Under the pieces are notes generated by a model. That model saw nothing but the letters and a program-made list of their open reading frames with translations. It ran no database searches and was not told where the DNA came from. 58,823 nt of DNA from Gammaproteobacteria bacterium (lineage in GTDB: Bacteria; Pseudomonadota; Gammaproteobacteria; SZUA-152). Shown piece by piece: positions 1 through 58,823 of this stretch. Numbering within the stretch: the first letter of the stretch is position 1; each line of letters begins with the position of its first letter. A program made the position numbers and the translations under genes. Location: the NCBI GenBank assembly GCA_021648485.1, contig JAKISS010000012.1:1-58823 (forward strand). The letters run 5' to 3'.

Positions 1-421
1 AATAAACATTTAAGAAATTGCTAATAAACTCGAATTAACTAAATTTAGCGGGACTCAATGCCCCGCATCACGAATTACACCGAAAAAGTACCGGTTGCGA
101 GTATCAGTGGGGTTTTTTACTATTTTTACTAACTGCAATTCGCGTTCCACTCGGAAAACATTTACTATAATAGCCAATAATAACGGAACATTTCAGCCTG
201 GGATTTCGTAGACCCCTGATAGATTAAAAATTTCTTAACAAAAAACGGCTATAGCTTACGGTATTCCGGTGCCGCTGCCCCCTTCCATTGTGCTGCAACA
301 CAATTTTTTGTACCCTGAAATTCCACATTACTTATCGCAAGAATATTGACTCTGCGCTGCGTACAGTGCATCGTGAACGTATTCATTCTCGTACTCTCAA
401 CCAACCGTAGAAGGAACTATC
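1..421. other. Upstream non-coding region
   Basis: No convincing gene is visible. The stretch is AT-rich and presumably holds the promoter of the response regulator that follows. A short GC-rich inverted repeat lies near 49-68 (GCGGG and CCCGC arms) and might be the terminator of a gene to the left of the window, but it has no strong T-run. Confidence 0.4.
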
Positions 422-1135
422 GTGACTACTCAACTTACATCTACTCTGGCAACCAACCTTGCCGTCGCACCAACCGTATTCATCGTAGACGACGACGACG
501 CTGTACGGCATTCATTACAGACTCTGGTAGAGTCCATGAATATTCGAGCCTGTGCTTTTGCTGACGTACAATCATTCCTTGACGCCTATGACCCGGAACT
601 GCCTGGCTGCCTGGTACTGGATGTCCGCTTACCCCAGTTAAGCGGACTGGAATTGCAGGAATATCTGCAACGACAGGGCATAAAAACACCGGTTATTTTT
701 GTCTCCGGACACAGCACCGTTTCTATGGCGGTACGCACCCTCAGAGCAGGTGCTATCGATTTTCTGGAAAAACCGTTTGACGATCAAGCTTTGCTGGACA
801 GTATTCAGCGCGCACTGGAGAGCGACCGACAAATACGGTTAGACGAACAATGGCGACAAAATGTATTACAGTACCTTGGTCAGCTGTCACGCCGCGAAGA
901 AGAGGTGTTACGCCTGCTGATCCAGGGGAAGGCCAACAAGACCATCGCCCACGAAATGAGCCTCAGCACAAAAACCATAGAGACACATCGTGCGCACATC
1001 ATGCGTAAGCTGGGAGTCAATTCTTTAGCAGGGCTGGTGTGGATGGCATTAACCTCCGGCGAATACCATGAAGTGCCTGAGCACCTGCCGTTTCCGTTAC
1101 CCGAGCAAAACCCGGCTCTATTATCGCTGCGTTAA
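422..1135 (+). CDS. FixJ/NarL-type response regulator (REC + LuxR HTH)
   Basis: A 237-residue two-component response regulator that should act as a cytoplasmic transcription factor. Residues 18-130 form a receiver domain with the acidic pocket D23-D25, the phospho-acceptor D67 in LVLDVRLP and the conserved K117 in FLEKPF. Residues 155-210 form a LuxR/FixJ helix-turn-helix (LSRREEEVLRLL, NKTIAHEMSLSTKTIETHRAHIMRKL). The GTG start at 422 is preceded by AAGGA at good spacing; an overlapping ORF in another frame is a shadow. No histidine kinase is adjacent, so the partner and the regulon are unknown. The gene converges on der. Confidence 0.9.
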   Translation: MTTQLTSTLATNLAVAPTVFIVDDDDAVRHSLQTLVESMNIRACAFADVQSFLDAYDPELPGCLVLDVRLPQLSGLELQEYLQRQGIKTPVIFVSGHSTVSMAVRTLRAGAIDFLEKPFDDQALLDSIQRALESDRQIRLDEQWRQNVLQYLGQLSRREEEVLRLLIQGKANKTIAHEMSLSTKTIETHRAHIMRKLGVNSLAGLVWMALTSGEYHEVPEHLPFPLPEQNPALLSLR

Positions 1136-1190
1136 CAAAACATGTTTCACGTAAAATATCAGCTGAAGTAAAAATGCCGATATGAGTCAT

Positions 1191-1229
1191 GAGCGAAAAC
1201 CTACATTCAGATTATCCAGCTTTTCGCTC
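1191..1229. terminator. Inverted repeat between convergent genes
   Basis: GAGCGAAAA and TTTTCGCTC form a 9-bp stem around a loop of about 20 bases between the convergent response regulator and der. It could act as a weak bidirectional terminator. The long loop and the lack of a strong T-tract keep this tentative. Confidence 0.3.
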
Positions 1230-1252
1230 AGGCTTGATCGGCTGTTCTCAGA

Positions 1253-2644
1253 TTAACGTTTACGTTTAACAAATTTCTTCAACCGCTGACGCTTATCAAT
1301 CTGGCGTTTGCTCAGCTTGTTTTTCCTGCCTTCAAACGGATTAGTGCCCGTCTTGAAATCAATACGCACCGGCGTACCTTCCAGCTTGAGTACCTTGCGA
1401 AACGTGTTTTGCAAATAACGCCGATAAGCATCCGGCACATCTTTGGTCTGATTACCGTGAATAACAATCATCGGCGGGTTGCGCCCCCCCTGATGGGCAT
1501 AACGTAATTTAATGCGCCGACCACGCACCAGTGGCGGCTGATGATTATCCACGGCCTTTTCCAGAATACGTGACAGCTCCGGCGTGGAAAAATGGCGCGT
1601 CGCAGAAACATAAGCTTTCTGAATCGGTTTGAACAAATCACCCACACCGGTACCATGCAATGCTGAGATAAAAAACAGCTTCGCAAAATCGACAAACTGT
1701 AATTTTCGTCCTAGCTCGTATTTCACTCGCTCCCGTTCAGAAGGCTCCAACCCATCCCATTTGTTAACGGCAATGACCAACGCTCTGCCTTCATCCAGCA
1801 CAAAACCCAGCAAATGCGCATCCTGATCACTGATGCCTTCGTGGGCATCAATCACCAGCACCACCACATTCGCACGTTCAATGGCTTGCAACGCTTTAAT
1901 TACACTGAATTTTTCCAGCTTGTCATGTACTTTTTTGCGCCGCCGCACACCGGCAGTATCAATAAAGGTATATTTCTGGCCGCGACGTTCAAAGGGAACA
2001 AAAATGCTGTCACGGGTGGTCCCTGGCATATCAAAAACCAATACGCGCTCTTCACCCAAAATACGGTTGATCAGTGTTGATTTCCCCACATTAGGCTTGC
2101 CCACAATGGCGATTTTAATACCCAGATCTTCTTCGTCTTCATCAATGTCGGACTCGGGAAATTCCGGCAGAATTTCTGCCATCAAGTCACGTACCCCGCC
2201 CCCCTGACTGGCCGTGATACCCAGCGGATCACCCAGGCCAAGACGATAAAAATCAGCGATCACTACCGCCAACTCCGAGCCATCAATTTTGTTCACCACC
2301 AGATGTACGCACTTGTTGGCCGAGCGCAAACGTTTGGCAATTTCCTGATCGCCTGCCACCAGACCGTCACGCGCATCCACCAAAAATAAAACCACGTCGG
2401 CTTCTTCAACGGCCAACCAGGCCTGATCTGCCATCAGCTCGTCGATGCCTTCCTTTTCGCCACTGAGACCGCCGGTATCCACGACCAGATAGGGATAGTC
2501 ACCCACACGACCTTCACCGTATTTACGGTCACGGGTGAGTCCGGGCTGATCAGCCACCAACGCATCACGCGAGCGCGTTAAACAATTAAATAAAGTGGAT
2601 TTGCCGACGTTAGGACGACCAACAAGTGCGATAACCGGTTTCAT
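1253..2644 (-). CDS. der: Ribosome biogenesis GTPase Der
   Basis: A 463-residue double GTPase needed for 50S ribosomal subunit assembly. The first G domain has P-loop GRPNVGKS at residues 9-16, DTGG near 56-59 and NKID at 118-121. The second has GKPNVGKS at 182-189, DTAG and NKWD. A C-terminal KH-like domain follows, and the tail is strongly basic ([13 protein letters not shown]). Length and order are typical of the family. It is the last gene of the minus-strand string hisS-yfgM-bamB-der, the usual gammaproteobacterial arrangement, although a repeat-bearing gap of 223 bp separates it from bamB. Confidence 0.97.
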
Positions 2645-2699
2645 AATAATTTACATACCTATCCGCAAAACTCAGTTTAAAAATAACCGGCTCTGTTTT

Positions 2700-2831
2700 C
2701 GTAGGGTGGGCATTGCCCACCAATTGTGCTTTATTCAACCCCGAAAGAGGCGGAACAAAATAACCTGGACACCCAATACCATTAGTTAACAAATTGCGGT
2801 ATAGGGCAGATGGGCGGTGCCCACCCTGCCC
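2700..2831. repeat. Palindromic CGTAGGGTG-family repeat pair
   Basis: The bamB-der gap holds two inverted copies of a short palindrome. The left copy at 2700-2722 reads CGTAGGGTGGGCA then TGCCCACC. The right copy at 2803-2831 is in the opposite orientation and ends in GCCCACCCTGCC. Similar heads recur near 7747, 7891, 14877 and 36227, so this is a dispersed family. Nothing coding is seen between the copies. Confidence 0.6.
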
Positions 2832-2867
2832 GGAAATCGTGTTTTTTCAGAAGAAAAGTCTGATCAT

Positions 2868-4130
2868 TTATTTTGTGGCGGCTTGTTCTGAAACGGTTTG
2901 TTTTACAAGCGTAAACGCAGCTAACGCGCCGGTATTGTCACGCACATACAGTGTGTCGGCAGCCACCAATGGAGAAACACTGACCGAACGGTAAACTTTC
3001 TCGGCAGGCTCGTCACTGTCCCAGACATAGCGCATGGTTGACCACACCTTATCGAGACTTCTTCGAGCCACAAAATCACCATCATCCCGCGCCAACCAGT
3101 GTACAAAACCGTCATAGTCCGCAACCACCACTGTATTCCCCTGCACTACCGGCACACTCAGCTCTCGTTTCAACAGGCCGTCCTGCCGCCACAGGGTTGC
3201 TCCCGTGCGCCCATCCAGCGCCCACACCCTGCTGGTCGCGTCGGTGATGAAAATCTGTTCCCCGCTCACCGTCAAACCGGTATACGATGACATGTCCCGC
3301 GCCCACAACACATTTCCATCTGCAATGGAAACCGCCGCTACCCTCCCCTGATAACTGCTCACATACACCACGCCATCGACGGCACGAAACAAGCCATCAA
3401 TATCAACCAGACGCTCCAGATCGGTGCGCCCATGGGGCACAGCGATAGTGGTTTCCCATAACAATTCACCCGTAGCCAGACTGAGGCTCAGTAAACGCCC
3501 ATCGGAAAATCCGGCCAACACCGCCTCATTCACCACCAGAGGCACACTGGTGCCACGCAAAGTCAGTTTTGGAATACTGCGCTCATATGACCAGAGTTTT
3601 TTACCCGTCGCCGTTTTATGCGCGCTGATTCTGCCATCAATAGTCTGCACAACCAGCAATTCTCCCGCCACAACAGGGGTGGCCAGCATTTCACTGCTAA
3701 TGCGTTGACGCCAGCGCTCAGCGCCATTGTTTTTATCCAGCGCCACCAGCTCTGCCTCGCGTGTACCCACAAACAACAAGCCTGCTCCGACACCGGGGCC
3801 ACCCGTCAGCGCTTCGTCCATGCTGATCTGCCACAGCACACCACCATTTTTTGTGGCGTGCGCAGCCACATCACCCTTACGGCTTGCGACATAAATCTTT
3901 TTGTCGCTACCGGTACTATCCATGACCACGGGCAATTGTGCGTGCGCATACTCCGGTACATCACCGGTGGGTTGCGCCCAAAGCGCCTTGACCGACACAC
4001 TTGTGTTAATTGTATTCAACGGCGTTGCGTCGGAATAATCCTTTGGTGATGAGCCACAGGCAACCAGCAACAAGCCAGATATCAGCGCCACCGGCATCAG
4101 ACATACTTTTTTCATACGCGACAACAGCAT
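2868..4130 (-). CDS. bamB: Outer membrane assembly lipoprotein BamB
   Basis: A 420-residue beta-propeller lipoprotein of the BAM complex, which folds barrels into the outer membrane. The N-terminus is a lipoprotein signal with lipobox LLVAC and lipidated Cys25. The rest consists of PQQ-like propeller blades with repeated signatures such as NGGVLWQ, NNGAERWRQ, ATGKKLWSY, ATGELLWE and GATLWRQ. The ATG at 4130 overlaps the yfgM stop by one base (TAATG), which supports coupling and this start; a start five codons in, at MKKVCL, would also give a canonical signal peptide. BamA is encoded at the other end of the window. Confidence 0.95.
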   Translation of the reverse strand: MLLSRMKKVCLMPVALISGLLLVACGSSPKDYSDATPLNTINTSVSVKALWAQPTGDVPEYAHAQLPVVMDSTGSDKKIYVASRKGDVAAHATKNGGVLWQISMDEALTGGPGVGAGLLFVGTREAELVALDKNNGAERWRQRISSEMLATPVVAGELLVVQTIDGRISAHKTATGKKLWSYERSIPKLTLRGTSVPLVVNEAVLAGFSDGRLLSLSLATGELLWETTIAVPHGRTDLERLVDIDGLFRAVDGVVYVSSYQGRVAAVSIADGNVLWARDMSSYTGLTVSGEQIFITDATSRVWALDGRTGATLWRQDGLLKRELSVPVVQGNTVVVADYDGFVHWLARDDGDFVARRSLDKVWSTMRYVWDSDEPAEKVYRSVSVSPLVAADTLYVRDNTGALAAFTLVKQTVSEQAATK

Positions 4131-4780
4131 TACGACATATCACCCGAAGCAGGCTGTCCAAGATTATCCAGCTTCATTTGCAGCAACTCGCGCCCACGTT
4201 CCCCCGGCGACGCACTGGCCAGGGCACGCATGAATGCCGTACGTGCAGACTCCGGCTGCCCCATGGCGACATAAATATCACCTTTCAATTGTTCGTAGGT
4301 TGACTCATAAACCCCCGCGTCAATATCCGACATAAAATTCAGAGCATCATCATACTTCCCTTCCGCCATCATGATCCTGGTCAGGCGTAAACGTGCTTCA
4401 TGGCGTACAGCCTCGCTTTCAGTATTGTCCAATGCCCAGCGCAAATGTGCGCTGGCAGCGGCGGCATCCCCCGCTTCCAGTTTGGTTTTGGCCATCATCA
4501 ATGCCGCCAGTGAGGCATAAGCGGTATCTGAAAACTGGCCTAACAGCTGAGCACCCTGTGTGGCCGCGTCCTCATTTTTATTTTGCGATACATTTTCCAG
4601 CATCATTTGATAAACCGCAGATGCGGTTTCTGAGTACTGTTGCTGATTATCCAGCCAGGCACGACCGCCCCATAACGCACCCACACCGATAACCACGCCG
4701 CCGATCAGTGACCATTTATTTTCATCCCACCACCTTCTGATGGCGGCGACCTGTTGCTCTTCTGTTGTGTATATATCCAC
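4130..4780 (-). CDS. yfgM: YfgM-type membrane-anchored TPR protein
   Basis: A 216-residue protein of the YfgM family, which in E. coli is an inner-membrane partner of the Sec translocon and periplasmic chaperones. The N-terminus begins MDIYTTEEQQVAAIRRWWDENKW, as usual in the family. One membrane helix lies at about residues 23-36 (IGGVVIGVGALWGG), followed by TPR-like helical pairs to the C-terminus. It lies between hisS and bamB, its conserved position, and overlaps bamB by one base. Confidence 0.92.
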   Translation of the reverse strand: MDIYTTEEQQVAAIRRWWDENKWSLIGGVVIGVGALWGGRAWLDNQQQYSETASAVYQMMLENVSQNKNEDAATQGAQLLGQFSDTAYASLAALMMAKTKLEAGDAAAASAHLRWALDNTESEAVRHEARLRLTRIMMAEGKYDDALNFMSDIDAGVYESTYEQLKGDIYVAMGQPESARTAFMRALASASPGERGRELLQMKLDNLGQPASGDMS

Positions 4781-4820
4781 AGTACTCTCCGTACATTACC
4801 TGGCGATTTTCCGCCAAAAA

Positions 4821-6101
4821 TTATAGGTCTGTCAGTTTTCCTTCCAGCCACGCTGGCACATCATCCTGCGCCAGCGTTTCCTGATTTTGAGAGTGTTCAC
4901 CCCGCAAAAACTTGATGCTCACCGTTTTTTGCGCCACTTCATCCTCACCCAGCACCAGCGCAAACTGTGCGCCGCACTTGTCGGCCTTTTTAAACTGGCT
5001 TTTAAAACTGCCACCTCCGCAATTTGTCATAATACGCAACGCTGGTATTGCGTCACGCAACTGCTCGGCCAGCAACACGCCTTTTTTCTGCGCGGCTTCC
5101 CCCACCAGCACCAGATAGAGGTGAGGCCTGTTATCCGGCTGAAGGTTTTCACGCACCAGTGTCAGCAAACGTTCCAGCCCGATGGCAAAACCGGCAGACG
5201 GCGTTGCTTTCCCGCCTAACTGTTCCACCAGCCCATCAAACCGGCCACCCGCACAAATCGTACCCTGCGCACCCAGCTGATCCGTCACCCATTCAAACAC
5301 CGTCCGACTGTAATAATCCAGCCCGCGTACCAGACACGGGTTAACACAATAGGTAATACCTGCATCACCTAACAGACCACACAGCGTCTCAAAATGTTCA
5401 CGCGATTCATCATCGAGATGCGCCATCAGTTTGGGTGCATCAGCCACCACGTCCCGCAGTGCCGGATTTTTTGTATCCAGAATACGCAGCGGATTGCTCT
5501 CCAGGCGTCGCAAACTGTCTTCGTCAAGCTGGTCCTTGTGCTGCTCAAAATAGCGGACCAGTTCTTTGCGGTATATCGCACGCGATTCGCGTGTACCCAG
5601 CGAATTCAGTTGCAACTCCACATTGTCCAGACCCAGCTGCTGCCACAAACGCGCCGTCATTAAAATCAGTTCTGCATCCAGATCCGGGCTGGCCATACCA
5701 AAGGTTTCGACGCCCACCTGATGAAACTGGCGATAACGTCCCTTTTGCGGGCGCTCGTGACGAAACATCGGTCCCATGTACCACAGACGCTGCACCTGAT
5801 TATGCAATAAACCGTTCTGAATGGCTGCCCGTACACAAGGCGCGGTACCTTCAGGGCGCAAGGTCAGATTGTCACCATTACGGTCCGCGAAAGTATACAT
5901 TTCCTTTTCAACGATGTCGGTGACTTCACCAATGGATCGCTTGAACAATTCTGTTTTTTCCACAACAGGAAAACGGATTTCCTGATAACCGTAACGGCCC
6001 AGCAGGTCACGAATAATCGACTCCAGCTTTTGCCAGTAAACCGTATCTTCCGGCAAAATGTCGTTCATACCACGAATGGCCTGGATGATTTGTTGTGCCA
6101 T
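4821..6101 (-). CDS. hisS: Histidyl-tRNA synthetase
   Basis: A 426-residue class II aminoacyl-tRNA synthetase that charges tRNA-His. It starts with the family signature [11 protein letters not shown]. Motif 2 is visible around [32 protein letters not shown] precedes it, and the histidine-binding signature [12 protein letters not shown] lies in the middle. The C-terminal part is the anticodon-binding domain. It lies 40 bp upstream of yfgM and 23 bp downstream of ispG, in a likely operon. Confidence 0.97.
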
Positions 6102-6124
6102 AATTATATTAACCCTGCCGCCAG

Positions 6125-7261
6125 CTACGGCGCAGCCTGCTGAATTTTAATATTTTCAAATGCATCGGGATTTTCCAGACGCCGCTTGACTTCGGCACGT
6201 ACGGCACGTTCCAGCTCATTCAGCAATTCATCATTGTTTACTTTATGATCCGGTTTGCCGTCAACATAAAGCAGGTTTGGCTCACCACCGGCAAGTCCGA
6301 TATCCGCCTCACGCGCCTCGCCCGGCCCGTTCACCACACAGCCAATCACCGCCACATCCATGGGCTCCAGAATATCTTCCAGTCTTTCTTCCAGTGCGTT
6401 AACGGTGGAAACCACATCAAACTGCTGACGAGAGCAGGAAGGACAGGCAATCAGATTGATGCCCTTGCTGCGTACATGCAGGCTTTTCAGAATATCAAAA
6501 CCGACTTTGACTTCCTGTACTGGATCAGCCGCCAGCGACACCCGTATCGTGTCACCAATACCCTGTGCCAGTAACATGCCCAGACCAATCGCGGATTTAA
6601 CTGCACCCGAACGCGCACCACCCGCCTCGGTAATACCCAGGTGCAGTGGCTGCTCAATCTGATCAGCCAGCAAACGATAAGCGGCCACCGTCATAAACAC
6701 ATCCGACGCCTTGAGGCTGACCTTGAATTCCTGAAAATCCAGCTTGTCGAGCATATCAATATGACGCATCGCCGATTCAACCAGCGCCTCGGGAGTCGGC
6801 TCACCGTATTTTTTCTGCAAATCTTTTTCCAGCGAACCCGCATTCACACCAATGCGAATGGGAATGTCATTATCCCGCGCCGCAGACACTACTGCCCGTA
6901 CACGGTCTTCACGACCAATATTGCCAGGATTAATACGCAAGCAATCCACACCCAGTTCGGCCACGCGCAGGGCAATCTTGTAATCAAAGTGAATATCGCT
7001 GATCAGCGGCACGTTGACGCGACGCCGGATTTCACCAAACGCCTCAGCAGCATCCATTGATGGAACGGAAACACGCACAATATCAACACCGGCTGTTTCC
7101 AGCGCCTGAATCTGTGCCACGGTTGCCTCAACATCCGTAGTTTCAGTGTTGGTCATGCTCTGCACGGTAATGGGTGCATCACCCCCCACCAGTACGTCAC
7201 CCACACGAATCTGGCGCGACTTGCGGCGGGTTATTTGTTGATACTCAGGTTTTTCAATCAT
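6125..7261 (-). CDS. ispG: 4-hydroxy-3-methylbut-2-enyl diphosphate synthase (IspG/GcpE)
   Basis: A 378-residue [4Fe-4S] enzyme of the non-mevalonate isoprenoid pathway that converts MEcPP to HMBPP. The N-terminal TIM-barrel part begins with [16 protein letters not shown] and contains [10 protein letters not shown]-like and [11 protein letters not shown] segments. The C-terminal cluster cysteines are visible in [13 protein letters not shown] and [10 protein letters not shown]. Length matches the short bacterial form. Dxr and UppS of the same route are encoded at 55-58 kb. Confidence 0.97.
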
Positions 7262-7344
7262 GGTTTTTATTCAACGTAATTATCGTCCAAGCTGAGAGGC
7301 TTACTGAAGTGATAGTGGTTGTTTTGTGCGACTCAAGCTTATTG

Positions 7345-7701
7345 TTACAGTTGCATTAATTGTACAGCAGACTTAATCAGGCTGCCTTTCAGGACTTCAA
7401 ATACCAGCCCACCTGTTTTTTCAATTAATTGCGATGTAACATTTTTCCATGTCGTGTCGTTTCTGGCTGCCTCTATAAATTCATGACCATCCCAGGTTAG
7501 TGAAACTGGATACCACTTAAAATCATTAACTCCTGAAGCATCATGAGCTTCGATCAGCCCTGCTTGAAAAAGAAGTTTAACATGATACGACAACACTTCT
7601 TCAGCGATGCCATCAATAGAAAGTTGCTGCATCTTACCTGCCGATTCAACTTTTTCAAGAGCAAGCAATATTGATCTGATTAAGTCCATATTTCTTTTCA
7701 T
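7345..7701 (-). CDS. DUF2513-like small protein
   Basis: A 118-residue protein resembling the DUF2513 family: MKRNMDLIRSILLALE at the N-terminus, a winged-helix-like middle (YHVKLLFQAGLIEAHD), then LTWDGHEFIEAARNDTTW. Function is unknown; family members are often near mobile or phage genes. The ATG at 7701 is chosen because GAGGGAGAAG lies just upstream; a longer reading frame to 7746 has no such support. It interrupts the normally adjacent ispG-rodZ pair and is flanked by palindromic repeats, which suggests an inserted gene. Confidence 0.7.
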   Translation of the reverse strand: MKRNMDLIRSILLALEKVESAGKMQQLSIDGIAEEVLSYHVKLLFQAGLIEAHDASGVNDFKWYPVSLTWDGHEFIEAARNDTTWKNVTSQLIEKTGGLVFEVLKGSLIKSAVQLMQL

Positions 7702-7746
7702 CACTTCTCCCTCTGTTCCTGCTAAACATAAAATAAACCACCCCAC

Positions 7747-7929
7747 AGTAGCAAGGGTGCGTTCTACGCACCAAAATTATTCATCATGTTACCTGTAAAT
7801 TAAGGTCATTTATTCTGGTTCCCACGCGGGAGCGTGAGGAACAAGAAAGGCACAAATTTAAAGGATGTGTGTCAGTAGCAACATTTTTGTGGTGCATAGA
7901 ATGCATCCTACAGGGCGCTGACACAGAAT
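7747..7929. repeat. Short palindromic repeats upstream of the DUF2513-like gene
   Basis: Three palindromes are packed here. At 7747-7772 GGTGCGTT and ACGCACC form a stem. At 7818-7842 GGTTCCCACGC and GCGTGAGGAAC form an imperfect stem. At 7891-7913 the sequence reads, on the minus strand, TGTAGGATGCATTCTATGCA, resembling the CGTAGGGTG family. No gene is seen. Confidence 0.5.
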
Positions 7930-8916
7930 CTATTCACCACCCATACCCTCATCGGCAGCACCAATCCGCAAACGTACCGACCGGCGATTGGCATACTTTG
8001 ACAAATCGTACACAGCACCGTTATATAAAATATCCACGCCTTGCACATAACCCAGTTGCACCACAAAAGGAGCAACACCCGTCACAACACGCTGGGTACC
8101 TGCTTTACCTAAACGATACATAAGGCGCTGGCCCCGAACATCCTGCACCTCTGCCCAGGAATCACTGTTAAAAATCAATATCAGCTCTGAATTCAGGTCA
8201 GTGTCCGGCGCTTCACTCTCAACTTCAGATACAGCCACTGGCTCGGCGGACAATTCCGGCGTTACCATTGCATGCGGGTCTGTTTCCGCAGTGCGTTCCC
8301 GCACAGCAGGATTTTGAGCCTCAACCGCAGGCGTATCACTCACAACTTTTTCGGTAACAACATCGGGTACTGGTATTGCTATCCCAACGGTTTTTCCGGC
8401 CAAGCCAGCACTTGTCTTCGTATCCATAACACCGACAACATCGGTATTCTCGCGCTCACTGATCGGCCACAAAAAATAAACCAGGCCCACAATAACCACA
8501 CCCGCAAGCCCGGCCTTTCCCCAATGATTCCCCGATGATTTATCTCTCAGGGAAAACTGACTGGATATTTCATTGGTCATCTTGCTGTAAGTTTCGTTAT
8601 TCACCGCCGATGCCGGATCAATGACCTGATCATGCACCGACGCCAACTCAGTAAAATCAGCAAGCACTTCTTCTTCGGGTAATTCCATCAAACGTGCATA
8701 CGCGCGCAAATAACCCGCTGCAAACACCGGGGCGGGAAAATCTGCAATATCCCCCTGCTCCAGCGCCCTGATTTTTCTCACATCAAGTTTTAAACGCGCC
8801 GCCACATCGTCAATGGATAAATCACGAGATTCACGCGCAATACGCAATCTGTCGCCAGCTTGCAGGGACAGTGCATCCTGTTCAGGGTTCCGCTGCTTTT
8901 TATTGCGTTTACTCAC
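7930..8916 (-). CDS. rodZ: Cytoskeletal protein RodZ
   Basis: A 328-residue bitopic membrane protein that links the MreB cytoskeleton to cell-wall growth. The N-terminal cytoplasmic part holds a Cro-like helix-turn-helix of the HTH_25 type (residues about 18-85: LRIARESRDLSIDDVAARLKL, IRALEQGD). A single transmembrane helix follows at about 136-150 (AGLAGVVIVGLVYFLWP). A Pro/Glu/Val-rich periplasmic linker leads to the C-terminal DUF4115 domain (SDSWAEVQDVRGQRLMY, FVVQLGYVQGVDILYNG). Position between ispG and pilF is the conserved one. Confidence 0.92.
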   Translation of the reverse strand: MSKRNKKQRNPEQDALSLQAGDRLRIARESRDLSIDDVAARLKLDVRKIRALEQGDIADFPAPVFAAGYLRAYARLMELPEEEVLADFTELASVHDQVIDPASAVNNETYSKMTNEISSQFSLRDKSSGNHWGKAGLAGVVIVGLVYFLWPISERENTDVVGVMDTKTSAGLAGKTVGIAIPVPDVVTEKVVSDTPAVEAQNPAVRERTAETDPHAMVTPELSAEPVAVSEVESEAPDTDLNSELILIFNSDSWAEVQDVRGQRLMYRLGKAGTQRVVTGVAPFVVQLGYVQGVDILYNGAVYDLSKYANRRSVRLRIGAADEGMGGE

Positions 8917-8944
8917 TTTTTAATTCTCGCGACTCATATCTTCA

Positions 8945-9757
8945 TTATTGCCCGCCGGCTCCATCTCTTTCCCGGGCTTCTGCTTCCAATAACATGCGCA
9001 TTTCGTTGGAATCCGAATAATTCTGGCGCAACAGTGTTTTATATTTTCTCACCGCTGTCATATCTCCCAGTTCTGTCTCCACCTGAATACCCAGCCACAG
9101 ACCATCCGGGCCCAACGTAGCCACTTCCTGATAACGCTGCAAATAGGCCCGGGCCGACATCGCACGCTTTTTCTCAACGCTGACCCGGGCCATTTGCAAC
9201 AGGGCTCCCGGCAATCGTGGATCTATTTGCAAGGCTTTGCGCAAGTAGGTTTCCGCCTTTTCCAGGTCAGGCACCTGCAACATACATACGCCCAGGTTTT
9301 CAAGCGCCTCTGCGGGGGTGCGATATCTTCGATTGTTGATTGCCGTTAAAAAATGTTGTTCCGCTTCAGCGTACTTGCCTTGCCCGCATAAAAACACGGC
9401 ATAGTTATTCTGGATTGATCCATCATCCGGCTTAAGTTCCACCGCTTGCTGATAATGCGCTTCTGCTTTCTCCGGCTTGCCCATACGGATGTACGCCAGG
9501 GCAATACTGCTATGCGCCTCGGCATATTCCGGCATCGTATCCACTGCTTTTTTCAATTTTTGCAAAGCCGCTTCATCACGCCCCTGCTGTAAATAACCCA
9601 GCCCCAGGCGAAGGTTGGTATCTGCGATACGAAATTTGGTTTTGTCTTTACGCTCCTGTTCCTGCACGGTTGCACAGGAAAACAACATAAAACTCAATGC
9701 GATCACGGAGGCCATGCGTAAAGTCAGTGAGCGCAGCACTTTCATATCTGTTTTCAC
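8945..9757 (-). CDS. pilF: Type IV pilus biogenesis lipoprotein PilF/PilW
   Basis: A 270-residue TPR lipoprotein that supports assembly or stability of the PilQ secretin. The lipobox FSC places the lipidated cysteine at residue 28. Six or so TPR repeats follow, for example [57 protein letters not shown] and [17 protein letters not shown]. The start overlaps the rlmN stop by four bases (ATGA), so it is translationally coupled. No other pilus genes are in the window. Confidence 0.9.
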
Positions 9758-10851
9758 CCGGTCACCCGTTTATTTTGCTGTCGCTGGGTTTTATCCTGCA
9801 CCTGCCCCACCAATTGACCACAGGCAGCGTCAATATCATCACCCCGGGTACGACGGGTCAACGTGATCAAACCATTTTTGATCAACACTTCACGGAAGCG
9901 CACAATCGCCGCATCACTTGAGCGTCGATATTGCGTATCCGGGAAAGGATTAAATGGAATCAGGTTGATTTTGGACGGCACACCTTTAAGTACCTTCGCC
10001 AACTGACGCGCATGAGCGACACTGTCATTCACACCATCCAGCATAACGTATTCAATCGTCACCTTGCGTCGGGTATCACCACTAATGTAATGCGTACAGG
10101 CATCCAGCACCTCACGCAGAGGATATTTTTTATTCAGTGGTACCAGTACATCGCGCAGCTCATCCGTGGGTGCATGCAGAGATAAGGCCAGTGCCACATC
10201 ACTCACCTCTTTCAACCGCGCCAGCGCAGGCACCACACCGGAGGTGCTCACCGTCACCCGTCGCTTCGACAAACCATAGGCAAAATCATCCACCAGCAAA
10301 TCAATGGTTTTGACGGTGTTGTCAAAATTCAACAACGGTTCGCCCATGCCCATGAAAACCACATTGGAAATAATGCGCTCATTTTTGCCATTGGCCAGCG
10401 GATCCCAGCCCAATGCCTTGTTGGCCACCCACACCTGACCAATAATTTCGGCCACGCTCAGGTTGCGATTAAAGCCCTGTTGTCCCGTGGAACAAAAAGA
10501 GCATTCCAGCGCACAACCCACCTGAGAGGAAATACACAATGTGCCGCGATTTTTTTCCGGGATAAAAACCGTTTCGACAGAATTGCCATTATCCAGTTTC
10601 AGCAGCCACTTGTGCGTGCCATCCACAGAGGCCTGATCAATCAACACTTCAGGCGTACGAATTTCAGCCACTTTTTCAAGTTTGGCACGCAAAGCCTTGC
10701 TCAGGTTGGTCATTTCATCAAACTGATCAACACCATACTGATGCAGCCACTGAATGACCTGTTTGGCACGGAAAGGCTTCTCCCCCATGTCGGCGAAGAA
10801 TATCTCCATGTCTGCGCGTGAAAAATCCAACAGGTTGATTTTTGTTGGCAT
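9754..10851 (-). CDS. rlmN: Dual-specificity RNA methyltransferase RlmN
   Basis: A radical-SAM methyltransferase that makes 2-methyladenosine at A2503 of 23S rRNA and A37 of some tRNAs. The CxxxCxxC iron-sulfur motif is visible in [15 protein letters not shown], with [12 protein letters not shown] and the catalytic cysteine region near the C-terminus (DIDAACGQL). The start is placed at 10851 ([16 protein letters not shown]), giving 365 residues. The frame stays open to 10881, but those ten extra codons come from a short ACC-rich tandem repeat (IPTPIPTL) and look non-native. Confidence 0.95.
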
Positions 10852-10915
10852 CAGTGTCGGTATTGGTGTCGGTATCAACATCAGACTCGCTCGCTACGTC
10901 TCAGGCCATGCACAC

Positions 10916-11347
10916 TTAACGTGTGCGCGGGCAAATCTCATCGTCCGAAAAGAAATAGGCAATTTCTTCAGCAGCCGTTTCCGGCGCATCAGAACCATGC
11001 ACCGCATTTTCATCAATGGAATCGGCAAAGTCAGCACGAATAGTTCCTGCATCAGCTTCTTTGGGATTGGTTGCCCCCATCACTTCACGGTTTTTCAAAA
11101 TAGCACCTTCGCCTTCCAGCACCTGCACCATCACCGGGCCGGAAATCATAAACGACACCAGATCGTTAAAAAATGGACGCTCTTTATGCACTGCGTAAAA
11201 TCCCTCGGCCTGTTCGCGGCCCAGGTGCAGCATTTTCGAAGCAATAATTTTCAGCCCGGCTTTTTCAAACCGTGCATAAATATCGCCAATATGATTTTTG
11301 GCAACTGCGTCAGGTTTGACGATGGAAAAGGTTCTTTCTATGGACAT
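10916..11347 (-). CDS. ndk: Nucleoside diphosphate kinase
   Basis: A 143-residue enzyme that transfers the gamma phosphate of ATP to other nucleoside diphosphates. It begins [13 protein letters not shown], the family N-terminus, with the phospho-histidine H117 in the active-site signature NAVHGSD. Length is standard. It is the first gene of the minus-strand string leading to der; a cytochrome-porin gene diverges from it. Confidence 0.97.
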
Positions 11348-11540
11348 GCTTGATTTACTCCACTATTTCTCAAAAATTAAGGCCCCGGACAGAGCCGGAG
11401 CGCGCAAGCCGCTGATTATACGCGAAATGCGCACGGAAACCCTACATTCACGCGATGCTGAACAAAAATTAAGTTAATTTAAACCTAAACCAGGGTTTCT
11501 CGACTACTCTCCGGATACCACTATTTACAGGGAGATAATA

Positions 11541-12815
11541 ATGAATATCGATTACCGCTTTTTCCTCAAAGGAATCACCCAGGGGTTAAGCTTGTTAGCA
11601 TTGGGTATACTGGCCGTACAAACCGCTCAGGCCAACCCCGCCTTCGCCCGTCAATACAGCATGAGCTGCATTGCCTGTCACTCAGCCTTTCCGAAACTCA
11701 ACAGCTTTGGCGAACAATTTCTGGCAGACAACATCCGCCTGCCCAACTGGCGCGAGCAAATCGGCATAGATACCGGCGATGAACGATTGGTACTACCCAA
11801 ATTCCCACAATTGGCGTTTCGCGCCCAGGCCTACGTGCAAGTCCGCGAATCTGAAGCACAAGACTCCAGCGGAGCCACTACTGCCGACCCTGCCTCCGAT
11901 TTTCAAGCACCGTACCTTATCAAACTACTGGCAGGCTCACCTTTATCGGAGCACATCAGCTACTATTTCTACGCAATCTTCGCCGAAAAAGGGGGTAATG
12001 GCGAAACTATTGTAGAAGATGCCTGGATTACCCATGACAATTTATTCGGTAGTGGCATAGGTATGATGCTGGGACAGTTCCAAGTCTCCGACCTGATGTT
12101 CCCGCGTGAAATACGGCTCACCGTGCAGGATTACATCCCCTACCGCATGGCAGGCATCACCTACGAACGTGGCATCAGCTTTGACACCGATGTCGGCCCC
12201 TTGTCACTGGCACTGGGTATCGTCAACGGCAATGGCATCGAAGCCAATGCCAAAATCAACAGCCCCGGATTTGGTCGCCCGGATCGAGCCTTCGACAATG
12301 ACAGCGCAAAAAGTGTGTTTGGCCGCATTGGCGGCGATCTGGGCCCGGTGAGCATGGGCCTGTTTGGCCTTGACGGTGAGCAACGGGACGTAACCGATAC
12401 ACGCGACACCAACAAACAAATTCTCGGTGTGGATTTTTCCGGCAATCACAACGAGCAGATTTTCTGGTTTGTACAACTGCTGCAAAACCGCTGGGATGAT
12501 TTTCTGGTACAGGGACAAACCGCAGAATGGAACGGCGGTTTCGCAGGCGTAGACTACATTCATAACGACCGCTGGGCCTACTCCCTGTTATACAGCTATG
12601 CTGATGCCAACGACTTGGCCAATAGTGGCACCGTTTACGAAGGCATTGACCTCAATACCTTTACTGCCACCGCATCGTACTATTTCATGCGCAATGTCAA
12701 AGGTGTAATCGAAGTTAATATAGATCTGCAAGACAAAGACAATAACCCCAACGACGGTATCGGCCACGACACCAAAGAGGGATATTTCTTACTGGGGTTT
12801 GATACGGCATTTTGA
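11541..12815 (+). CDS. Monohaem cytochrome c fused to an outer-membrane beta-barrel (Cyc2-like)
   Basis: A 424-residue protein. The signal peptide probably ends at AQA (residue 31). Immediately after comes NPAFARQYSMSCIACHSAFP, a single CxxCH haem site (C43, C46, H47), then PKLNSFGEQF. Residues from about 75 on show alternating hydrophobic/polar strands with aromatic edges, for example FRAQAYVQV, ISYYFYAIF, AYSLLYSYAD and TATASYYFM, and the chain ends in phenylalanine (GYFLLGFDTAF), the usual C-terminal signal for BamA insertion. This is the layout of Cyc2, the porin-cytochrome fusion of iron oxidisers, in which the haem sits in or by the barrel. Assignment to Cyc2 proper is an inference from layout and the FAR-CxxCH-LN-FG pattern; other cytochrome-barrel proteins share it. 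The RBS GGGAGA is well placed. Confidence 0.75.
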   Translation: MNIDYRFFLKGITQGLSLLALGILAVQTAQANPAFARQYSMSCIACHSAFPKLNSFGEQFLADNIRLPNWREQIGIDTGDERLVLPKFPQLAFRAQAYVQVRESEAQDSSGATTADPASDFQAPYLIKLLAGSPLSEHISYYFYAIFAEKGGNGETIVEDAWITHDNLFGSGIGMMLGQFQVSDLMFPREIRLTVQDYIPYRMAGITYERGISFDTDVGPLSLALGIVNGNGIEANAKINSPGFGRPDRAFDNDSAKSVFGRIGGDLGPVSMGLFGLDGEQRDVTDTRDTNKQILGVDFSGNHNEQIFWFVQLLQNRWDDFLVQGQTAEWNGGFAGVDYIHNDRWAYSLLYSYADANDLANSGTVYEGIDLNTFTATASYYFMRNVKGVIEVNIDLQDKDNNPNDGIGHDTKEGYFLLGFDTAF

Positions 12816-13053
12816 AAACGGGCTGAAATTCCCCCGTGATTCCAGGTGTTAGAATGACAGGGGTGGTTTTGTCTGCTCAGAAAGGGGGAATTGACCACCG
12901 TGCGCTGTATGAAACCACCAAAGTTAAACGGTGAAAACCTTTTCCTCTGGGAGCAACAACCCAACTAGAGACCACCGAAACAGCCTAGCAATAAGGCATA
13001 ATCAACAAAAAAATGTTGTAAATAGCTTAATGCCAAGTATTATAAACAGTATT

Positions 13054-14247
13054 ATGCTCCATTATTTCAAATTCAAAAACTTTTTTTCCATTGCGGAAGA
13101 GGCTGAAGTCTCATTCCGTGTTGGCCAGAAAACCCCCCAAACAGATTTAATCTGTTCGGGCGCTGAGGGCGCACACCTGTCCAAACTCATAGCTATCATT
13201 GGCGCAAACGGCTCAGGTAAAACCAATGTGCTAAAGCCTTTGGCCTTTTTGCGCTGGTTTATCTGTGACTCATTTAGCAGCAAAAAACCTGACGATGACA
13301 TTCCCGTTGAGCCTCATTTTTTCCTGGATGAAAACAACAGCGAATTTGAAATGGTTTTTGAAATTGAAGGCCAACTATATCGGTACAACCTGATAGTAAA
13401 CCGGCGCAAAGTAGTCCATGAGGCGCTGTTCCTAAAAACAAGCAAGTTTTTTAGTTACTTGTTTCGTCGGGATTGGGATGAAACAAAAGATAAATATCTC
13501 ATTCGCCAGCAGAAGTTTGGTTTTGCTGTCAAGGAGGCGGAAAAAGTAAGGCCTAACGCCTCTCTGATTTCTACTGCGGCGCAGTACAATGTTTCTTGCG
13601 TTTTGAGCTTGGTTAAGTTTTTTAATCGCTTCCACAGCAATGTTGATTATGGCGGCAGAGATCATTTTGAAGTGGAAGACCTGCTGAAGGCAACCGAATT
13701 TTTCCATGAATGGCCGGACATCAAACAACGAATGGCAAACATTATGTGTCGTTTGGATCTAGGCTTGTCTGACGTGGCCATCGAAAAACACGAAATTACC
13801 GATAAAACAGGTGATACCAGAGAGCTACCCATTCCTTATGGCATACATCGCAAAGCTGACAAAGAGGTGAGACTTCCTCTCTGGCAGGAATCAAACGGCA
13901 CACAACGGGCATATGTGCTACTGCTGAAGATGTTGCCAGCACTTGCGGACGGAGGTGTCGTGATTATTGATGAAATGGAAGCAGACATGCATCCAGAAAT
14001 GCTCACAACACTGCTGGAAATGTTTATGGATCCAGATATAAATCCGCATAACGCGCAGATCATCTTTACGTGTCATGTCCATGAAGTATTGAATATTCTG
14101 GATAAAACACAAATTTTACTCGTCGAGAAAAATAAAGACGGCATAAGTGACGTGTGGCGTTTAGATGAAATACAAGGCGTTCGTCGTGACGATAATCTTT
14201 ATGCCAAATACCGTGCTGGTGCCTACGGCGCAGTACCAAATTTTTAG
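13054..14247 (+). CDS. AAA15/AAA21-type ATPase (OLD/RloA-like, candidate defence)
   Basis: A 397-residue SMC/ABC-like ATPase. The N-terminus MLHYFKFKNFFSI is typical of AAA15 proteins. Walker A is GANGSGKT at residues 50-57. Walker B is VVIIDEMEADMHP with D306-E307, followed by the ABC H-loop-like segment IIFTCH. An ABC-signature-like region precedes Walker B (QESNGTQRAYVLLLKMLPALADGG). The frame is open from 12931, but the family-like start is at 13054; a start at 13030 is also possible and no clear RBS distinguishes them. The gene lies 42 bp before a RloB/TOPRIM-like partner, the usual two-gene layout of several abortive-infection systems. The two differ in base use from the GC-richer core genes. 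Confidence 0.75.
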   Translation: MLHYFKFKNFFSIAEEAEVSFRVGQKTPQTDLICSGAEGAHLSKLIAIIGANGSGKTNVLKPLAFLRWFICDSFSSKKPDDDIPVEPHFFLDENNSEFEMVFEIEGQLYRYNLIVNRRKVVHEALFLKTSKFFSYLFRRDWDETKDKYLIRQQKFGFAVKEAEKVRPNASLISTAAQYNVSCVLSLVKFFNRFHSNVDYGGRDHFEVEDLLKATEFFHEWPDIKQRMANIMCRLDLGLSDVAIEKHEITDKTGDTRELPIPYGIHRKADKEVRLPLWQESNGTQRAYVLLLKMLPALADGGVVIIDEMEADMHPEMLTTLLEMFMDPDINPHNAQIIFTCHVHEVLNILDKTQILLVEKNKDGISDVWRLDEIQGVRRDDNLYAKYRAGAYGAVPNF

Positions 14248-14289
14248 CCTCTGCGGCATCAGCATATGAGCCGCAGAGTTTGAAAGCCA

Positions 14290-14772
14290 ATGCTCACTAC
14301 CATATTGCTGGTGGGAGAAGGTAAAACAGAGGTGGCATTTCTCTCGCATTTGAAGTCGCTTTACATTCAGCGGAACTGTGGAATCAAACTGACGATTAAA
14401 AATGCTCGCGGCAAGGGGCCGGAGTACATCGTCGATTTTTCCGTTCGACAGCGTCATAACGCAGCTTATGATCGTGTGGCAGTATTGCTGGATACCGATC
14501 TCGCGTGGCCTGATGCCACCAGAAAAAAAGCCAGGAAAAACAAGCTGACTTTACTGGGCTCAACGCCTTGTATAGAGGGTTTTCTGTTAGACATATTGGC
14601 GCAATATGTACCGCCAGAAACCCCAGCATGTAAGCAGCGCTGTACCGGTGTTATTACCGGGTCACTACTGGAACCGGAAAGTTTTCAAGCGCAATTTACG
14701 CAAGAGTTGCTAGAGGCTCGACGTGATGGCATGGCGATACTTGATGAACTTCTGAAGTGTTTCGAGAAATAG
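14290..14772 (+). CDS. RloB/TOPRIM-like partner of the AAA ATPase
   Basis: A 160-residue protein. The N-terminus TILLVGEGKTEVAFLSHL matches the glutamate motif of TOPRIM-like nucleases (E10), followed by AVLLDTDLAW with the paired aspartates D68 and D70. STPCIEGFLLDIL resembles the S-x-P-C-x-E-x-W-LL motif of RloB. Such proteins (RloB, DUF4276 and DUF4435 groups) are repeatedly found next to AAA15 ATPases, as in the PARIS and Abi-type systems, where the partner acts as the toxic nuclease. Which subgroup applies here cannot be decided by eye. It is probably cotranscribed with the upstream ATPase. Confidence 0.6.
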   Translation: MLTTILLVGEGKTEVAFLSHLKSLYIQRNCGIKLTIKNARGKGPEYIVDFSVRQRHNAAYDRVAVLLDTDLAWPDATRKKARKNKLTLLGSTPCIEGFLLDILAQYVPPETPACKQRCTGVITGSLLEPESFQAQFTQELLEARRDGMAILDELLKCFEK

Positions 14773-14876
14773 CAAATAACCTGAATGAAGCACAGGGAAG
14801 TTCCAAGTGAACACGCAATCATGTGGCATAGCCATCAGGCTAAGCAAGCTTATTAATTATTTATAATAAAGTTCAT

Positions 14877-14907
14877 GGTGGAACCGCTGCGCTTGTTCCA
14901 CCCTACG
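14877..14907 (-). repeat. CGTAGGGTG-family palindrome
   Basis: Read on the minus strand it is CGTAGGGTGGAAC, AAGCGCAGCG, then GTTCCACC, a hairpin with the same head as copies at 2700 and 36227. It lies in the gap after the AAA/RloB-like pair. Confidence 0.6.
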
Positions 14908-14936
14908 ATTTTACTCTGTGCCTCCTGTATTGAGTC

Positions 14937-15243
14937 ATGCGGAACAAAAAAATCTACCTAATTACTACCATTCCTAAGTTAGCCTTAGCAGTTTTTCCGG
15001 CATTGGTGGCGTACGAAGTGAACCGTGACGAACGTTACATCAGAATCGGACTATTACTCAATAGCTTGCTCGAACTTTGGGCTGAGTAGTTACTGCGGAT
15101 AAATATTTTTTGACAGGTGCTGGCGCAGAGCTGATTCCTGTGCGTGAAGTGGATAGCCGCTCGATGCGATATTGTCCCGGGCCGGTGTTCCCTCGGGTGA
15201 CAGAGACATTTACAGACGTGATTTATGAAGAAACCGGCAAAAG
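14937..15243 (+). pseudogene. Possible decayed gene between the defence pair and the cytochrome
   Basis: The 619-bp gap before the cytochrome holds no intact recognisable gene. A 50-codon frame runs from ATG 14937 to TAG 15089 and reads as a hydrophobic segment (KLALAVFPALVAYEV) followed by RDERYIRIGLLLNSLLEL. A second frame from about 15086 to 15243 reads GAELIPVREVDSRSMRYC and ends FTDVIYEETGKR. The two frames may be pieces of one frameshifted gene, but no family is recognised. The segment 15027-15083 is repeated at 23206. Confidence 0.3.
15027..15083 (+). repeat. Direct repeat, left copy
   Basis: About 55 bp beginning GACGAACGTTACATCAGAAT and ending near CTCGAACTTTG, present again at 23206-23263 in the same orientation with only about three mismatches. 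The two copies bracket the cytochrome-NQR-CBS-transposase block. Confidence 0.85.
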
Positions 15244-15391
15244 GTAAAACTTTCTGATTGGCATAACAGTGATATGAGGGTATATATAATGTAAGTAGAG
15301 CCAAGTAACTACACAGGAAAGATAAAGTTTGAATTGTTACAGGCTTACTGAGGATCCGCATTGAATTTACACAAAAAAGGGGAAAATAGTC

Positions 15392-15670
15392 ATGAAAAAG
15401 ACATTATTTCTGCCAGTGGGTATTGCACTGATAATGGCATTTCCACTGCCTGCGTTTTCTAATGATGTGACCTCAGGAAAAACGAAAGCGCAAGGCTGTG
15501 TGGGTTGTCATAATGCAGCTATTAATAGTCTTGGTGGTAAGGGTGAAGCGTATCTTGTTACGCAAATGAAAGCGATCCGTGCGGGTGAAAGAGCGCATCC
15601 GCCTGTTATGTCTGGTTTAAGTGATAAAGATATCGATGCGATTGCAAATTACCTGAATGGTGTGCAATAA
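15392..15670 (+). CDS. Small periplasmic class I cytochrome c
   Basis: A 92-residue secreted cytochrome. A signal peptide of about 23 residues ends at AFS. The haem site is CVGCH (C36, C39, H40) and the likely distal ligand is M73 in HPPVMSGLSD. The C-terminal helix DKDIDAIANYLNGVQ is typical of cytochromes c553/c5-like carriers. An AGGGGAAAA sequence lies upstream of the ATG. It precedes nqrA by 70 bp on the same strand, so it may be cotranscribed with or near the NQR operon, but NQR itself does not use cytochrome c. Confidence 0.9.
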   Translation: MKKTLFLPVGIALIMAFPLPAFSNDVTSGKTKAQGCVGCHNAAINSLGGKGEAYLVTQMKAIRAGERAHPPVMSGLSDKDIDAIANYLNGVQ

Positions 15671-15710
15671 CCGGGTAAGGATGCTAAGTTTCTTTTGTTG
15701 CTACACTTTG

Positions 15711-15724
15711 TTATGCATGCATAA
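15711..15724. promoter_or_regulatory. Perfect 14-bp palindrome upstream of nqrA
   Basis: TTATGCATGCATAA lies 16 bases before the GTG start of nqrA. It could be an operator or part of a promoter. No regulator is assigned; the assignment rests on symmetry and position alone. Confidence 0.35.
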
Positions 15725-15740
15725 TTGGTAGATTTTCACG

Positions 15741-17051
15741 GTGCGAATCGTAATAAAAAAAGGCTTGGATGTTTCTCTTTCGGGAGAACCGGAACAGTCA
15801 ATTTATCCTGCTCAGAATGTTACGGCGGTAGCGTTGTTGGGTGCGGACTTTGTTGGGCTTAAACCCAAAATATTGGTGAGTCCGGGGGCTTGCGTAAGCC
15901 TCGGGCAGCCCCTGTTCCACGATAAACAAGATCCACTTGTTCAATATACGACACCCGGCAGCGGCACAGTTGTCGCCGTTAATCGTGGCGCGCGCCGGGT
16001 TTTACAGTCAGTCGTTATTGCGTTAGATGAAGATGCAGGGTCAGTAAAGCGTTTTCCGACATTCCATGGCGAGGAGCTGATTGGGCTAAGCGAGAGTACG
16101 ATAAGGGAGGTGTTGCTAGCCTCCGGTTTATGGACAGCCTTACGAGCACGGCCCTATAACCGGGTTCCACATTCAAGTTCACAGCCACATGCGCTCTTTG
16201 TTACGGCCATTGACACGCAGCCTCTTGCAGCAAATCCCCAAGTTATTATTGACTGTTACCGTAAGGAATTTCGTTATGGACTTCGTATTCTCGCCCGGTT
16301 AACAACGGGGCCGGTATATCTTTGCACAGGGGTGGATGGGCAAATGAGTGATCTCATGATTGACCATTTGCAACCAGTAGTGTTTTCAGGGCCGCATCCA
16401 GCGGGATTACCGGGTACGCACATTAACCATTTGTTTCCCGTAAGTGCAGAGCGATCCGTATGGCATATTGGCTATCAGGATGTAATCGCCATCGGGAAGT
16501 TGTTTACGAATGGGCAAATTTGGACTGAGCGCGTTGTCGCAGTGGGTGGTGCTTCGGTGACCCGGCCCCGGTTATTGAAAACACGTTTGGGTGCGAGTAT
16601 TGATGATTTGGTACGTGGCGAGATTGCCGGGCATATTCCCAGCCGAATCATTTCCGGTTCGGTGCTTGATGGGCACACTGCCGCAGGGGCTCAGGCATAT
16701 CTTGGGCGTTATCATCAGCAGGTATCAGTGCTCCGCGAAAACGAGAAAAAACGTCGGTTGTTTGGTTGGTTGCGAATGCCGGGTGGGAAGGAATTTTTTA
16801 CGACCGCGTTGCATGGTAGGCCGACAGCAATGGTGCCTGTGGGTGATTTTGAACGTGTAATGCCGCTGGATATTCTGCCAGCACCCCTGCTGCGCGCATT
16901 GCTGGTGAGAGACACGGATATGGCGCAGGCTCTGGGTTGCTTGGGTCTGGCTGAGGAGGATCTGGCTCTGTGCTCGTACGTCTGTCCGGCCAAATATGAT
17001 TATGGCTCAGTGTTACGCATCAATCTTGATCAAATTGAGAGAGAAGGATAA
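15741..17051 (+). CDS. nqrA: Na+-translocating NADH:quinone reductase subunit A
   Basis: A 436-residue peripheral subunit of Na+-NQR, involved in quinone binding. It begins MRIVIKKGLDVSLSGEPEQ, the NqrA N-terminus, and contains GSGTVVAVNRGARRVLQSVVI and TTALHGRPTAMVPVGDFERVMPLDI, which are conserved in the family. CSYVCPAKYDYG near the C-terminus matches the E-x-C-P-x-K/R-like end region. The start is GTG at 15741, with no clear Shine-Dalgarno. The stop overlaps the nqrB start by one base. Confidence 0.95.
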   Translation: MRIVIKKGLDVSLSGEPEQSIYPAQNVTAVALLGADFVGLKPKILVSPGACVSLGQPLFHDKQDPLVQYTTPGSGTVVAVNRGARRVLQSVVIALDEDAGSVKRFPTFHGEELIGLSESTIREVLLASGLWTALRARPYNRVPHSSSQPHALFVTAIDTQPLAANPQVIIDCYRKEFRYGLRILARLTTGPVYLCTGVDGQMSDLMIDHLQPVVFSGPHPAGLPGTHINHLFPVSAERSVWHIGYQDVIAIGKLFTNGQIWTERVVAVGGASVTRPRLLKTRLGASIDDLVRGEIAGHIPSRIISGSVLDGHTAAGAQAYLGRYHQQVSVLRENEKKRRLFGWLRMPGGKEFFTTALHGRPTAMVPVGDFERVMPLDILPAPLLRALLVRDTDMAQALGCLGLAEEDLALCSYVCPAKYDYGSVLRINLDQIEREG

Positions 17052-18283
17052 TGGGGCCGCAGCAGAGGTTTGACAGGTTGAGAGAAAAGTTTACCGCGCG
17101 CGGCGAGCATTCAATCAGTCGCGCGCTATTCACACTCTTTGACCGGTTTATCTATTCAACAACAGCGAGTACCCACACAGGGCCTCACATACGAGATTCG
17201 GCCAATATACAGCGGCTGATGAACTATTTTGTCCTCGCTACCCTGCCGTGCTGGATTATCGGCATGTGGAATCTGGGGCATCAGACTAATCTTGCCATGG
17301 CGCAATTGGAATTGAATGTCGCCAGCGGGTGGCGTGGTTGGTTGCTCGATTACTTGGGTATTGGGTTTGATGCACAAAATATACTGGCGTGTTTTTGGCA
17401 CGGGTTACTTTATTTTTTACCGATCTTTTTCGTCGCACTATTCGTTGCGGCGGTGTGGGAAGCTGTCTTTGCCACTTTACGCCGCAAACCTGTCGATGAA
17501 GGTCTATTGGCCATCGTTTGGTTGTATGTATTACTGCTTCCCGCTACTACACCCCTCTATCAGGTTGTGCTGGGAATAACCTTCGGTTTGGTGGTGGGCA
17601 AGGCGATTTATGGTGGCACGGGGCGTTATCTGGTGAATCCCGCCCTGCTGGCGCTGGCGTTTCATATGTTTGCTTACCCCGCGCTGGTTTTTGGTGAAGG
17701 CGCGTGGGTACCCGTGCCGGGCTATGACCTGCCGACTGCCCTTGAATTGGCTATCAAGCAAGGAGGGGTCGTTGCTCTGGAGTCTGCCAATTATAGTTGG
17801 GAGCAGTTATTTTTTGGTAGTCAACCGGGGCCCATGGGTGTCACTTCTGTTTTCGGTGTGTTGATCGGCGCTTTAATCTTGCTGGTTTTGGGTGTGGCCT
17901 CTTGGCGTATCATGCTGGGTGGCGTGATAGGCATGGTCGCTGCCGTGTTAATCTTCAATGGCCTGGGGTCTGCAGGAAATCCCATTAATGCCATCCCTTG
18001 GTACTGGCATATGGTATTGGGTGGGTTTGTATTTGGTCTTGTTTTTCTTGCCACAGATCCTGTGCCAGCTGCGACAACCAATGTCGGACGCTGGATTTTT
18101 GGTATTACTGTGGGTTTGTTAACCGTGGTGATGCGCGTCACCAATCCCTCGCATTTTGAAGGAGTGGTATTTGCGATTCTGCTTGCCAGCATGTTTGCAC
18201 CACTGATGGACTTTGTGGTGATTGAATTGCACATTCGCAAACGACGCAAGCGTCAACGTCGCCTGGCTGGGAATAGCCGATGA
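17051..18283 (+). CDS. nqrB: Na+-translocating NADH:quinone reductase subunit B
   Basis: A 410-residue membrane subunit of NQR that carries riboflavin and covalent FMN. Hydrophobic helices run from about residue 56 to the end, with family segments ATLPCWIIGMWNLG, LGITFGLVVGKAIYGGTGRY, NPALLALAFHMFAYPA and TDPVPAATTNVGRWIFG. The covalent-flavin site normally reads D-G-x-S-G-A-T-A-L; here the aligned stretch is PGYDLPTAL (residues 223-231), so Thr229 stays but the SGA context does not. The gene overlaps nqrA by one base and nqrC by four. Confidence 0.94.
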   Translation: MGPQQRFDRLREKFTARGEHSISRALFTLFDRFIYSTTASTHTGPHIRDSANIQRLMNYFVLATLPCWIIGMWNLGHQTNLAMAQLELNVASGWRGWLLDYLGIGFDAQNILACFWHGLLYFLPIFFVALFVAAVWEAVFATLRRKPVDEGLLAIVWLYVLLLPATTPLYQVVLGITFGLVVGKAIYGGTGRYLVNPALLALAFHMFAYPALVFGEGAWVPVPGYDLPTALELAIKQGGVVALESANYSWEQLFFGSQPGPMGVTSVFGVLIGALILLVLGVASWRIMLGGVIGMVAAVLIFNGLGSAGNPINAIPWYWHMVLGGFVFGLVFLATDPVPAATTNVGRWIFGITVGLLTVVMRVTNPSHFEGVVFAILLASMFAPLMDFVVIELHIRKRRKRQRRLAGNSR

Positions 18284-19083
18284 GCAATGATAGTCCTCTA
18301 AAAGCGATTCTTGTGGTATTCATCGTCGCCCTGGTCTGTTCAATCATGGTTTCGGTTGCAGCAGTCAGTCTTAGACCGTATCAGCTCGCGCATCAGATTT
18401 TTAACCGGGCTGAGCATATCGTGAAACTCGCAGACCTCATGCCCGCAAATACAGATACGCTATCCAAAAAAGACCTGATGGATATTTTTCTGCAATTGGA
18501 CGCGCGCGTTATTGATATTGATACAGGAAGGTTCGAAAAAAACCTGAACCCGTTGACCTTTGATCAGCGTAAAGCCGCCGCTAGCCTCGGGCATTATGTC
18601 ACCATTCCGGCTGAATACGATGTGGCGCACCTGGGGCGTCGTTCACAGTTCGCTACCATCTATTTGGTATGGGATGGAGAGCAGATCAAACGCATTATTT
18701 TTCCGATACACGGGCAGGGTATGTGGTCAACTATCTATGGTTATATTGCATTGCAAGCGGATCTGAATACGATAGCGGCTGTAACATTTTACGAGCAGGG
18801 CGAGACCCCAGGCCTTGGTACCCAAATCCAGCTTCCCGGCTGGCAATCGAAGTGGCAGGGGCGGCAGCTGTGGGATGGAACAGGTGAATTACGCTTTCGC
18901 ATCGCAACAGAACGTGTGGTACCAGAGTCCATGGCCGCACGTTATGAAGTCGATGGACTTTCCGGTGCGACGGTGACCGCCAGTGGCGTAACCAACCTCA
19001 TGCATTATTGGTTTGGAGAACATGGCTTTCAACCTTTTCTCAGGTACCTGAGTGAGACACCACCCATAAGAGCCAACAACTGA
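18280..19083 (+). CDS. nqrC: Na+-translocating NADH:quinone reductase subunit C
   Basis: A 267-residue subunit with one N-terminal membrane helix (residues 8-30) and a periplasmic domain that carries covalent FMN. The flavinylation motif DGLSGATVT is intact (D225, S228, T231). Conserved segments HGQGMWSTIYGYIAL and YEQGETPGLGTQI are present. The flavin is normally attached by ApbE, which is not encoded in this window. Start ATGA overlaps the nqrB stop. Confidence 0.95.
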   Translation: MSNDSPLKAILVVFIVALVCSIMVSVAAVSLRPYQLAHQIFNRAEHIVKLADLMPANTDTLSKKDLMDIFLQLDARVIDIDTGRFEKNLNPLTFDQRKAAASLGHYVTIPAEYDVAHLGRRSQFATIYLVWDGEQIKRIIFPIHGQGMWSTIYGYIALQADLNTIAAVTFYEQGETPGLGTQIQLPGWQSKWQGRQLWDGTGELRFRIATERVVPESMAARYEVDGLSGATVTASGVTNLMHYWFGEHGFQPFLRYLSETPPIRANN

Positions 19084-19095
19084 AGGCAAAAGACC

Positions 19096-19752
19096 ATGAC
19101 AATGCGTGACGTACTGTTTGACCCATTGGTGAACAAGAATCCCATAACATTCCAGGTGCTGGGAATATGTTCGGCTCTGGCTATTACCAATTCGTTACTA
19201 TCTGCACTCGTCATGGGGCTTTCGGTTACGGCGGTGCTGGCCTTTTCAAATATGTCAATCAGCCTGATTCGCCACCATCTTCCCAGCAGCGTGCGGCTTA
19301 TCGTACAGATTACTATTATCGCCTCAGCCGTTATTATTGTTGACGAACTGCTCAAGGCATTTTTACCGGAAACGGCACGTATTCTTTCTGTTTATGTTGG
19401 ACTGATCGTGACTAACTGTATCGTGCTTGGGCGTGCGGAAACATTCGCTATGCAAAACCCGGTGGGGGTCAGTGTGTTGGATGGCATTGGTAACGGACTG
19501 GGTTTCAGCATGATTTTAATCATTGTTGCGACAATTCGGGAATTGTTTGGCAGTGGTTCGTTAATGGGTGTTTCCATTTTGCCGTTGGTGGCAGATAACG
19601 GATGGTATGTCCCCAATGAAATGCTGCTACTTCCCCCCAGCGCATTCTTTATCATCGGTTTTCTGATCTGGATTATTCGCAGCTGGAAAACGGAACAGAT
19701 CGAACAGATAGATTCTTTACCTATTCCTAACCGCACAACTGAGGCGGAGTAA
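19096..19752 (+). CDS. nqrD: Na+-translocating NADH:quinone reductase subunit D
   Basis: A 218-residue integral membrane subunit with about six helices. It begins [27 protein letters not shown], the NqrD signature, and holds [17 protein letters not shown], the helix whose cysteine helps bind the intramembrane iron site with NqrE. It lies between nqrC and nqrE with short gaps. Confidence 0.95.
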
Positions 19753-19756
19753 AATA

Positions 19757-20365
19757 ATGGACAACCTTCTCGGTATTTTTCTACGATCAATCTTTGTCGA
19801 GAACCTTGCGCTGGCATTTTTTCTTGGTATGTGCACTTTTCTTGCTGTATCCAAACAGATCAAAACCAGCCTGAGTCTGGGAGTAGCCGTTATTGTCGTA
19901 CTGGGCATCAGTGTCCCGATCAACAATCTTCTCTATAACACCTTCTTGCGTGAGGGGGCACTGGGCTGGGTAAACCTGGGTGCTTTTGATTTCAGTTATC
20001 TCAGCCTCATCAGTTTCATCGCGGTTATTGCCGCGATGGTGCAAATTCTTGAAATGATACTGAGTCGATATTTCCCACTGCTTCACAGTAATCTGGGCAT
20101 TTTTTTACCTTTGCTTACGGTGAATTGTGCAATTCTTGGTGCCTCTTTGTTCATGGTGCAACGTGATTATAATTTCGTTGAAAGCAGCGTTTATGGGCTA
20201 GGTGCGGGGGTGGGTTGGGCATTGGCCATTGCCTCCCTGGCTGGTCTGCGTGAGAAAATGAGATATTGCGATGTCCCTTCGGGTTTACAAGGGTTGGGTA
20301 TTACTTTTATTACTGCTGGCCTGATATCGCTGGCCTTTATGGCTATGGCGGGTATTGATCTTTAA
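19757..20365 (+). CDS. nqrE: Na+-translocating NADH:quinone reductase subunit E
   Basis: A 202-residue integral membrane subunit related to NqrD in inverted topology. [30 protein letters not shown] and [20 protein letters not shown] carry the cysteines expected for the intramembrane iron centre. GGCGGAG lies before the ATG. It ends 23 bp before the nqrF start. Confidence 0.95.
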
Positions 20366-20387
20366 CCCTCACAAGACCGACAAAACC

Positions 20388-21611
20388 ATGCAAGAAATTA
20401 TTTACAGTGTGTTGTTGTTTGCAGGTATATTGTTGCTGCTTGTGCTCATTATTTTGATAGCACGCTTACAACTGGTGCCGCGTGGTAATATCACACTGAT
20501 CGTTAACGGGGAACGCAAACTCAGTGTACCGACAGGTGGAAATCTCCTCTGTGCGCTGGCTGACAATGAGATATACGTACCTGCCGCCTGTGGGGGGCGT
20601 GGCACATGCGGGCAATGCCGTGTCAATATTCTGCAAGGAGGTAGCCCACTGTTGCCAACGGAGGCCTCGCACATCAATAAACGCGAAGCGGCCAGAGGGG
20701 TTCGCCTTGCTTGCCAAGTGGCGATATTGCAGGATCTGAAAATACAGGTTACAGAGGCGGTATTTGGTGTCAAACGTTGGGAGTGTATTGTGCGCTCCAA
20801 TAACAATGTCGCCACCTTTATCAAAGAACTCGTGCTTGAACTCCCCCCCGGTGAAACTATGGATTTTCGTGCGGGGGGTTATATCTTGATCGAATGCCCC
20901 CCTCACCATGTGCGCTATGCAGATTTTGATATTCCCGAGATCTATCGCAAGGATTGGGAACGGTTTGGCTTTCTTAAATTGGAATCCATCGTCACGAAAC
21001 CGTTGACGCGGGCTTATTCAATGGCCAACTATCCCGAGGAAAAAGACATTATTATGCTTAACGTGCGCTGTGCGACACCACCGCCCAAAATGCCAGTCGA
21101 TACGCCTCCCGGAGCCATGTCCTCCTATATTTTTAGTCTGAAACCTAGTGACGAAGTCACTGTTTCCGGGCCTTTTGGCGAATTTTTCGCCAGAGATACC
21201 GATGCTGAAATGATTTTTATTGGTGCCGGTGCGGGTATGGCACCCATGCGGTCACATATTCTCGACCAGCTCAAACGCCTGAAAAGCAGACGAAAAATAA
21301 GTTTTTGGTACGGTGCCCGCAGTTTGCGTGAAGCGTTTTATATCGAAGAATTTTCACAGCTGGCGGAAGAATACGAAAACTTTATATGGTTCATGGCGCT
21401 GTCGCGTCCGTTGCCTGAAGACAATTGGGCAGGGCCGACAGGATACATCCACGATGTACTTTACGAATCCTATCTCAAAAAACATTCTGCGCCGGAGGAT
21501 TGTGAGTATTATTTATGTGGTCCCCCCATGATGACGGCTTCGGTTATACAAATGCTTGATAGCTTGGGTGTGGATAAAGAAAGCATCTTATTCGATAATT
21601 TTAGTGGCTAG
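20388..21611 (+). CDS. nqrF: Na+-translocating NADH:quinone reductase subunit F
   Basis: A 407-residue electron-entry subunit that oxidises NADH. An N-terminal membrane helix (residues 4-25) is followed by a 2Fe-2S ferredoxin domain with C68, C74, C77 ([10 protein letters not shown]) and C109 (LACQ), then an FAD domain (RAYSMANYP at 208-216) and an NAD domain ([23 protein letters not shown]). The start at 20388 ([11 protein letters not shown]) matches the family; the frame is open further, to 20355, inside nqrE. Confidence 0.95.
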
Positions 21612-21614
21612 AAA

Positions 21615-21803
21615 ATGGAAATTTTTATTGGCAGTTTCATTGTTTTCATCATGAGTAGTTTGGCGCTCGCACTGGGTTTTCTATTGCGAGGTAAACCATT
21701 GCAGCATGGTTGTGGTCAGGAGAAAAATATTTGTCAAACTACGTGTAGTAAACATCGTTGCCCGAATAAATCAGACCACTCAATCGCACCACCGGAGGCA
21801 TAA
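21615..21803 (+). CDS. nqrM: NqrM-like NQR maturation protein
   Basis: A 62-residue protein with one N-terminal membrane helix (residues 4-24, IGSFIVFIMSSLALALGFLL) followed by RGKPLQHGCGQ and four cysteines (33, 40, 44, 49). NqrM proteins (DUF539), which deliver iron to the NqrD/E site, have the same helix then G-R-K-P-I-x-G-S-C-G and a Cys-rich tail. The cysteine spacing and the GKPLQHGCG motif are a variant of that, so the call rests on layout and on position four bases after nqrF. Confidence 0.75.
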   Translation: MEIFIGSFIVFIMSSLALALGFLLRGKPLQHGCGQEKNICQTTCSKHRCPNKSDHSIAPPEA

Positions 21804-21805
21804 GT

Positions 21806-22201
21806 ATGTTCCACTCAATTTGTGTGCGTGATTACATGACGACATCCTTGTTTACTCTGCAAGAAAGCACAGAGATCTTACGTGCCGTGCATGTCTTGGT
21901 TGAAAAAGATATTTCCGGGGCTCCGGTAATCGATGAGAATGGAAAACTTGTTGGCATACTTACCGAGCGCGATTGTATGCGCATTGATCTGGAGGCAAGC
22001 TATTACGAGGGATATGGTGGTCGAGTCGAGAATTATATGAGCAAAAAGGTTGTCTCCATTGAACCAGATGTGAGTATTCTGGAACTTGCAAAGCGTTTTA
22101 TCGATGCGCCCTATCGTCGTTATCCGGTACTGGAAAATGGCCGCCTCATTGGGCTGATAAGCCGCCGTGATGTTATGCGTGCCCTGGATGAATTGTGGTG
22201 A
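21806..22201 (+). CDS. Two-CBS-domain protein
   Basis: A 131-residue cytoplasmic protein made of two CBS domains: residues 6-55 (VRDYMTTSLFTLQESTEI to GILTERDCMR) and 73-130 (VENYMSKKVVSIEPDVSI to GLISRRDVMRAL). Such Bateman modules bind adenine nucleotides and tune partner proteins. GGAGG lies before the ATG and the gene follows nqrM by two bases, so it is probably cotranscribed with NQR. A role in sensing energy state for the complex is possible but not shown. Confidence 0.88.
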   Translation: MFHSICVRDYMTTSLFTLQESTEILRAVHVLVEKDISGAPVIDENGKLVGILTERDCMRIDLEASYYEGYGGRVENYMSKKVVSIEPDVSILELAKRFIDAPYRRYPVLENGRLIGLISRRDVMRALDELW

Positions 22202-22220
22202 CGCTACAAAGAAAACATCA

Positions 22221-22412
22221 TATATACCCGTAGCGTTGAGATTTAGGTGTTCAGTGTGCGTCATATTCATTTCATGGCAAGGCGAAATGACGAGTAATAG
22301 CCAGTCTATTGTGAGGAGTTTCAACGCAGCCATGGAATGAAGAAGGCGTGCAATGAGTGCCTAAATTTCAATCGCTGCGGGTATATACCCGTAGCGTTTG
22401 AGATTTAGGTGT
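22221..22412. repeat. MITE-like element plus an abutting partial copy
   Basis: Inverted ends of about 29 bp define the element: TATATACCCGTAGCG then TTGAGATTTAGG at 22221-22249, and the complement GCCTAAATTTCAATCGCTGC then GGGTATATA at 22359-22387. A third copy of the end in the left-end orientation follows at once, at 22383-22412, running into the transposase remnant. The 110-bp core has no gene. The structure suggests a non-autonomous palindromic element, with a second truncated copy next to it. Confidence 0.7.
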
Positions 22413-23089
22413 AATCGGTTTCAAATCTGCCGCTCATTAGAGAAGTGATTTCATCAGCATATGAATCAATCTTCTTGAAAAAATCACTATGAATTTTTTG
22501 TCCCGTAAAAATCCACTTTTTGACAAAATCGCTGACGGTTCTATGATTAATACTATCCATCGCTTTCATCGCAATATACCCGCCTGATTTTTTTGTTTTC
22601 ACAGGCAATCAAGACCGGCGTTTTTCCCGCTGCTCTTCGCCCACGTTTGCCGGACCATTTTTCACCGATCAACGCATCATCAACCTCAATAACACCCTTG
22701 AGAAGATACACGCTATCTTTGTGCCCCATGGCTTCACGAAGTTTCTTAAGCGTCAATCAAGCGGTTCGCCAATTCACCTCAATTAACTGACTCAAGCGCA
22801 TAGCTGAAATACCCCCTTTGCCAGAGCCTATGAAATAAATGGCCCAAAACCACTTTTGTAAAGAAAGATGACTACGGTGAAAAAGTGTGCCCGCTTTGAC
22901 GGATGTCCGGTGTTGACAGAAGGTGCATTGGTAAAGGTCTTGTGTTTGAATAAAATACGCCTGAGCATGGCCACATTGAGGGCAAATAAACCCTTTTGGC
23001 CACTTCAGTTTTTGGAGATAATGTAAACAGCCATGTTCGCTCTGGCAACGTGATTGCCATTCGAAAAAGCCTATTTTCACCATTCTCAT
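22405..23089 (-). pseudogene. Broken IS1595-family transposase
   Basis: Three frames on the minus strand together read as one transposase. The first (22757-23089) has the zinc-ribbon N-terminus ICPQCGHAQAYF with YQCTFCQHRTSVKAGTLF and ends in SQLIEVNWRTA. The second (to about 22600) holds KKLREAMGHKD and the DDE-type VIEVDDALIGEKWSGKRG. The third holds KKSGGYIAMKAMDSI and ends at 22405. Frameshifts near 22757 and 22600 and loss of the C-terminal third, where a MITE-like end begins, make it inactive. Confidence 0.85.
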
Positions 23090-23674
23090 GAGAAACCTCC
23101 GCAGAATGTTGTTTATACCAATATTCCAGTAAAAACCTGAGTCAAGTGCCGAGGCATGTTATCTGATGCGCTGAGGGATTGTTTGTCGAGAGGTATTTGC
23201 ATGACGACGAACGTTACATCAGAATCGGACTATTATTCAACAGCTTGCTCGAACTTTGAGCCAGGTTACTTGTTATCAAAGACTTCCCATATCAGAGTTC
23301 GTTAAAAATTATGTATTTTCCCTGAGTTCACGTTGCACAAAATATCGTATATTTGTTGACATACAATCATTTGACAACGGTAACGTCATTTCCAACAGAT
23401 ACAGAAGAAAAATGGGACAACAAAGTCCATTATGGTGGTTTATTCATATTTATATGGCAGCATTCTTGAATTGCACTATTCCTGGTCTATAGTTCGTTTT
23501 TCGGTATGCTCCCAAAAGAGTCCACGCCCTGATGCAGAACAAAAATCAACCATTCCGCATACGAAACAATGACGTATTTTTATATATAAAATCATATCAA
23601 TGCATAGTGTATGTATCATATTACCTGTCTGATTAACATACAAAATATCATACCAAAAACAGGAAAACTCACGG
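23090..23674. other. Non-coding gap with the right direct repeat
   Basis: No intact gene is seen. The stretch contains the right copy of the ~55 bp direct repeat and AT-rich sequence that probably includes the promoter of the dihaem lipoprotein gene. A TTGACA lies near 23355, without a convincing -10 partner. Confidence 0.4.
23206..23263 (+). repeat. Direct repeat, right copy
   Basis: Begins GACGAACGTTACATCAGAAT and continues to CTCGAACTTTGAGC, matching 15027-15083 with about three transitions. An ATG just upstream (23201) opens a 34-codon frame that is probably not a gene. Confidence 0.85.
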
Positions 23675-25630
23675 ATGAAAAATATAATACTAATAGGATT
23701 TATCATTTTTATGAGTGGATGTGTAAGCATTCCCACCATGCCCACCAGCAACAATATTACATGGCTGGAACAAGGCTGGACGGAACAGGAAAGACAAAAA
23801 TTCCACCACACCAGTCAGGGAACCATGACTTTACCGATCCCCTACGAATGGTTTGCAGCACTTGAACAGCCCGGTTTCAAATTATTTGGCACCAAAGGAC
23901 TGATTATTGAAAATGGGTATCTCGCCCGCCTGGGGTTTATTACGGGTGAAGTGACACCTTATAATCAGGCTGGTTTACCTGTTGGCTTTTCTGTTGACTA
24001 TAACGTAACCAATCCAGCCATTTCAAAAACCACCTTTAATGCCATTGGTTTAACTTGCGCAGCCTGTCATACCGGCCAGATGAGAATCAATGACACATCA
24101 GTGCGTTATGACGGCGGACCCGCCATGACCAATCTGACTGAATTCATCAGTGTTCTAGCCGTTGCGTTAATCGAAACCTATGTGGATGAGGCTAAATTTT
24201 CACGCTTTTCCCAGCGCATTCTTGGCGTTACAAACACCAAAAATAATCGCAAAAACCTTAGAAAATCATTGAAACATACACTTAAAAACCAGTTACAGAG
24301 CATTGTCAAGCCGGCGGAATTACAGCTGGCCGGTTTACGTGATAAAGCCCGGAAAGATATTAAAGAACATCCTTTTAGAAACCGTATAAAAATAATCCGA
24401 GACATCATTAAAGATAGAAAAAAATCCACCGCAGAAGGCTTTACCCGGCTGGATGCACTAAACCGGATTGGTAATGCCGTATTTGGTACAGACACAGGTA
24501 ATGTGAAAAATATTGTCAAAACTGATGCGCCCGTTAACTATCCCCATCTCTGGAACACATCGTGGTTCCTCTGGGTTCAGTACGATGCTTCCATTATGGG
24601 CCCGATGATCCGTAATGCAGGTGAGGCACTGGGTGTGGCAGCCTATGTAACACTCGACCAGAACTCCCCTAATAATTTTGACTCATCAGTGAAACTGGAT
24701 AACTTATTCTGGATGGAGTCGTTATTGGGTGGCACTACGCCACCAACAAAAAACAAGAAATTTTATGGCTTGCAGCCTCCTCAATGGCGCGAAGATATTT
24801 TTGGTAAAATAAACCGGGAAAAACATGCTCAGGGTGCCAAACTATATGCCAAACTTTGTCAGGGATGTCATTTACCTCCCATGGACAGCGAAAAATTCTG
24901 GTCTGATACTTATTGGACAAAACCGGATAAAAGAAACCTGAGCTATCTTGACCTTCCCATTATCGATATTAATTACATTGGCACTGACCCACAGGAAGCG
25001 CTGGTATTAATAAAGCGAAAAGTTGATACAACCAATATCGGATTAAACACTCGCGTTTACCTGGAAGATAAAGAATGGTTCACGAAAAACAACCCTGTTT
25101 ATTTCGGCTCAAAAAGTACTGACTGCAAGCCTGTGACTGTCACTGATGAAAAATCTCAATTTTTCTCACTTGCATTGGGAGCCACAGTACAAAGCGTCAA
25201 TAATTACTGGTACAAAACCCACAATACGCCAATACTACAGCAGGAAAAGATGAATGGTTATCGGAAAAACTGTCTGCGAGCACCCTTTGCCTATAAAGCC
25301 AGGCCGTTAAATGGCATATGGGCAACAGCACCTTTTTTGCACAATGGGTCAGTGCCCAATATTTACACTTTATTGTCCCCTGTAAAGGAAAGACCCAAAA
25401 AGTTTTACCTTGGCAGTCTTGATTACGACACTAAAAAAATGGGCTATAAAATGATCAAGGCAAAAGGGTTTTTTGAGCTTGATACCACGATCATTGGTAA
25501 TTCAAATAAAGGGCATGAGTTCTCAAACACACCCGGAAGAGGTGTGATTGGAAGAGGCTTATCAAAAAAAGAGCGTTACCAACTTATTGAATATCTGAAA
25601 GATATTCGGGTTGTGGATAATAACGGATAA
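23675..25630 (+). CDS. Dihaem cytochrome c lipoprotein, RoxA-like family
   Basis: A 651-residue exported protein. The lipobox MSGC puts the lipid on Cys16. Two haem sites are visible: CAACH (C128, C131, H132) and CQGCH (C395, C398, H399). The region PLNGIWATAPFLHNGSVPNIYTLLSPVKERP, close to the second site, is the hallmark of the RoxA/dihaem peroxidase-like family, and VIGRGLSKKERYQLIEYLKDI closes the chain. RoxA itself is a secreted rubber dioxygenase of similar length; most relatives are uncharacterised. Membrane anchoring and lack of substrate genes nearby argue against calling it a rubber oxygenase. A lysine-rich insertion lies at about 185-250. RBS CAGGAAAA precedes the ATG. Confidence 0.75.
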   Translation: MKNIILIGFIIFMSGCVSIPTMPTSNNITWLEQGWTEQERQKFHHTSQGTMTLPIPYEWFAALEQPGFKLFGTKGLIIENGYLARLGFITGEVTPYNQAGLPVGFSVDYNVTNPAISKTTFNAIGLTCAACHTGQMRINDTSVRYDGGPAMTNLTEFISVLAVALIETYVDEAKFSRFSQRILGVTNTKNNRKNLRKSLKHTLKNQLQSIVKPAELQLAGLRDKARKDIKEHPFRNRIKIIRDIIKDRKKSTAEGFTRLDALNRIGNAVFGTDTGNVKNIVKTDAPVNYPHLWNTSWFLWVQYDASIMGPMIRNAGEALGVAAYVTLDQNSPNNFDSSVKLDNLFWMESLLGGTTPPTKNKKFYGLQPPQWREDIFGKINREKHAQGAKLYAKLCQGCHLPPMDSEKFWSDTYWTKPDKRNLSYLDLPIIDINYIGTDPQEALVLIKRKVDTTNIGLNTRVYLEDKEWFTKNNPVYFGSKSTDCKPVTVTDEKSQFFSLALGATVQSVNNYWYKTHNTPILQQEKMNGYRKNCLRAPFAYKARPLNGIWATAPFLHNGSVPNIYTLLSPVKERPKKFYLGSLDYDTKKMGYKMIKAKGFFELDTTIIGNSNKGHEFSNTPGRGVIGRGLSKKERYQLIEYLKDIRVVDNNG

Positions 25631-25662
25631 ATATGCGCATGTAACACAAAACCTGAAAAGAT

Positions 25663-25701
25663 GCAGAGGTCGCAAAGTTTATATTTTCCTGCGACTTCTG
25701 C
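25663..25701. terminator. Inverted repeat between convergent genes
   Basis: GCAGAGGTCGCAA and CTGCGACTTCTGC form an imperfect 13-bp stem around a 13-base AT-rich loop between the convergent dihaem lipoprotein and DoxX genes. A bidirectional terminator is likely, though it lacks a clean T-run. Confidence 0.4.
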
Positions 25702-25748
25702 GTCTACAACACAGTTTGTCAGTGCTACGGAAATTGCCTAAAAAAACC

Positions 25749-26168
25749 TTACGAAGCAGCAAAAAGGTGTTGTCTAGCTCGTATTGCAAATCGGCCATCA
25801 CCAAGAAGAACATGCACGATTGAAGCCAACACTAAAAATACTGGATACTCCCAACCGCCACCCTCATTGGTAAACAGCCAACCGTTCGGAAAATGTGTCC
25901 ATGCGGCAACAAGCATCACTGGTATCAAAACAGCCGAGACATATCGTCCATACAAACCGATTAAAATCATTACACCGCCAACAAGCTCAAGTAAAAACAC
26001 AGGATATGCCATAAAACCCGGTAGCCCTTGACTTTCCAGCCAGGCTGAAAAGCCTGGAATCGTAAATACAAACCATTTCAGCAGCGCATGCGAAATCCAC
26101 ATTACCCCTAACCCCAGGCGTAAAAGTAACGCGGCATCAGCTGAATATTTATTATCAATAGAAGTCAT
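25749..26168 (-). CDS. DoxX-family membrane protein
   Basis: A 139-residue protein with four membrane helices. It begins MTSIDNKYSADAALLLRLGLGVMWISHALLKW, followed by PVFLLELVGGVMILIGLYGRYVSAVLIPVML and YPVFLVLASIVHVLLG, all DoxX-like. DoxX proteins are linked to thiosulfate:quinone reduction in archaea and to thiol-stress complexes in bacteria. The start at 26168 is preferred over an open frame extending to 26216. It lies 8 bp after the rhodanese gene, in a two-gene operon facing a MarR regulator. Confidence 0.82.
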   Translation of the reverse strand: MTSIDNKYSADAALLLRLGLGVMWISHALLKWFVFTIPGFSAWLESQGLPGFMAYPVFLLELVGGVMILIGLYGRYVSAVLIPVMLVAAWTHFPNGWLFTNEGGGWEYPVFLVLASIVHVLLGDGRFAIRARQHLFAAS

Positions 26169-26176
26169 TACTCTTC

Positions 26177-26509
26177 TCACTCTATTGAGTCCACAGGGAA
26201 ACCCGCTTCGAGCCAATGGTTTTTTCCTTCCACATACTCATAAGCATTGCTATATCCCATCTGTTGTAATGTATTCATTGCTATTTTTGAGTTTTGACAT
26301 TCAGCACTGGCGCAGTACACAACAATAAATGCATTCGTGTCTTCCAGCATTTCCGGGGCTTTTTGTCGCATTTCGTCATGTGGAATATTTAACGCGCCGG
26401 GCAAATGCCCTGACTCAAAGTATTTTTTGGGAAGCGCTTCAATAATTGTCATTATGACATTACTGTCGATATTTTTTTTAATGTGCTCACGAGTGATTGT
26501 AGGGGTCAT
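26177..26509 (-). CDS. Rhodanese-like sulfurtransferase
   Basis: A 110-residue single-domain rhodanese. The segment KKYFESGHLPGALNIPHDEM and the active-site loop VVYCASAECQNS, with the catalytic cysteine in YCAS, are visible; HWLEAGFPV ends the domain. It should move sulfane sulfur from a donor to an acceptor thiol, in the cytoplasm (no signal peptide). The ATG at 26509 is chosen because GGAGA lies seven bases upstream. Confidence 0.87.
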   Translation of the reverse strand: MTPTITREHIKKNIDSNVIMTIIEALPKKYFESGHLPGALNIPHDEMRQKAPEMLEDTNAFIVVYCASAECQNSKIAMNTLQQMGYSNAYEYVEGKNHWLEAGFPVDSIE

Positions 26510-26536
26510 ATTCATTCTCCAGTCGATCAGCCAAGT

Positions 26537-26552
26537 GGTTGCAATTGCAACC
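26537..26552. promoter_or_regulatory. Perfect 16-bp palindrome, probable MarR operator
   Basis: GGTTGCAATTGCAACC lies between the divergent rhodanese and marR genes, near the probable rhodanese promoter. It shares GTTGC-N4-GCAAC with the larger palindrome to its right. A MarR-family dimer would fit this symmetry. Confidence 0.65.
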
Positions 26553-26562
26553 AAATAAAGAC

Positions 26563-26600
26563 TAGCCCAATATAGTTGCGACTGCAACTATATTGGGCTA
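26563..26600. promoter_or_regulatory. 38-bp perfect inverted repeat before marR
   Basis: Two 17-bp arms, TAGCCCAATATAGTTGC and its exact complement, flank a GACT centre. It ends 10 bp before the marR ATG and contains the GTTGC-N4-GCAAC core of the neighbouring 16-bp palindrome. It probably serves as an autoregulatory operator and could also fold in the mRNA leader. Confidence 0.7.
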
Positions 26601-26610
26601 AACTTTGACC

Positions 26611-27048
26611 ATGAATAAAAACCTGAGTGAAGAGGCAACACAGGCCTGGATACAACTGCACCATGCACACCGACACTTATTGGAAAAAGTGGAAAAAGCA
26701 CTTAAGGATGCCGTGCTCCCTCCTCTTGGCTGGTATGACGTGCTTTTAGAACTTTACAGGGAAAAACCTGCCGGACTGCGCCAATATGAAATTAGCGAAA
26801 AGATATTGCTAAGCAAACACAACCTTTCACGATTGATAGACCGATTAGCAAAAAACAAACTCGTTACACGCCATACCTGCGAAGAAGATGGCCGTGGCAC
26901 TAAAATAAGGATCACTGACGAGGGCGTGAAAATAATGAAAAAAATCTGGCCGGTATATAGTCGATCGATACAGGAAAACTTCGAGACTAAACTGACTCCT
27001 TCTGAATTTGTGACATTACAACAGATGTTAAAAAAAGTGCTTGTTTAG
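26611..27048 (+). CDS. MarR-family transcriptional regulator
   Basis: A 145-residue winged-helix repressor. The core reads LGWYDVLLELYREKPAGLRQYEISEKILLSKHNLSRLIDRLAKNKLV, the DNA-reading helix-turn-helix, followed by the wing TRHTCEEDGRGTKIRITDEGVKIM. It is divergent from the rhodanese-DoxX operon, and the two palindromes between them make it the likely regulator of both. The ATG at 26611 is used; a TTG two codons earlier is possible. No Shine-Dalgarno is visible because the palindrome abuts the start. Confidence 0.85.
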   Translation: MNKNLSEEATQAWIQLHHAHRHLLEKVEKALKDAVLPPLGWYDVLLELYREKPAGLRQYEISEKILLSKHNLSRLIDRLAKNKLVTRHTCEEDGRGTKIRITDEGVKIMKKIWPVYSRSIQENFETKLTPSEFVTLQQMLKKVLV

Positions 27049-27063
27049 AAATGGAACACATTG

Positions 27064-28620
27064 CTAATCAGTAACAACCTGAACAGTCCGCAAACCATCA
27101 TAGTTCCCGTCCAGCCCAAGCGTGTAACCGCTAATTCCCTTGCGTGAAATAAACACATGATCCTCATACCACAGAGGCACATAAGGTAAGGTTTCCAATA
27201 GCCGCTGCTGCAATTCACCATAGGCAGTGCCTTGCGATTCCAGGGTCACCGCCTTGCCAGCCACCGCAATTAGACGGTCCACAGTCTTATCCTGAAAGCG
27301 CCCCCGGTTTGCACCATTGGGCGGTATTGAGTCGCTGTGAAAAATATACCGAAAAACATCCGGCGTCTTTATGCCTACCCACGATAAACTAAACATCTGG
27401 AAATTACCGGCTTTGATGTCGCCGTAAAATGTCCCCCAGTCATAACTGCGTAAATCCACGTTAATACCCACAGCCTTGAGCTGACTTTGTAACACCGTGG
27501 CTAAACGCACACGAAAGGCATCGGTAGAGGTTTTGTAGGTAATGTTTAACGGATGCTCCAGACTGTAGCCATGCTTGGCCAACAAAAGTCGCGCCGCACC
27601 GGGATCATATTTGATATCAAGCAAAGAAGAATTTCCTGCCCAGTGATCAGGTGGCAGCAGCGCACTGGCCGGACGTGCGGCCCCTCCCATGACGTAGCGA
27701 ATAATTTTTTTCCGGTCAATGGCCAAAGCAATGGCCCGACGCACATCCTGTTGGCCGGTAATATCATCATCCAGATTAAATCCCAGGTAGGTGAAATTGG
27801 AGCCGCGTGCGCGAGCAACATTAATATCGGGTTTGTTTTGCAAAAAAGTCACCAATTCCGGCGATAAGTCATTTTGCAACATATCCAGTTCACCGCGCAG
27901 TAATTTGAGTACACGCACAGTGGCATCGCTGACCCGGATAAAACTAATATTTTGTTGGTCACGTTGCCGTTGTAATTGCAGTCGCCCTGTTTCCGGCCAG
28001 GCCACAAAGCGAAACGGGCCACTACCAACAGGCTGTTGGTTAAAAGGATGTTGTGCAGCAATTTTTGATGCGGGCAGAATGCCGATAACCAAATAACCCG
28101 GAAACAACAAATCAGGTTTGCTCAGATAAAAATCAATAATATCATCGCCCAATGTATCAACACGCTTAATCATGGACAGCGTGGCACGGTGTGGTGATGC
28201 GTTGTCCGGGTTTAGTATAGCCTCGTAGGTTACCTTTACATCTTGTGCGGTCAGACGGCTGCCATCGGGAAAAATACGGCCAATATCGGTCTTATGCAGA
28301 ATGAAGCGATAATGTGTGGGGTTGATTATTTCCCAACGGGCAATACCCGGCACAGGCAGTTGCTGTTCATCAAATTCCACCAAGCGTGCGTATAATAGAC
28401 GATTAACACGACTGGATGTGGCATCGGTGGCAAAACGCGGATCCAGGGTGACCGGCGCACTGGCAAGACCGATACGCAGTGTATTATCAGGTACTGGCGC
28501 ACAAGCCGACAGCATGAAAATACTCAGCACTGAGATAAAACGCAAAGCCGGAAACAGGTTCAGGGATTTACCAGTTTTTGTAAGGGTGTCGAACCAGGCA
28601 GACATTGTAATAACGGGCAT
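27064..28620 (-). CDS. Peptide/solute-binding lipoprotein (SBP family 5)
   Basis: A 518-residue extracytoplasmic binding protein of the DppA/OppA family. The lipobox LSAC puts the lipid on Cys40. Family segments are LRIGLASAPVTLDPRFATDATSSRV, DGSRLTAQDVKVTYEAIL, PVGSGPFRF, DVRRAIALAIDRKKI and LPYVPLWYED. It would bind peptides or similar solutes, but no ABC permease or ATPase genes are nearby. The ATG at 28620 has GAGGAGG nine bases upstream; the frame remains open to 28845 only because it runs through the CYTH gene. The start lies inside the last 53 bp of that gene. Confidence 0.87.
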   Translation of the reverse strand: MPVITMSAWFDTLTKTGKSLNLFPALRFISVLSIFMLSACAPVPDNTLRIGLASAPVTLDPRFATDATSSRVNRLLYARLVEFDEQQLPVPGIARWEIINPTHYRFILHKTDIGRIFPDGSRLTAQDVKVTYEAILNPDNASPHRATLSMIKRVDTLGDDIIDFYLSKPDLLFPGYLVIGILPASKIAAQHPFNQQPVGSGPFRFVAWPETGRLQLQRQRDQQNISFIRVSDATVRVLKLLRGELDMLQNDLSPELVTFLQNKPDINVARARGSNFTYLGFNLDDDITGQQDVRRAIALAIDRKKIIRYVMGGAARPASALLPPDHWAGNSSLLDIKYDPGAARLLLAKHGYSLEHPLNITYKTSTDAFRVRLATVLQSQLKAVGINVDLRSYDWGTFYGDIKAGNFQMFSLSWVGIKTPDVFRYIFHSDSIPPNGANRGRFQDKTVDRLIAVAGKAVTLESQGTAYGELQQRLLETLPYVPLWYEDHVFISRKGISGYTLGLDGNYDGLRTVQVVTD

Positions 28621-29050
28621 CTGCCGAGACCTCCTCACCCAACCATGCAGGCCGGGCAAAGATTTCATCTTCGCTTGCCAATTCGATTTCGGCCACCACC
28701 AGCCCCTGATTATCGCCCTCAAAGACATCGATTTCCCACATATGTGCATCATGTTGCACATGATACCGCTTTTTCTCAATAAGCGGACCATCGGCCAGGG
28801 AATCAAGTAATTCATGAGCGTCACACAACGGAATAGGATATTCATATTCCTGACGGGTAATACTCAGCGTGGCACCTTTGATATTGAGACTGGCCTGCTC
28901 ACCCGCAATACGCACGCGAACAGAGGATTTTTGCTCGGCATTGGACGAAACACTGCTCAGATAACCCTGGCGCATAACTACACCACTATCAGCCTGCGCA
29001 CGCCAGTCATCATTAATCAACAGGAATTTACGTTCAATTTCAATTGACAT
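28568..29050 (-). CDS. CYTH-domain phosphatase (triphosphate tunnel family)
   Basis: A 160-residue single CYTH domain. It begins with the signature EIERKFLL (residues 3-10) and shows the alternating charged strands of a triphosphate tunnel: VRVRIAGEQASLNIKG, YEYPIP, EKKRYHV, MWEIDVFEGDNQGLVVAEIEL. Bacterial single-domain members are mostly inorganic triphosphatases. The start at 29050 (MSIEIERKF) is the family start. It overlaps the following binding-protein gene by about 53 bp. Confidence 0.9.
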   Translation of the reverse strand: MSIEIERKFLLINDDWRAQADSGVVMRQGYLSSVSSNAEQKSSVRVRIAGEQASLNIKGATLSITRQEYEYPIPLCDAHELLDSLADGPLIEKKRYHVQHDAHMWEIDVFEGDNQGLVVAEIELASEDEIFARPAWLGEEVSADARYYNVCLVRHPYKNW

Positions 29051-29775
29051 TGGTAATTTTCCAAACAAGCAATATCGGTCAGCGGCTGAACATACATTGT
29101 AGCGAAAAAATCCAGTTAAGTCCGACTTTGATTATTTGATAGGAATAATTGTATGGAATCAATAAAAAACTAAACTCTGACGTATATATCCAGCAGACAT
29201 TTTATACCAAAAAAAACAGCGAGTTAGTTACAAAAAAGGTCTCCTCCCTCAACTGATGTGTAAGCTGCTGAAAAAGATCAAACGCGAAAAGAATAACACA
29301 GGGTGAAACACCGCAATAAAAAGTGGCTAAATAAATAAAAAACCATATTGACATAATAAAAAAATTCTTTAGAAGACATTTAAATCACCTCAATCAAAGT
29401 AATCCAAAAACTTACAATATTTTCAATAAACTATATCCTGGAAACTCATATAGCCATAAAAATATGAAGGATTTTATGAATGAATATTTATTGTTATGGA
29501 CTGATACCGGTAATCCAATTAGAAATTTATTCTCTGTTTATTCCTAATCCCCTATAGCAATACCGTATTTACAGATAGGAATACCCAAAATAATACTAAT
29601 ATTACTGATGAATATCAGCAAATCACCACCCATCTATCATCCATAAACCTGCGCCAAATACACCCCTTATCCTTGACGACAAAATAGTGGCATGGCATAA
29701 ATCCATACAACTTCCATCGCCTATTTATGCAATGTGAATTTCATGATTAACACTACAAATAAAAGGAATACCGAC
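29051..29775. other. AT-rich intergenic region
   Basis: About 725 bp without a credible gene on either strand. It is strongly AT-rich compared with the core genes to both sides and marks the left edge of the copper-related block. The promoters of the divergent CYTH and CusF-like genes must lie here, but no clear -35/-10 pair or repeat stands out. Confidence 0.4.
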
Positions 29776-30081
29776 ATGACCACAACCAAAAAATTTATTA
29801 TTTTAATCTCAATGATATTTATCATGCTTTCCAGCTTCACTGTAATAGCGAAAGAATACACTGCGAAAGGTACTGTAAATGCAATCAAGTCTGAGTCAAA
29901 AAAGCTCAATATATCGCATGGCCCTGTAAAGGGACTAATGGGTGCAATGAAAATGGATTTTAAAGTTTCTGACCCTGCAATGCTAAGTGATGTCAGCATT
30001 GGAAATACAATAAAATTCACTATTGATGAAGACAAAAAGGGAAACCTTACGATAATAGATCTCGAAGTAATCGAACACTAA
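29776..30081 (+). CDS. cusF: CusF-like periplasmic copper-binding protein
   Basis: A 101-residue secreted protein; the signal peptide ends near residue 25 (VIA-KEY). The rest is the small CusF barrel: YTAKGTVNAIKSESKKLNISHGPVKGL, AMKMDFKV, GNTIKFTIDED. Copper-binding residues H48, M58 and M60 correspond to the His-Met-Met set of E. coli CusF, but the tryptophan that caps copper there is replaced by M55/G56. AAAGGAA lies before the ATG at 29776; an open frame from 29734 is not used. It should chaperone Cu(I)/Ag(I) for efflux. Confidence 0.82.
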   Translation: MTTTKKFIILISMIFIMLSSFTVIAKEYTAKGTVNAIKSESKKLNISHGPVKGLMGAMKMDFKVSDPAMLSDVSIGNTIKFTIDEDKKGNLTIIDLEVIEH

Positions 30082-30391
30082 GAAAAACCCAGCATTGATT
30101 AAATTTTAAATCTATCTGTAACGTTAACATTTAGGAATTAAGTATTTTCCACATTAATTCCAATGAAGTATATATAGATATATTTATAAAAATATTTATA
30201 TAGCAACAAAACACACGGAATGTGCAATTAACATATAAAAAACAACTATAAAACATATACAAAACAGTCGCTATTTTAGACTTAGGCGGAAGTATGTATG
30301 TGCGCATACATATTTGACACGCTTGAAATTACAAATCGTGATTTAAGTACTTGTAAAAAAATTATACTCTTTCAGGCAGGAGAATCAGGAT
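30082..30391. other. AT-rich gap with an inverted repeat
   Basis: No gene is seen. At 30293-30312 TATGTATG and CATACATA form an 8-bp inverted repeat with a TGCG centre, followed at 30314 by TTGACA. This may be a promoter or operator of the Met/His-rich barrel gene; no convincing -10 box at 17 bp is visible. Confidence 0.35.
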
Positions 30392-31528
30392 ATGTTTTTA
30401 ATCAACAAATTTTCTTATAACGTTTTTATTTTAATTTTGCTCTTTATCTCAGGGGCATCATTTGCAGAAAAAATGGACCATAGCCAGCATGGAGATGATC
30501 ATGACATGTCGAAACATGGAGGACACGACACTGCAACATCTTCAATGCACATCCATCATGAACATGGTTCTGGTGGATTCATGTTTGAATACAAATTTAT
30601 GCGCATGAATATGAAAGGTTTATTAGATGGAACAAATAGCACCAACAGCAATAGTATTTCAGCTGCACGTACCGGGTCAATGACTCCAGCTCCCGGGTTT
30701 GATTACAGAATGTCACCAACAAAAATGACTATGGATATGCACATGTTCATGGCAATGTACGGAATCAACGACAAAACCAGTATCATGGGTATGCTGCATT
30801 ACCTGAATAATGAAATGGATATGGTAATGCATATGCAAATGGATAATGGCATGCCAATGGGAAATATGTTTGGCTCAATGGATACCAGCGGAATAGGTGA
30901 TACCCGATTTGATGTAATGTATCAAGCAAATCATCAGTTAACTACAAGTCTTGGATTAAGCCTTCCAACGGGTAGTATTAACGAAAAAATTACAACAATA
31001 ATGGATGGTACAAATTTTTCAACCGGTGCCCCCATGCCAACTGTCGTCAACGGGCCAATGCAAGCACCCTATTCGATGCAATTAGGCTCTGGTACATATG
31101 ACCTGATTCCAGCGATAACCTATAATAAAAACCTGGGCCTATGGAACGTTGGGGGACAGGCAACTTACACACTGCGCATGGGAGAAAATGATAATAAATA
31201 TACATTGGGGGATCAATTGGAAATAACTGCCTGGGGGACATACTCTGTTAATCCGAACTTTACACTATCCAGCCGAATAAATATTTTTGACTGGGGGAAA
31301 ATTGATGGCCAGAGCCCTGACATAAACCCTATGCTATCTCCAGCAGCAGATCCTGATGCAACCGGCGGGACAAGAGTCGATTTATTATTTGGGGTGAGCG
31401 GTCATATCAATAAATATCACATGCTGAGCCTGGAGGTTGGGGCTCCCATTCATCAAGACCTGAATGGGCCACAATTAAAGATGGATACTGTGTACGCAGT
31501 TAGCTATCAATATATTTATGGTGAATAA
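30392..31528 (+). CDS. Met/His-rich outer-membrane barrel protein of the copper block
   Basis: A 378-residue exported protein. The signal peptide ends at SFA (about residue 25) and is followed by a histidine/methionine-rich stretch (KMDHSQHGDDHDMSKHGGHD and SSMHIHHEHG). Further on are methionine clusters (KMTMDMHMFMAMYG, NEMDMVMHMQMDNGMPMG). The C-terminal two thirds look like amphipathic beta strands (TRFDVMYQANHQLTTSLGLSLP, WNVGGQATYTLRMG, VYAVSYQYIYGE). No named family is recognised. Metal binding by the Met/His runs and location between cusF- and cusB-like genes suggest copper handling at the outer membrane. AGGAGAAT precedes the ATG. Confidence 0.7.
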   Translation: MFLINKFSYNVFILILLFISGASFAEKMDHSQHGDDHDMSKHGGHDTATSSMHIHHEHGSGGFMFEYKFMRMNMKGLLDGTNSTNSNSISAARTGSMTPAPGFDYRMSPTKMTMDMHMFMAMYGINDKTSIMGMLHYLNNEMDMVMHMQMDNGMPMGNMFGSMDTSGIGDTRFDVMYQANHQLTTSLGLSLPTGSINEKITTIMDGTNFSTGAPMPTVVNGPMQAPYSMQLGSGTYDLIPAITYNKNLGLWNVGGQATYTLRMGENDNKYTLGDQLEITAWGTYSVNPNFTLSSRINIFDWGKIDGQSPDINPMLSPAADPDATGGTRVDLLFGVSGHINKYHMLSLEVGAPIHQDLNGPQLKMDTVYAVSYQYIYGE

Positions 31529-31930
31529 TATAACCTGATAAATTTTCAAGAAGAATGGCTGAATCGTTAATATTTAGGTAAAAACACTTGTAAATATGAG
31601 TTTTCAACCTATCAAAATAAAGAAACATTAAAATAAACAACCCCGCAGCGGAATATTAAACTGACAGCTCAAACGTTTACGCAGTAAGCTGACGGGGTAT
31701 TAACGTTGCACCGGAAAAAGCCGGTGTCCAGGGGGGCAACCTCTGAAGTCTAGCCTGCGCCAGAATGACGGTATTCGCAGCAAGCTGTGAGGAATTAAAC
31801 CCAAAGAGATTAAATATCTATAAAATATAGAAATATATTCCACCCCATTAATGCACATACAACTATGGACCCAAAAATAAAATCGTAAACATTAATATAT
31901 ATTGATTTGTTTAACGAAAAGGCTATAAAC
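31529..31930. repeat. Intergenic region with short palindromic repeats
   Basis: Between the barrel and cusB-like genes. Two related 25-bp units are seen: CGCAGTAAGCTGACGGGG at 31680-31697 (continuing TATTAAC) and CGCAGCAAGCTGTGAGGA at 31776-31793 (continuing ATTAAAC). CCCCGCAGCGGAATATTAAAC at 31641 is a further partial relative, and ACCGGAAAAAGCCGGT is a small hairpin. GC content here is higher than in the flanking AT-rich genes. No gene is seen. Confidence 0.45.
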
Positions 31931-33295
31931 ATGGACCATAAAAAAATAAAGTATAATTTATGGCTTCTCAGCTGTAGTTATCGTTACCGGTTTAAACCAG
32001 TAATAAATAACCTTATATCAATATTACAAAAACAAGTATTTCTTGCTATTATCATTTTTTTTTCGATAATCACCTTTCGATATTATATATTAGATACAAA
32101 TACTGAAATAAATGCAATCGCATCATTTTCCGAAAACGATGGCATATCAACACCTTCCTTGGTTAACAACTCTTCCAAAGAAAATGCTTTGGAACATGCA
32201 AAAAAACACACCGATCCAACCTATATATGCCCAATGCATTCTGATGTATTAAGCAATGACCCTGGTTCGACATGTCCAATTTGCGGCATGGACTTAGTCA
32301 TTATTGATAACATTGATGGTGAAGAAGGTATTGTATCCATATCCCCTCGAATTATTAATCTGCTTGGAGTTAAAACAAAAAAAGTTAAAAAAACAACTTT
32401 ATATCGCCGCATAAACAGTGTCGGAAATATAAAGTATGACGAGAATAGAATTCGTCACATCCATTTACGAACAGATGGATGGGTTGAGCATTTAGCAGTT
32501 AAAACATTAGGAGAAAGAATAAAAAAAGGCGATTTATTATTTAAAGTATATTCTCCAAAACTTGTCAATGCACAAGAAGAATTATTACAGTCTTTAAGCA
32601 TGAAAAACATGTCTTTATTATCCGCATCACGCGACAGACTAGCTTCATTGGGAATGTCAAATCAGCAAATTCGGAATATTGAAAAATCTAAAAAATCTAT
32701 TCCTCTAGTAAGCTATTATGCGCCACAAAATGGTGTGGTCGCCGAATTGAATATTCGGGAAGGCATGTATGTAAAACCCTCTAAATCAATTATCAGCCTT
32801 GCTGACATGATGACAGTATGGTTGGTAGCCAATATTTTTGAAAGCCAATCTGATTGGGTAAAGATAGGTGATCGTGCCGAAGTAGAATTATCTTTTATGC
32901 CAGGAAAAATATGGGAAGGAACTGTTGAGTATATCTATCCGGTTTTAGACGCCAAGACACGCAGCCTGGAAGTCCGCTTACGGTTTAACAACCCAAATGA
33001 AATGCTTAAGGCTAACATGTATGCTGATGTAAATATTTTTGTTAATCCTAAACGTAATGCACTCACTATACCGCAAGAATCATTAATCCGTACTGGCGAA
33101 GGTGATCGCGTTGTTATTGCACTAGGTGATGGAAAATTCAAGCCTGTTTCAGTAAAAATAGGTATAGAATCTAACAATAAAATTGAAATACTGAATGGCC
33201 TTCAAGAAGGTGATGAAGTTGTTGTATCCAGTCAATTTTTAATTGATTCGGAAAGCAGTTTAAGAGCAAGCTTATCACGCCTGACTGGAAGCTAG
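31931..33295 (+). CDS. cusB: CusB-like RND periplasmic adaptor with metal-binding domain
   Basis: A 454-residue membrane-fusion protein. A membrane anchor lies at about residues 36-53. A heavy-metal-binding domain follows, YICPMHSDVLSNDPGSTCP then ICGMDL (C100, H103, C115, C118). The adaptor core has the barrel-sandwich segments VGNIKYDENRIRHIHLRTDGWVEHLAV and SYYAPQNGVVAELNIREGMYV, and the C-terminal IPQESLIRTGEGDRVVIALGDGKF. It would link an inner-membrane RND pump to an outer-membrane channel. The start at 31931 has AAAGG upstream. No CusA or CusC gene follows; PEP synthase does. Confidence 0.88.
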   Translation: MDHKKIKYNLWLLSCSYRYRFKPVINNLISILQKQVFLAIIIFFSIITFRYYILDTNTEINAIASFSENDGISTPSLVNNSSKENALEHAKKHTDPTYICPMHSDVLSNDPGSTCPICGMDLVIIDNIDGEEGIVSISPRIINLLGVKTKKVKKTTLYRRINSVGNIKYDENRIRHIHLRTDGWVEHLAVKTLGERIKKGDLLFKVYSPKLVNAQEELLQSLSMKNMSLLSASRDRLASLGMSNQQIRNIEKSKKSIPLVSYYAPQNGVVAELNIREGMYVKPSKSIISLADMMTVWLVANIFESQSDWVKIGDRAEVELSFMPGKIWEGTVEYIYPVLDAKTRSLEVRLRFNNPNEMLKANMYADVNIFVNPKRNALTIPQESLIRTGEGDRVVIALGDGKFKPVSVKIGIESNNKIEILNGLQEGDEVVVSSQFLIDSESSLRASLSRLTGS

Positions 33296-33712
33296 TTTTT
33301 CATGTACTAGCACTAGCCATTTAGCCTATTTTTTAAGGAATAATTATTCAGAGGCACGAAGAAATTGCCAAAACCAGGGTTTTTTACCTATTTTAATAAA
33401 ATATTACATCAATTAAAACAATAACTTACCATAATTTTTCTGTCTGAGCAGTTACAATGATGATAACCAACGCAATGACACCTTTGAGGTAAAACTAACA
33501 AAATCAGTCAAATACTGACATTGTCATAATACCTTACAATAGGATAAAAAAAGCACCAGGGAAAACCAGTCTTCGTCAACGAGCCGCGTTACTGAATTAC
33601 CCGGGTTGTTTTAAGGGAACCCAAAAGAATAGGATTATCATCAGTGATGAGGCCGCCCAGGATTGAAGGCCCATCTGCCTATAGCACCGGACGCTTGACA
33701 GGAGAAGTCAAC
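33296..33712. other. Gap between the copper block and ppsA
   Basis: A 417-bp stretch in which base composition returns from AT-rich to that of core genes. No gene, repeat or clear terminator is recognised. The frame of ppsA is open back to 33644, but this upstream part does not resemble PEP synthase. Confidence 0.35.
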
Positions 33713-36124
33713 ATGCATCACTACATCCGCTGGTTTAACGAAATCAGCATCGATGATATCCCTCTGGTGGGTGGCAAAAATGCTTCCCTCGGTGAAATGT
33801 ATCAGGAACTCGGGCCACAAGGCATTAAAGTCCCCAACGGTTTTGCCATAACCGCCGAAGCTTATCGCAACGGACTTACCCAGGCCGATAGCTGGGATGC
33901 ATTGAAAGCGACACTGGAGGGACTGGACCCCGACGACATGGATGATCTTGCCCGTTGCGGCATCAAAGCTCGCGCAATTATTTACGACACACCACTGGCA
34001 AACATGTTGCAGCAGCAGATTCTGGATGCCTACAAACTGTTACAGGAAGAATATGGTGACAGCCTGAGTCTGGCGGTGCGTTCCTCAGCCACGGCGGAAG
34101 ATTTACCCATGGCCAGTTTCGCAGGCCAACAGGAAACTTATCTCAATATCCGTGGCAACGACCAACTGCTGGATACCTGTCGCCACTGCTTTGCATCATT
34201 GTTTACCGACCGCGCCATTCACTATCGTATTAACCACGGTTTCGATCATTTCGAGGTCGCCCTGTCCATTGGTATCATGAAAATGGTGCGTTCGGATCTT
34301 GATGCCAGCGGTGTCATGTTTTCACTGGACACCGAAACTGGTTTTCGTGATGTGGTCTTCATCACCGCTGCCTACGGCCTGGGAGAAACGGTGGTGCAGG
34401 GTATCGTGGAACCCGATGAATTTTATGTACATAAACCCACTTTCATGGCAGGTCATCGTACCGTCTTGCGTCGCCATCTCGGCAGCAAACAAATCAAAAT
34501 GGTCTACGCTGCGGATGATTCGCAGGAAGTCACCCGTACCGTGCCGGTACCTGAAGCTGGCCGCCAGCGCTACTGCCTCAGCGATAAAGATGTACTCACC
34601 TTGGCAGATTACGCCATTAAAGTGGAAAAACACTACAGTGAAAAAGCAGGCGAAACCCGCCCTATGGATATGGAGTGGGCCAGAGATGGCATCGACGGTG
34701 AACTGTATATGGTGCAGGCGCGACCGGAAACCGTGGAATCACAAAAACAGGGCAATATGCTGCGTCAGTATCACCTAAGACAACAAGGCGAAATTCTCGC
34801 GTGTGGTTACGCCGTGGGCACCAAAATTGCCACAGGTCATGCACGTTATATTGCAGATGTTACCCACCTGAATGAGTTCAACCCCGGCGATGTGTTGGTG
34901 GCCGACACCACCACACCCGACTGGGAACCGATAATGAAAATCGCCGCCGCCATTGTCACCAATCGCGGGGGGCGCACCTGTCATGCTGCCATCATTGCCC
35001 GCGAGCTGGGCGTCCCTGCTGTGGTTGGCTGCGACAATGCAACACAAAACATTGAAGAAGGAACAATGATCACTGTCTCTTGTGCGGATGGCAGCGAAGG
35101 TCGGATCTTCCGTGGTGAACTTGATTACGGCATCACAGAAACCGACCTCTCCGACCTGCCTCGCCCCAAAACAAAAATCATGATCAATCTGGGCAATCCG
35201 GATCTGGCATTTTCCACTTCTTTTCTTCCTAACGATGGTGTTGGCCTGGCACGCCTGGAATTCATTATTAATGAATACATCAAAGCCCACCCCATGGCCC
35301 TGCTGCATCCTGAACGCGTTACCAAACGCAGCACCCGTGATGCACTGGCAACACTGGTAAGGGGTTATACCGATGGTGCTGATTATTTTGTGCAGCGACT
35401 CTCCGAAGGTGTAGGCACCATTGCCGCTGCTTTCTGGCCTAAACCGGTGGTGGTGCGTTTATCGGATTTCAAGAGCAACGAATACGCTACCCTGCCCGGT
35501 GGTGTCGATTTTGAGCCCCATGAAGATAACCCCATGCTCGGCTTTCGTGGTGCCGCCCGTTACACCCATCCTGCCTACGCCGAAGCGTTTGCACTGGAAT
35601 GTGCAGCCATGAAGCGAGTACGTGATGACATGGGACTGACTAACGTGAAATTGATGATCCCGTTTTGTCGCCGCATTGAAGAAGGTAAAAAAGTGTTGCA
35701 AGCCATGGCCAAACACGGCCTGCAACGCGGCAAGAATGAACTGGAAATCTATGTCATGTGTGAAATACCTAACAACGTCATTCTTATCGATGAGTTCGCT
35801 AAACTGTTCGATGGCTTTTCTATCGGCTCCAATGATTTGACCCAATTGACGCTAGGTGCAGATCGCGATTCCGGGATTATTTCTTTCGACTTTGATGAAC
35901 GTGACCCCGGCGTAAAACAAATGATTAAACTCGCCGTGGAAGGCGCGCAACGTAACCATTGTTATTCCGGACTGTGCGGACAGGCACCCTCTGATTATCC
36001 TGAAATGGCAGAATTTCTGGTGGAGATTGGCATTGATAGCATGAGCCTCAATCCGGATACCGTGCTGACGACAACACGGCATGTACTGGAAGTGGAAAAA
36101 AAACTTGCCAAAAAAACATCGTAA
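33713..36124 (+). CDS. ppsA: Phosphoenolpyruvate synthase
   Basis: An 803-residue enzyme that makes PEP from pyruvate and ATP, the entry step of gluconeogenesis. The N-terminal ATP-grasp domain starts IRWFNEISIDDIPLVGGKNASLGEM and includes LAVRSSATAEDLPMASFAGQQETYLN. The phosphohistidine domain has GGRTCHAAIIAREL with H424. The C-terminal PEP-utilising barrel has GSNDLTQLTLGADRD and the catalytic cysteine in YSGLCGQAPSD. The start at 33713 has AGGAG upstream and matches the family N-terminus. No ppsR regulator is nearby. Confidence 0.96.
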   Translation: MHHYIRWFNEISIDDIPLVGGKNASLGEMYQELGPQGIKVPNGFAITAEAYRNGLTQADSWDALKATLEGLDPDDMDDLARCGIKARAIIYDTPLANMLQQQILDAYKLLQEEYGDSLSLAVRSSATAEDLPMASFAGQQETYLNIRGNDQLLDTCRHCFASLFTDRAIHYRINHGFDHFEVALSIGIMKMVRSDLDASGVMFSLDTETGFRDVVFITAAYGLGETVVQGIVEPDEFYVHKPTFMAGHRTVLRRHLGSKQIKMVYAADDSQEVTRTVPVPEAGRQRYCLSDKDVLTLADYAIKVEKHYSEKAGETRPMDMEWARDGIDGELYMVQARPETVESQKQGNMLRQYHLRQQGEILACGYAVGTKIATGHARYIADVTHLNEFNPGDVLVADTTTPDWEPIMKIAAAIVTNRGGRTCHAAIIARELGVPAVVGCDNATQNIEEGTMITVSCADGSEGRIFRGELDYGITETDLSDLPRPKTKIMINLGNPDLAFSTSFLPNDGVGLARLEFIINEYIKAHPMALLHPERVTKRSTRDALATLVRGYTDGADYFVQRLSEGVGTIAAAFWPKPVVVRLSDFKSNEYATLPGGVDFEPHEDNPMLGFRGAARYTHPAYAEAFALECAAMKRVRDDMGLTNVKLMIPFCRRIEEGKKVLQAMAKHGLQRGKNELEIYVMCEIPNNVILIDEFAKLFDGFSIGSNDLTQLTLGADRDSGIISFDFDERDPGVKQMIKLAVEGAQRNHCYSGLCGQAPSDYPEMAEFLVEIGIDSMSLNPDTVLTTTRHVLEVEKKLAKKTS

Positions 36125-36226
36125 CCACTCAATTTATCTTTTCCCGATGATTGAGGATTTTCTTTAAATGTACATTGTGGGCAGGCTTTTTTGCCCACGG
36201 CGGAATACAGTGAATATGAAATCAAC

Positions 36227-36258
36227 CCGTGGGCACAAACTACGTGCCCACCCTACGG
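36227..36258 (-). repeat. CGTAGGGTG-family palindrome overlapping the arsJ end
   Basis: On the minus strand CCGTAGGGTGGGCAC, GTAGTTT, then GTGCCCACGG. The repeat encodes the last five residues (RRVGT) and the stop codon of arsJ, so it landed in or next to the end of the gene. It may also serve as a terminator hairpin for the ars operon. Confidence 0.65.
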
Positions 36259-37475
36259 CTGTGCGTTTTTTTCATCCCCGCAGGCAGGCGCAATGACAGC
36301 AGGCCCGCCACAAATACAAAAGCTGCTGACCACCACAAACATCCCACCAGCCCCTGGGTTTGGTATATCCATCCAGACAATACAGTGCCGGTCAATCGCC
36401 CACCGGCATTGGCCATGTAATAAAAACCGACATTCATTGAAACCTTGTCGTACCCGGACCAGGCAACAATCAAATAGGAATGCACTGCCGAGTTGATGGC
36501 GAATACAACACCGAAAACAAACAGGCCAATGATAATCACCCGGTTCGGTTCCAACTCCTGTTGCAAAGCCAGCGCGATGGCGGCAGGAACCAGCACCAGG
36601 GCAAAGGCCCACCAGCGTGCTGTTTTTCCATCAGGATGATGCCCGCGCAATATCATCGGAGCGCAAGACTGAACAATGCCGTAAACAATCACCCACAGCG
36701 CCAAAAAAGCCCCGATTTCACTGAAGCGCCAACCCAGCACTGAAAAAAGAAATACCGGCAGACCTACCACAAACCAGACATCACGCGCACCAAACAGGAA
36801 AAATCGCGCGGCAGAAAGCCCATTAATCGCTGATGTATTGGAAAAAATCTGAGTGAATGTCGGTTTGTTTTTCGTTTTACCTAATCCATGCGGCAACATA
36901 ATTGCCGTTAGCAACAATACGAACAACAAACCACTTGCCAGAATCAACAAGGCATTCCGAAAACCTGCAAACTCAAGCAACAACGCTCCGAGAAAAAATC
37001 CCACACCTTTCAAGGCATTTTTGGAACCCGTCAGCATCGCCACCCATTTGAACAAGCGTGAATCACTGTGTATGTCACTATCTTGTGGCACCAGTGTTTT
37101 AACACCTGCCTTGGCCGACATTTTATTCAGATCCTTCGCAATACCCGACAAAGCCTGGGCAACCATCACATAAGCCACACTGAGCCAGGCCTCCGGCACG
37201 GTAAGCATCAATAGCGCCAGCACCTGTAAACCCATGCCCATATGCATAATACGATTGAGGCCGATACATGCACCCAGCCATCCGCCCACCAGGTTGGTGA
37301 CAATGCCAAAAAACTCATAAAACAAAAACAGCATCGCAACTTCAAATGGCGAATAACCCAGCAGATGAAAATAAAGCACCACCAGCATACGAATGGCACC
37401 ATCGGTGAGAGTAAACGCCCAATAGCCGCCGGTAATCAGCAGATAGTTGCGTAAGTTATGGGAGCTGCTCTCCAC
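36240..37475 (-). CDS. arsJ: Organoarsenical efflux transporter ArsJ
   Basis: A 411-residue major-facilitator transporter with about 12 membrane helices. ArsJ exports 1-arseno-3-phosphoglycerate made by the neighbouring GAPDH. Family segments are NYLLITGGYWAFTLTDGAIRMLVVLYFHLLGYSP, KDLNKMSAKAGVKTLVP and GARDVWFVVGLPVFL. The GTG at 37475, two bases after the GAPDH stop, is chosen; an ATG at 37535 would lie inside the GAPDH gene. The C-terminal RRVGT comes from a dispersed repeat. Confidence 0.9.
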   Translation of the reverse strand: MESSSHNLRNYLLITGGYWAFTLTDGAIRMLVVLYFHLLGYSPFEVAMLFLFYEFFGIVTNLVGGWLGACIGLNRIMHMGMGLQVLALLMLTVPEAWLSVAYVMVAQALSGIAKDLNKMSAKAGVKTLVPQDSDIHSDSRLFKWVAMLTGSKNALKGVGFFLGALLLEFAGFRNALLILASGLLFVLLLTAIMLPHGLGKTKNKPTFTQIFSNTSAINGLSAARFFLFGARDVWFVVGLPVFLFSVLGWRFSEIGAFLALWVIVYGIVQSCAPMILRGHHPDGKTARWWAFALVLVPAAIALALQQELEPNRVIIIGLFVFGVVFAINSAVHSYLIVAWSGYDKVSMNVGFYYMANAGGRLTGTVLSGWIYQTQGLVGCLWWSAAFVFVAGLLSLRLPAGMKKTHSRRVGT

Positions 37476-37477
37476 GA

Positions 37478-38485
37478 TTACAGGCTCTGCGCAATCTTCA
37501 CAGCCAGCTCCATCATGCGATTGACGTAACCCCACTCGTTGTCATACCAGGCAAGCACTTTTACCTGCGTGTCATCAATCACCAAGGTGGACGGCGCATC
37601 AATAATGGATGAACGCGGATCGTCCCTGTAATCAACAGAAACCAGCGGACGGGTTTCAAAGCCCAGCACACCGGCCAGCGGGCCATTTGCGGCATTCTGA
37701 AATAAGGCATTCACTTCCTCGACCGACGTTGCACGTTCCGCCTCAAAAACAAAATCAGTGAGCGAGGCATTCAGTAGTGGTACCCGCACTGCCAAACCAT
37801 TCAGCTTGCCTTTTAATGCCGGGAAGATTTGCGTAATTGCTTTAGCCGATCCCGTTGTTGTGGGAATCAGCGATTGCCCACAGGCTCGTGCCCGACGCAG
37901 GTCCTTGTGTGCCTTGTCAACGATGGTCTGGGTATTAGTGATGTCATGAATCGTGGTCATGCAACCGTGGCGGATACCGATACCTTCGTGCATCACCTTA
38001 ACCACCGGTGCAAGGCAGTTAGTGGTACAGGAAGCCGCCGTGACAATATGATGCCGAGCGGGATCGTAAAGATTATCGTTAATGCCCATAACAATATTCA
38101 GAGCCGGATCAGGTACCGGGGCAGATACCAGCAGTTTCTTCACACCCTGATCAAAATAAGTCTGCAACGCCGCTTCGGTTTTGAATCGACCTGAGCATTC
38201 CAATACCAGGTCAACCCCCCTGGCTACCCAGTTCACGTCAACCGGATCAGCGTGCTGACTGTAAGTCACCTCACTATCATCGATAGTGATGGAATCTGCT
38301 GTCGCCGTAATCTCATGCGGCCAACGACCATGTACCGAATCGAATTCCAGCAAATGCGCCTGACAAGCGGCATCACCTGCGATGTCATTAATGTGTACAA
38401 ACTCCAGCTCCGCACAACCCCATCCGGCCCTTAACACCAGCTTTCCCATACGTCCAAAACCATTAATACCGACTCGAATTGCCAT
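37478..38485 (-). CDS. ArsJ-associated glyceraldehyde-3-phosphate dehydrogenase
   Basis: A 335-residue GAPDH. It has the NAD-binding [16 protein letters not shown], the catalytic SCTTNC with C153, and H180. In ars operons such an enzyme uses arsenate in place of phosphate to make 1-arseno-3-phosphoglycerate, which ArsJ pumps out. Proximity to arsJ and arsR, rather than to other glycolytic genes, supports this role. It is about 375 bp downstream of arsR, the gap being filled by a MITE-like element. Confidence 0.92.
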
Positions 38486-38639
38486 ACTGATTCCTTATTT
38501 TTGTTCTCGTTATTGCATACTTATTATTGTACATCCGTATAAACAGATGTATTGAGATTAAAAAAAAGACCGGAACACACCAGCCTGCTTCCTGCAATCT
38601 GTTCGCTGCTCCCGAAAATCCTCCAAGACCGATAGGCTC

Positions 38640-38853
38640 CTAGCGTAGTGTCCTATATAAAACGTGTATTTAGAAAGCCCGCCAAAACGTGAGTGCAAAG
38701 CGCAGGTTGCAGGGAATGGCCACTCCCTTTTCCAAAACCTGCAACGCGGCAATCGCGCCTTGACGGGCTTCCCGGAGGGCGAGACAAGGCTTTTGGATAC
38801 TACTTCAAGTTTGCCGAGTCTAAATATGCGTTTCATATAGGACACTACACTAG
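38640..38853. mobile_element. MITE-like element between arsR and GAPDH
   Basis: A 214-bp element with 35-bp inverted ends differing at about four positions. The left end starts CTAGCGTAGTGTCCTATAT; the right end, read on the minus strand, starts CTAGTGTAGTGTCCTATAT. Inside is a second inverted pair, AGGTTGCAGG and CCTGCAAC. Small frames across it do not resemble proteins. It separates the regulator from the rest of the ars operon and lies just after the arsR stop. Confidence 0.78.
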
Positions 38854-38860
38854 TATTAAT

Positions 38861-39205
38861 TTAGGTTTCACGACATTGGTGCGATTGACTGACAGCCTTT
38901 AACCGCACAAGATCAGCCTGCATTTCTTTATTTAAAATACCGCATTGACGAATATGTGCAAACAGCGGGTCGCAGCAATCCTGCACAATGCAATAATGAA
39001 TCCACACCCCCTCCCGCCGGGTAGACACCAAGCCATTATTACGTAAATAGGCAAGATGGCGAGATACCACACTCTGCGACAGGCCCAATGTGTCCACCAA
39101 GTCACAAACACATAGCTCAACCGACTCCAGCAACAGATAAATAATTCTCAGGCGTACCGGCTCAGAAAGGGTTTTAAACAGGGCAGCAAGGGATTCGGTT
39201 TTCAT
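38861..39205 (-). CDS. arsR: ArsR-family arsenic-responsive repressor
   Basis: A 114-residue winged-helix repressor. The metalloid site is in ELCVCDLVDTLGLSQ (C32, C34), the classical As(III) motif on helix alpha-3, followed by the recognition helix SQSVVSRHLAYLRNNGLV and wing TRREGVWIHYCI. Additional cysteines (72, 77, 78) are near the dimer region. The start at 39205 (MKTESLAALFKTLSEP) fits the family. It is first in the ars cluster; AT-rich TATAT/ATATA half sites before it may be its operator. Confidence 0.92.
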   Translation of the reverse strand: MKTESLAALFKTLSEPVRLRIIYLLLESVELCVCDLVDTLGLSQSVVSRHLAYLRNNGLVSTRREGVWIHYCIVQDCCDPLFAHIRQCGILNKEMQADLVRLKAVSQSHQCRET

Positions 39206-39300
39206 GAAGGCATTATATCCGCCTATCCACATATATCAACCGGTAACTTCACCGCATTACCAGTTCGTGAATGAGTTCTCACCAAAAACGACCTCATCCC

Positions 39301-40260
39301 TCAATTTTCTTCAAAATTCCCATATGCCATCAAGCGTTCATAGCGACTATCCAGCAGTTCATCCTCTGACATGGTTTCCAGCACGTCCAGATTCTCACAC
39401 AAGGCATTTTTAAGGTTCAACGCAACGGTATTCATATCCCGATGCGCCCCACCAAGCGGTTCGGCAACAATCTGGTCAACCAACCCCAGTTCTTTGAGTC
39501 TGCCAGACGTAATACCCATGGCCACGGCCGCATCAGCCGCCTTTTCGGCACTCTTCCACAAAATAGTGGAACAACCTTCAGGAGAAATCACCGAATAGGT
39601 ACCATATTGCAGCATGAGTATACGGTCACCCACACCGATGGCCAGCGCACCACCGGAGCCGCCTTCACCAATAACGGTGCAGATGATCGGGGTTTTGAGT
39701 TGTGACATGACAAACAGGTTGCGTGCGATAGCTTCACTCTGGCCGCGCTCTTCGGCGTCGATACCGGGATAAGCACCCGGGGTGTCAATGAAAGTAAGAA
39801 TGGGCATTTTGAATCGCTCAGCCATTTCCATCAGACGCAGCGCTTTGCGATATCCTTCAGGGCGTGGCATGGCAAAATTGCGTTTGAGCTTTTCGGTGGT
39901 ATCACGGCCTTTTTGCTGACCGATCACCATCACCGGTTTGCCATCCAGTCGTGCGACCCCCCCCACGATGGCCCGGTCATCTGCAAAGGCACGATCACCG
40001 TGTAATTCCTGAAAATCAGTGAAGATGCGCTCGATGTAGTCCAGCGTATAGGGGCGTTGCGGATGGCGCGACATCTGCGACACCTGCCAGGGGTTCAGAC
40101 TGGAAAAGATACTCTCGGTCAGCTCGCGGCTTTTGTCCTGCAAACGACTGATTTCTTCCGTGATGTTGATTTCGGCATCGGAGCCTACGTAGCGCAGCTC
40201 TTCGATCTTGGCTTCCAGTTCAGCGATGGGTTGTTCAAATTCTAAAAAGTTCAGGTTCAT
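39301..40260 (-). CDS. accA: Acetyl-CoA carboxylase carboxyltransferase subunit alpha
   Basis: A 319-residue subunit of the carboxyltransferase that makes malonyl-CoA for fatty acid synthesis. It begins [22 protein letters not shown] and contains [56 protein letters not shown] and [17 protein letters not shown], all typical. It follows dnaE by about 90 bp, the conserved arrangement. Confidence 0.97.
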
Positions 40261-40350
40261 AAGAATCCAAAATAAAGAAATAAGGGAAAAGATAAAAGTG
40301 GCTCGTATACTACTCTTTTCTCTTTTCTCTTTCCTCTTTTCTCTGCCGTT
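40261..40350. repeat. Polypurine/polypyrimidine tract between dnaE and accA
   Basis: At 40312-40341 CTCTTTTCTCTTTTCTCTTT and further such units run on, a low-complexity tract of C and T only on the plus strand. It may be a slippage-prone spacer; it includes purine-rich sequence upstream of accA on the coding strand. Confidence 0.5.
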
Positions 40351-43300
40351 TTAATATTCCACTTTCACCTGCTCCCGCCCCACCAGGTCGTCCAGTCGCC
40401 GCATCAGTTCATCGGTAGGCCGTACGCGCCAGTTTGCACCCAGTTGAATCTGTGCAGAAGCACCCGCCTGCTGGTAGTCCACTCGTATCGGGCAGTGACC
40501 TTGCCGAAAAGGATCAAGCACTTCGGTCAATCCGCGAATGAAACCGTTGCCTGCTTTTTGCTGATCCACTGTCAGCACCAGCTGACGTGCAAAAGCCTCA
40601 CGGGCGTGGTCAATGTCGTAGATTTTGTTGGCGCTCATTTTCAGGCCGCCAGTGTAGTCGTCCAGGCTCACTTCACCTTCCACTACCAGTAGACGATCTT
40701 TGGCAATGAGATCACGGTGACGATTGTAGGCTTCAGAGAATACCGCCAGTTCCAGACGACCCGTGCGATCATCCAGAGTGATAAAGGCAATTCGATCACC
40801 CCGTTTGGTGTTCATGGTACGCATGGCCACTACCAGCCCGGCGACGGTGATATTTTGATCACTTTTTGGATTAAGCTCGGCGATGCGCCGGGAGACAATC
40901 TGCTTGATTTCATCTTCGTAACGATCGATGGGATGGCCGGTGAGGTATAAACCCAAAGTTTCTTTTTCACCCGTAAGCCGGATTTCATCATCCCAGTCTT
41001 TGGCAACAACAAACTGCCCGGCCTCCTCTTCTGCCTGTGGCTCAGCGACACCAAACATGTCGTTCTGTCCACTGGCGATATTTTTGTGGTGCTGATCGGC
41101 GCGCTGCACAGCGGATTCCAATGTAGCCATCAGCGTGGCTCGATTAGGACCGAGATCATCCATGGCTCCGGCGCGAATCAGTCCTTCCAGGGTACGTTTG
41201 TTGGCCTTTTTCAGATCAATGCGCTGGCAAAAGTCGAACAGGTCACGAAACGGGCCATCCTGCTGGCGGCTGTTGATAATGCCTTCGATAGCCCCCTCAC
41301 CTACGCCCTTAATAGCCCCGAGGCCGTAAAAAATACCCTGATCGTCCTTCACCGTAAATTTATACTGGCAGGCGTTGACGTTGGGAGAAACGACGTCCAG
41401 TTTCATCTCCCGTGCGTCTTCGATGAGGGTAACCACTTTGTCGGTGTTGTCCATGTCGGCAGACATTACCGCCGCCATAAATGCGGCTGGAAAATGGGTT
41501 TTGAGCCACGCAGTCTGGTACGACACCAGCGCATAAGCAGCCGAATGCGATTTGTTGAAACCGTAACCGGCAAATTTTTCCATCAAATCGAAAATATAAG
41601 TGGCGGTCTTTTCTTCCACGCCACGATCCAGCGCGCCTTTGGTAAATAATTCGCGCTGTTTGGCCATCTCCTCCGGTTTTTTCTTGCCCATGGCACGACG
41701 TAGCATGTCAGCACCACCGAGAGTGTAACCCGCCAGTACCTGAGCAATTTGCATCACCTGTTCCTGATACAGGATGACACCGTAGGTCGGTTCAAGAATG
41801 GATTTGATGTCCGGATGCGGATACTGCGCCGCCTTTTTGCCATGCTTGACGTTAATGAAGTCGTCCACCATGCCTGACCCCAGCGGGCCGGGCCGAAACA
41901 GTGCCACCAGTGCGACGATTTCCTCAAAGGCATCCGGTTGCAGGCGTTTGATGAGATCCTTCATACCCCGCGATTCCAGCTGGAACACAGCGGTAGTATT
42001 ACAAGCCTTGAGCAACGTGTAAGTGGGCGCATCATCCAACGGGATGGATTCAATATCCGGGCGCGCATCTTTGCCCTTTTGCTCTTCGATATTGTCCAGC
42101 GCCCAGTCAATGATGGTCAGGGTACGCAGCCCCAGAAAATCAAACTTGACCAGTCCTACCGCCTCAACGTCATCTTTATCAAACTGACTGACAACATTCT
42201 CTCCGCCTTCTTCGCAATACAGCGGGCAGAAGTCAGTCAGTTTGGTGGGGGCAATGACCACACCCCCCGCATGTTTACCGGCATTACGTTTGAGGCCTTC
42301 CAGTGACTTCGCCATATCGATAAGCGTGGTCACGTCTTCGTCCTGCTCGTAGAGTTCGCGCAGGGGCTCTTCCTGCTCCATGGCCTGTTCGAGAGTAATA
42401 CCCACCTCGAAAGGGATCATTTTGGAAATGCGATCCACAAAGCCATAAGGATGACCGAACACACGCCCCACATCACGCACCACAGCCTTGGCGGCCATGG
42501 AACCGTAAGTAATAATCTGCGAGACTTTTTCGCGGCCATAGTGCTGAGCCACGTAGTCAATAACTCGATCCCGGCCTTCCATACAAAAATCCACGTCAAA
42601 ATCAGGCATGGACACACGTTCAGGATTCAAAAACCGCTCGAACAGCAAATCGTATTCCAGGGGATCAAGATCGGTGATGGTCAGCACATAAGCCACCAGC
42701 GAACCTGCACCGGACCCACGCCCCGGCCCCACCGGAATGCTGTTATTCTTGGCCCATCGAATAAAATCAGCAACGATCAAAAAATAACCGGGAAAGCCCA
42801 TTTCGATGATGACGCCCAGCTCAATCTCCAGCCGTTCATCATAAGGTTTGCGAATCTCCGCAAAATCCGCAGCGTTTCGGTCAAACAGCTTGTCGAGCCG
42901 TGCTTCCAGCCCCTTTTTCGATTCCTGGCGAAAATACTCGGCCTCGGTAAGGCCATCAGGAATGGGAAAATCCGGCAGAAAGTTTTCACCCAGCGTCAGC
43001 TCAACATTGCAGCGCTTGGCGATTTCAACCGTGTTTTCCAACGCTTCAGGAATATCGCTGAACAACTCGGCCATTTCTTCAGGCGAACGCAGGTATTGTT
43101 GCTCGGAGTAGTTTTTAGGGCGGCGCGGGTCATCCAGCGTGCGACCGTCATGAATACAGACCCGTGCCTCGTGGGCCTCGAAATCCCCGGTTTGCAAAAA
43201 GCGCACGTCGTTGGTGGCCACCACGGGTAAATCCGCCGAATACGCCAAAGCCACCGCCGCATGCAGATAATAATCTTCCTCGGGTCGCCCGGTGCGTTGC

Positions 43301-43806
43301 AGTTCCAGATAATAACGATCAGGGAACAGTTGCTGCCAACGGCTGAGGCAGACCTGCACACGCGCCGTGTCCCCCGCCAGCAAAGCCCGGCCCACATCGC
43401 CCTCACGACCACCCGACAATGCAATCAAACCATCACAGTGGCCCTCCAGCCATTCCGGCTGCAAAACAGGAATACCCCGGTGCTGACCTTCAGTATAGGT
43501 GCGGGATACCAGCTCGGTGAGATTACGATAACCAGCGTTGTTCTGGCACAAGAGGGTCAGGCGATGAGGCTGGGTGGGCTCATCGTCGTTAGCCAGCCAG
43601 ATATCCACGCCAATAATGGGCTTGATGCCCTGCGCCATGGCAGCACGGTAGAATTTGACCATGGCAAACAGATTGCTCTGGTCGGTAACCGCCACAGCGG
43701 GCATGCCTTTATCAGCCACAGCTTTGGCCAAAGGCTTGATGCGTACCAAACCGTCTACCAGTGAATATTCTGTGTGTAAGCGCAGATGAACGAAAGCAAA
43801 ACTCAT
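40351..43806 (-). CDS. dnaE: DNA polymerase III subunit alpha
   Basis: The 1151-residue replicative polymerase. The N-terminal PHP domain starts [18 protein letters not shown]. The catalytic palm aspartates are in [19 protein letters not shown] (about residues 399-417), with [14 protein letters not shown] before it and [23 protein letters not shown] after. A C-terminal OB-fold ([31 protein letters not shown]) and the tau-binding end follow. The start at 43806 (MSFAFVHL) is preferred; the frame is open to 43857. Confidence 0.97.
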
Positions 43807-43995
43807 CGGGCAATTCTCCGGTGTCAGCGCCCAACATTCAAGACTTGACAAGGACAACTGAGCAGAAAAAATTTCAGCCGAACCATAGAAATTGCACAGT
43901 CGATAACGCAGAAAACATCCTGCGCGCCCTCATCCGGGTGCTACGTCGCGCACGGTTACCAGATTCAGTGGCCAATAGTATGGCAATGAACCCAC

Positions 43996-44413
43996 CTGCA
44001 TCATGGCCTGGGCAGCACACTCAACATCATCAACAACAAAATCAAGTACAAGGCCGAAGTCATCAAGGAATACGGAGGACTGCCCGAAGTGGAATGTCTT
44101 GCCTCCCAAATCAACCAGGTCTTCATGAATCTGCTGATCAACGCCACCCACACCACTGAAGACTGTGGGCTGATTACCCTTCGCAGTCGCCAGAGCAATG
44201 ATGCGGCATGGATCAGCATCACGGATGCCGGCACGGGCATTGATCCTGAAAACATGAAAAAGTCTTCGACCTCTTCTTTACCACCAACGCGGTAGGCACC
44301 GGCCTGGGTCTGTCCCTGTCTTCCGGCATTGTGCATAAACACGGCGGAGAGATTGAAGTAAACAGCAAAGTGGCAAAGGCACCACGTTTACTATTATCGT
44401 TCTTTCCGCGTGA
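43996..44413 (+). pseudogene. Decayed sensor histidine kinase (C-terminal part)
   Basis: Three plus-strand pieces together read as a kinase end. From 43996: LHHGLGSTLNIINNK, then the N box NQVFMNLLINATHTTEDCG and G1 box ISITDAGTGIDPENMKK. After a frameshift near 44268: VFDLFFTTNAVGTGLGLSL then SSGIVHKHGGEIEVNSK. After another near 44375: GTTFTIIVLSA and stop at 44413. Sensor and phospho-accepting parts are missing; the stretch 43807-43995 shows no recognisable N-terminal remainder. It is a dead gene fragment at the left edge of the rnhB-dnaE island. Confidence 0.8.
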
Positions 44414-44466
44414 GTCCGGGATAAACTTTCAGGCCAAACCGAAGTGTTAATCCGGGGATGATGCTG

Positions 44467-44490
44467 GCCAGTGTACGACATCACACTGGC
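44467..44490. other. Short hairpin near the integrase stump
   Basis: GCCAGTGT and ACACTGGC form a perfect 8-bp stem with an 8-base loop, between the dead kinase and the integrase fragment. It has no T-run. It could be a recombination-site remnant, but nothing beyond its shape and position supports that. Confidence 0.3.
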
Positions 44491-44559
44491 TGTAATAGAG
44501 TGACAGATCACTGTTGGCGGTGAGGACGTTCATTTCATTTTGAGAAGAGACGACAATAC

Positions 44560-44603
44560 GAGAACTGACCCCTTACCCCACCGAGAACTGACCCCTTACC
44601 CCA
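44560..44603 (-). repeat. Tandem 21-bp repeats (GGGGTCAGTTCTC family)
   Basis: GAGAACTGACCCCTTACCCC (plus one A) occurs twice, at 44560-44580 and 44583-44603, with a 2-base spacer. The core returns in inverted orientation at 45885-45900. The tandem copies cut the integrase frame directly after the residues FHQL. Confidence 0.85.
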
Positions 44604-44735
44604 CAACTGATGAAAGCGAATAAAACGCGCCACCCAGTCGCAATAAGTGCGTTCAGTATGGATGGAATAATGCAAACGCCGCATCAAATTGCGTATTTCT
44701 GTCAATAAATCTTTTCCAGAATTCTGAGTTGACAT
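44604..44735 (-). pseudogene. N-terminal stump of a tyrosine recombinase (integron-integrase type)
   Basis: About 44 codons beginning MSTQNSGKDLLTEIRNLMRR and continuing LHYSIHTERTYCDWVARFIRFHQL, the SAM-like DNA-binding start of IntI/XerC-type integrases. The frame then runs into the 21-bp tandem repeats and the catalytic domain with its R-H-R-Y residues is absent. It indicates past mobile DNA at this place. Confidence 0.7.
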
Positions 44736-44938
44736 AGTGGTTTCCGGGGAATAAAGTTTGAGAAAAATAGCCGGTAAATATGTATGCCTAAATATCACCC
44801 TAATATCAATTATCAGGGAAAATTGACCGATTTTCAGTGATTAGCAGGCAAATGTGCCTGATTCTTCGTGCAATACTGCGGGATAATCGGGCAAACGTGC
44901 CTAATACTAATAAGTTAGGTATAAACTAAGGAGAGAAA

Positions 44939-45484
44939 ATGGTAACGTTTAAAAAATTATGGGAAAACCACCCAACTATTACTGGTAATGATAATCCATG
45001 CACGACAAATGGAAAATCAAATTTTTCCAATCAATGTGCTATTCGTTTAGGTGTTTCATTAGCCCGCTGCGGAGTAGTTACATCCCGAATTCCCGGAGCT
45101 GTACATTGCTGGCATGGTCATGATAAATCACAAGGCCATATCATACGTGCAGAAGAACTAGCAAATGGCCTAAATAAATATCCAATTCCGGGATTACAAA
45201 AAGTCATAAAAGTTAGCCCTGATAATTTCGCAAAGGAATTATCGGGAAAGAGGGGAATAATATTCTTCAAAGACTATTGGCAAAGGACTATTAACGGAAA
45301 AAAAGAAAATCATCGAAACAGAAGTGGTGATCATATTGATTTATGGAATGGACATAGAATAACCTCTCTATCGTCTTGGGCTAGGATTCATCTCCGCATT
45401 GGAAGCTTTGGCCTTCATTCAGTCTCAGACCAGTGGTCAGACTTTGAAGATTCAAAATCTATATGGTTTTGGAAGGTGAACTAA
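44939..45484 (+). CDS. Tae4-type peptidoglycan amidase effector
   Basis: A 181-residue protein of the type VI secretion amidase effector 4 family. SNFSNQCAIRLGVSLARCGV carries the catalytic cysteine C33, and GDHIDLWNG carries H132 and D134, in the family order. Tae4 cleaves the peptide cross-bridge (D-Glu-mDAP) in rival cells' walls. There is no signal peptide, as expected for T6SS delivery. AAGGAGA lies before the ATG. The stop overlaps the next start by one base. No T6SS genes lie in the window. The gene is AT-richer than the core genes and lies in a repeat-bounded island. Confidence 0.85.
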   Translation: MVTFKKLWENHPTITGNDNPCTTNGKSNFSNQCAIRLGVSLARCGVVTSRIPGAVHCWHGHDKSQGHIIRAEELANGLNKYPIPGLQKVIKVSPDNFAKELSGKRGIIFFKDYWQRTINGKKENHRNRSGDHIDLWNGHRITSLSSWARIHLRIGSFGLHSVSDQWSDFEDSKSIWFWKVN

Positions 45485-45711
45485 TGAAATATATAACATC
45501 AGTAGTAGTTGGGTTACTTTTTACCATAACACTTACTTTTGCGTTAACACCGTTTGTTAATGATGCTTATGTATCTATAACAAATCTTGCGCCTGGACCG
45601 GATGGTGAATCAAAGCTTCTTGATCTTCTGGTTTTTGTACAGTGGCCTATATATTTTGTAGTAGGTAATATTACTGGCTGGTTTCTCCACAACAAATACC
45701 TAATCGGGTAG
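45484..45711 (+). CDS. Small two-helix membrane protein, possible Tae4 immunity protein
   Basis: A 75-residue protein with two hydrophobic segments, residues 3-25 (YITSVVVGLLFTITLTFALTP) and about 46-66 (LDLLVFVQWPIYFVVGNITGWF), joined by a short polar loop. No family is recognised. Overlap with the Tae4 stop (TAATG) shows translational coupling, as for effector-immunity pairs. Known Tai4 immunity proteins are soluble periplasmic proteins, so if this is the immunity gene it is of a different kind. The N-terminal segment could also be read as a signal anchor. Confidence 0.55.
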   Translation: MKYITSVVVGLLFTITLTFALTPFVNDAYVSITNLAPGPDGESKLLDLLVFVQWPIYFVVGNITGWFLHNKYLIG

Positions 45712-45960
45712 CCAAGGGTCTCTAACCCTCGGCCCCCACAACACCTTTCTATTACCCATAAGTTATATACTTTGCGCAAGAATCCAGCCTCGCGAAATAT
45801 CATTTAGTCGCTTCCAGCCCCGCCACAATGTTGTTATTCCTGGGTCTCCATCACCCGCCCTTCCTAAAAACCCTCCAAGTGAGGAAGGGGGTCAGTTCTC
45901 TCATTGCAACATAGACAGCAATCTAACTGGACACCCTTCTCTCACCCTGACATGACTGGA
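45712..45960. other. Gap with an inverted GGGGTCAGTTCTC copy
   Basis: No gene is seen. At 45885-45900 AAGGGGGTCAGTTCTC repeats, in inverse orientation, the core of the tandem units at 44560-44603, so the Tae4 pair and integrase stump sit between inverted copies. Confidence 0.6.
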
Positions 45961-46713
45961 TTATTGAAAATCAAAATCCAACAGGGGTTTTATTTTTTCA
46001 GATGACACTAAATAGGCATCATGAATAATTCTCTGACCAACAATGGTCTTTTTTAACCTGTTTGCCGAACTGAATGTTACAGCCTCACCAAGCAGCACAG
46101 GATAAAAACCATTCCTGGCTTTACTGCCCACATGCGCACGATAGATGCTGCCTCGATTATTGATGGCTTGCGCATGTTTCAAAGCACTGCTCTTGTCTTT
46201 GAATGAACCGGCAACCACATAGTACGACTTAATTTCTTTGCCATAACCAAAAAACATTTTTATCCCGCTGACACCCGCGCCCCACCAATTCATTGCGGTA
46301 CGTTTCATCGGGTCAACAACCTTTAGCTCATCATCTTCACTGTTTTCACTTTGTTCACCCGCATGCGCTGATGAAATAAAACTGAAACCTGCCACTGAAA
46401 CAGTATCGCTGGTTTTAATCCCACCCGACCACGTTGTAATCATTGCCGGAGCAGCGATAGCGATAGCCAGTAATTTGATGCGACTCGGTTCATCCGAAAC
46501 CCACGCCAAAACCGCACCCAGGAATATCAGGATCGGCGTCAAAATAAAATAACCGACTTTAAAAGCAAACCACTGATCAGCACTCAGATTCGCTCCCTGT
46601 TCAACAAGCAGTGCGTAATCCTGACCAAGAAATTTGACACACACCGCAGACAAACCGCCCAGTGCGCCGATGATAACCTTCTCCCAAACCGTAAGCTGAG
46701 GTAGCTTTGCCAT
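45961..46713 (-). CDS. Membrane protein with C-terminal SPOR-like domain
   Basis: A 250-residue protein. Hydrophobic segments lie at about residues 12-29, 53-71 and 80-96, followed by an acidic linker (EQSENSEDDEL). Residues 163-236 resemble a SPOR domain: SYYVVAGSFKDKSSALKHAQ, AHVGSKARNGFYPVLLGEAV, ANRLKKT. SPOR domains bind denuded septal peptidoglycan. No named family covers the whole chain. AAAGGATAA precedes the ATG at 46713. It lies between the Tae4 pair and rnhB, where dnaE would normally follow, so it is probably part of the inserted block. Confidence 0.65.
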   Translation of the reverse strand: MAKLPQLTVWEKVIIGALGGLSAVCVKFLGQDYALLVEQGANLSADQWFAFKVGYFILTPILIFLGAVLAWVSDEPSRIKLLAIAIAAPAMITTWSGGIKTSDTVSVAGFSFISSAHAGEQSENSEDDELKVVDPMKRTAMNWWGAGVSGIKMFFGYGKEIKSYYVVAGSFKDKSSALKHAQAINNRGSIYRAHVGSKARNGFYPVLLGEAVTFSSANRLKKTIVGQRIIHDAYLVSSEKIKPLLDFDFQ

Positions 46714-46809
46714 ATTTATTATCCTTTTTTTCTTTTTGTATTGTCCCTGCAACCGTTAAACCAGCCCCATTAACGTCAATCTTGCTTTACTGCGGAAAGT
46801 CCATTCCAA

Positions 46810-47421
46810 TCAACTTTTACCGTGTGTTAACGCCTTACGCACCGGCGCAAAAGAACGGCGATGGATAGGGGTTACGCCCAAACTCTGTAACGCCGCCATA
46901 TGCACTTTGGTGGGATAGCCTTTATGTCCCGCCAAACCATAACCGGGGTACTCGGCATCCAGTAACACCATTTCACGGTCGCGCGTCACCTTGGCAATAA
47001 TGGATGCCGCGCTGATGGCCGGTATTTTACCATCTCCTTTGATAATAGCTTCGGCAGTACAAGGCAATTCCGGGCAACGATTGCCGTCCACCAGAACATG
47101 CCCGGGTTGCAATGCCAGTCCGGCGACAGCGCGTTGCATGGCCAGCATGGTCGCTTGCAAGATGTTAATTTTATCAATTTCTGCCACTTCGGCACGACCG
47201 ATGGCCCAGGCTTTGGCCTTTATTTGAATTTCATCAAACAAAATCTCGCGCTTTTTTTCACTAAGCACTTTGGAATCTGCCAAACCAGAAATAGGTTGCT
47301 CCGGGTCAAGTATCACAGCAGCCGTTACTACAGGGCCAGCCAGCGGCCCCCGCCCAACTTCATCAACCCCTGCCACCCACAATATAGCATCGGAAAAATC
47401 ATGTGTTGATTGAGTGCCCAT
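46810..47421 (-). CDS. rnhB: Ribonuclease HII
   Basis: A 203-residue enzyme that cuts RNA in RNA-DNA hybrids and removes misincorporated ribonucleotides. The catalytic [17 protein letters not shown] is at the N-terminus, with [24 protein letters not shown] and [11 protein letters not shown] further on. It lies 6 bp after lpxB in the lipid A string; dnaE is displaced from its usual place next to it. Confidence 0.97.
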
Positions 47422-47427
47422 ATCCCG

Positions 47428-48600
47428 TTATGCCTTTGTCTCTTGTGCGACTTGTTGCAAAATGGCGTCCGCTGCCTGTTGGCTCGCGTCTTGCCGCAAT
47501 GTGTGATGGATGTCTGTAAAGCGCTGATTCAGGTTATTCATTATCGTGGGATTTTCAAAATAGGCCAACACCTTCTGCCCGAGGTTTTCCGGTGTTGCCT
47601 CATGCTGAATCAGTTCCGGCACCAGAGTTTCATTGGCCAATAAATTGGGCAATGAAACATTCTCTACTTTCACCAGGCGCTTGGCCAGCCAGTAGGTCAG
47701 TGGTGCCAGCTTGTACGCCACTACCATGGGCCGCTTTAGCAACATGGCCTCCAATGCGGCAGTGCCCGAAGCCAGCAATACTACATCGGCGGCGGCCATC
47801 ACTTCACGCGACTGGCCATCAATCAGGGTCAGCCGGGGCAACGCCCTGCCCTGTGCCTTGATTTCTGTCATGGCCTGCTCAAACTGAGTGCGTCGCTCAT
47901 TGTTCACCAACGGCACAACAAATTCCAAGCCTGGGCGTCGCGCCTGCAACCAGCAAGCCGTTTCGATAAACGGCTGCGCAAGGTAATGCAACTCATTGGA
48001 ACGACTGCCCGGTAACAAGGCCAGGATATCAGTATCGGTTGGCAGATTCAGTTGCTGTCGCGCCACCTGCTTGTCCACTGTGAGCGGAATCGTATCGGCC
48101 AGCGGATGCCCCACAAAGCGCACCGGCACCTGATATTTTTGGTAAAAGCTCGCTTCAAACGGAAACAGGGTCAACATCAAACCGGTGGATGCGGCGATCT
48201 TTTTCACCCGCCGTTGCCGCCAGGCCCAGACGGAGGGACTGACATAATGTACGGTTTTAATGCCCGCGACACGCAATTGTTTTTCCAGACCCAGCGTGAA
48301 ATCCGGCGCATCAATGCCAATAAAAACATCCGGCGGATTTTGTTTGAAATGCGTGGCCAGCTGGCGGCGTATACCCAACAGTTCACGATAACGCCCCAGC
48401 ACTTCCACAATACCCATCACCGACAAACGATCCATGGGAAACAGGCTGCTGGCCCCTGCGGCGATCATTTGCGGGCCTGCGATGCCTTCAAAAACAGCAC
48501 CTGGATAGTGTTGTTTGATGGCGGCAATCAATCCGGCACCCAGTAAATCACCGGAAGCCTCACCTGCAACGATACCAAATCGCAACGGCGACTTTGCCAC
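47428..48600 (-). CDS. lpxB: Lipid-A-disaccharide synthase
   Basis: A 390-residue glycosyltransferase that joins UDP-diacylglucosamine and lipid X into the lipid A disaccharide at the inner membrane. It begins [24 protein letters not shown], with [45 protein letters not shown] and LLPGSRSNE, all typical. Its start abuts the lpxA stop. Confidence 0.97.
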
Positions 48601-49371
48601 TTATCGCACAATCCCGCGCGTACTGCTTTTGATAAACATCAGCAATTGCGCAATTTCATCGCAATTTTCTGCCATGGGCTCAAGTTGGGTAACAGCCTGC
48701 GTCAATGTATTACCCGAGCGGTAAATAATTTTATAGGCTTTGCGTAATTGACTCAGCGCATCACTGGAAAAACCACGACGTTTGAGACCTTCAGTATTCA
48801 AACCATGTGGTTTGGCCATATGCCCGGAGACCATCAGAAACGGTAATACATCTTTGGAAATCACACTGTTCATGCCCGTAAAACAATGTGTACCTACTTT
48901 GCAAAACTGGTGTACCAGAGTAAACCCGCCAAGAATGACGTAATCTTCGATGATCACATGACCTGCCAGTGTGGTGCTGTTGGCAAAGATGGTGTGATTG
49001 CCAATCTGGCAATCATGGGCAATATGCACGGTCGCCATAATCCAGTTGTCATTACCGATACGGGTAATACCTACATCCTGCGTAGTGCCACGGCTGATGG
49101 TGCAATATTCACGAATAACATTGCGGTCACCTATTTCCAGTTCGGTGGCCTCACCGGCATATTTTTTGTCCTGGGGATCACCACCAATGGCGGCAAAAGA
49201 ATAGATTTTATTGTCACGGCCAATGCGCGTGGGGCCGTTAATCACAACGTGCGAATCAATGACCGTGCCTTCACCGATTTCCACACCGGCACCGATGACA
49301 GAAAAAGGACCAACACTGACATCTTTGGCAAGATGGGCGTCAGGATCAACAATGGCCTGGGAGTGAATCAA
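48601..49371 (-). CDS. lpxA: UDP-N-acetylglucosamine acyltransferase
   Basis: A 256-residue left-handed beta-helix enzyme, first in lipid A synthesis. It begins MIHSQAIVDPDAHLAKDVSVGPFSVIGAGVEIGEGT with hexapeptide repeats. The catalytic histidine lies in IAHDCQIGNHTIFANSTTLAGHV. The C-terminal helical part has GLNTEGLKRRGFSSD. It is between fabZ and lpxB as usual. Confidence 0.97.
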   Translation of the reverse strand: MIHSQAIVDPDAHLAKDVSVGPFSVIGAGVEIGEGTVIDSHVVINGPTRIGRDNKIYSFAAIGGDPQDKKYAGEATELEIGDRNVIREYCTISRGTTQDVGITRIGNDNWIMATVHIAHDCQIGNHTIFANSTTLAGHVIIEDYVILGGFTLVHQFCKVGTHCFTGMNSVISKDVLPFLMVSGHMAKPHGLNTEGLKRRGFSSDALSQLRKAYKIIYRSGNTLTQAVTQLEPMAENCDEIAQLLMFIKSSTRGIVR

Positions 49372-49383
49372 GAACCTTCTGCC

Positions 49384-49860
49384 TCAATCAGTCTGTACGC
49401 CCCGTTCGGCACACATCAGTTCTGCGGAACACACGACTTTGCCGTCCACTTTTGCAATACCGTTGAATTTCCAGACACCACGCTTGGTTTTGATAATATC
49501 GACTTCCAGCATCAGCTGGTCACCGGGAATAACCGGCTGCTTGAAACGCGCGTTATCAATACCGACAAGATAATACAGTGAGTCTTTATCCGGTACCTTG
49601 CCACTGGTGCGAAAGGCAAGAATACCGGTTGCCTGAGCCAATGCTTCCAGGATCAGCACACCGGGCATGACGGCACGATCAGGAAAATGTCCGGTAAAGC
49701 AGGGTTCGTTATAGGTGACATTTTTATAGCCCACCAGCCGTTCACCGACTTTGCATTCGGTCACCCGGTCAATCAACAAAAACGGGTAGCGATGCGGGAG
49801 ATGCTCCAGAATTGCGTAAATATCCAGCGTGGTTAGCGATGTATCCAGTGACTCACTCAT
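49384..49860 (-). CDS. fabZ: 3-hydroxyacyl-ACP dehydratase FabZ
   Basis: A 158-residue hot-dog-fold dehydratase of fatty acid elongation. The active-site histidine is in [13 protein letters not shown] and the glutamate in [31 protein letters not shown] lies between. It competes with LpxA/LpxD for hydroxyacyl-ACP, which explains the clustering. Its start overlaps the lpxD stop by one base. Confidence 0.97.
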
Positions 49861-50921
49861 TATTTTTTTGTCTCATCAAGATGCTCAGAAGCAGCTAATC
49901 GCTTTTCCAGTTTTTTTAACCGGCGCGCCATATCGTCCAGCTGTTTTAAACGAATAAAATTCCGATGCCATGCCGCATTTTCTTCCAGCGGCGTACCGGA
50001 AGAATAAACCCCCGGCTTTCTTATCGCTCGCGAAACATGCGACATACCCGTGATAGTAACATTATCTGCGATCTCAAGGTGGCCGACAATGCCCACACAG
50101 CCACCAATCGCACAATGTTTGCCAATGATCGCGCTACCGGCCACGGCAGTACAGGCAGCAATGGCCGTATGTGCGCCAATGCGCACGTTATGACCAATTT
50201 GAATCAGATTATCAAGCTTGACGCCATTCCCAATAACAGTATCACCAATCGCACCACGGTCAATGGTACTATTAGCACCGACTTCAACATCATCACCCAG
50301 AACAACTCTGCCAACCTGTGGCACTTTCAGCCATTCTCCCTTGTTATTGGCCAGACCAAAACCATCCGCACCAATCACCACTCCGGGGTGCAAGAGATTG
50401 CGGCGACCAATTTGTGTGCCGTGGCACAGTGTCACATTAGCAACCAAACGTGTATCTTCACCAAGAGTGGTATTTTTACCCATCACACAACCGGGACCGA
50501 TGCGACACCCTGCGGCGATAACGACACCGGCTTCGATAACACAATTGGCACCAACCAAAGCTCCGGCATGCACCTTGCTAGTCGGGTCTACCGTGGCTGT
50601 GGGATGAATGCCAGGCAAAAAATCATTATCAGAATACAACCAGGCTGCCACATAAGCATAAGCAACATGCGGGTTCTCCACCACAACAGCATTAGTGGGA
50701 ACGGCATCCGCATCTTCTGCTATAACAATAACAGCAGCAGCATTTGTGCTACACAGGTCTTTTTTAAAACGTGAATTAATCAGAAAAGTAATATCACCCT
50801 CACCGGCCTCGGTTAATGAGGCCACCCGCCTGATTTCATCATCGGCATTCCCGGAAAGCTGTGCCGACAGGCCTTGAGTATTCAGTCGCTCAACAATGAC
50901 TTTCAAAGTAAGCGCGGGCAT
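49860..50921 (-). CDS. lpxD: UDP-3-O-acylglucosamine N-acyltransferase
   Basis: A 353-residue acyltransferase, third step of lipid A synthesis. The N-terminal uridine-binding domain is followed by hexapeptide repeats from about residue 105 ([28 protein letters not shown]). The catalytic histidine is in [26 protein letters not shown] charged C-terminal helix ([18 protein letters not shown]) is typical. It follows ompH in the operon. Confidence 0.97.
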
Positions 50922-50949
50922 CAGGGCGACTATTTAGTGTTTAAATCGA

Positions 50950-51513
50950 CTATTTTTTTGTGCTTGCAGCAAATTCTTTTTTCAACTGCTCAACCACTTT
51001 GCCGGTCATATCAATACGATCATCAGCATAAACCACGCCATCACTAATAACGAGATCGTACTTCTCAGCTTTTGCAATATCATTGATCACTTCAAACACC
51101 CGGCGACGCAGGGTATCGAAAGCTTCGTTGCGACGGATATTCAAATCTTCCCGGAATTCTTCCTGACCGCGCTTGAGTTCACGTTGCTGGGAAAGGATAT
51201 CCCGCTCCAGTTTACGTCGCTCGGTTTCACTCATGATGGCTCCATCACGGGTGAGCTTTTCTTCAAGTTTGCGCACCTTTTTTTGTGCATCCACCAGCTC
51301 TTTATCGCGAGGTGAGAATTCCTTTTCAAGACGTACGCGCGCCGCATCGGCCTGAGGAGCCTCCTCCAATACGCGAGCCGCATTGACAAACCCGATTTTC
51401 ATCTCGGCGGCAACAGCAACCGATCCAATCATGCTTAACCACGCTACGAGGCAAACACACAGCAATACCCGGGAATAGTGAAAAGCACGCTTACTGATTG
51501 TTTTTTTTGACAT
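50950..51513 (-). CDS. skp: OmpH/Skp periplasmic chaperone
   Basis: A 187-residue periplasmic chaperone for outer-membrane proteins on their way to BamA. The signal peptide ends near AEMKIGFVN. The mature part begins KIGFVNAARVLEEAPQADAARVRLEKEF and continues as a long charged coiled coil (DAQKKVRKLEEKLTRDG, ERRKLERDILSQQRELKRGQEEF). The ATG at 51513 (MSKKTISKR) is chosen; three more codons are open upstream. Position between bamA and lpxD is conserved. Confidence 0.93.
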   Translation of the reverse strand: MSKKTISKRAFHYSRVLLCVCLVAWLSMIGSVAVAAEMKIGFVNAARVLEEAPQADAARVRLEKEFSPRDKELVDAQKKVRKLEEKLTRDGAIMSETERRKLERDILSQQRELKRGQEEFREDLNIRRNEAFDTLRRRVFEVINDIAKAEKYDLVISDGVVYADDRIDMTGKVVEQLKKEFAASTKK

Positions 51514-51680
51514 AATCTCCACTCATAGACAATTGATAACGAGCAACCCCGCTCCTGACATCCCCCTATGATGCCATGAAATACCACCGAACCCAATGCC
51601 TGAATAATTTTGTAATTTTACGCTGTTTTCGCACCAAACCAGAGGATTTACCCTCCGGTATATCTCTCGAATTGCGAGCC

Positions 51681-54011
51681 CTAAAACGGAGAACCAATGG
51701 AAAACTGGAATGTCTCCGTATCATCTTCCGGTTTGGCATTGATGGCCCAACCCCAGTTAAAGGTTAGTGCGCCAACAGGGGTCAGCCAGATAGCAGAAAA
51801 ACCGTATGAAGACCGTAATCTCTCTTTCTGAATCTCTGATTCTGACGCAAAAACGTTACCCGCATCAATAAAGGTACTCAAACGGAAACTTCGTTCCGTT
51901 TCCGCAAAGGGTGATGGAAAAAACAATTCCAGATGCGTCACGATTTTAATCGGCCCGCCCAACGGCCTGTCCGAAACAGGATCACGCGGCCCCAGGGTAT
52001 TTCCCCGGTATCCACGCACCGAACGACCACCACCCGCATAATAATTTTTATAAAACGGTAATGCAGTGGTGTCGCCATAACCTGCGCCATAACCCAGGTC
52101 GGCCCCCAAAAACAGGCTGGTGCCTTTGGCCAGCGGAATATAGTACCTTTGCCGAACATTCAATTTGTAATATTCAAGATCACCACCCGGCAACGCAATA
52201 TCGGCCGATAACAAACTGTAATAACCGCTATCCGGGAAAATAGCCCGGTTGCGGGTATCGTGCGACCAACTCACTGTCGTGGTGATGGAATTATAGTCAT
52301 CACCATTCTTGTTCACCCAATCTTGATACGACTGGGGTGCTGTGTCTTCATTAATATCCAGGCGTGTATTCTCAAAGCCCAGACTCCAGGATGCCCGATT
52401 GTATTCACTGATCGGGAACCCGAAATTCATACTCGCGCCATAGGTATCTGTTGAAAAATTCACCAGATTCGCATTTCGGGCATTGGTTGACCGTGAGTAC
52501 GCACTAAATCCGCGACTGATCCCATCAACGGTGTAATACGGGTTGGTATAGTTCACCCGGTATACCGTATTTACCCTGCTGTTATTAATTTCAGTACTGA
52601 CACGTTTCCCGGTGCCCAGAAAATTATTCAGCGTCACACTCAGATTAAACAGCAACCCCTGCGTATCACCATAACCCAAACCTGCCGTGAAATTTCCAGT
52701 CGAGCCTTCGGTAACATCAAAGTTGAGATCGACCTGATCCCGGGTGCCGGGTACCGCAGGCGTTTCCACATTCACCGAATCAAAAAAGCCCAGTTTCTGC
52801 AAACGAATCTTCGAGCGCTCGACCAACGGTGATGACAACCAGCCACCTTCCATCTGACGCACTTCGCGCCGCACCACACCATCGCGTGTTTTTGTATTGC
52901 CGGTAATATTAATCCGTCGCACATAAACCCGGTGCCCCGGATCTATAAAGAAGTTTAAGGCGATAGTCCGGTCTTTTTCATTAATATCCGGTATCGAGTT
53001 CACATTAGCAAAAGCATACCCATCGATCCCCAAACGTTGGCTAAGCCGGTTGCCGGACTCTGCAATCGCACGTCGGGAAAAAATTTCACCGGCCTGCACA
53101 GTGAGCAACTTACGCAGCTCTTCTTCCGGCACCACCATGTCACCGCTGAGCGTCACTTCGCTGACAGTATATTGCTCACCTTCGGTGACATTAATGCTGA
53201 TGTAAACATCGCGTTTATCCGGCGTAATGGAAACCTGCGTGGAATCAATGGAAAAATGCAGGTAGCCGCGATCAAGGTAATAAGAGCGCAGTTTTTCCAG
53301 ATCGCCCAACAACTCCTGTTTAGAGTATTTTCCGCTGCCGGAAATACCGGACCACATGGTCGGCGTAGAAAGTTCAAATTTATCCAGCAGCTTCATTTCA
53401 TCAAACTTGTGTGAGCCAATAATATTGATCTGCTTTATTTTTGCAGCATCACCTTCATCAATATCAATGGTAATCTCAACACGGTTTCGCGCCAGTTTTT
53501 CCAGCTTGGTTTCAATTTTCACGCCGTACTTACCCAGGCTGAAATATTGTTGATGCAGTTCCTGCTCGATTTGATCCAATAGTGAACGATTAAAAATACG
53601 CCCTTCCGTCAGGCCAATAGTTTTCAGCGCAGTATTAAGATCTTCTGTATCGAGGTCTTCGTTACCAAAAACCTCGATCTTGGCAATTGAAGGACGTTCT
53701 TCAACATGAATAATCAGCACATCACTTTCACGCGCCAACTGAATATCTTCAAAAAAACCGGTTTTGTATAAAGCCTGAATAACCGCGCTTGCCCCGGCAT
53801 CATCCAGCGACTCTCCCACTTTGATGGGCAAATAATTGAACGTAGTGCCCAGAGAGATGCGCTGCAAACCCACCACCTGAATATCCTGAACCACAAACCG
53901 CTCAAACGCCCACACCGATCCACTCAGCATGGCGAACAGTATCGCGCCCACTAAACACGGCCATTTTTTATGTAAAACAATGCTTAACTTAATGCCCAAC
54001 TTAATGCTCAA
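51681..54011 (-). CDS. bamA: Outer membrane protein assembly factor BamA
   Basis: The 776-residue core of the BAM complex. A signal peptide of about 35 residues (to SVWA) is followed by five POTRA domains (FVVQDIQVVGLQRISLGTTFNYLPI is the first) and the 16-stranded barrel. The lid-loop motif VRGY is visible in GGGRSVRGYRGNTLGPRD, and the chain ends in the FQFSIGSPF beta-signal. It inserts barrels such as the cytochrome-barrel fusion at 11.5 kb. Confidence 0.97.
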   Translation of the reverse strand: MSIKLGIKLSIVLHKKWPCLVGAILFAMLSGSVWAFERFVVQDIQVVGLQRISLGTTFNYLPIKVGESLDDAGASAVIQALYKTGFFEDIQLARESDVLIIHVEERPSIAKIEVFGNEDLDTEDLNTALKTIGLTEGRIFNRSLLDQIEQELHQQYFSLGKYGVKIETKLEKLARNRVEITIDIDEGDAAKIKQINIIGSHKFDEMKLLDKFELSTPTMWSGISGSGKYSKQELLGDLEKLRSYYLDRGYLHFSIDSTQVSITPDKRDVYISINVTEGEQYTVSEVTLSGDMVVPEEELRKLLTVQAGEIFSRRAIAESGNRLSQRLGIDGYAFANVNSIPDINEKDRTIALNFFIDPGHRVYVRRINITGNTKTRDGVVRREVRQMEGGWLSSPLVERSKIRLQKLGFFDSVNVETPAVPGTRDQVDLNFDVTEGSTGNFTAGLGYGDTQGLLFNLSVTLNNFLGTGKRVSTEINNSRVNTVYRVNYTNPYYTVDGISRGFSAYSRSTNARNANLVNFSTDTYGASMNFGFPISEYNRASWSLGFENTRLDINEDTAPQSYQDWVNKNGDDYNSITTTVSWSHDTRNRAIFPDSGYYSLLSADIALPGGDLEYYKLNVRQRYYIPLAKGTSLFLGADLGYGAGYGDTTALPFYKNYYAGGGRSVRGYRGNTLGPRDPVSDRPLGGPIKIVTHLELFFPSPFAETERSFRLSTFIDAGNVFASESEIQKERLRSSYGFSAIWLTPVGALTFNWGWAINAKPEDDTETFQFSIGSPF

Positions 54012-54030
54012 TTTTCTACCTCAGAACAAA

Positions 54031-55398
54031 TCAATCCGTAAACAAACGCATAACATCGTTATACAGCGCCAGACTCATCAGCATGAATAAAAAGGCAATG
54101 CCGACATGTTGCAGCTTGAGTTGCACTGCATCAGACAAAGGTTTTCCTTTCACCATTTCCACCAGGTAATACATCAGATGGCCACCATCCAGCAGTGGTA
54201 TGGGCAGTAAATTAAGCACGCCCAGACTGATACTGACCACTGCAAGAAAATATAAAAAAGCCGTTACACCGGCACTCGCGGTATAACCTGCATAAGTGGC
54301 AATGGTAATCGGGCCGCTAAGATTTTTAACAGACACCTCACCCACAATCATTTTTCCGATCATGCGCAGTGTCAATGCTGACAACTGCCAGGTCTTTGCT
54401 ATTGCAACGCCCATGCCTTCAAACAGGGAATATTCTTCACGCGCCATCAACTCCGGCGGTAGCGGCCCGGGTAGTGCCGGTGCTGCACCAATGCGACCAA
54501 TGGTCTCTGTATCTGTTTTATGGCTGGCCGTTTTTACCACGAGCGACTGCACAACACCATTGCGTTCAAATTCGACATCCAATGCCTGCTCAGGATGCGC
54601 ACGCACTACATCCACTAAAGCCATCCAGTCTGTTACGGGCTCGCCATTGACACGCAAAACATGATCACCCGCTTTCAGGCCTGACAGAACAGCTGGCCCA
54701 TCCGGTGACAATTCACCGAGCGTCGCGGGCAATGCAGGACGAACAGGTAAAACGCCTAAATATCCCAACAGGTTTTTTTGTTTGACTTCACTCGGCACGC
54801 CGAGTAATGACAACTGCAATCGCTGTGTATTGCCATCCGCGTCTTCGACACGCACAGCAATGTCATCGTCACCCAGTGCCGCATCCAGCATGTTAATGCG
54901 CACCACTGCCCAGGTGGGTGTTTGTGTGCCATTTACTTCAGTAATGCGGTCCCCCACATGAAAGCCTGCCACCGCAGCCGCGCTGTCCGGTTTTACTTCG
55001 CCAACAATGGGCGCAATACCCGGCACGCCAATCAGATACATTACCCAAAAAGCCACTATCGCAAAAATAAAATTGAAAATCGGCCCTGCCGCCACAATGG
55101 CAAAACGACGCCACACTGATTGTCGGTTAAAGGCGCGATGCACTTCTTCTTCGGGCACTTCACTTTCGCGCTCATCGAGCATTTTTACAAAACCACCCAG
55201 AGGGATGGCGGCAATCACAAACTCGGTTTGATCAGGTCCGTAACGTCGCAACCATAACGGTTTGCCAAAACCAATTGAAAAACGCAATACCTTCACACCC
55301 AGTTTGCGCGCTGTCCAGAAGTGGCCAAACTCATGGAAAGCAATCAATATGCCCAGCGTCACGATCAGCGCCAGCGCTGAAGTAATAAATGCATTCAT
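54031..55398 (-). CDS. rseP: Site-2 protease RseP
   Basis: A 455-residue intramembrane zinc protease that cleaves RseA and clears signal peptide remnants, controlling the envelope stress response. The zinc site [15 protein letters not shown] (H22, E23, H26) is in the first helix. Two PDZ domains follow (about residues 120-300), and the third zinc ligand is in [17 protein letters not shown]. Start ATGA overlaps the dxr stop. Confidence 0.96.
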
Positions 55399-56624
55399 TT
55401 TGGTTCACCTGATGTCAGCGCCGATACGAATGCCATTGCTGTTTTACGTGCAGCATCATCAGCGGTCAATACCGCTTCCAGAGTTTCACCATTTTCAATC
55501 GTGCTTTGCTCCATTGTCCGGGAAATAATGTTGGGGATATCCGTAAAACGTATTTTTTTATCCAGAAAGCTTTGCACCGCAATTTCATTCGCCGCATTCA
55601 AAATTGCAGGCCCGGTACCCCCTGTTTCACCGGCCGTGTACGCCAACTGCAAACAGGGAAAACGTTTCATATCCGGCCGTTCAAAATCCAGTTGTGCCAC
55701 CTCAAACAAATCCAGTGCAGCAACACCGGATACCATACGCTCCGGCCAGGCCATGGCGTGGGCGATAGGGGTACGCATGTCTGGATTACCCATCTGCGCC
55801 AAAACCGAACCATCGTTATAACTCACCATGGAATGCACAATACTTTGTGGATGGATCATTACCTGGATTTGCTCCGGTTTGGTATTAAATAACCAGCATG
55901 CCTCAATCACTTCCAGCCCTTTATTCATCATCGTGGCCGAATCCACAGAAATCTTTTGGCCCATGCTCCAGTTGGGATGCGCACAAGCCTGCTCCGGGGT
56001 AACGGATTCCAGCTGAGCTTTATCCATAGTACGAAATGGCCCACCCGATGCCGTCAATAATATCTTTTGCACGCCCAGTGTCTGCAATTCACGCGGCGCT
56101 TGCGCACAGGAATACCCGCCGGGCAGGCTTTGGAAAATGGCATTATGTTCGCTGTCGATAGGTAGCAGCTCAGCATCGTTTTCCCGCACGGCATTCATTA
56201 AAATTTTCCCCGACATCACCAACGCTTCTTTATTTGCCAGCAAAATACGTTTTCCGGCATACGCGGCAGCCAATGTCGGGCGCAATCCGGCCGCACCCAC
56301 AATAGCCGCCATCACCTGTCGGGTTTGTTCCAGCGCCGCAACCATCTCCAGGCCATCTATCCCACTTAACACCGTGGTTTCCAGGCCAGCTGCTCGCAAT
56401 CGCTGTTGCAACTGCTCTGCAGCATTGGCATCAGCCAGCACGGCATACTCCGGCGCAAAGGCTCGACATTGTTCAAACAGTCGATCAACCTGTGTATTTG
56501 CGGTTAATGCCACCACGCGATAACGCTCAGGGTGCCGGGCAATCACATCCAGTGTACTGACGCCGATGGAACCCGTAGCGCCTAAAACGGTGACGCCAAT
56601 CGGGCCTGTGGGAATAACGGCCAT
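55395..56624 (-). CDS. dxr: 1-deoxy-D-xylulose 5-phosphate reductoisomerase
   Basis: A 409-residue enzyme that makes MEP from DXP, the first committed step of the non-mevalonate pathway that IspG later serves. NADPH-binding [21 protein letters not shown] is at the N-terminus; [32 protein letters not shown] and [21 protein letters not shown] are the active-site segments. The ATG at 56624 overlaps the cdsA stop by one base (TGATG), which fixes this start over an open frame to 56660. Confidence 0.97.
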
Positions 56625-57478
56625 CACGTTACACTGGTTCCGGTTAACCCTGTCAACCAAAGTCCCACCACAAAAATGGGGGCAGCTGCGGTAACGCTAT
56701 CAATGCGATCCAGTACACCGCCATGTCCGGGTAGCAGGGTACCACTGTCTTTAATCCCGGCATGGCGTTTAAACATGCTTTCGGTGAGATCCCCCAACAC
56801 GGAAAAAATAACCGTCACCAGCGACAAGACAACGAATACCGGCCACAGGTTCCCGGGCAACCCCAAAACCTGAGCCGCCACAATGGCATAAAGCGTACTG
56901 ATGGCCACTGCGCTGCCCACACCCTCCCAGGTTTTCCCCGGGCTCACTGCCGGTGCCAGTTTGCGTTTACCCCACGCCCGACCACCAAAATAAGCACCAG
57001 AGTCTGCCACCCAGATAAGACTCAACAGATACATCACCAACAACGGCCCCTGCTCACCACTGGCGTGCAAACCGACTACCGCCAACCAGGTGGGCAACAA
57101 TACCAACAGACCAATCAGCACCAGTACTGCTCGTGACGACCAACGCTGCACCGTACGCGGATAATTCAAGACCCACACTGTTGCCAACAACCACCAAAAC
57201 AGACTCAGTATGGGTAAAGCCAACCAGTCGGTATTAGCGCCTGCCAGAAAAGAGTCTTGTTGGAAAAACCAGATGCAGGCCAGACCCAGCACCACGACCG
57301 CAACATAGAGAATACGCTGCCAAACCACCTTCAGTTGCATAAAGCCTGTCCATTCCCAGGCACCCTGTACGATAAACAGGGCAAGCACCAGGGCAAGATA
57401 AGGTGTCGGCAGGCTCAAGATGCCCCATATCACCAGGGGTACCAGAACGGCGGCCGTCATCAGGCGCTGTTTCAGCAT
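56624..57478 (-). CDS. cdsA: Phosphatidate cytidylyltransferase
   Basis: A 284-residue multi-span membrane enzyme that makes CDP-diacylglycerol, the precursor of all phospholipids. Eight or so helices are visible. The CDP-alcohol signature is [25 protein letters not shown] near the C-terminus, and [17 protein letters not shown] precedes it. It overlaps uppS by 7 bp and dxr by one. Confidence 0.96.
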
Positions 57479-58272
57479 TCCGTTTCGCAGACCTTGTTAT
57501 TCTGTTCAACCTGCTGGCCGGTACGACCAAAACGACGCTGTCGAGTGGCAAACGACGCAATGGCATCGTTCAACGCATCAAGATTAAAATCCGGCCATAA
57601 AATATTGCTGAAATAAAATTCGGTATAAGCCAGCTGCCATAACAGAAAATTACTGATGCGGCTTTCACCACCAGTACGAATAAACAAATCCGGCTCTGGC
57701 AAGTCTGCCAGACACATACCATCAGCCATGCGTTCCGGCGTAATGTCATCTACATTCAATTGACCGGCTTGCACTTGAGTGGCGAGTGATTTTGCCGCCT
57801 GGGTAATATCCCATCGTCCCCCATAGTTGGCCGCTACGACAACCGTCAGCCCGGTGTTGCTCTGCGTGAGTACCTGTGCTTCGGCAATACGTTTTTGCAG
57901 CGCTTTGCTGAATCCCTTGATATCGCCAATCACCCGCAATCGCACATTATTTTTGTGCAGACGCTTCACTTCCCGTCCCAGTGCTGTCATGAATAACTCC
58001 ATGAGCAGACCCACTTCCTGTTTTGGGCGACGCCAATTTTCACTGCTGAAGGCAAATAGCGTCAATACGTCAACGCCTCCTTTTGCGCAGCCCTCCACCA
58101 CACCACGCACTGCTTCCACACCGGCACGATGCCCCATAATACGAGGCTGATTCCGTTTTTCTGCCCAACGCCCGTTGCCATCCATGATAATGGCAACATG
58201 TCGGGGGATGTTTTGCTTTCCGGCAGAAAGCGCGGAAGAAGATGTGTCAGAGGGGGTGTCGTTTACCATCAC
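57472..58272 (-). CDS. uppS: Undecaprenyl diphosphate synthase
   Basis: A 266-residue cis-prenyltransferase that makes the C55 lipid carrier for peptidoglycan. The signature HVAIIMDGNGRWAEKRN carries the catalytic aspartate; TLFAFSSENWRRP and IRTGGESRISNFLLWQLAY are the other conserved blocks. The first 20 residues are a Ser-rich extension, and the second codon (also ATG) is an equally good start. Confidence 0.96.
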   Translation of the reverse strand: MMVNDTPSDTSSSALSAGKQNIPRHVAIIMDGNGRWAEKRNQPRIMGHRAGVEAVRGVVEGCAKGGVDVLTLFAFSSENWRRPKQEVGLLMELFMTALGREVKRLHKNNVRLRVIGDIKGFSKALQKRIAEAQVLTQSNTGLTVVVAANYGGRWDITQAAKSLATQVQAGQLNVDDITPERMADGMCLADLPEPDLFIRTGGESRISNFLLWQLAYTEFYFSNILWPDFNLDALNDAIASFATRQRRFGRTGQQVEQNNKVCETEC

Positions 58273-58392
58273 AAACCTACATTACGAATACGCCGCCATT
58301 GAGCGGCAAAGGGTACAAAGAGGGGATGGCGTGATGACACGAGAGGCTCACTAATCGAATATAGGGTCAGTAATAATAAAGGAAATAGAAAA

Positions 58393-58823
58393 TTATAATT
58401 CCATCAAATCTTTTTCTTTGGCCTCCAGCAACACATCCACTTCAGCGATGCGTTTATCTGTCAGTTTTTGAATAGCCGCTTCAGCCTGACGTTCTTCGTC
58501 TTCGGTAATCTCTTTTTCTTTTAGCAGTTCTTTGAAATCACTATTGGCATCACGGCGAATATTACGAATCGCTACCTTGGCATGCTCACCTTCGGCACGC
58601 ACCACTTTGGTCATATCACGACGACGCTCTTCAGTCAATGCAGGCAACGGTACACGAATCACCGTACCTGAAGTGGCCGGGTTCAGGCCCAGATCGGAGG
58701 TTATAATGGCCTTTTCCACGGCCTGCACCATGTTTTTTTCCCAGGGAGTCACTGTCAACATACGCGCATCGGCAACACTCACTGTTGCCACTTGATTCAG
58801 TGCTGTTTCCGTACCGTAATAAT
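58393..58823 (-). CDS. frr: Ribosome recycling factor (5' end outside the window)
   Basis: About 143 C-terminal codons of RRF, which splits post-termination ribosomes. [48 protein letters not shown] and [28 protein letters not shown] are family blocks. The frame runs through the window edge, so the roughly 40 first residues are missing. An ATG at 58791 is internal. Its place before uppS is the conserved one. Confidence 0.95.

Follow-up and report, generated by a model that had tools for sequence, protein, structure and literature searches.

A gammaproteobacterial cytochrome-porin with Cyc2-like architecture forms a distinct clade by descent

Cyc2 has been proposed as a marker gene for iron oxidation and is used as one in metagenomes. 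What, then, should be made of a gene that has the layout of Cyc2? We examined such a gene in a 58,823-nucleotide contig from a Gammaproteobacteria bacterium (GCA_021648485.1, JAKISS010000012.1; hereafter the window). The first-pass annotation had described one CxxCH site close behind a signal peptide, followed by a strand-rich outer-membrane barrel ending in Phe, and had proposed Cyc2, the outer-membrane Fe(II) oxidase. The gene and its parts are as follows.

11541..12815, + strand, stop codon included: Cyc2-like cytochrome-porin gene, 424 aa (open reading frame, codon comparison and relatives)
11541..11633, + strand: likely signal peptide, residues 1-31 (AQA cleavage site read by eye; helix at residues 6-22 in the model)
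11634..11792, + strand: cytochrome (haem) module, residues 32-84 (AxPxFAR[QK][TY] and PxL motifs; profile match to other Cyc2-type haem modules; low model confidence)
11667..11681, + strand: CxxCH haem-binding site CIACH, residues 43-47 (sequence; C43, C46 and H47 identical in 70 of 70 rows)
11811..12812, + strand: 16-stranded porin barrel, residues 91-424 (AlphaFold2 model)
12084..12161, + strand: loop L3, residues 182-207, between strands 5 and 6 (model and conservation)

The reading frame begins with ATG, and AGGGAGAT ends 4 bases upstream of this start; no sigma-70-type promoter was found at 11300-13000. Third codon positions account for most of the differences from four congeneric orthologues, with 109, 114, 110 and 124 synonymous codon differences compared to 34, 45, 47 and 58 non-synonymous ones. 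Given this synonymous excess, the gene is under purifying selection.

To count as a Cyc2-like cytochrome-porin according to PMC8406198, a protein should have one CxxCH, an upstream AxPxFAR[Q/K][T/Y], a PxL just downstream, at least 365 residues, a signal peptide and a 16-stranded porin like OprO/OprP. The window protein carries the complete N-terminal signature (ANPAFARQY-SMS-CIACH-SAF-PKL). The upstream motif and its only CxxCH lie within ANPAFARQYSMSCIACH (residues 31-47), and PxL follows in CIACHSAFPKL. The N-terminus is signal-like and the haem site lies 12 residues past the likely AQA cleavage site at residue 31, both read by eye. Neither AxPxFAR[QK][TY]..CxxCH nor a CxxCH inside the first 80 residues arose in any of 20,000 shuffles of the protein. 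At 424 aa the protein exceeds the length limit and, contrary to the first-pass annotation, is not unusually compact: the 16 listed Cyc2-type open reading frames of the Gallionellaceae family, taken from the first start codon, span 411-494 aa. Pfam and NCBIfam scans of the protein gave no match, which is uninformative because cluster 1-type and rus-type Cyc2s likewise match no NCBIfam model; a sequence search of the PDB also gave no match.

Structure prediction addressed the barrel. In an AlphaFold2 model built from 70 aligned sequences, residues 91-423 form 16 long strands (mean pLDDT 75.3, pTM 0.75), bearing out the expected 16-stranded barrel; the fold is that of a 16-stranded porin resembling OmpC, OprP and OprO, and the last residue is Phe. 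By the published criteria, the window protein is thus a Cyc2-like cytochrome-porin, and we regard this architecture as close to certain.

Model confidence is lowest in the haem module, with pLDDT <50 at residues 20-34 and 40-53. Across all 70 aligned members, P33, F35, R37, C43, C46, H47 and L53 are invariant. Besides H47, the 70-row alignment contains no conserved Met or His inside the haem module that might serve as a distal haem ligand; in the barrel, M186, M383 and H409 are 99-100% conserved. The most conserved long loop is L3, in which 12 of 26 positions are at least 98% identical; D184, M186, R189, E190, R192 and D197 reach 99-100% and Q196 is invariant. In the model L3 occupies the position of the constriction loop of general porins, which folds into the pore. 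Mean barrel identity within the window clade is about 63% in the 70 rows, a set selected by similarity, or 59% in a 17-row set, compared to 39% in the Gallionellaceae-type set (15 rows).

To place the protein among known Cyc2s, we compared it with two reference groups. The cluster 1-type references come from the family of L094, a metagenome-assembled genome (MAG) titled Gallionellaceae, and were drawn from the 42 of 60 genomes with a match, among which L094's own genome matched only through its window-type gene. Their cluster 1 label rests on the L094 title and on PMC10734462, according to which every cyc2-bearing iron oxidiser of the Gallionellaceae carries a cluster 1 copy. For the cluster 2-type group the anchor is L192, where the cytochrome-porin gene and a rusticyanin-like gene (137 bits, below the family cut-off of 146.7) are 8 kb apart; the genes between them look, by eye, cupredoxin-like and oxidase-subunit-like.

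Profile comparison divided the protein in two. Whole-protein profiles aligned the haem module and the stretch directly after it (probability 98-99%), and the haem module matched at 98.6% against cluster 1-type and 99.0% against cluster 2-type profiles. With the haem module cut off, at three cut points and with two set sizes, the window-type barrel gave hhalign probabilities of 0.3-5.4% against cluster 1-type and 0.3-0.8% against cluster 2-type barrels; reversed null profiles gave 0.0-0.2%. Since cluster 1-type and cluster 2-type barrels matched each other at 96-97% over 284-334 columns, the method is able to detect such relations. We conclude from these profiles that the window-type barrel has no detectable homology to the cluster 1-type or 2-type barrels, a non-detection that is not proof of separate origin.

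Partial matches connected the window-type barrel to two other groups of cytochrome-porins, clade k (37-78% over 86-95 columns) and clade y (54-56% over 22 columns). All these profile sets were small, with 9 cluster 2-type, 6 clade k and 3 clade y sequences. A clade y protein from genome G102 matched the window protein over residues 23-393 (25% identity, E 2.6e-7), and its barrel alone scored 12.4 bits against window-type, 8.2 against cluster 1-type, 10.5 against cluster 2-type and 353 against clade y profiles. Judged from such scores, there may be faint links among all these barrels and a distant common origin.

Phylogeny also set the protein apart. In a 57-row tree, the 17 window-type rows formed one clade (support 100/100; stem of 1.85 changes per column), and window-type rows, clades k and y and one unplaced row were separated from all cluster 1-type and 2-type rows by a branch with 100/98 support. 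When the two longest rows were left out and G102 was added (56 rows), the window clade was recovered with 100/99 support and a stem of 1.56, the separation from cluster 1-type and 2-type rows had 100/97 support, and the window clade joined clade k (99/92). Both roots are midpoints only. In neither tree did the window protein group with the Gallionellaceae-type (cluster 1) Cyc2s, among which no Zetaproteobacteria sequence was identified by name, or with the rus-operon (cluster 2) type, for which a single reference is anchored by operon context. These sequence trees place the window protein in a separate, well-supported clade apart from cluster 1-type and cluster 2-type Cyc2. Thus, layout, signature and porin fold of the proposed Cyc2 stood, while membership in either of these groups did not.

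The likenesses and differences can be stated group by group. Cluster 1 (Mariprofundus, Gallionellaceae) has the same single CxxCH, AxPxFAR[QK][TY] and PxL motifs, a similar length and a 16-stranded porin in a published model, but its barrel is not detectably homologous and it forms a separate clade; past the haem site, the window protein reads RLPNW where many Gallionellaceae-type rows have GYTM or GFTM. Cluster 2 (Acidithiobacillus type, rus operon) shares the layout and the haem module and differs in the barrel, and the window gene has no rus-type operon around it. MtrAB, MtoAB and PioAB likewise combine an outer-membrane porin with a cytochrome for electron passage, yet according to PMC8406198 they use a 26-strand porin and a separate decahaem protein rather than one fused haem and 16 strands. 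In the search for other iron-oxidation genes that the first-pass annotation had called for, no MtrB/PioB-type porin was found in the window's own genome, which is 86% complete.

Cluster 3 comprises Leptospirillum Cyt572, Ca. Tenderia electrophaga and vent Gammaproteobacteria. PMC9769843 assigned to cluster III the Cyc2 homologues found in two RuBisCO-containing MAGs of vent Gammaproteobacteria, as well as that of Tenderia, and two of our loci (L098 and L119) bear Dive96 names like those given there. It is possible that published work already includes the window clade under "Cyc2 cluster 3". Our literature search found no paper that singles out the clade; supplementary trees may draw it within cluster 3. 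No title naming Tenderia occurs among the 80 loci listed of the 98 relatives described below. The function of cluster 3 is described in PMC8406198 as the most uncertain of the clusters.

Which bacteria carry this clade? Among 369 sampled genomes of the class, 57 matched the window protein. A close relative (E <=6.4e-118, identity >=54%) occurs in 14 of them, the window's own included, with that of G143 in two pieces; in the remaining 43 the best match had E 2.8e-13 or weaker, and all of these except that of G102 ended by query residue 188. A profile search of genome contigs with 20 aligned members yielded 98 relatives, of which 80 were kept. Their titles include Thiohalophilus, Thiohalobacter, Thioalkalivibrio, Thiobacillus, Wenzhouxiangella, Microbulbifer, Woeseiaceae, Steroidobacteraceae and many MAGs. 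Named strains with the gene are Thiohalophilus thiocyanatoxydans DSM 16326, Thiohalobacter thiocyanaticus Hrh1, Microbulbifer marinus CGMCC 1.10657 and Wenzhouxiangella sediminis XDB06. Microbulbifer and Wenzhouxiangella are heterotrophs and are not known to oxidise iron. A cluster 1-type Cyc2 query against the genomes of 14 relatives gave more than one cytochrome-porin match in two (L120 and L071), a count that may miss divergent copies; in L071, a cluster 1-type gene directly follows the window-type gene. Plasmids gave only short N-terminal matches, in two Caballeronia records, and viral contigs gave no match. At the start of contig C24 in a further genome (G007, locus L012), we observed a short piece that resembles the N-terminal part of the protein at 38-42% identity; it is interrupted by several stops and may be a decayed copy.

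The window's own genome contains RuBisCO, and dsrA is present in most members of its genus. It also encodes two further cytochrome-porins.

Contig C9, L031:7100-8662, + strand: clade k cytochrome-porin, 521 aa, of the FARKFQANCALCH type, near a multicopper oxidase, CopB and a response regulator
Contig C50, L032:7234-10793, + strand: clade y cytochrome-porin, about 400 aa, IPSFAAKYEKNCSYCH; span of the cluster including downstream genes

In a congeneric genome (G002, contig C88), a protein of the FARKFQANCALCH type is encoded about 4 kb from an open reading frame of multicopper-oxidase size; the clade k protein could be a copper-linked cytochrome-porin. The IPSFAAKYEKNCSYCH gene is followed by genes for a small cytochrome c, a flavoprotein of the flavocytochrome c sulfide dehydrogenase type and a NapC/NirT-type cytochrome, making a sulfur link possible for this gene set.

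We also asked whether neighbouring genes point to a partner. The genes on the downstream side of the cytochrome-porin include the following.

12931-14772, + strand: AbiLi/AbiLii-like pair (AAA ATPase and RloB-like), a phage-defence candidate
15392-15670, + strand: small c-type cytochrome, 92 residues, directly upstream of NQR-like genes
15741-20365, + strand: Na+-translocating NQR operon-like genes, NqrA onward, named by eye
23675-25630, + strand: 651-residue protein with a RoxA-like cytochrome c segment (PF21419)

The first-pass annotation had the cytochrome-porin feeding the small cytochrome c at 15392. This link was not borne out: neither that cytochrome nor NqrA occurs in any of the four congeneric loci with 6.4-9.4 kb of sequence downstream of the orthologue. 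The AbiL-like pair, which sits between the cytochrome-porin and the small cytochrome c, is also present in L035 (G006) and absent in L033, L034 and L036. The immediate neighbourhood is conserved: ndk and rlmN, named by eye, adjoin the cytochrome-porin gene not only in the window but also in five congeneric genomes (L006, L033, L034, L035 and L036) and in L007, the genome of another genus in the same family. Two further members of the genus (G010 and G011) have copies that are only 60-62% identical, with neither gene beside them. In G010 (L037, 1336-12748), the cytochrome-porin lies among NiFe hydrogenase-like and hyp maturation genes, again by eye.

Among the matches listed for the 80 loci, some of which are on short contigs, there was no general partner gene, including any electron-transfer partner. 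In 16 of 80 loci the stop codon is followed, no more than about 100 bases on, by the start of an open reading frame of about 170-216 residues, and one of three such frames tested matched a PEGA domain; many length-called frames in the high-GC loci are spurious. The downstream product in these 16 loci (for example L078:11283-11828 and L099:1702-2262) is a secreted protein with a C-terminal RRLRQLQVLQELLDEGLIS-like segment, of PEGA type in the one case that matched. Other neighbours are few and scattered: a cytochrome b561-type protein in at least 5 of 80 loci (143, 237 and 295 bases downstream in three), and, by eye, a response-regulator-like protein within 4 kb and a LysR-like regulator in at least 6 of 80 loci each.

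Overall, we slightly favour the view that this protein, a monohaem c-type cytochrome of the outer membrane with a fused 16-stranded porin, acts as Cyc2 does and belongs to the wider Cyc2-like cytochrome-porins, within a clade of its own. The protein would be exported and inserted into the outer membrane with the haem module in the periplasm and the long loops outside, a step that sequence and model support well. A small dissolved reductant might then enter the pore from outside, passing the L3 residues D184, M186, R189, E190, R192, Q196 and D197, and hand a single electron to the haem, which would lie at the periplasmic mouth; a soluble carrier in the periplasm would then take this electron to the respiratory chain. 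A haem at the pore mouth and one-electron transfer to a periplasmic carrier have been proposed for Cyc2 itself in PMC8406198. We consider inward transfer of single electrons fairly probable; in the window organism, with RuBisCO and in a genus that often has dsrA, it could provide an auxiliary electron input. Fe(II) is the leading candidate for the physiological donor, a tentative choice that falls somewhat short of even odds and takes as its analogy the three Cyc2s that published studies have tested. Several results count against the favoured explanation: a barrel with no detectable relation to those of cluster 1-type and 2-type Cyc2, the occurrence in Microbulbifer and Wenzhouxiangella, the lack of a regularly linked electron-transfer partner, and the low pLDDT of the haem module together with the missing conserved distal Met or His. 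The uncertain role of cluster 3 in the literature, the differing barrel and the heterotrophic hosts mean that Fe(II) should not be taken for granted.

The same conduit might instead serve another donor, such as Cu(I), Mn(II), a reduced sulfur species or a reduced organic shuttle, selected by the barrel and L3 of this clade. Such a donor would fit a barrel that is well conserved within the clade and not detectably related to the cluster 1-type and 2-type barrels, the near-invariant loop residues, and hosts that include heterotrophs and genera named for sulfur or thiocyanate oxidation. The paralogues in the same genome, beside multicopper oxidase and CopB or sulfide-dehydrogenase-type genes, suggest that the fold may serve several donors. 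However, no linked gene among the matches listed indicates any single donor for the window clade, and representatives of all three published Cyc2 clusters oxidise iron according to PMC8406198. We hold a non-iron donor to be less likely than the favoured explanation. A broader form of this idea is that the Cyc2 haem module sits on more than one porin lineage. The window lineage, perhaps together with clades k and y, would then be marked by a near-invariant pore loop of its own and would use something other than Fe(II), in lithotrophs and heterotrophs. We consider this proposal rather unlikely, and the weak scores of the G102 barrel made us rate it a little lower than before.

Still less probable is a protective device, in which the protein would oxidise or scavenge reduced metal at the surface, or sense redox state, in heterotrophs and lithotrophs alike. 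The gene's presence in Microbulbifer and Wenzhouxiangella, its largely stand-alone position among the matches listed and a secreted PEGA-type protein directly downstream in those 16 loci would suit this role, but members of the window's genus have RuBisCO alongside the gene, and most have dsrA as well; moreover, a search of 30 relatives of the window genome, run without a positive control, found nothing like the PEGA-type partner. Finally, we consider it very improbable that the protein is a porin for solutes in which the N-terminal haem has a structural role or is a vestige and transfers no electrons: the barrel alone resembles general porins, yet the seven invariant haem-module residues are unlike a vestige.

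For the Cyc2-like conduit that we favour, data on Ca. Tenderia offer an indirect analogy. Its cyc2 homologue was more highly expressed at suboptimal cathode potential, as reported in PMC5371394, and this would support electron uptake by proteins of such types if the window clade belongs to cluster 3.

In summary, the window protein is a Cyc2-like cytochrome-porin by architecture and a member of a distinct clade by descent. A coherent, strongly conserved clade thus passes the published Cyc2 criteria, despite a barrel with no detectable relation to those of cluster 1-type and 2-type Cyc2 and hosts that include heterotrophs, and as named strains carry the gene, the question of the donor can be tested. 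If the donor is iron, iron oxidation extends well beyond the known iron oxidisers. If it is not, iron oxidation inferred from genes of this kind would need revision, and, should a separate porin lineage with a non-iron substrate prove to be the case, "Cyc2 homologue" would not mean iron oxidiser in these bacteria.
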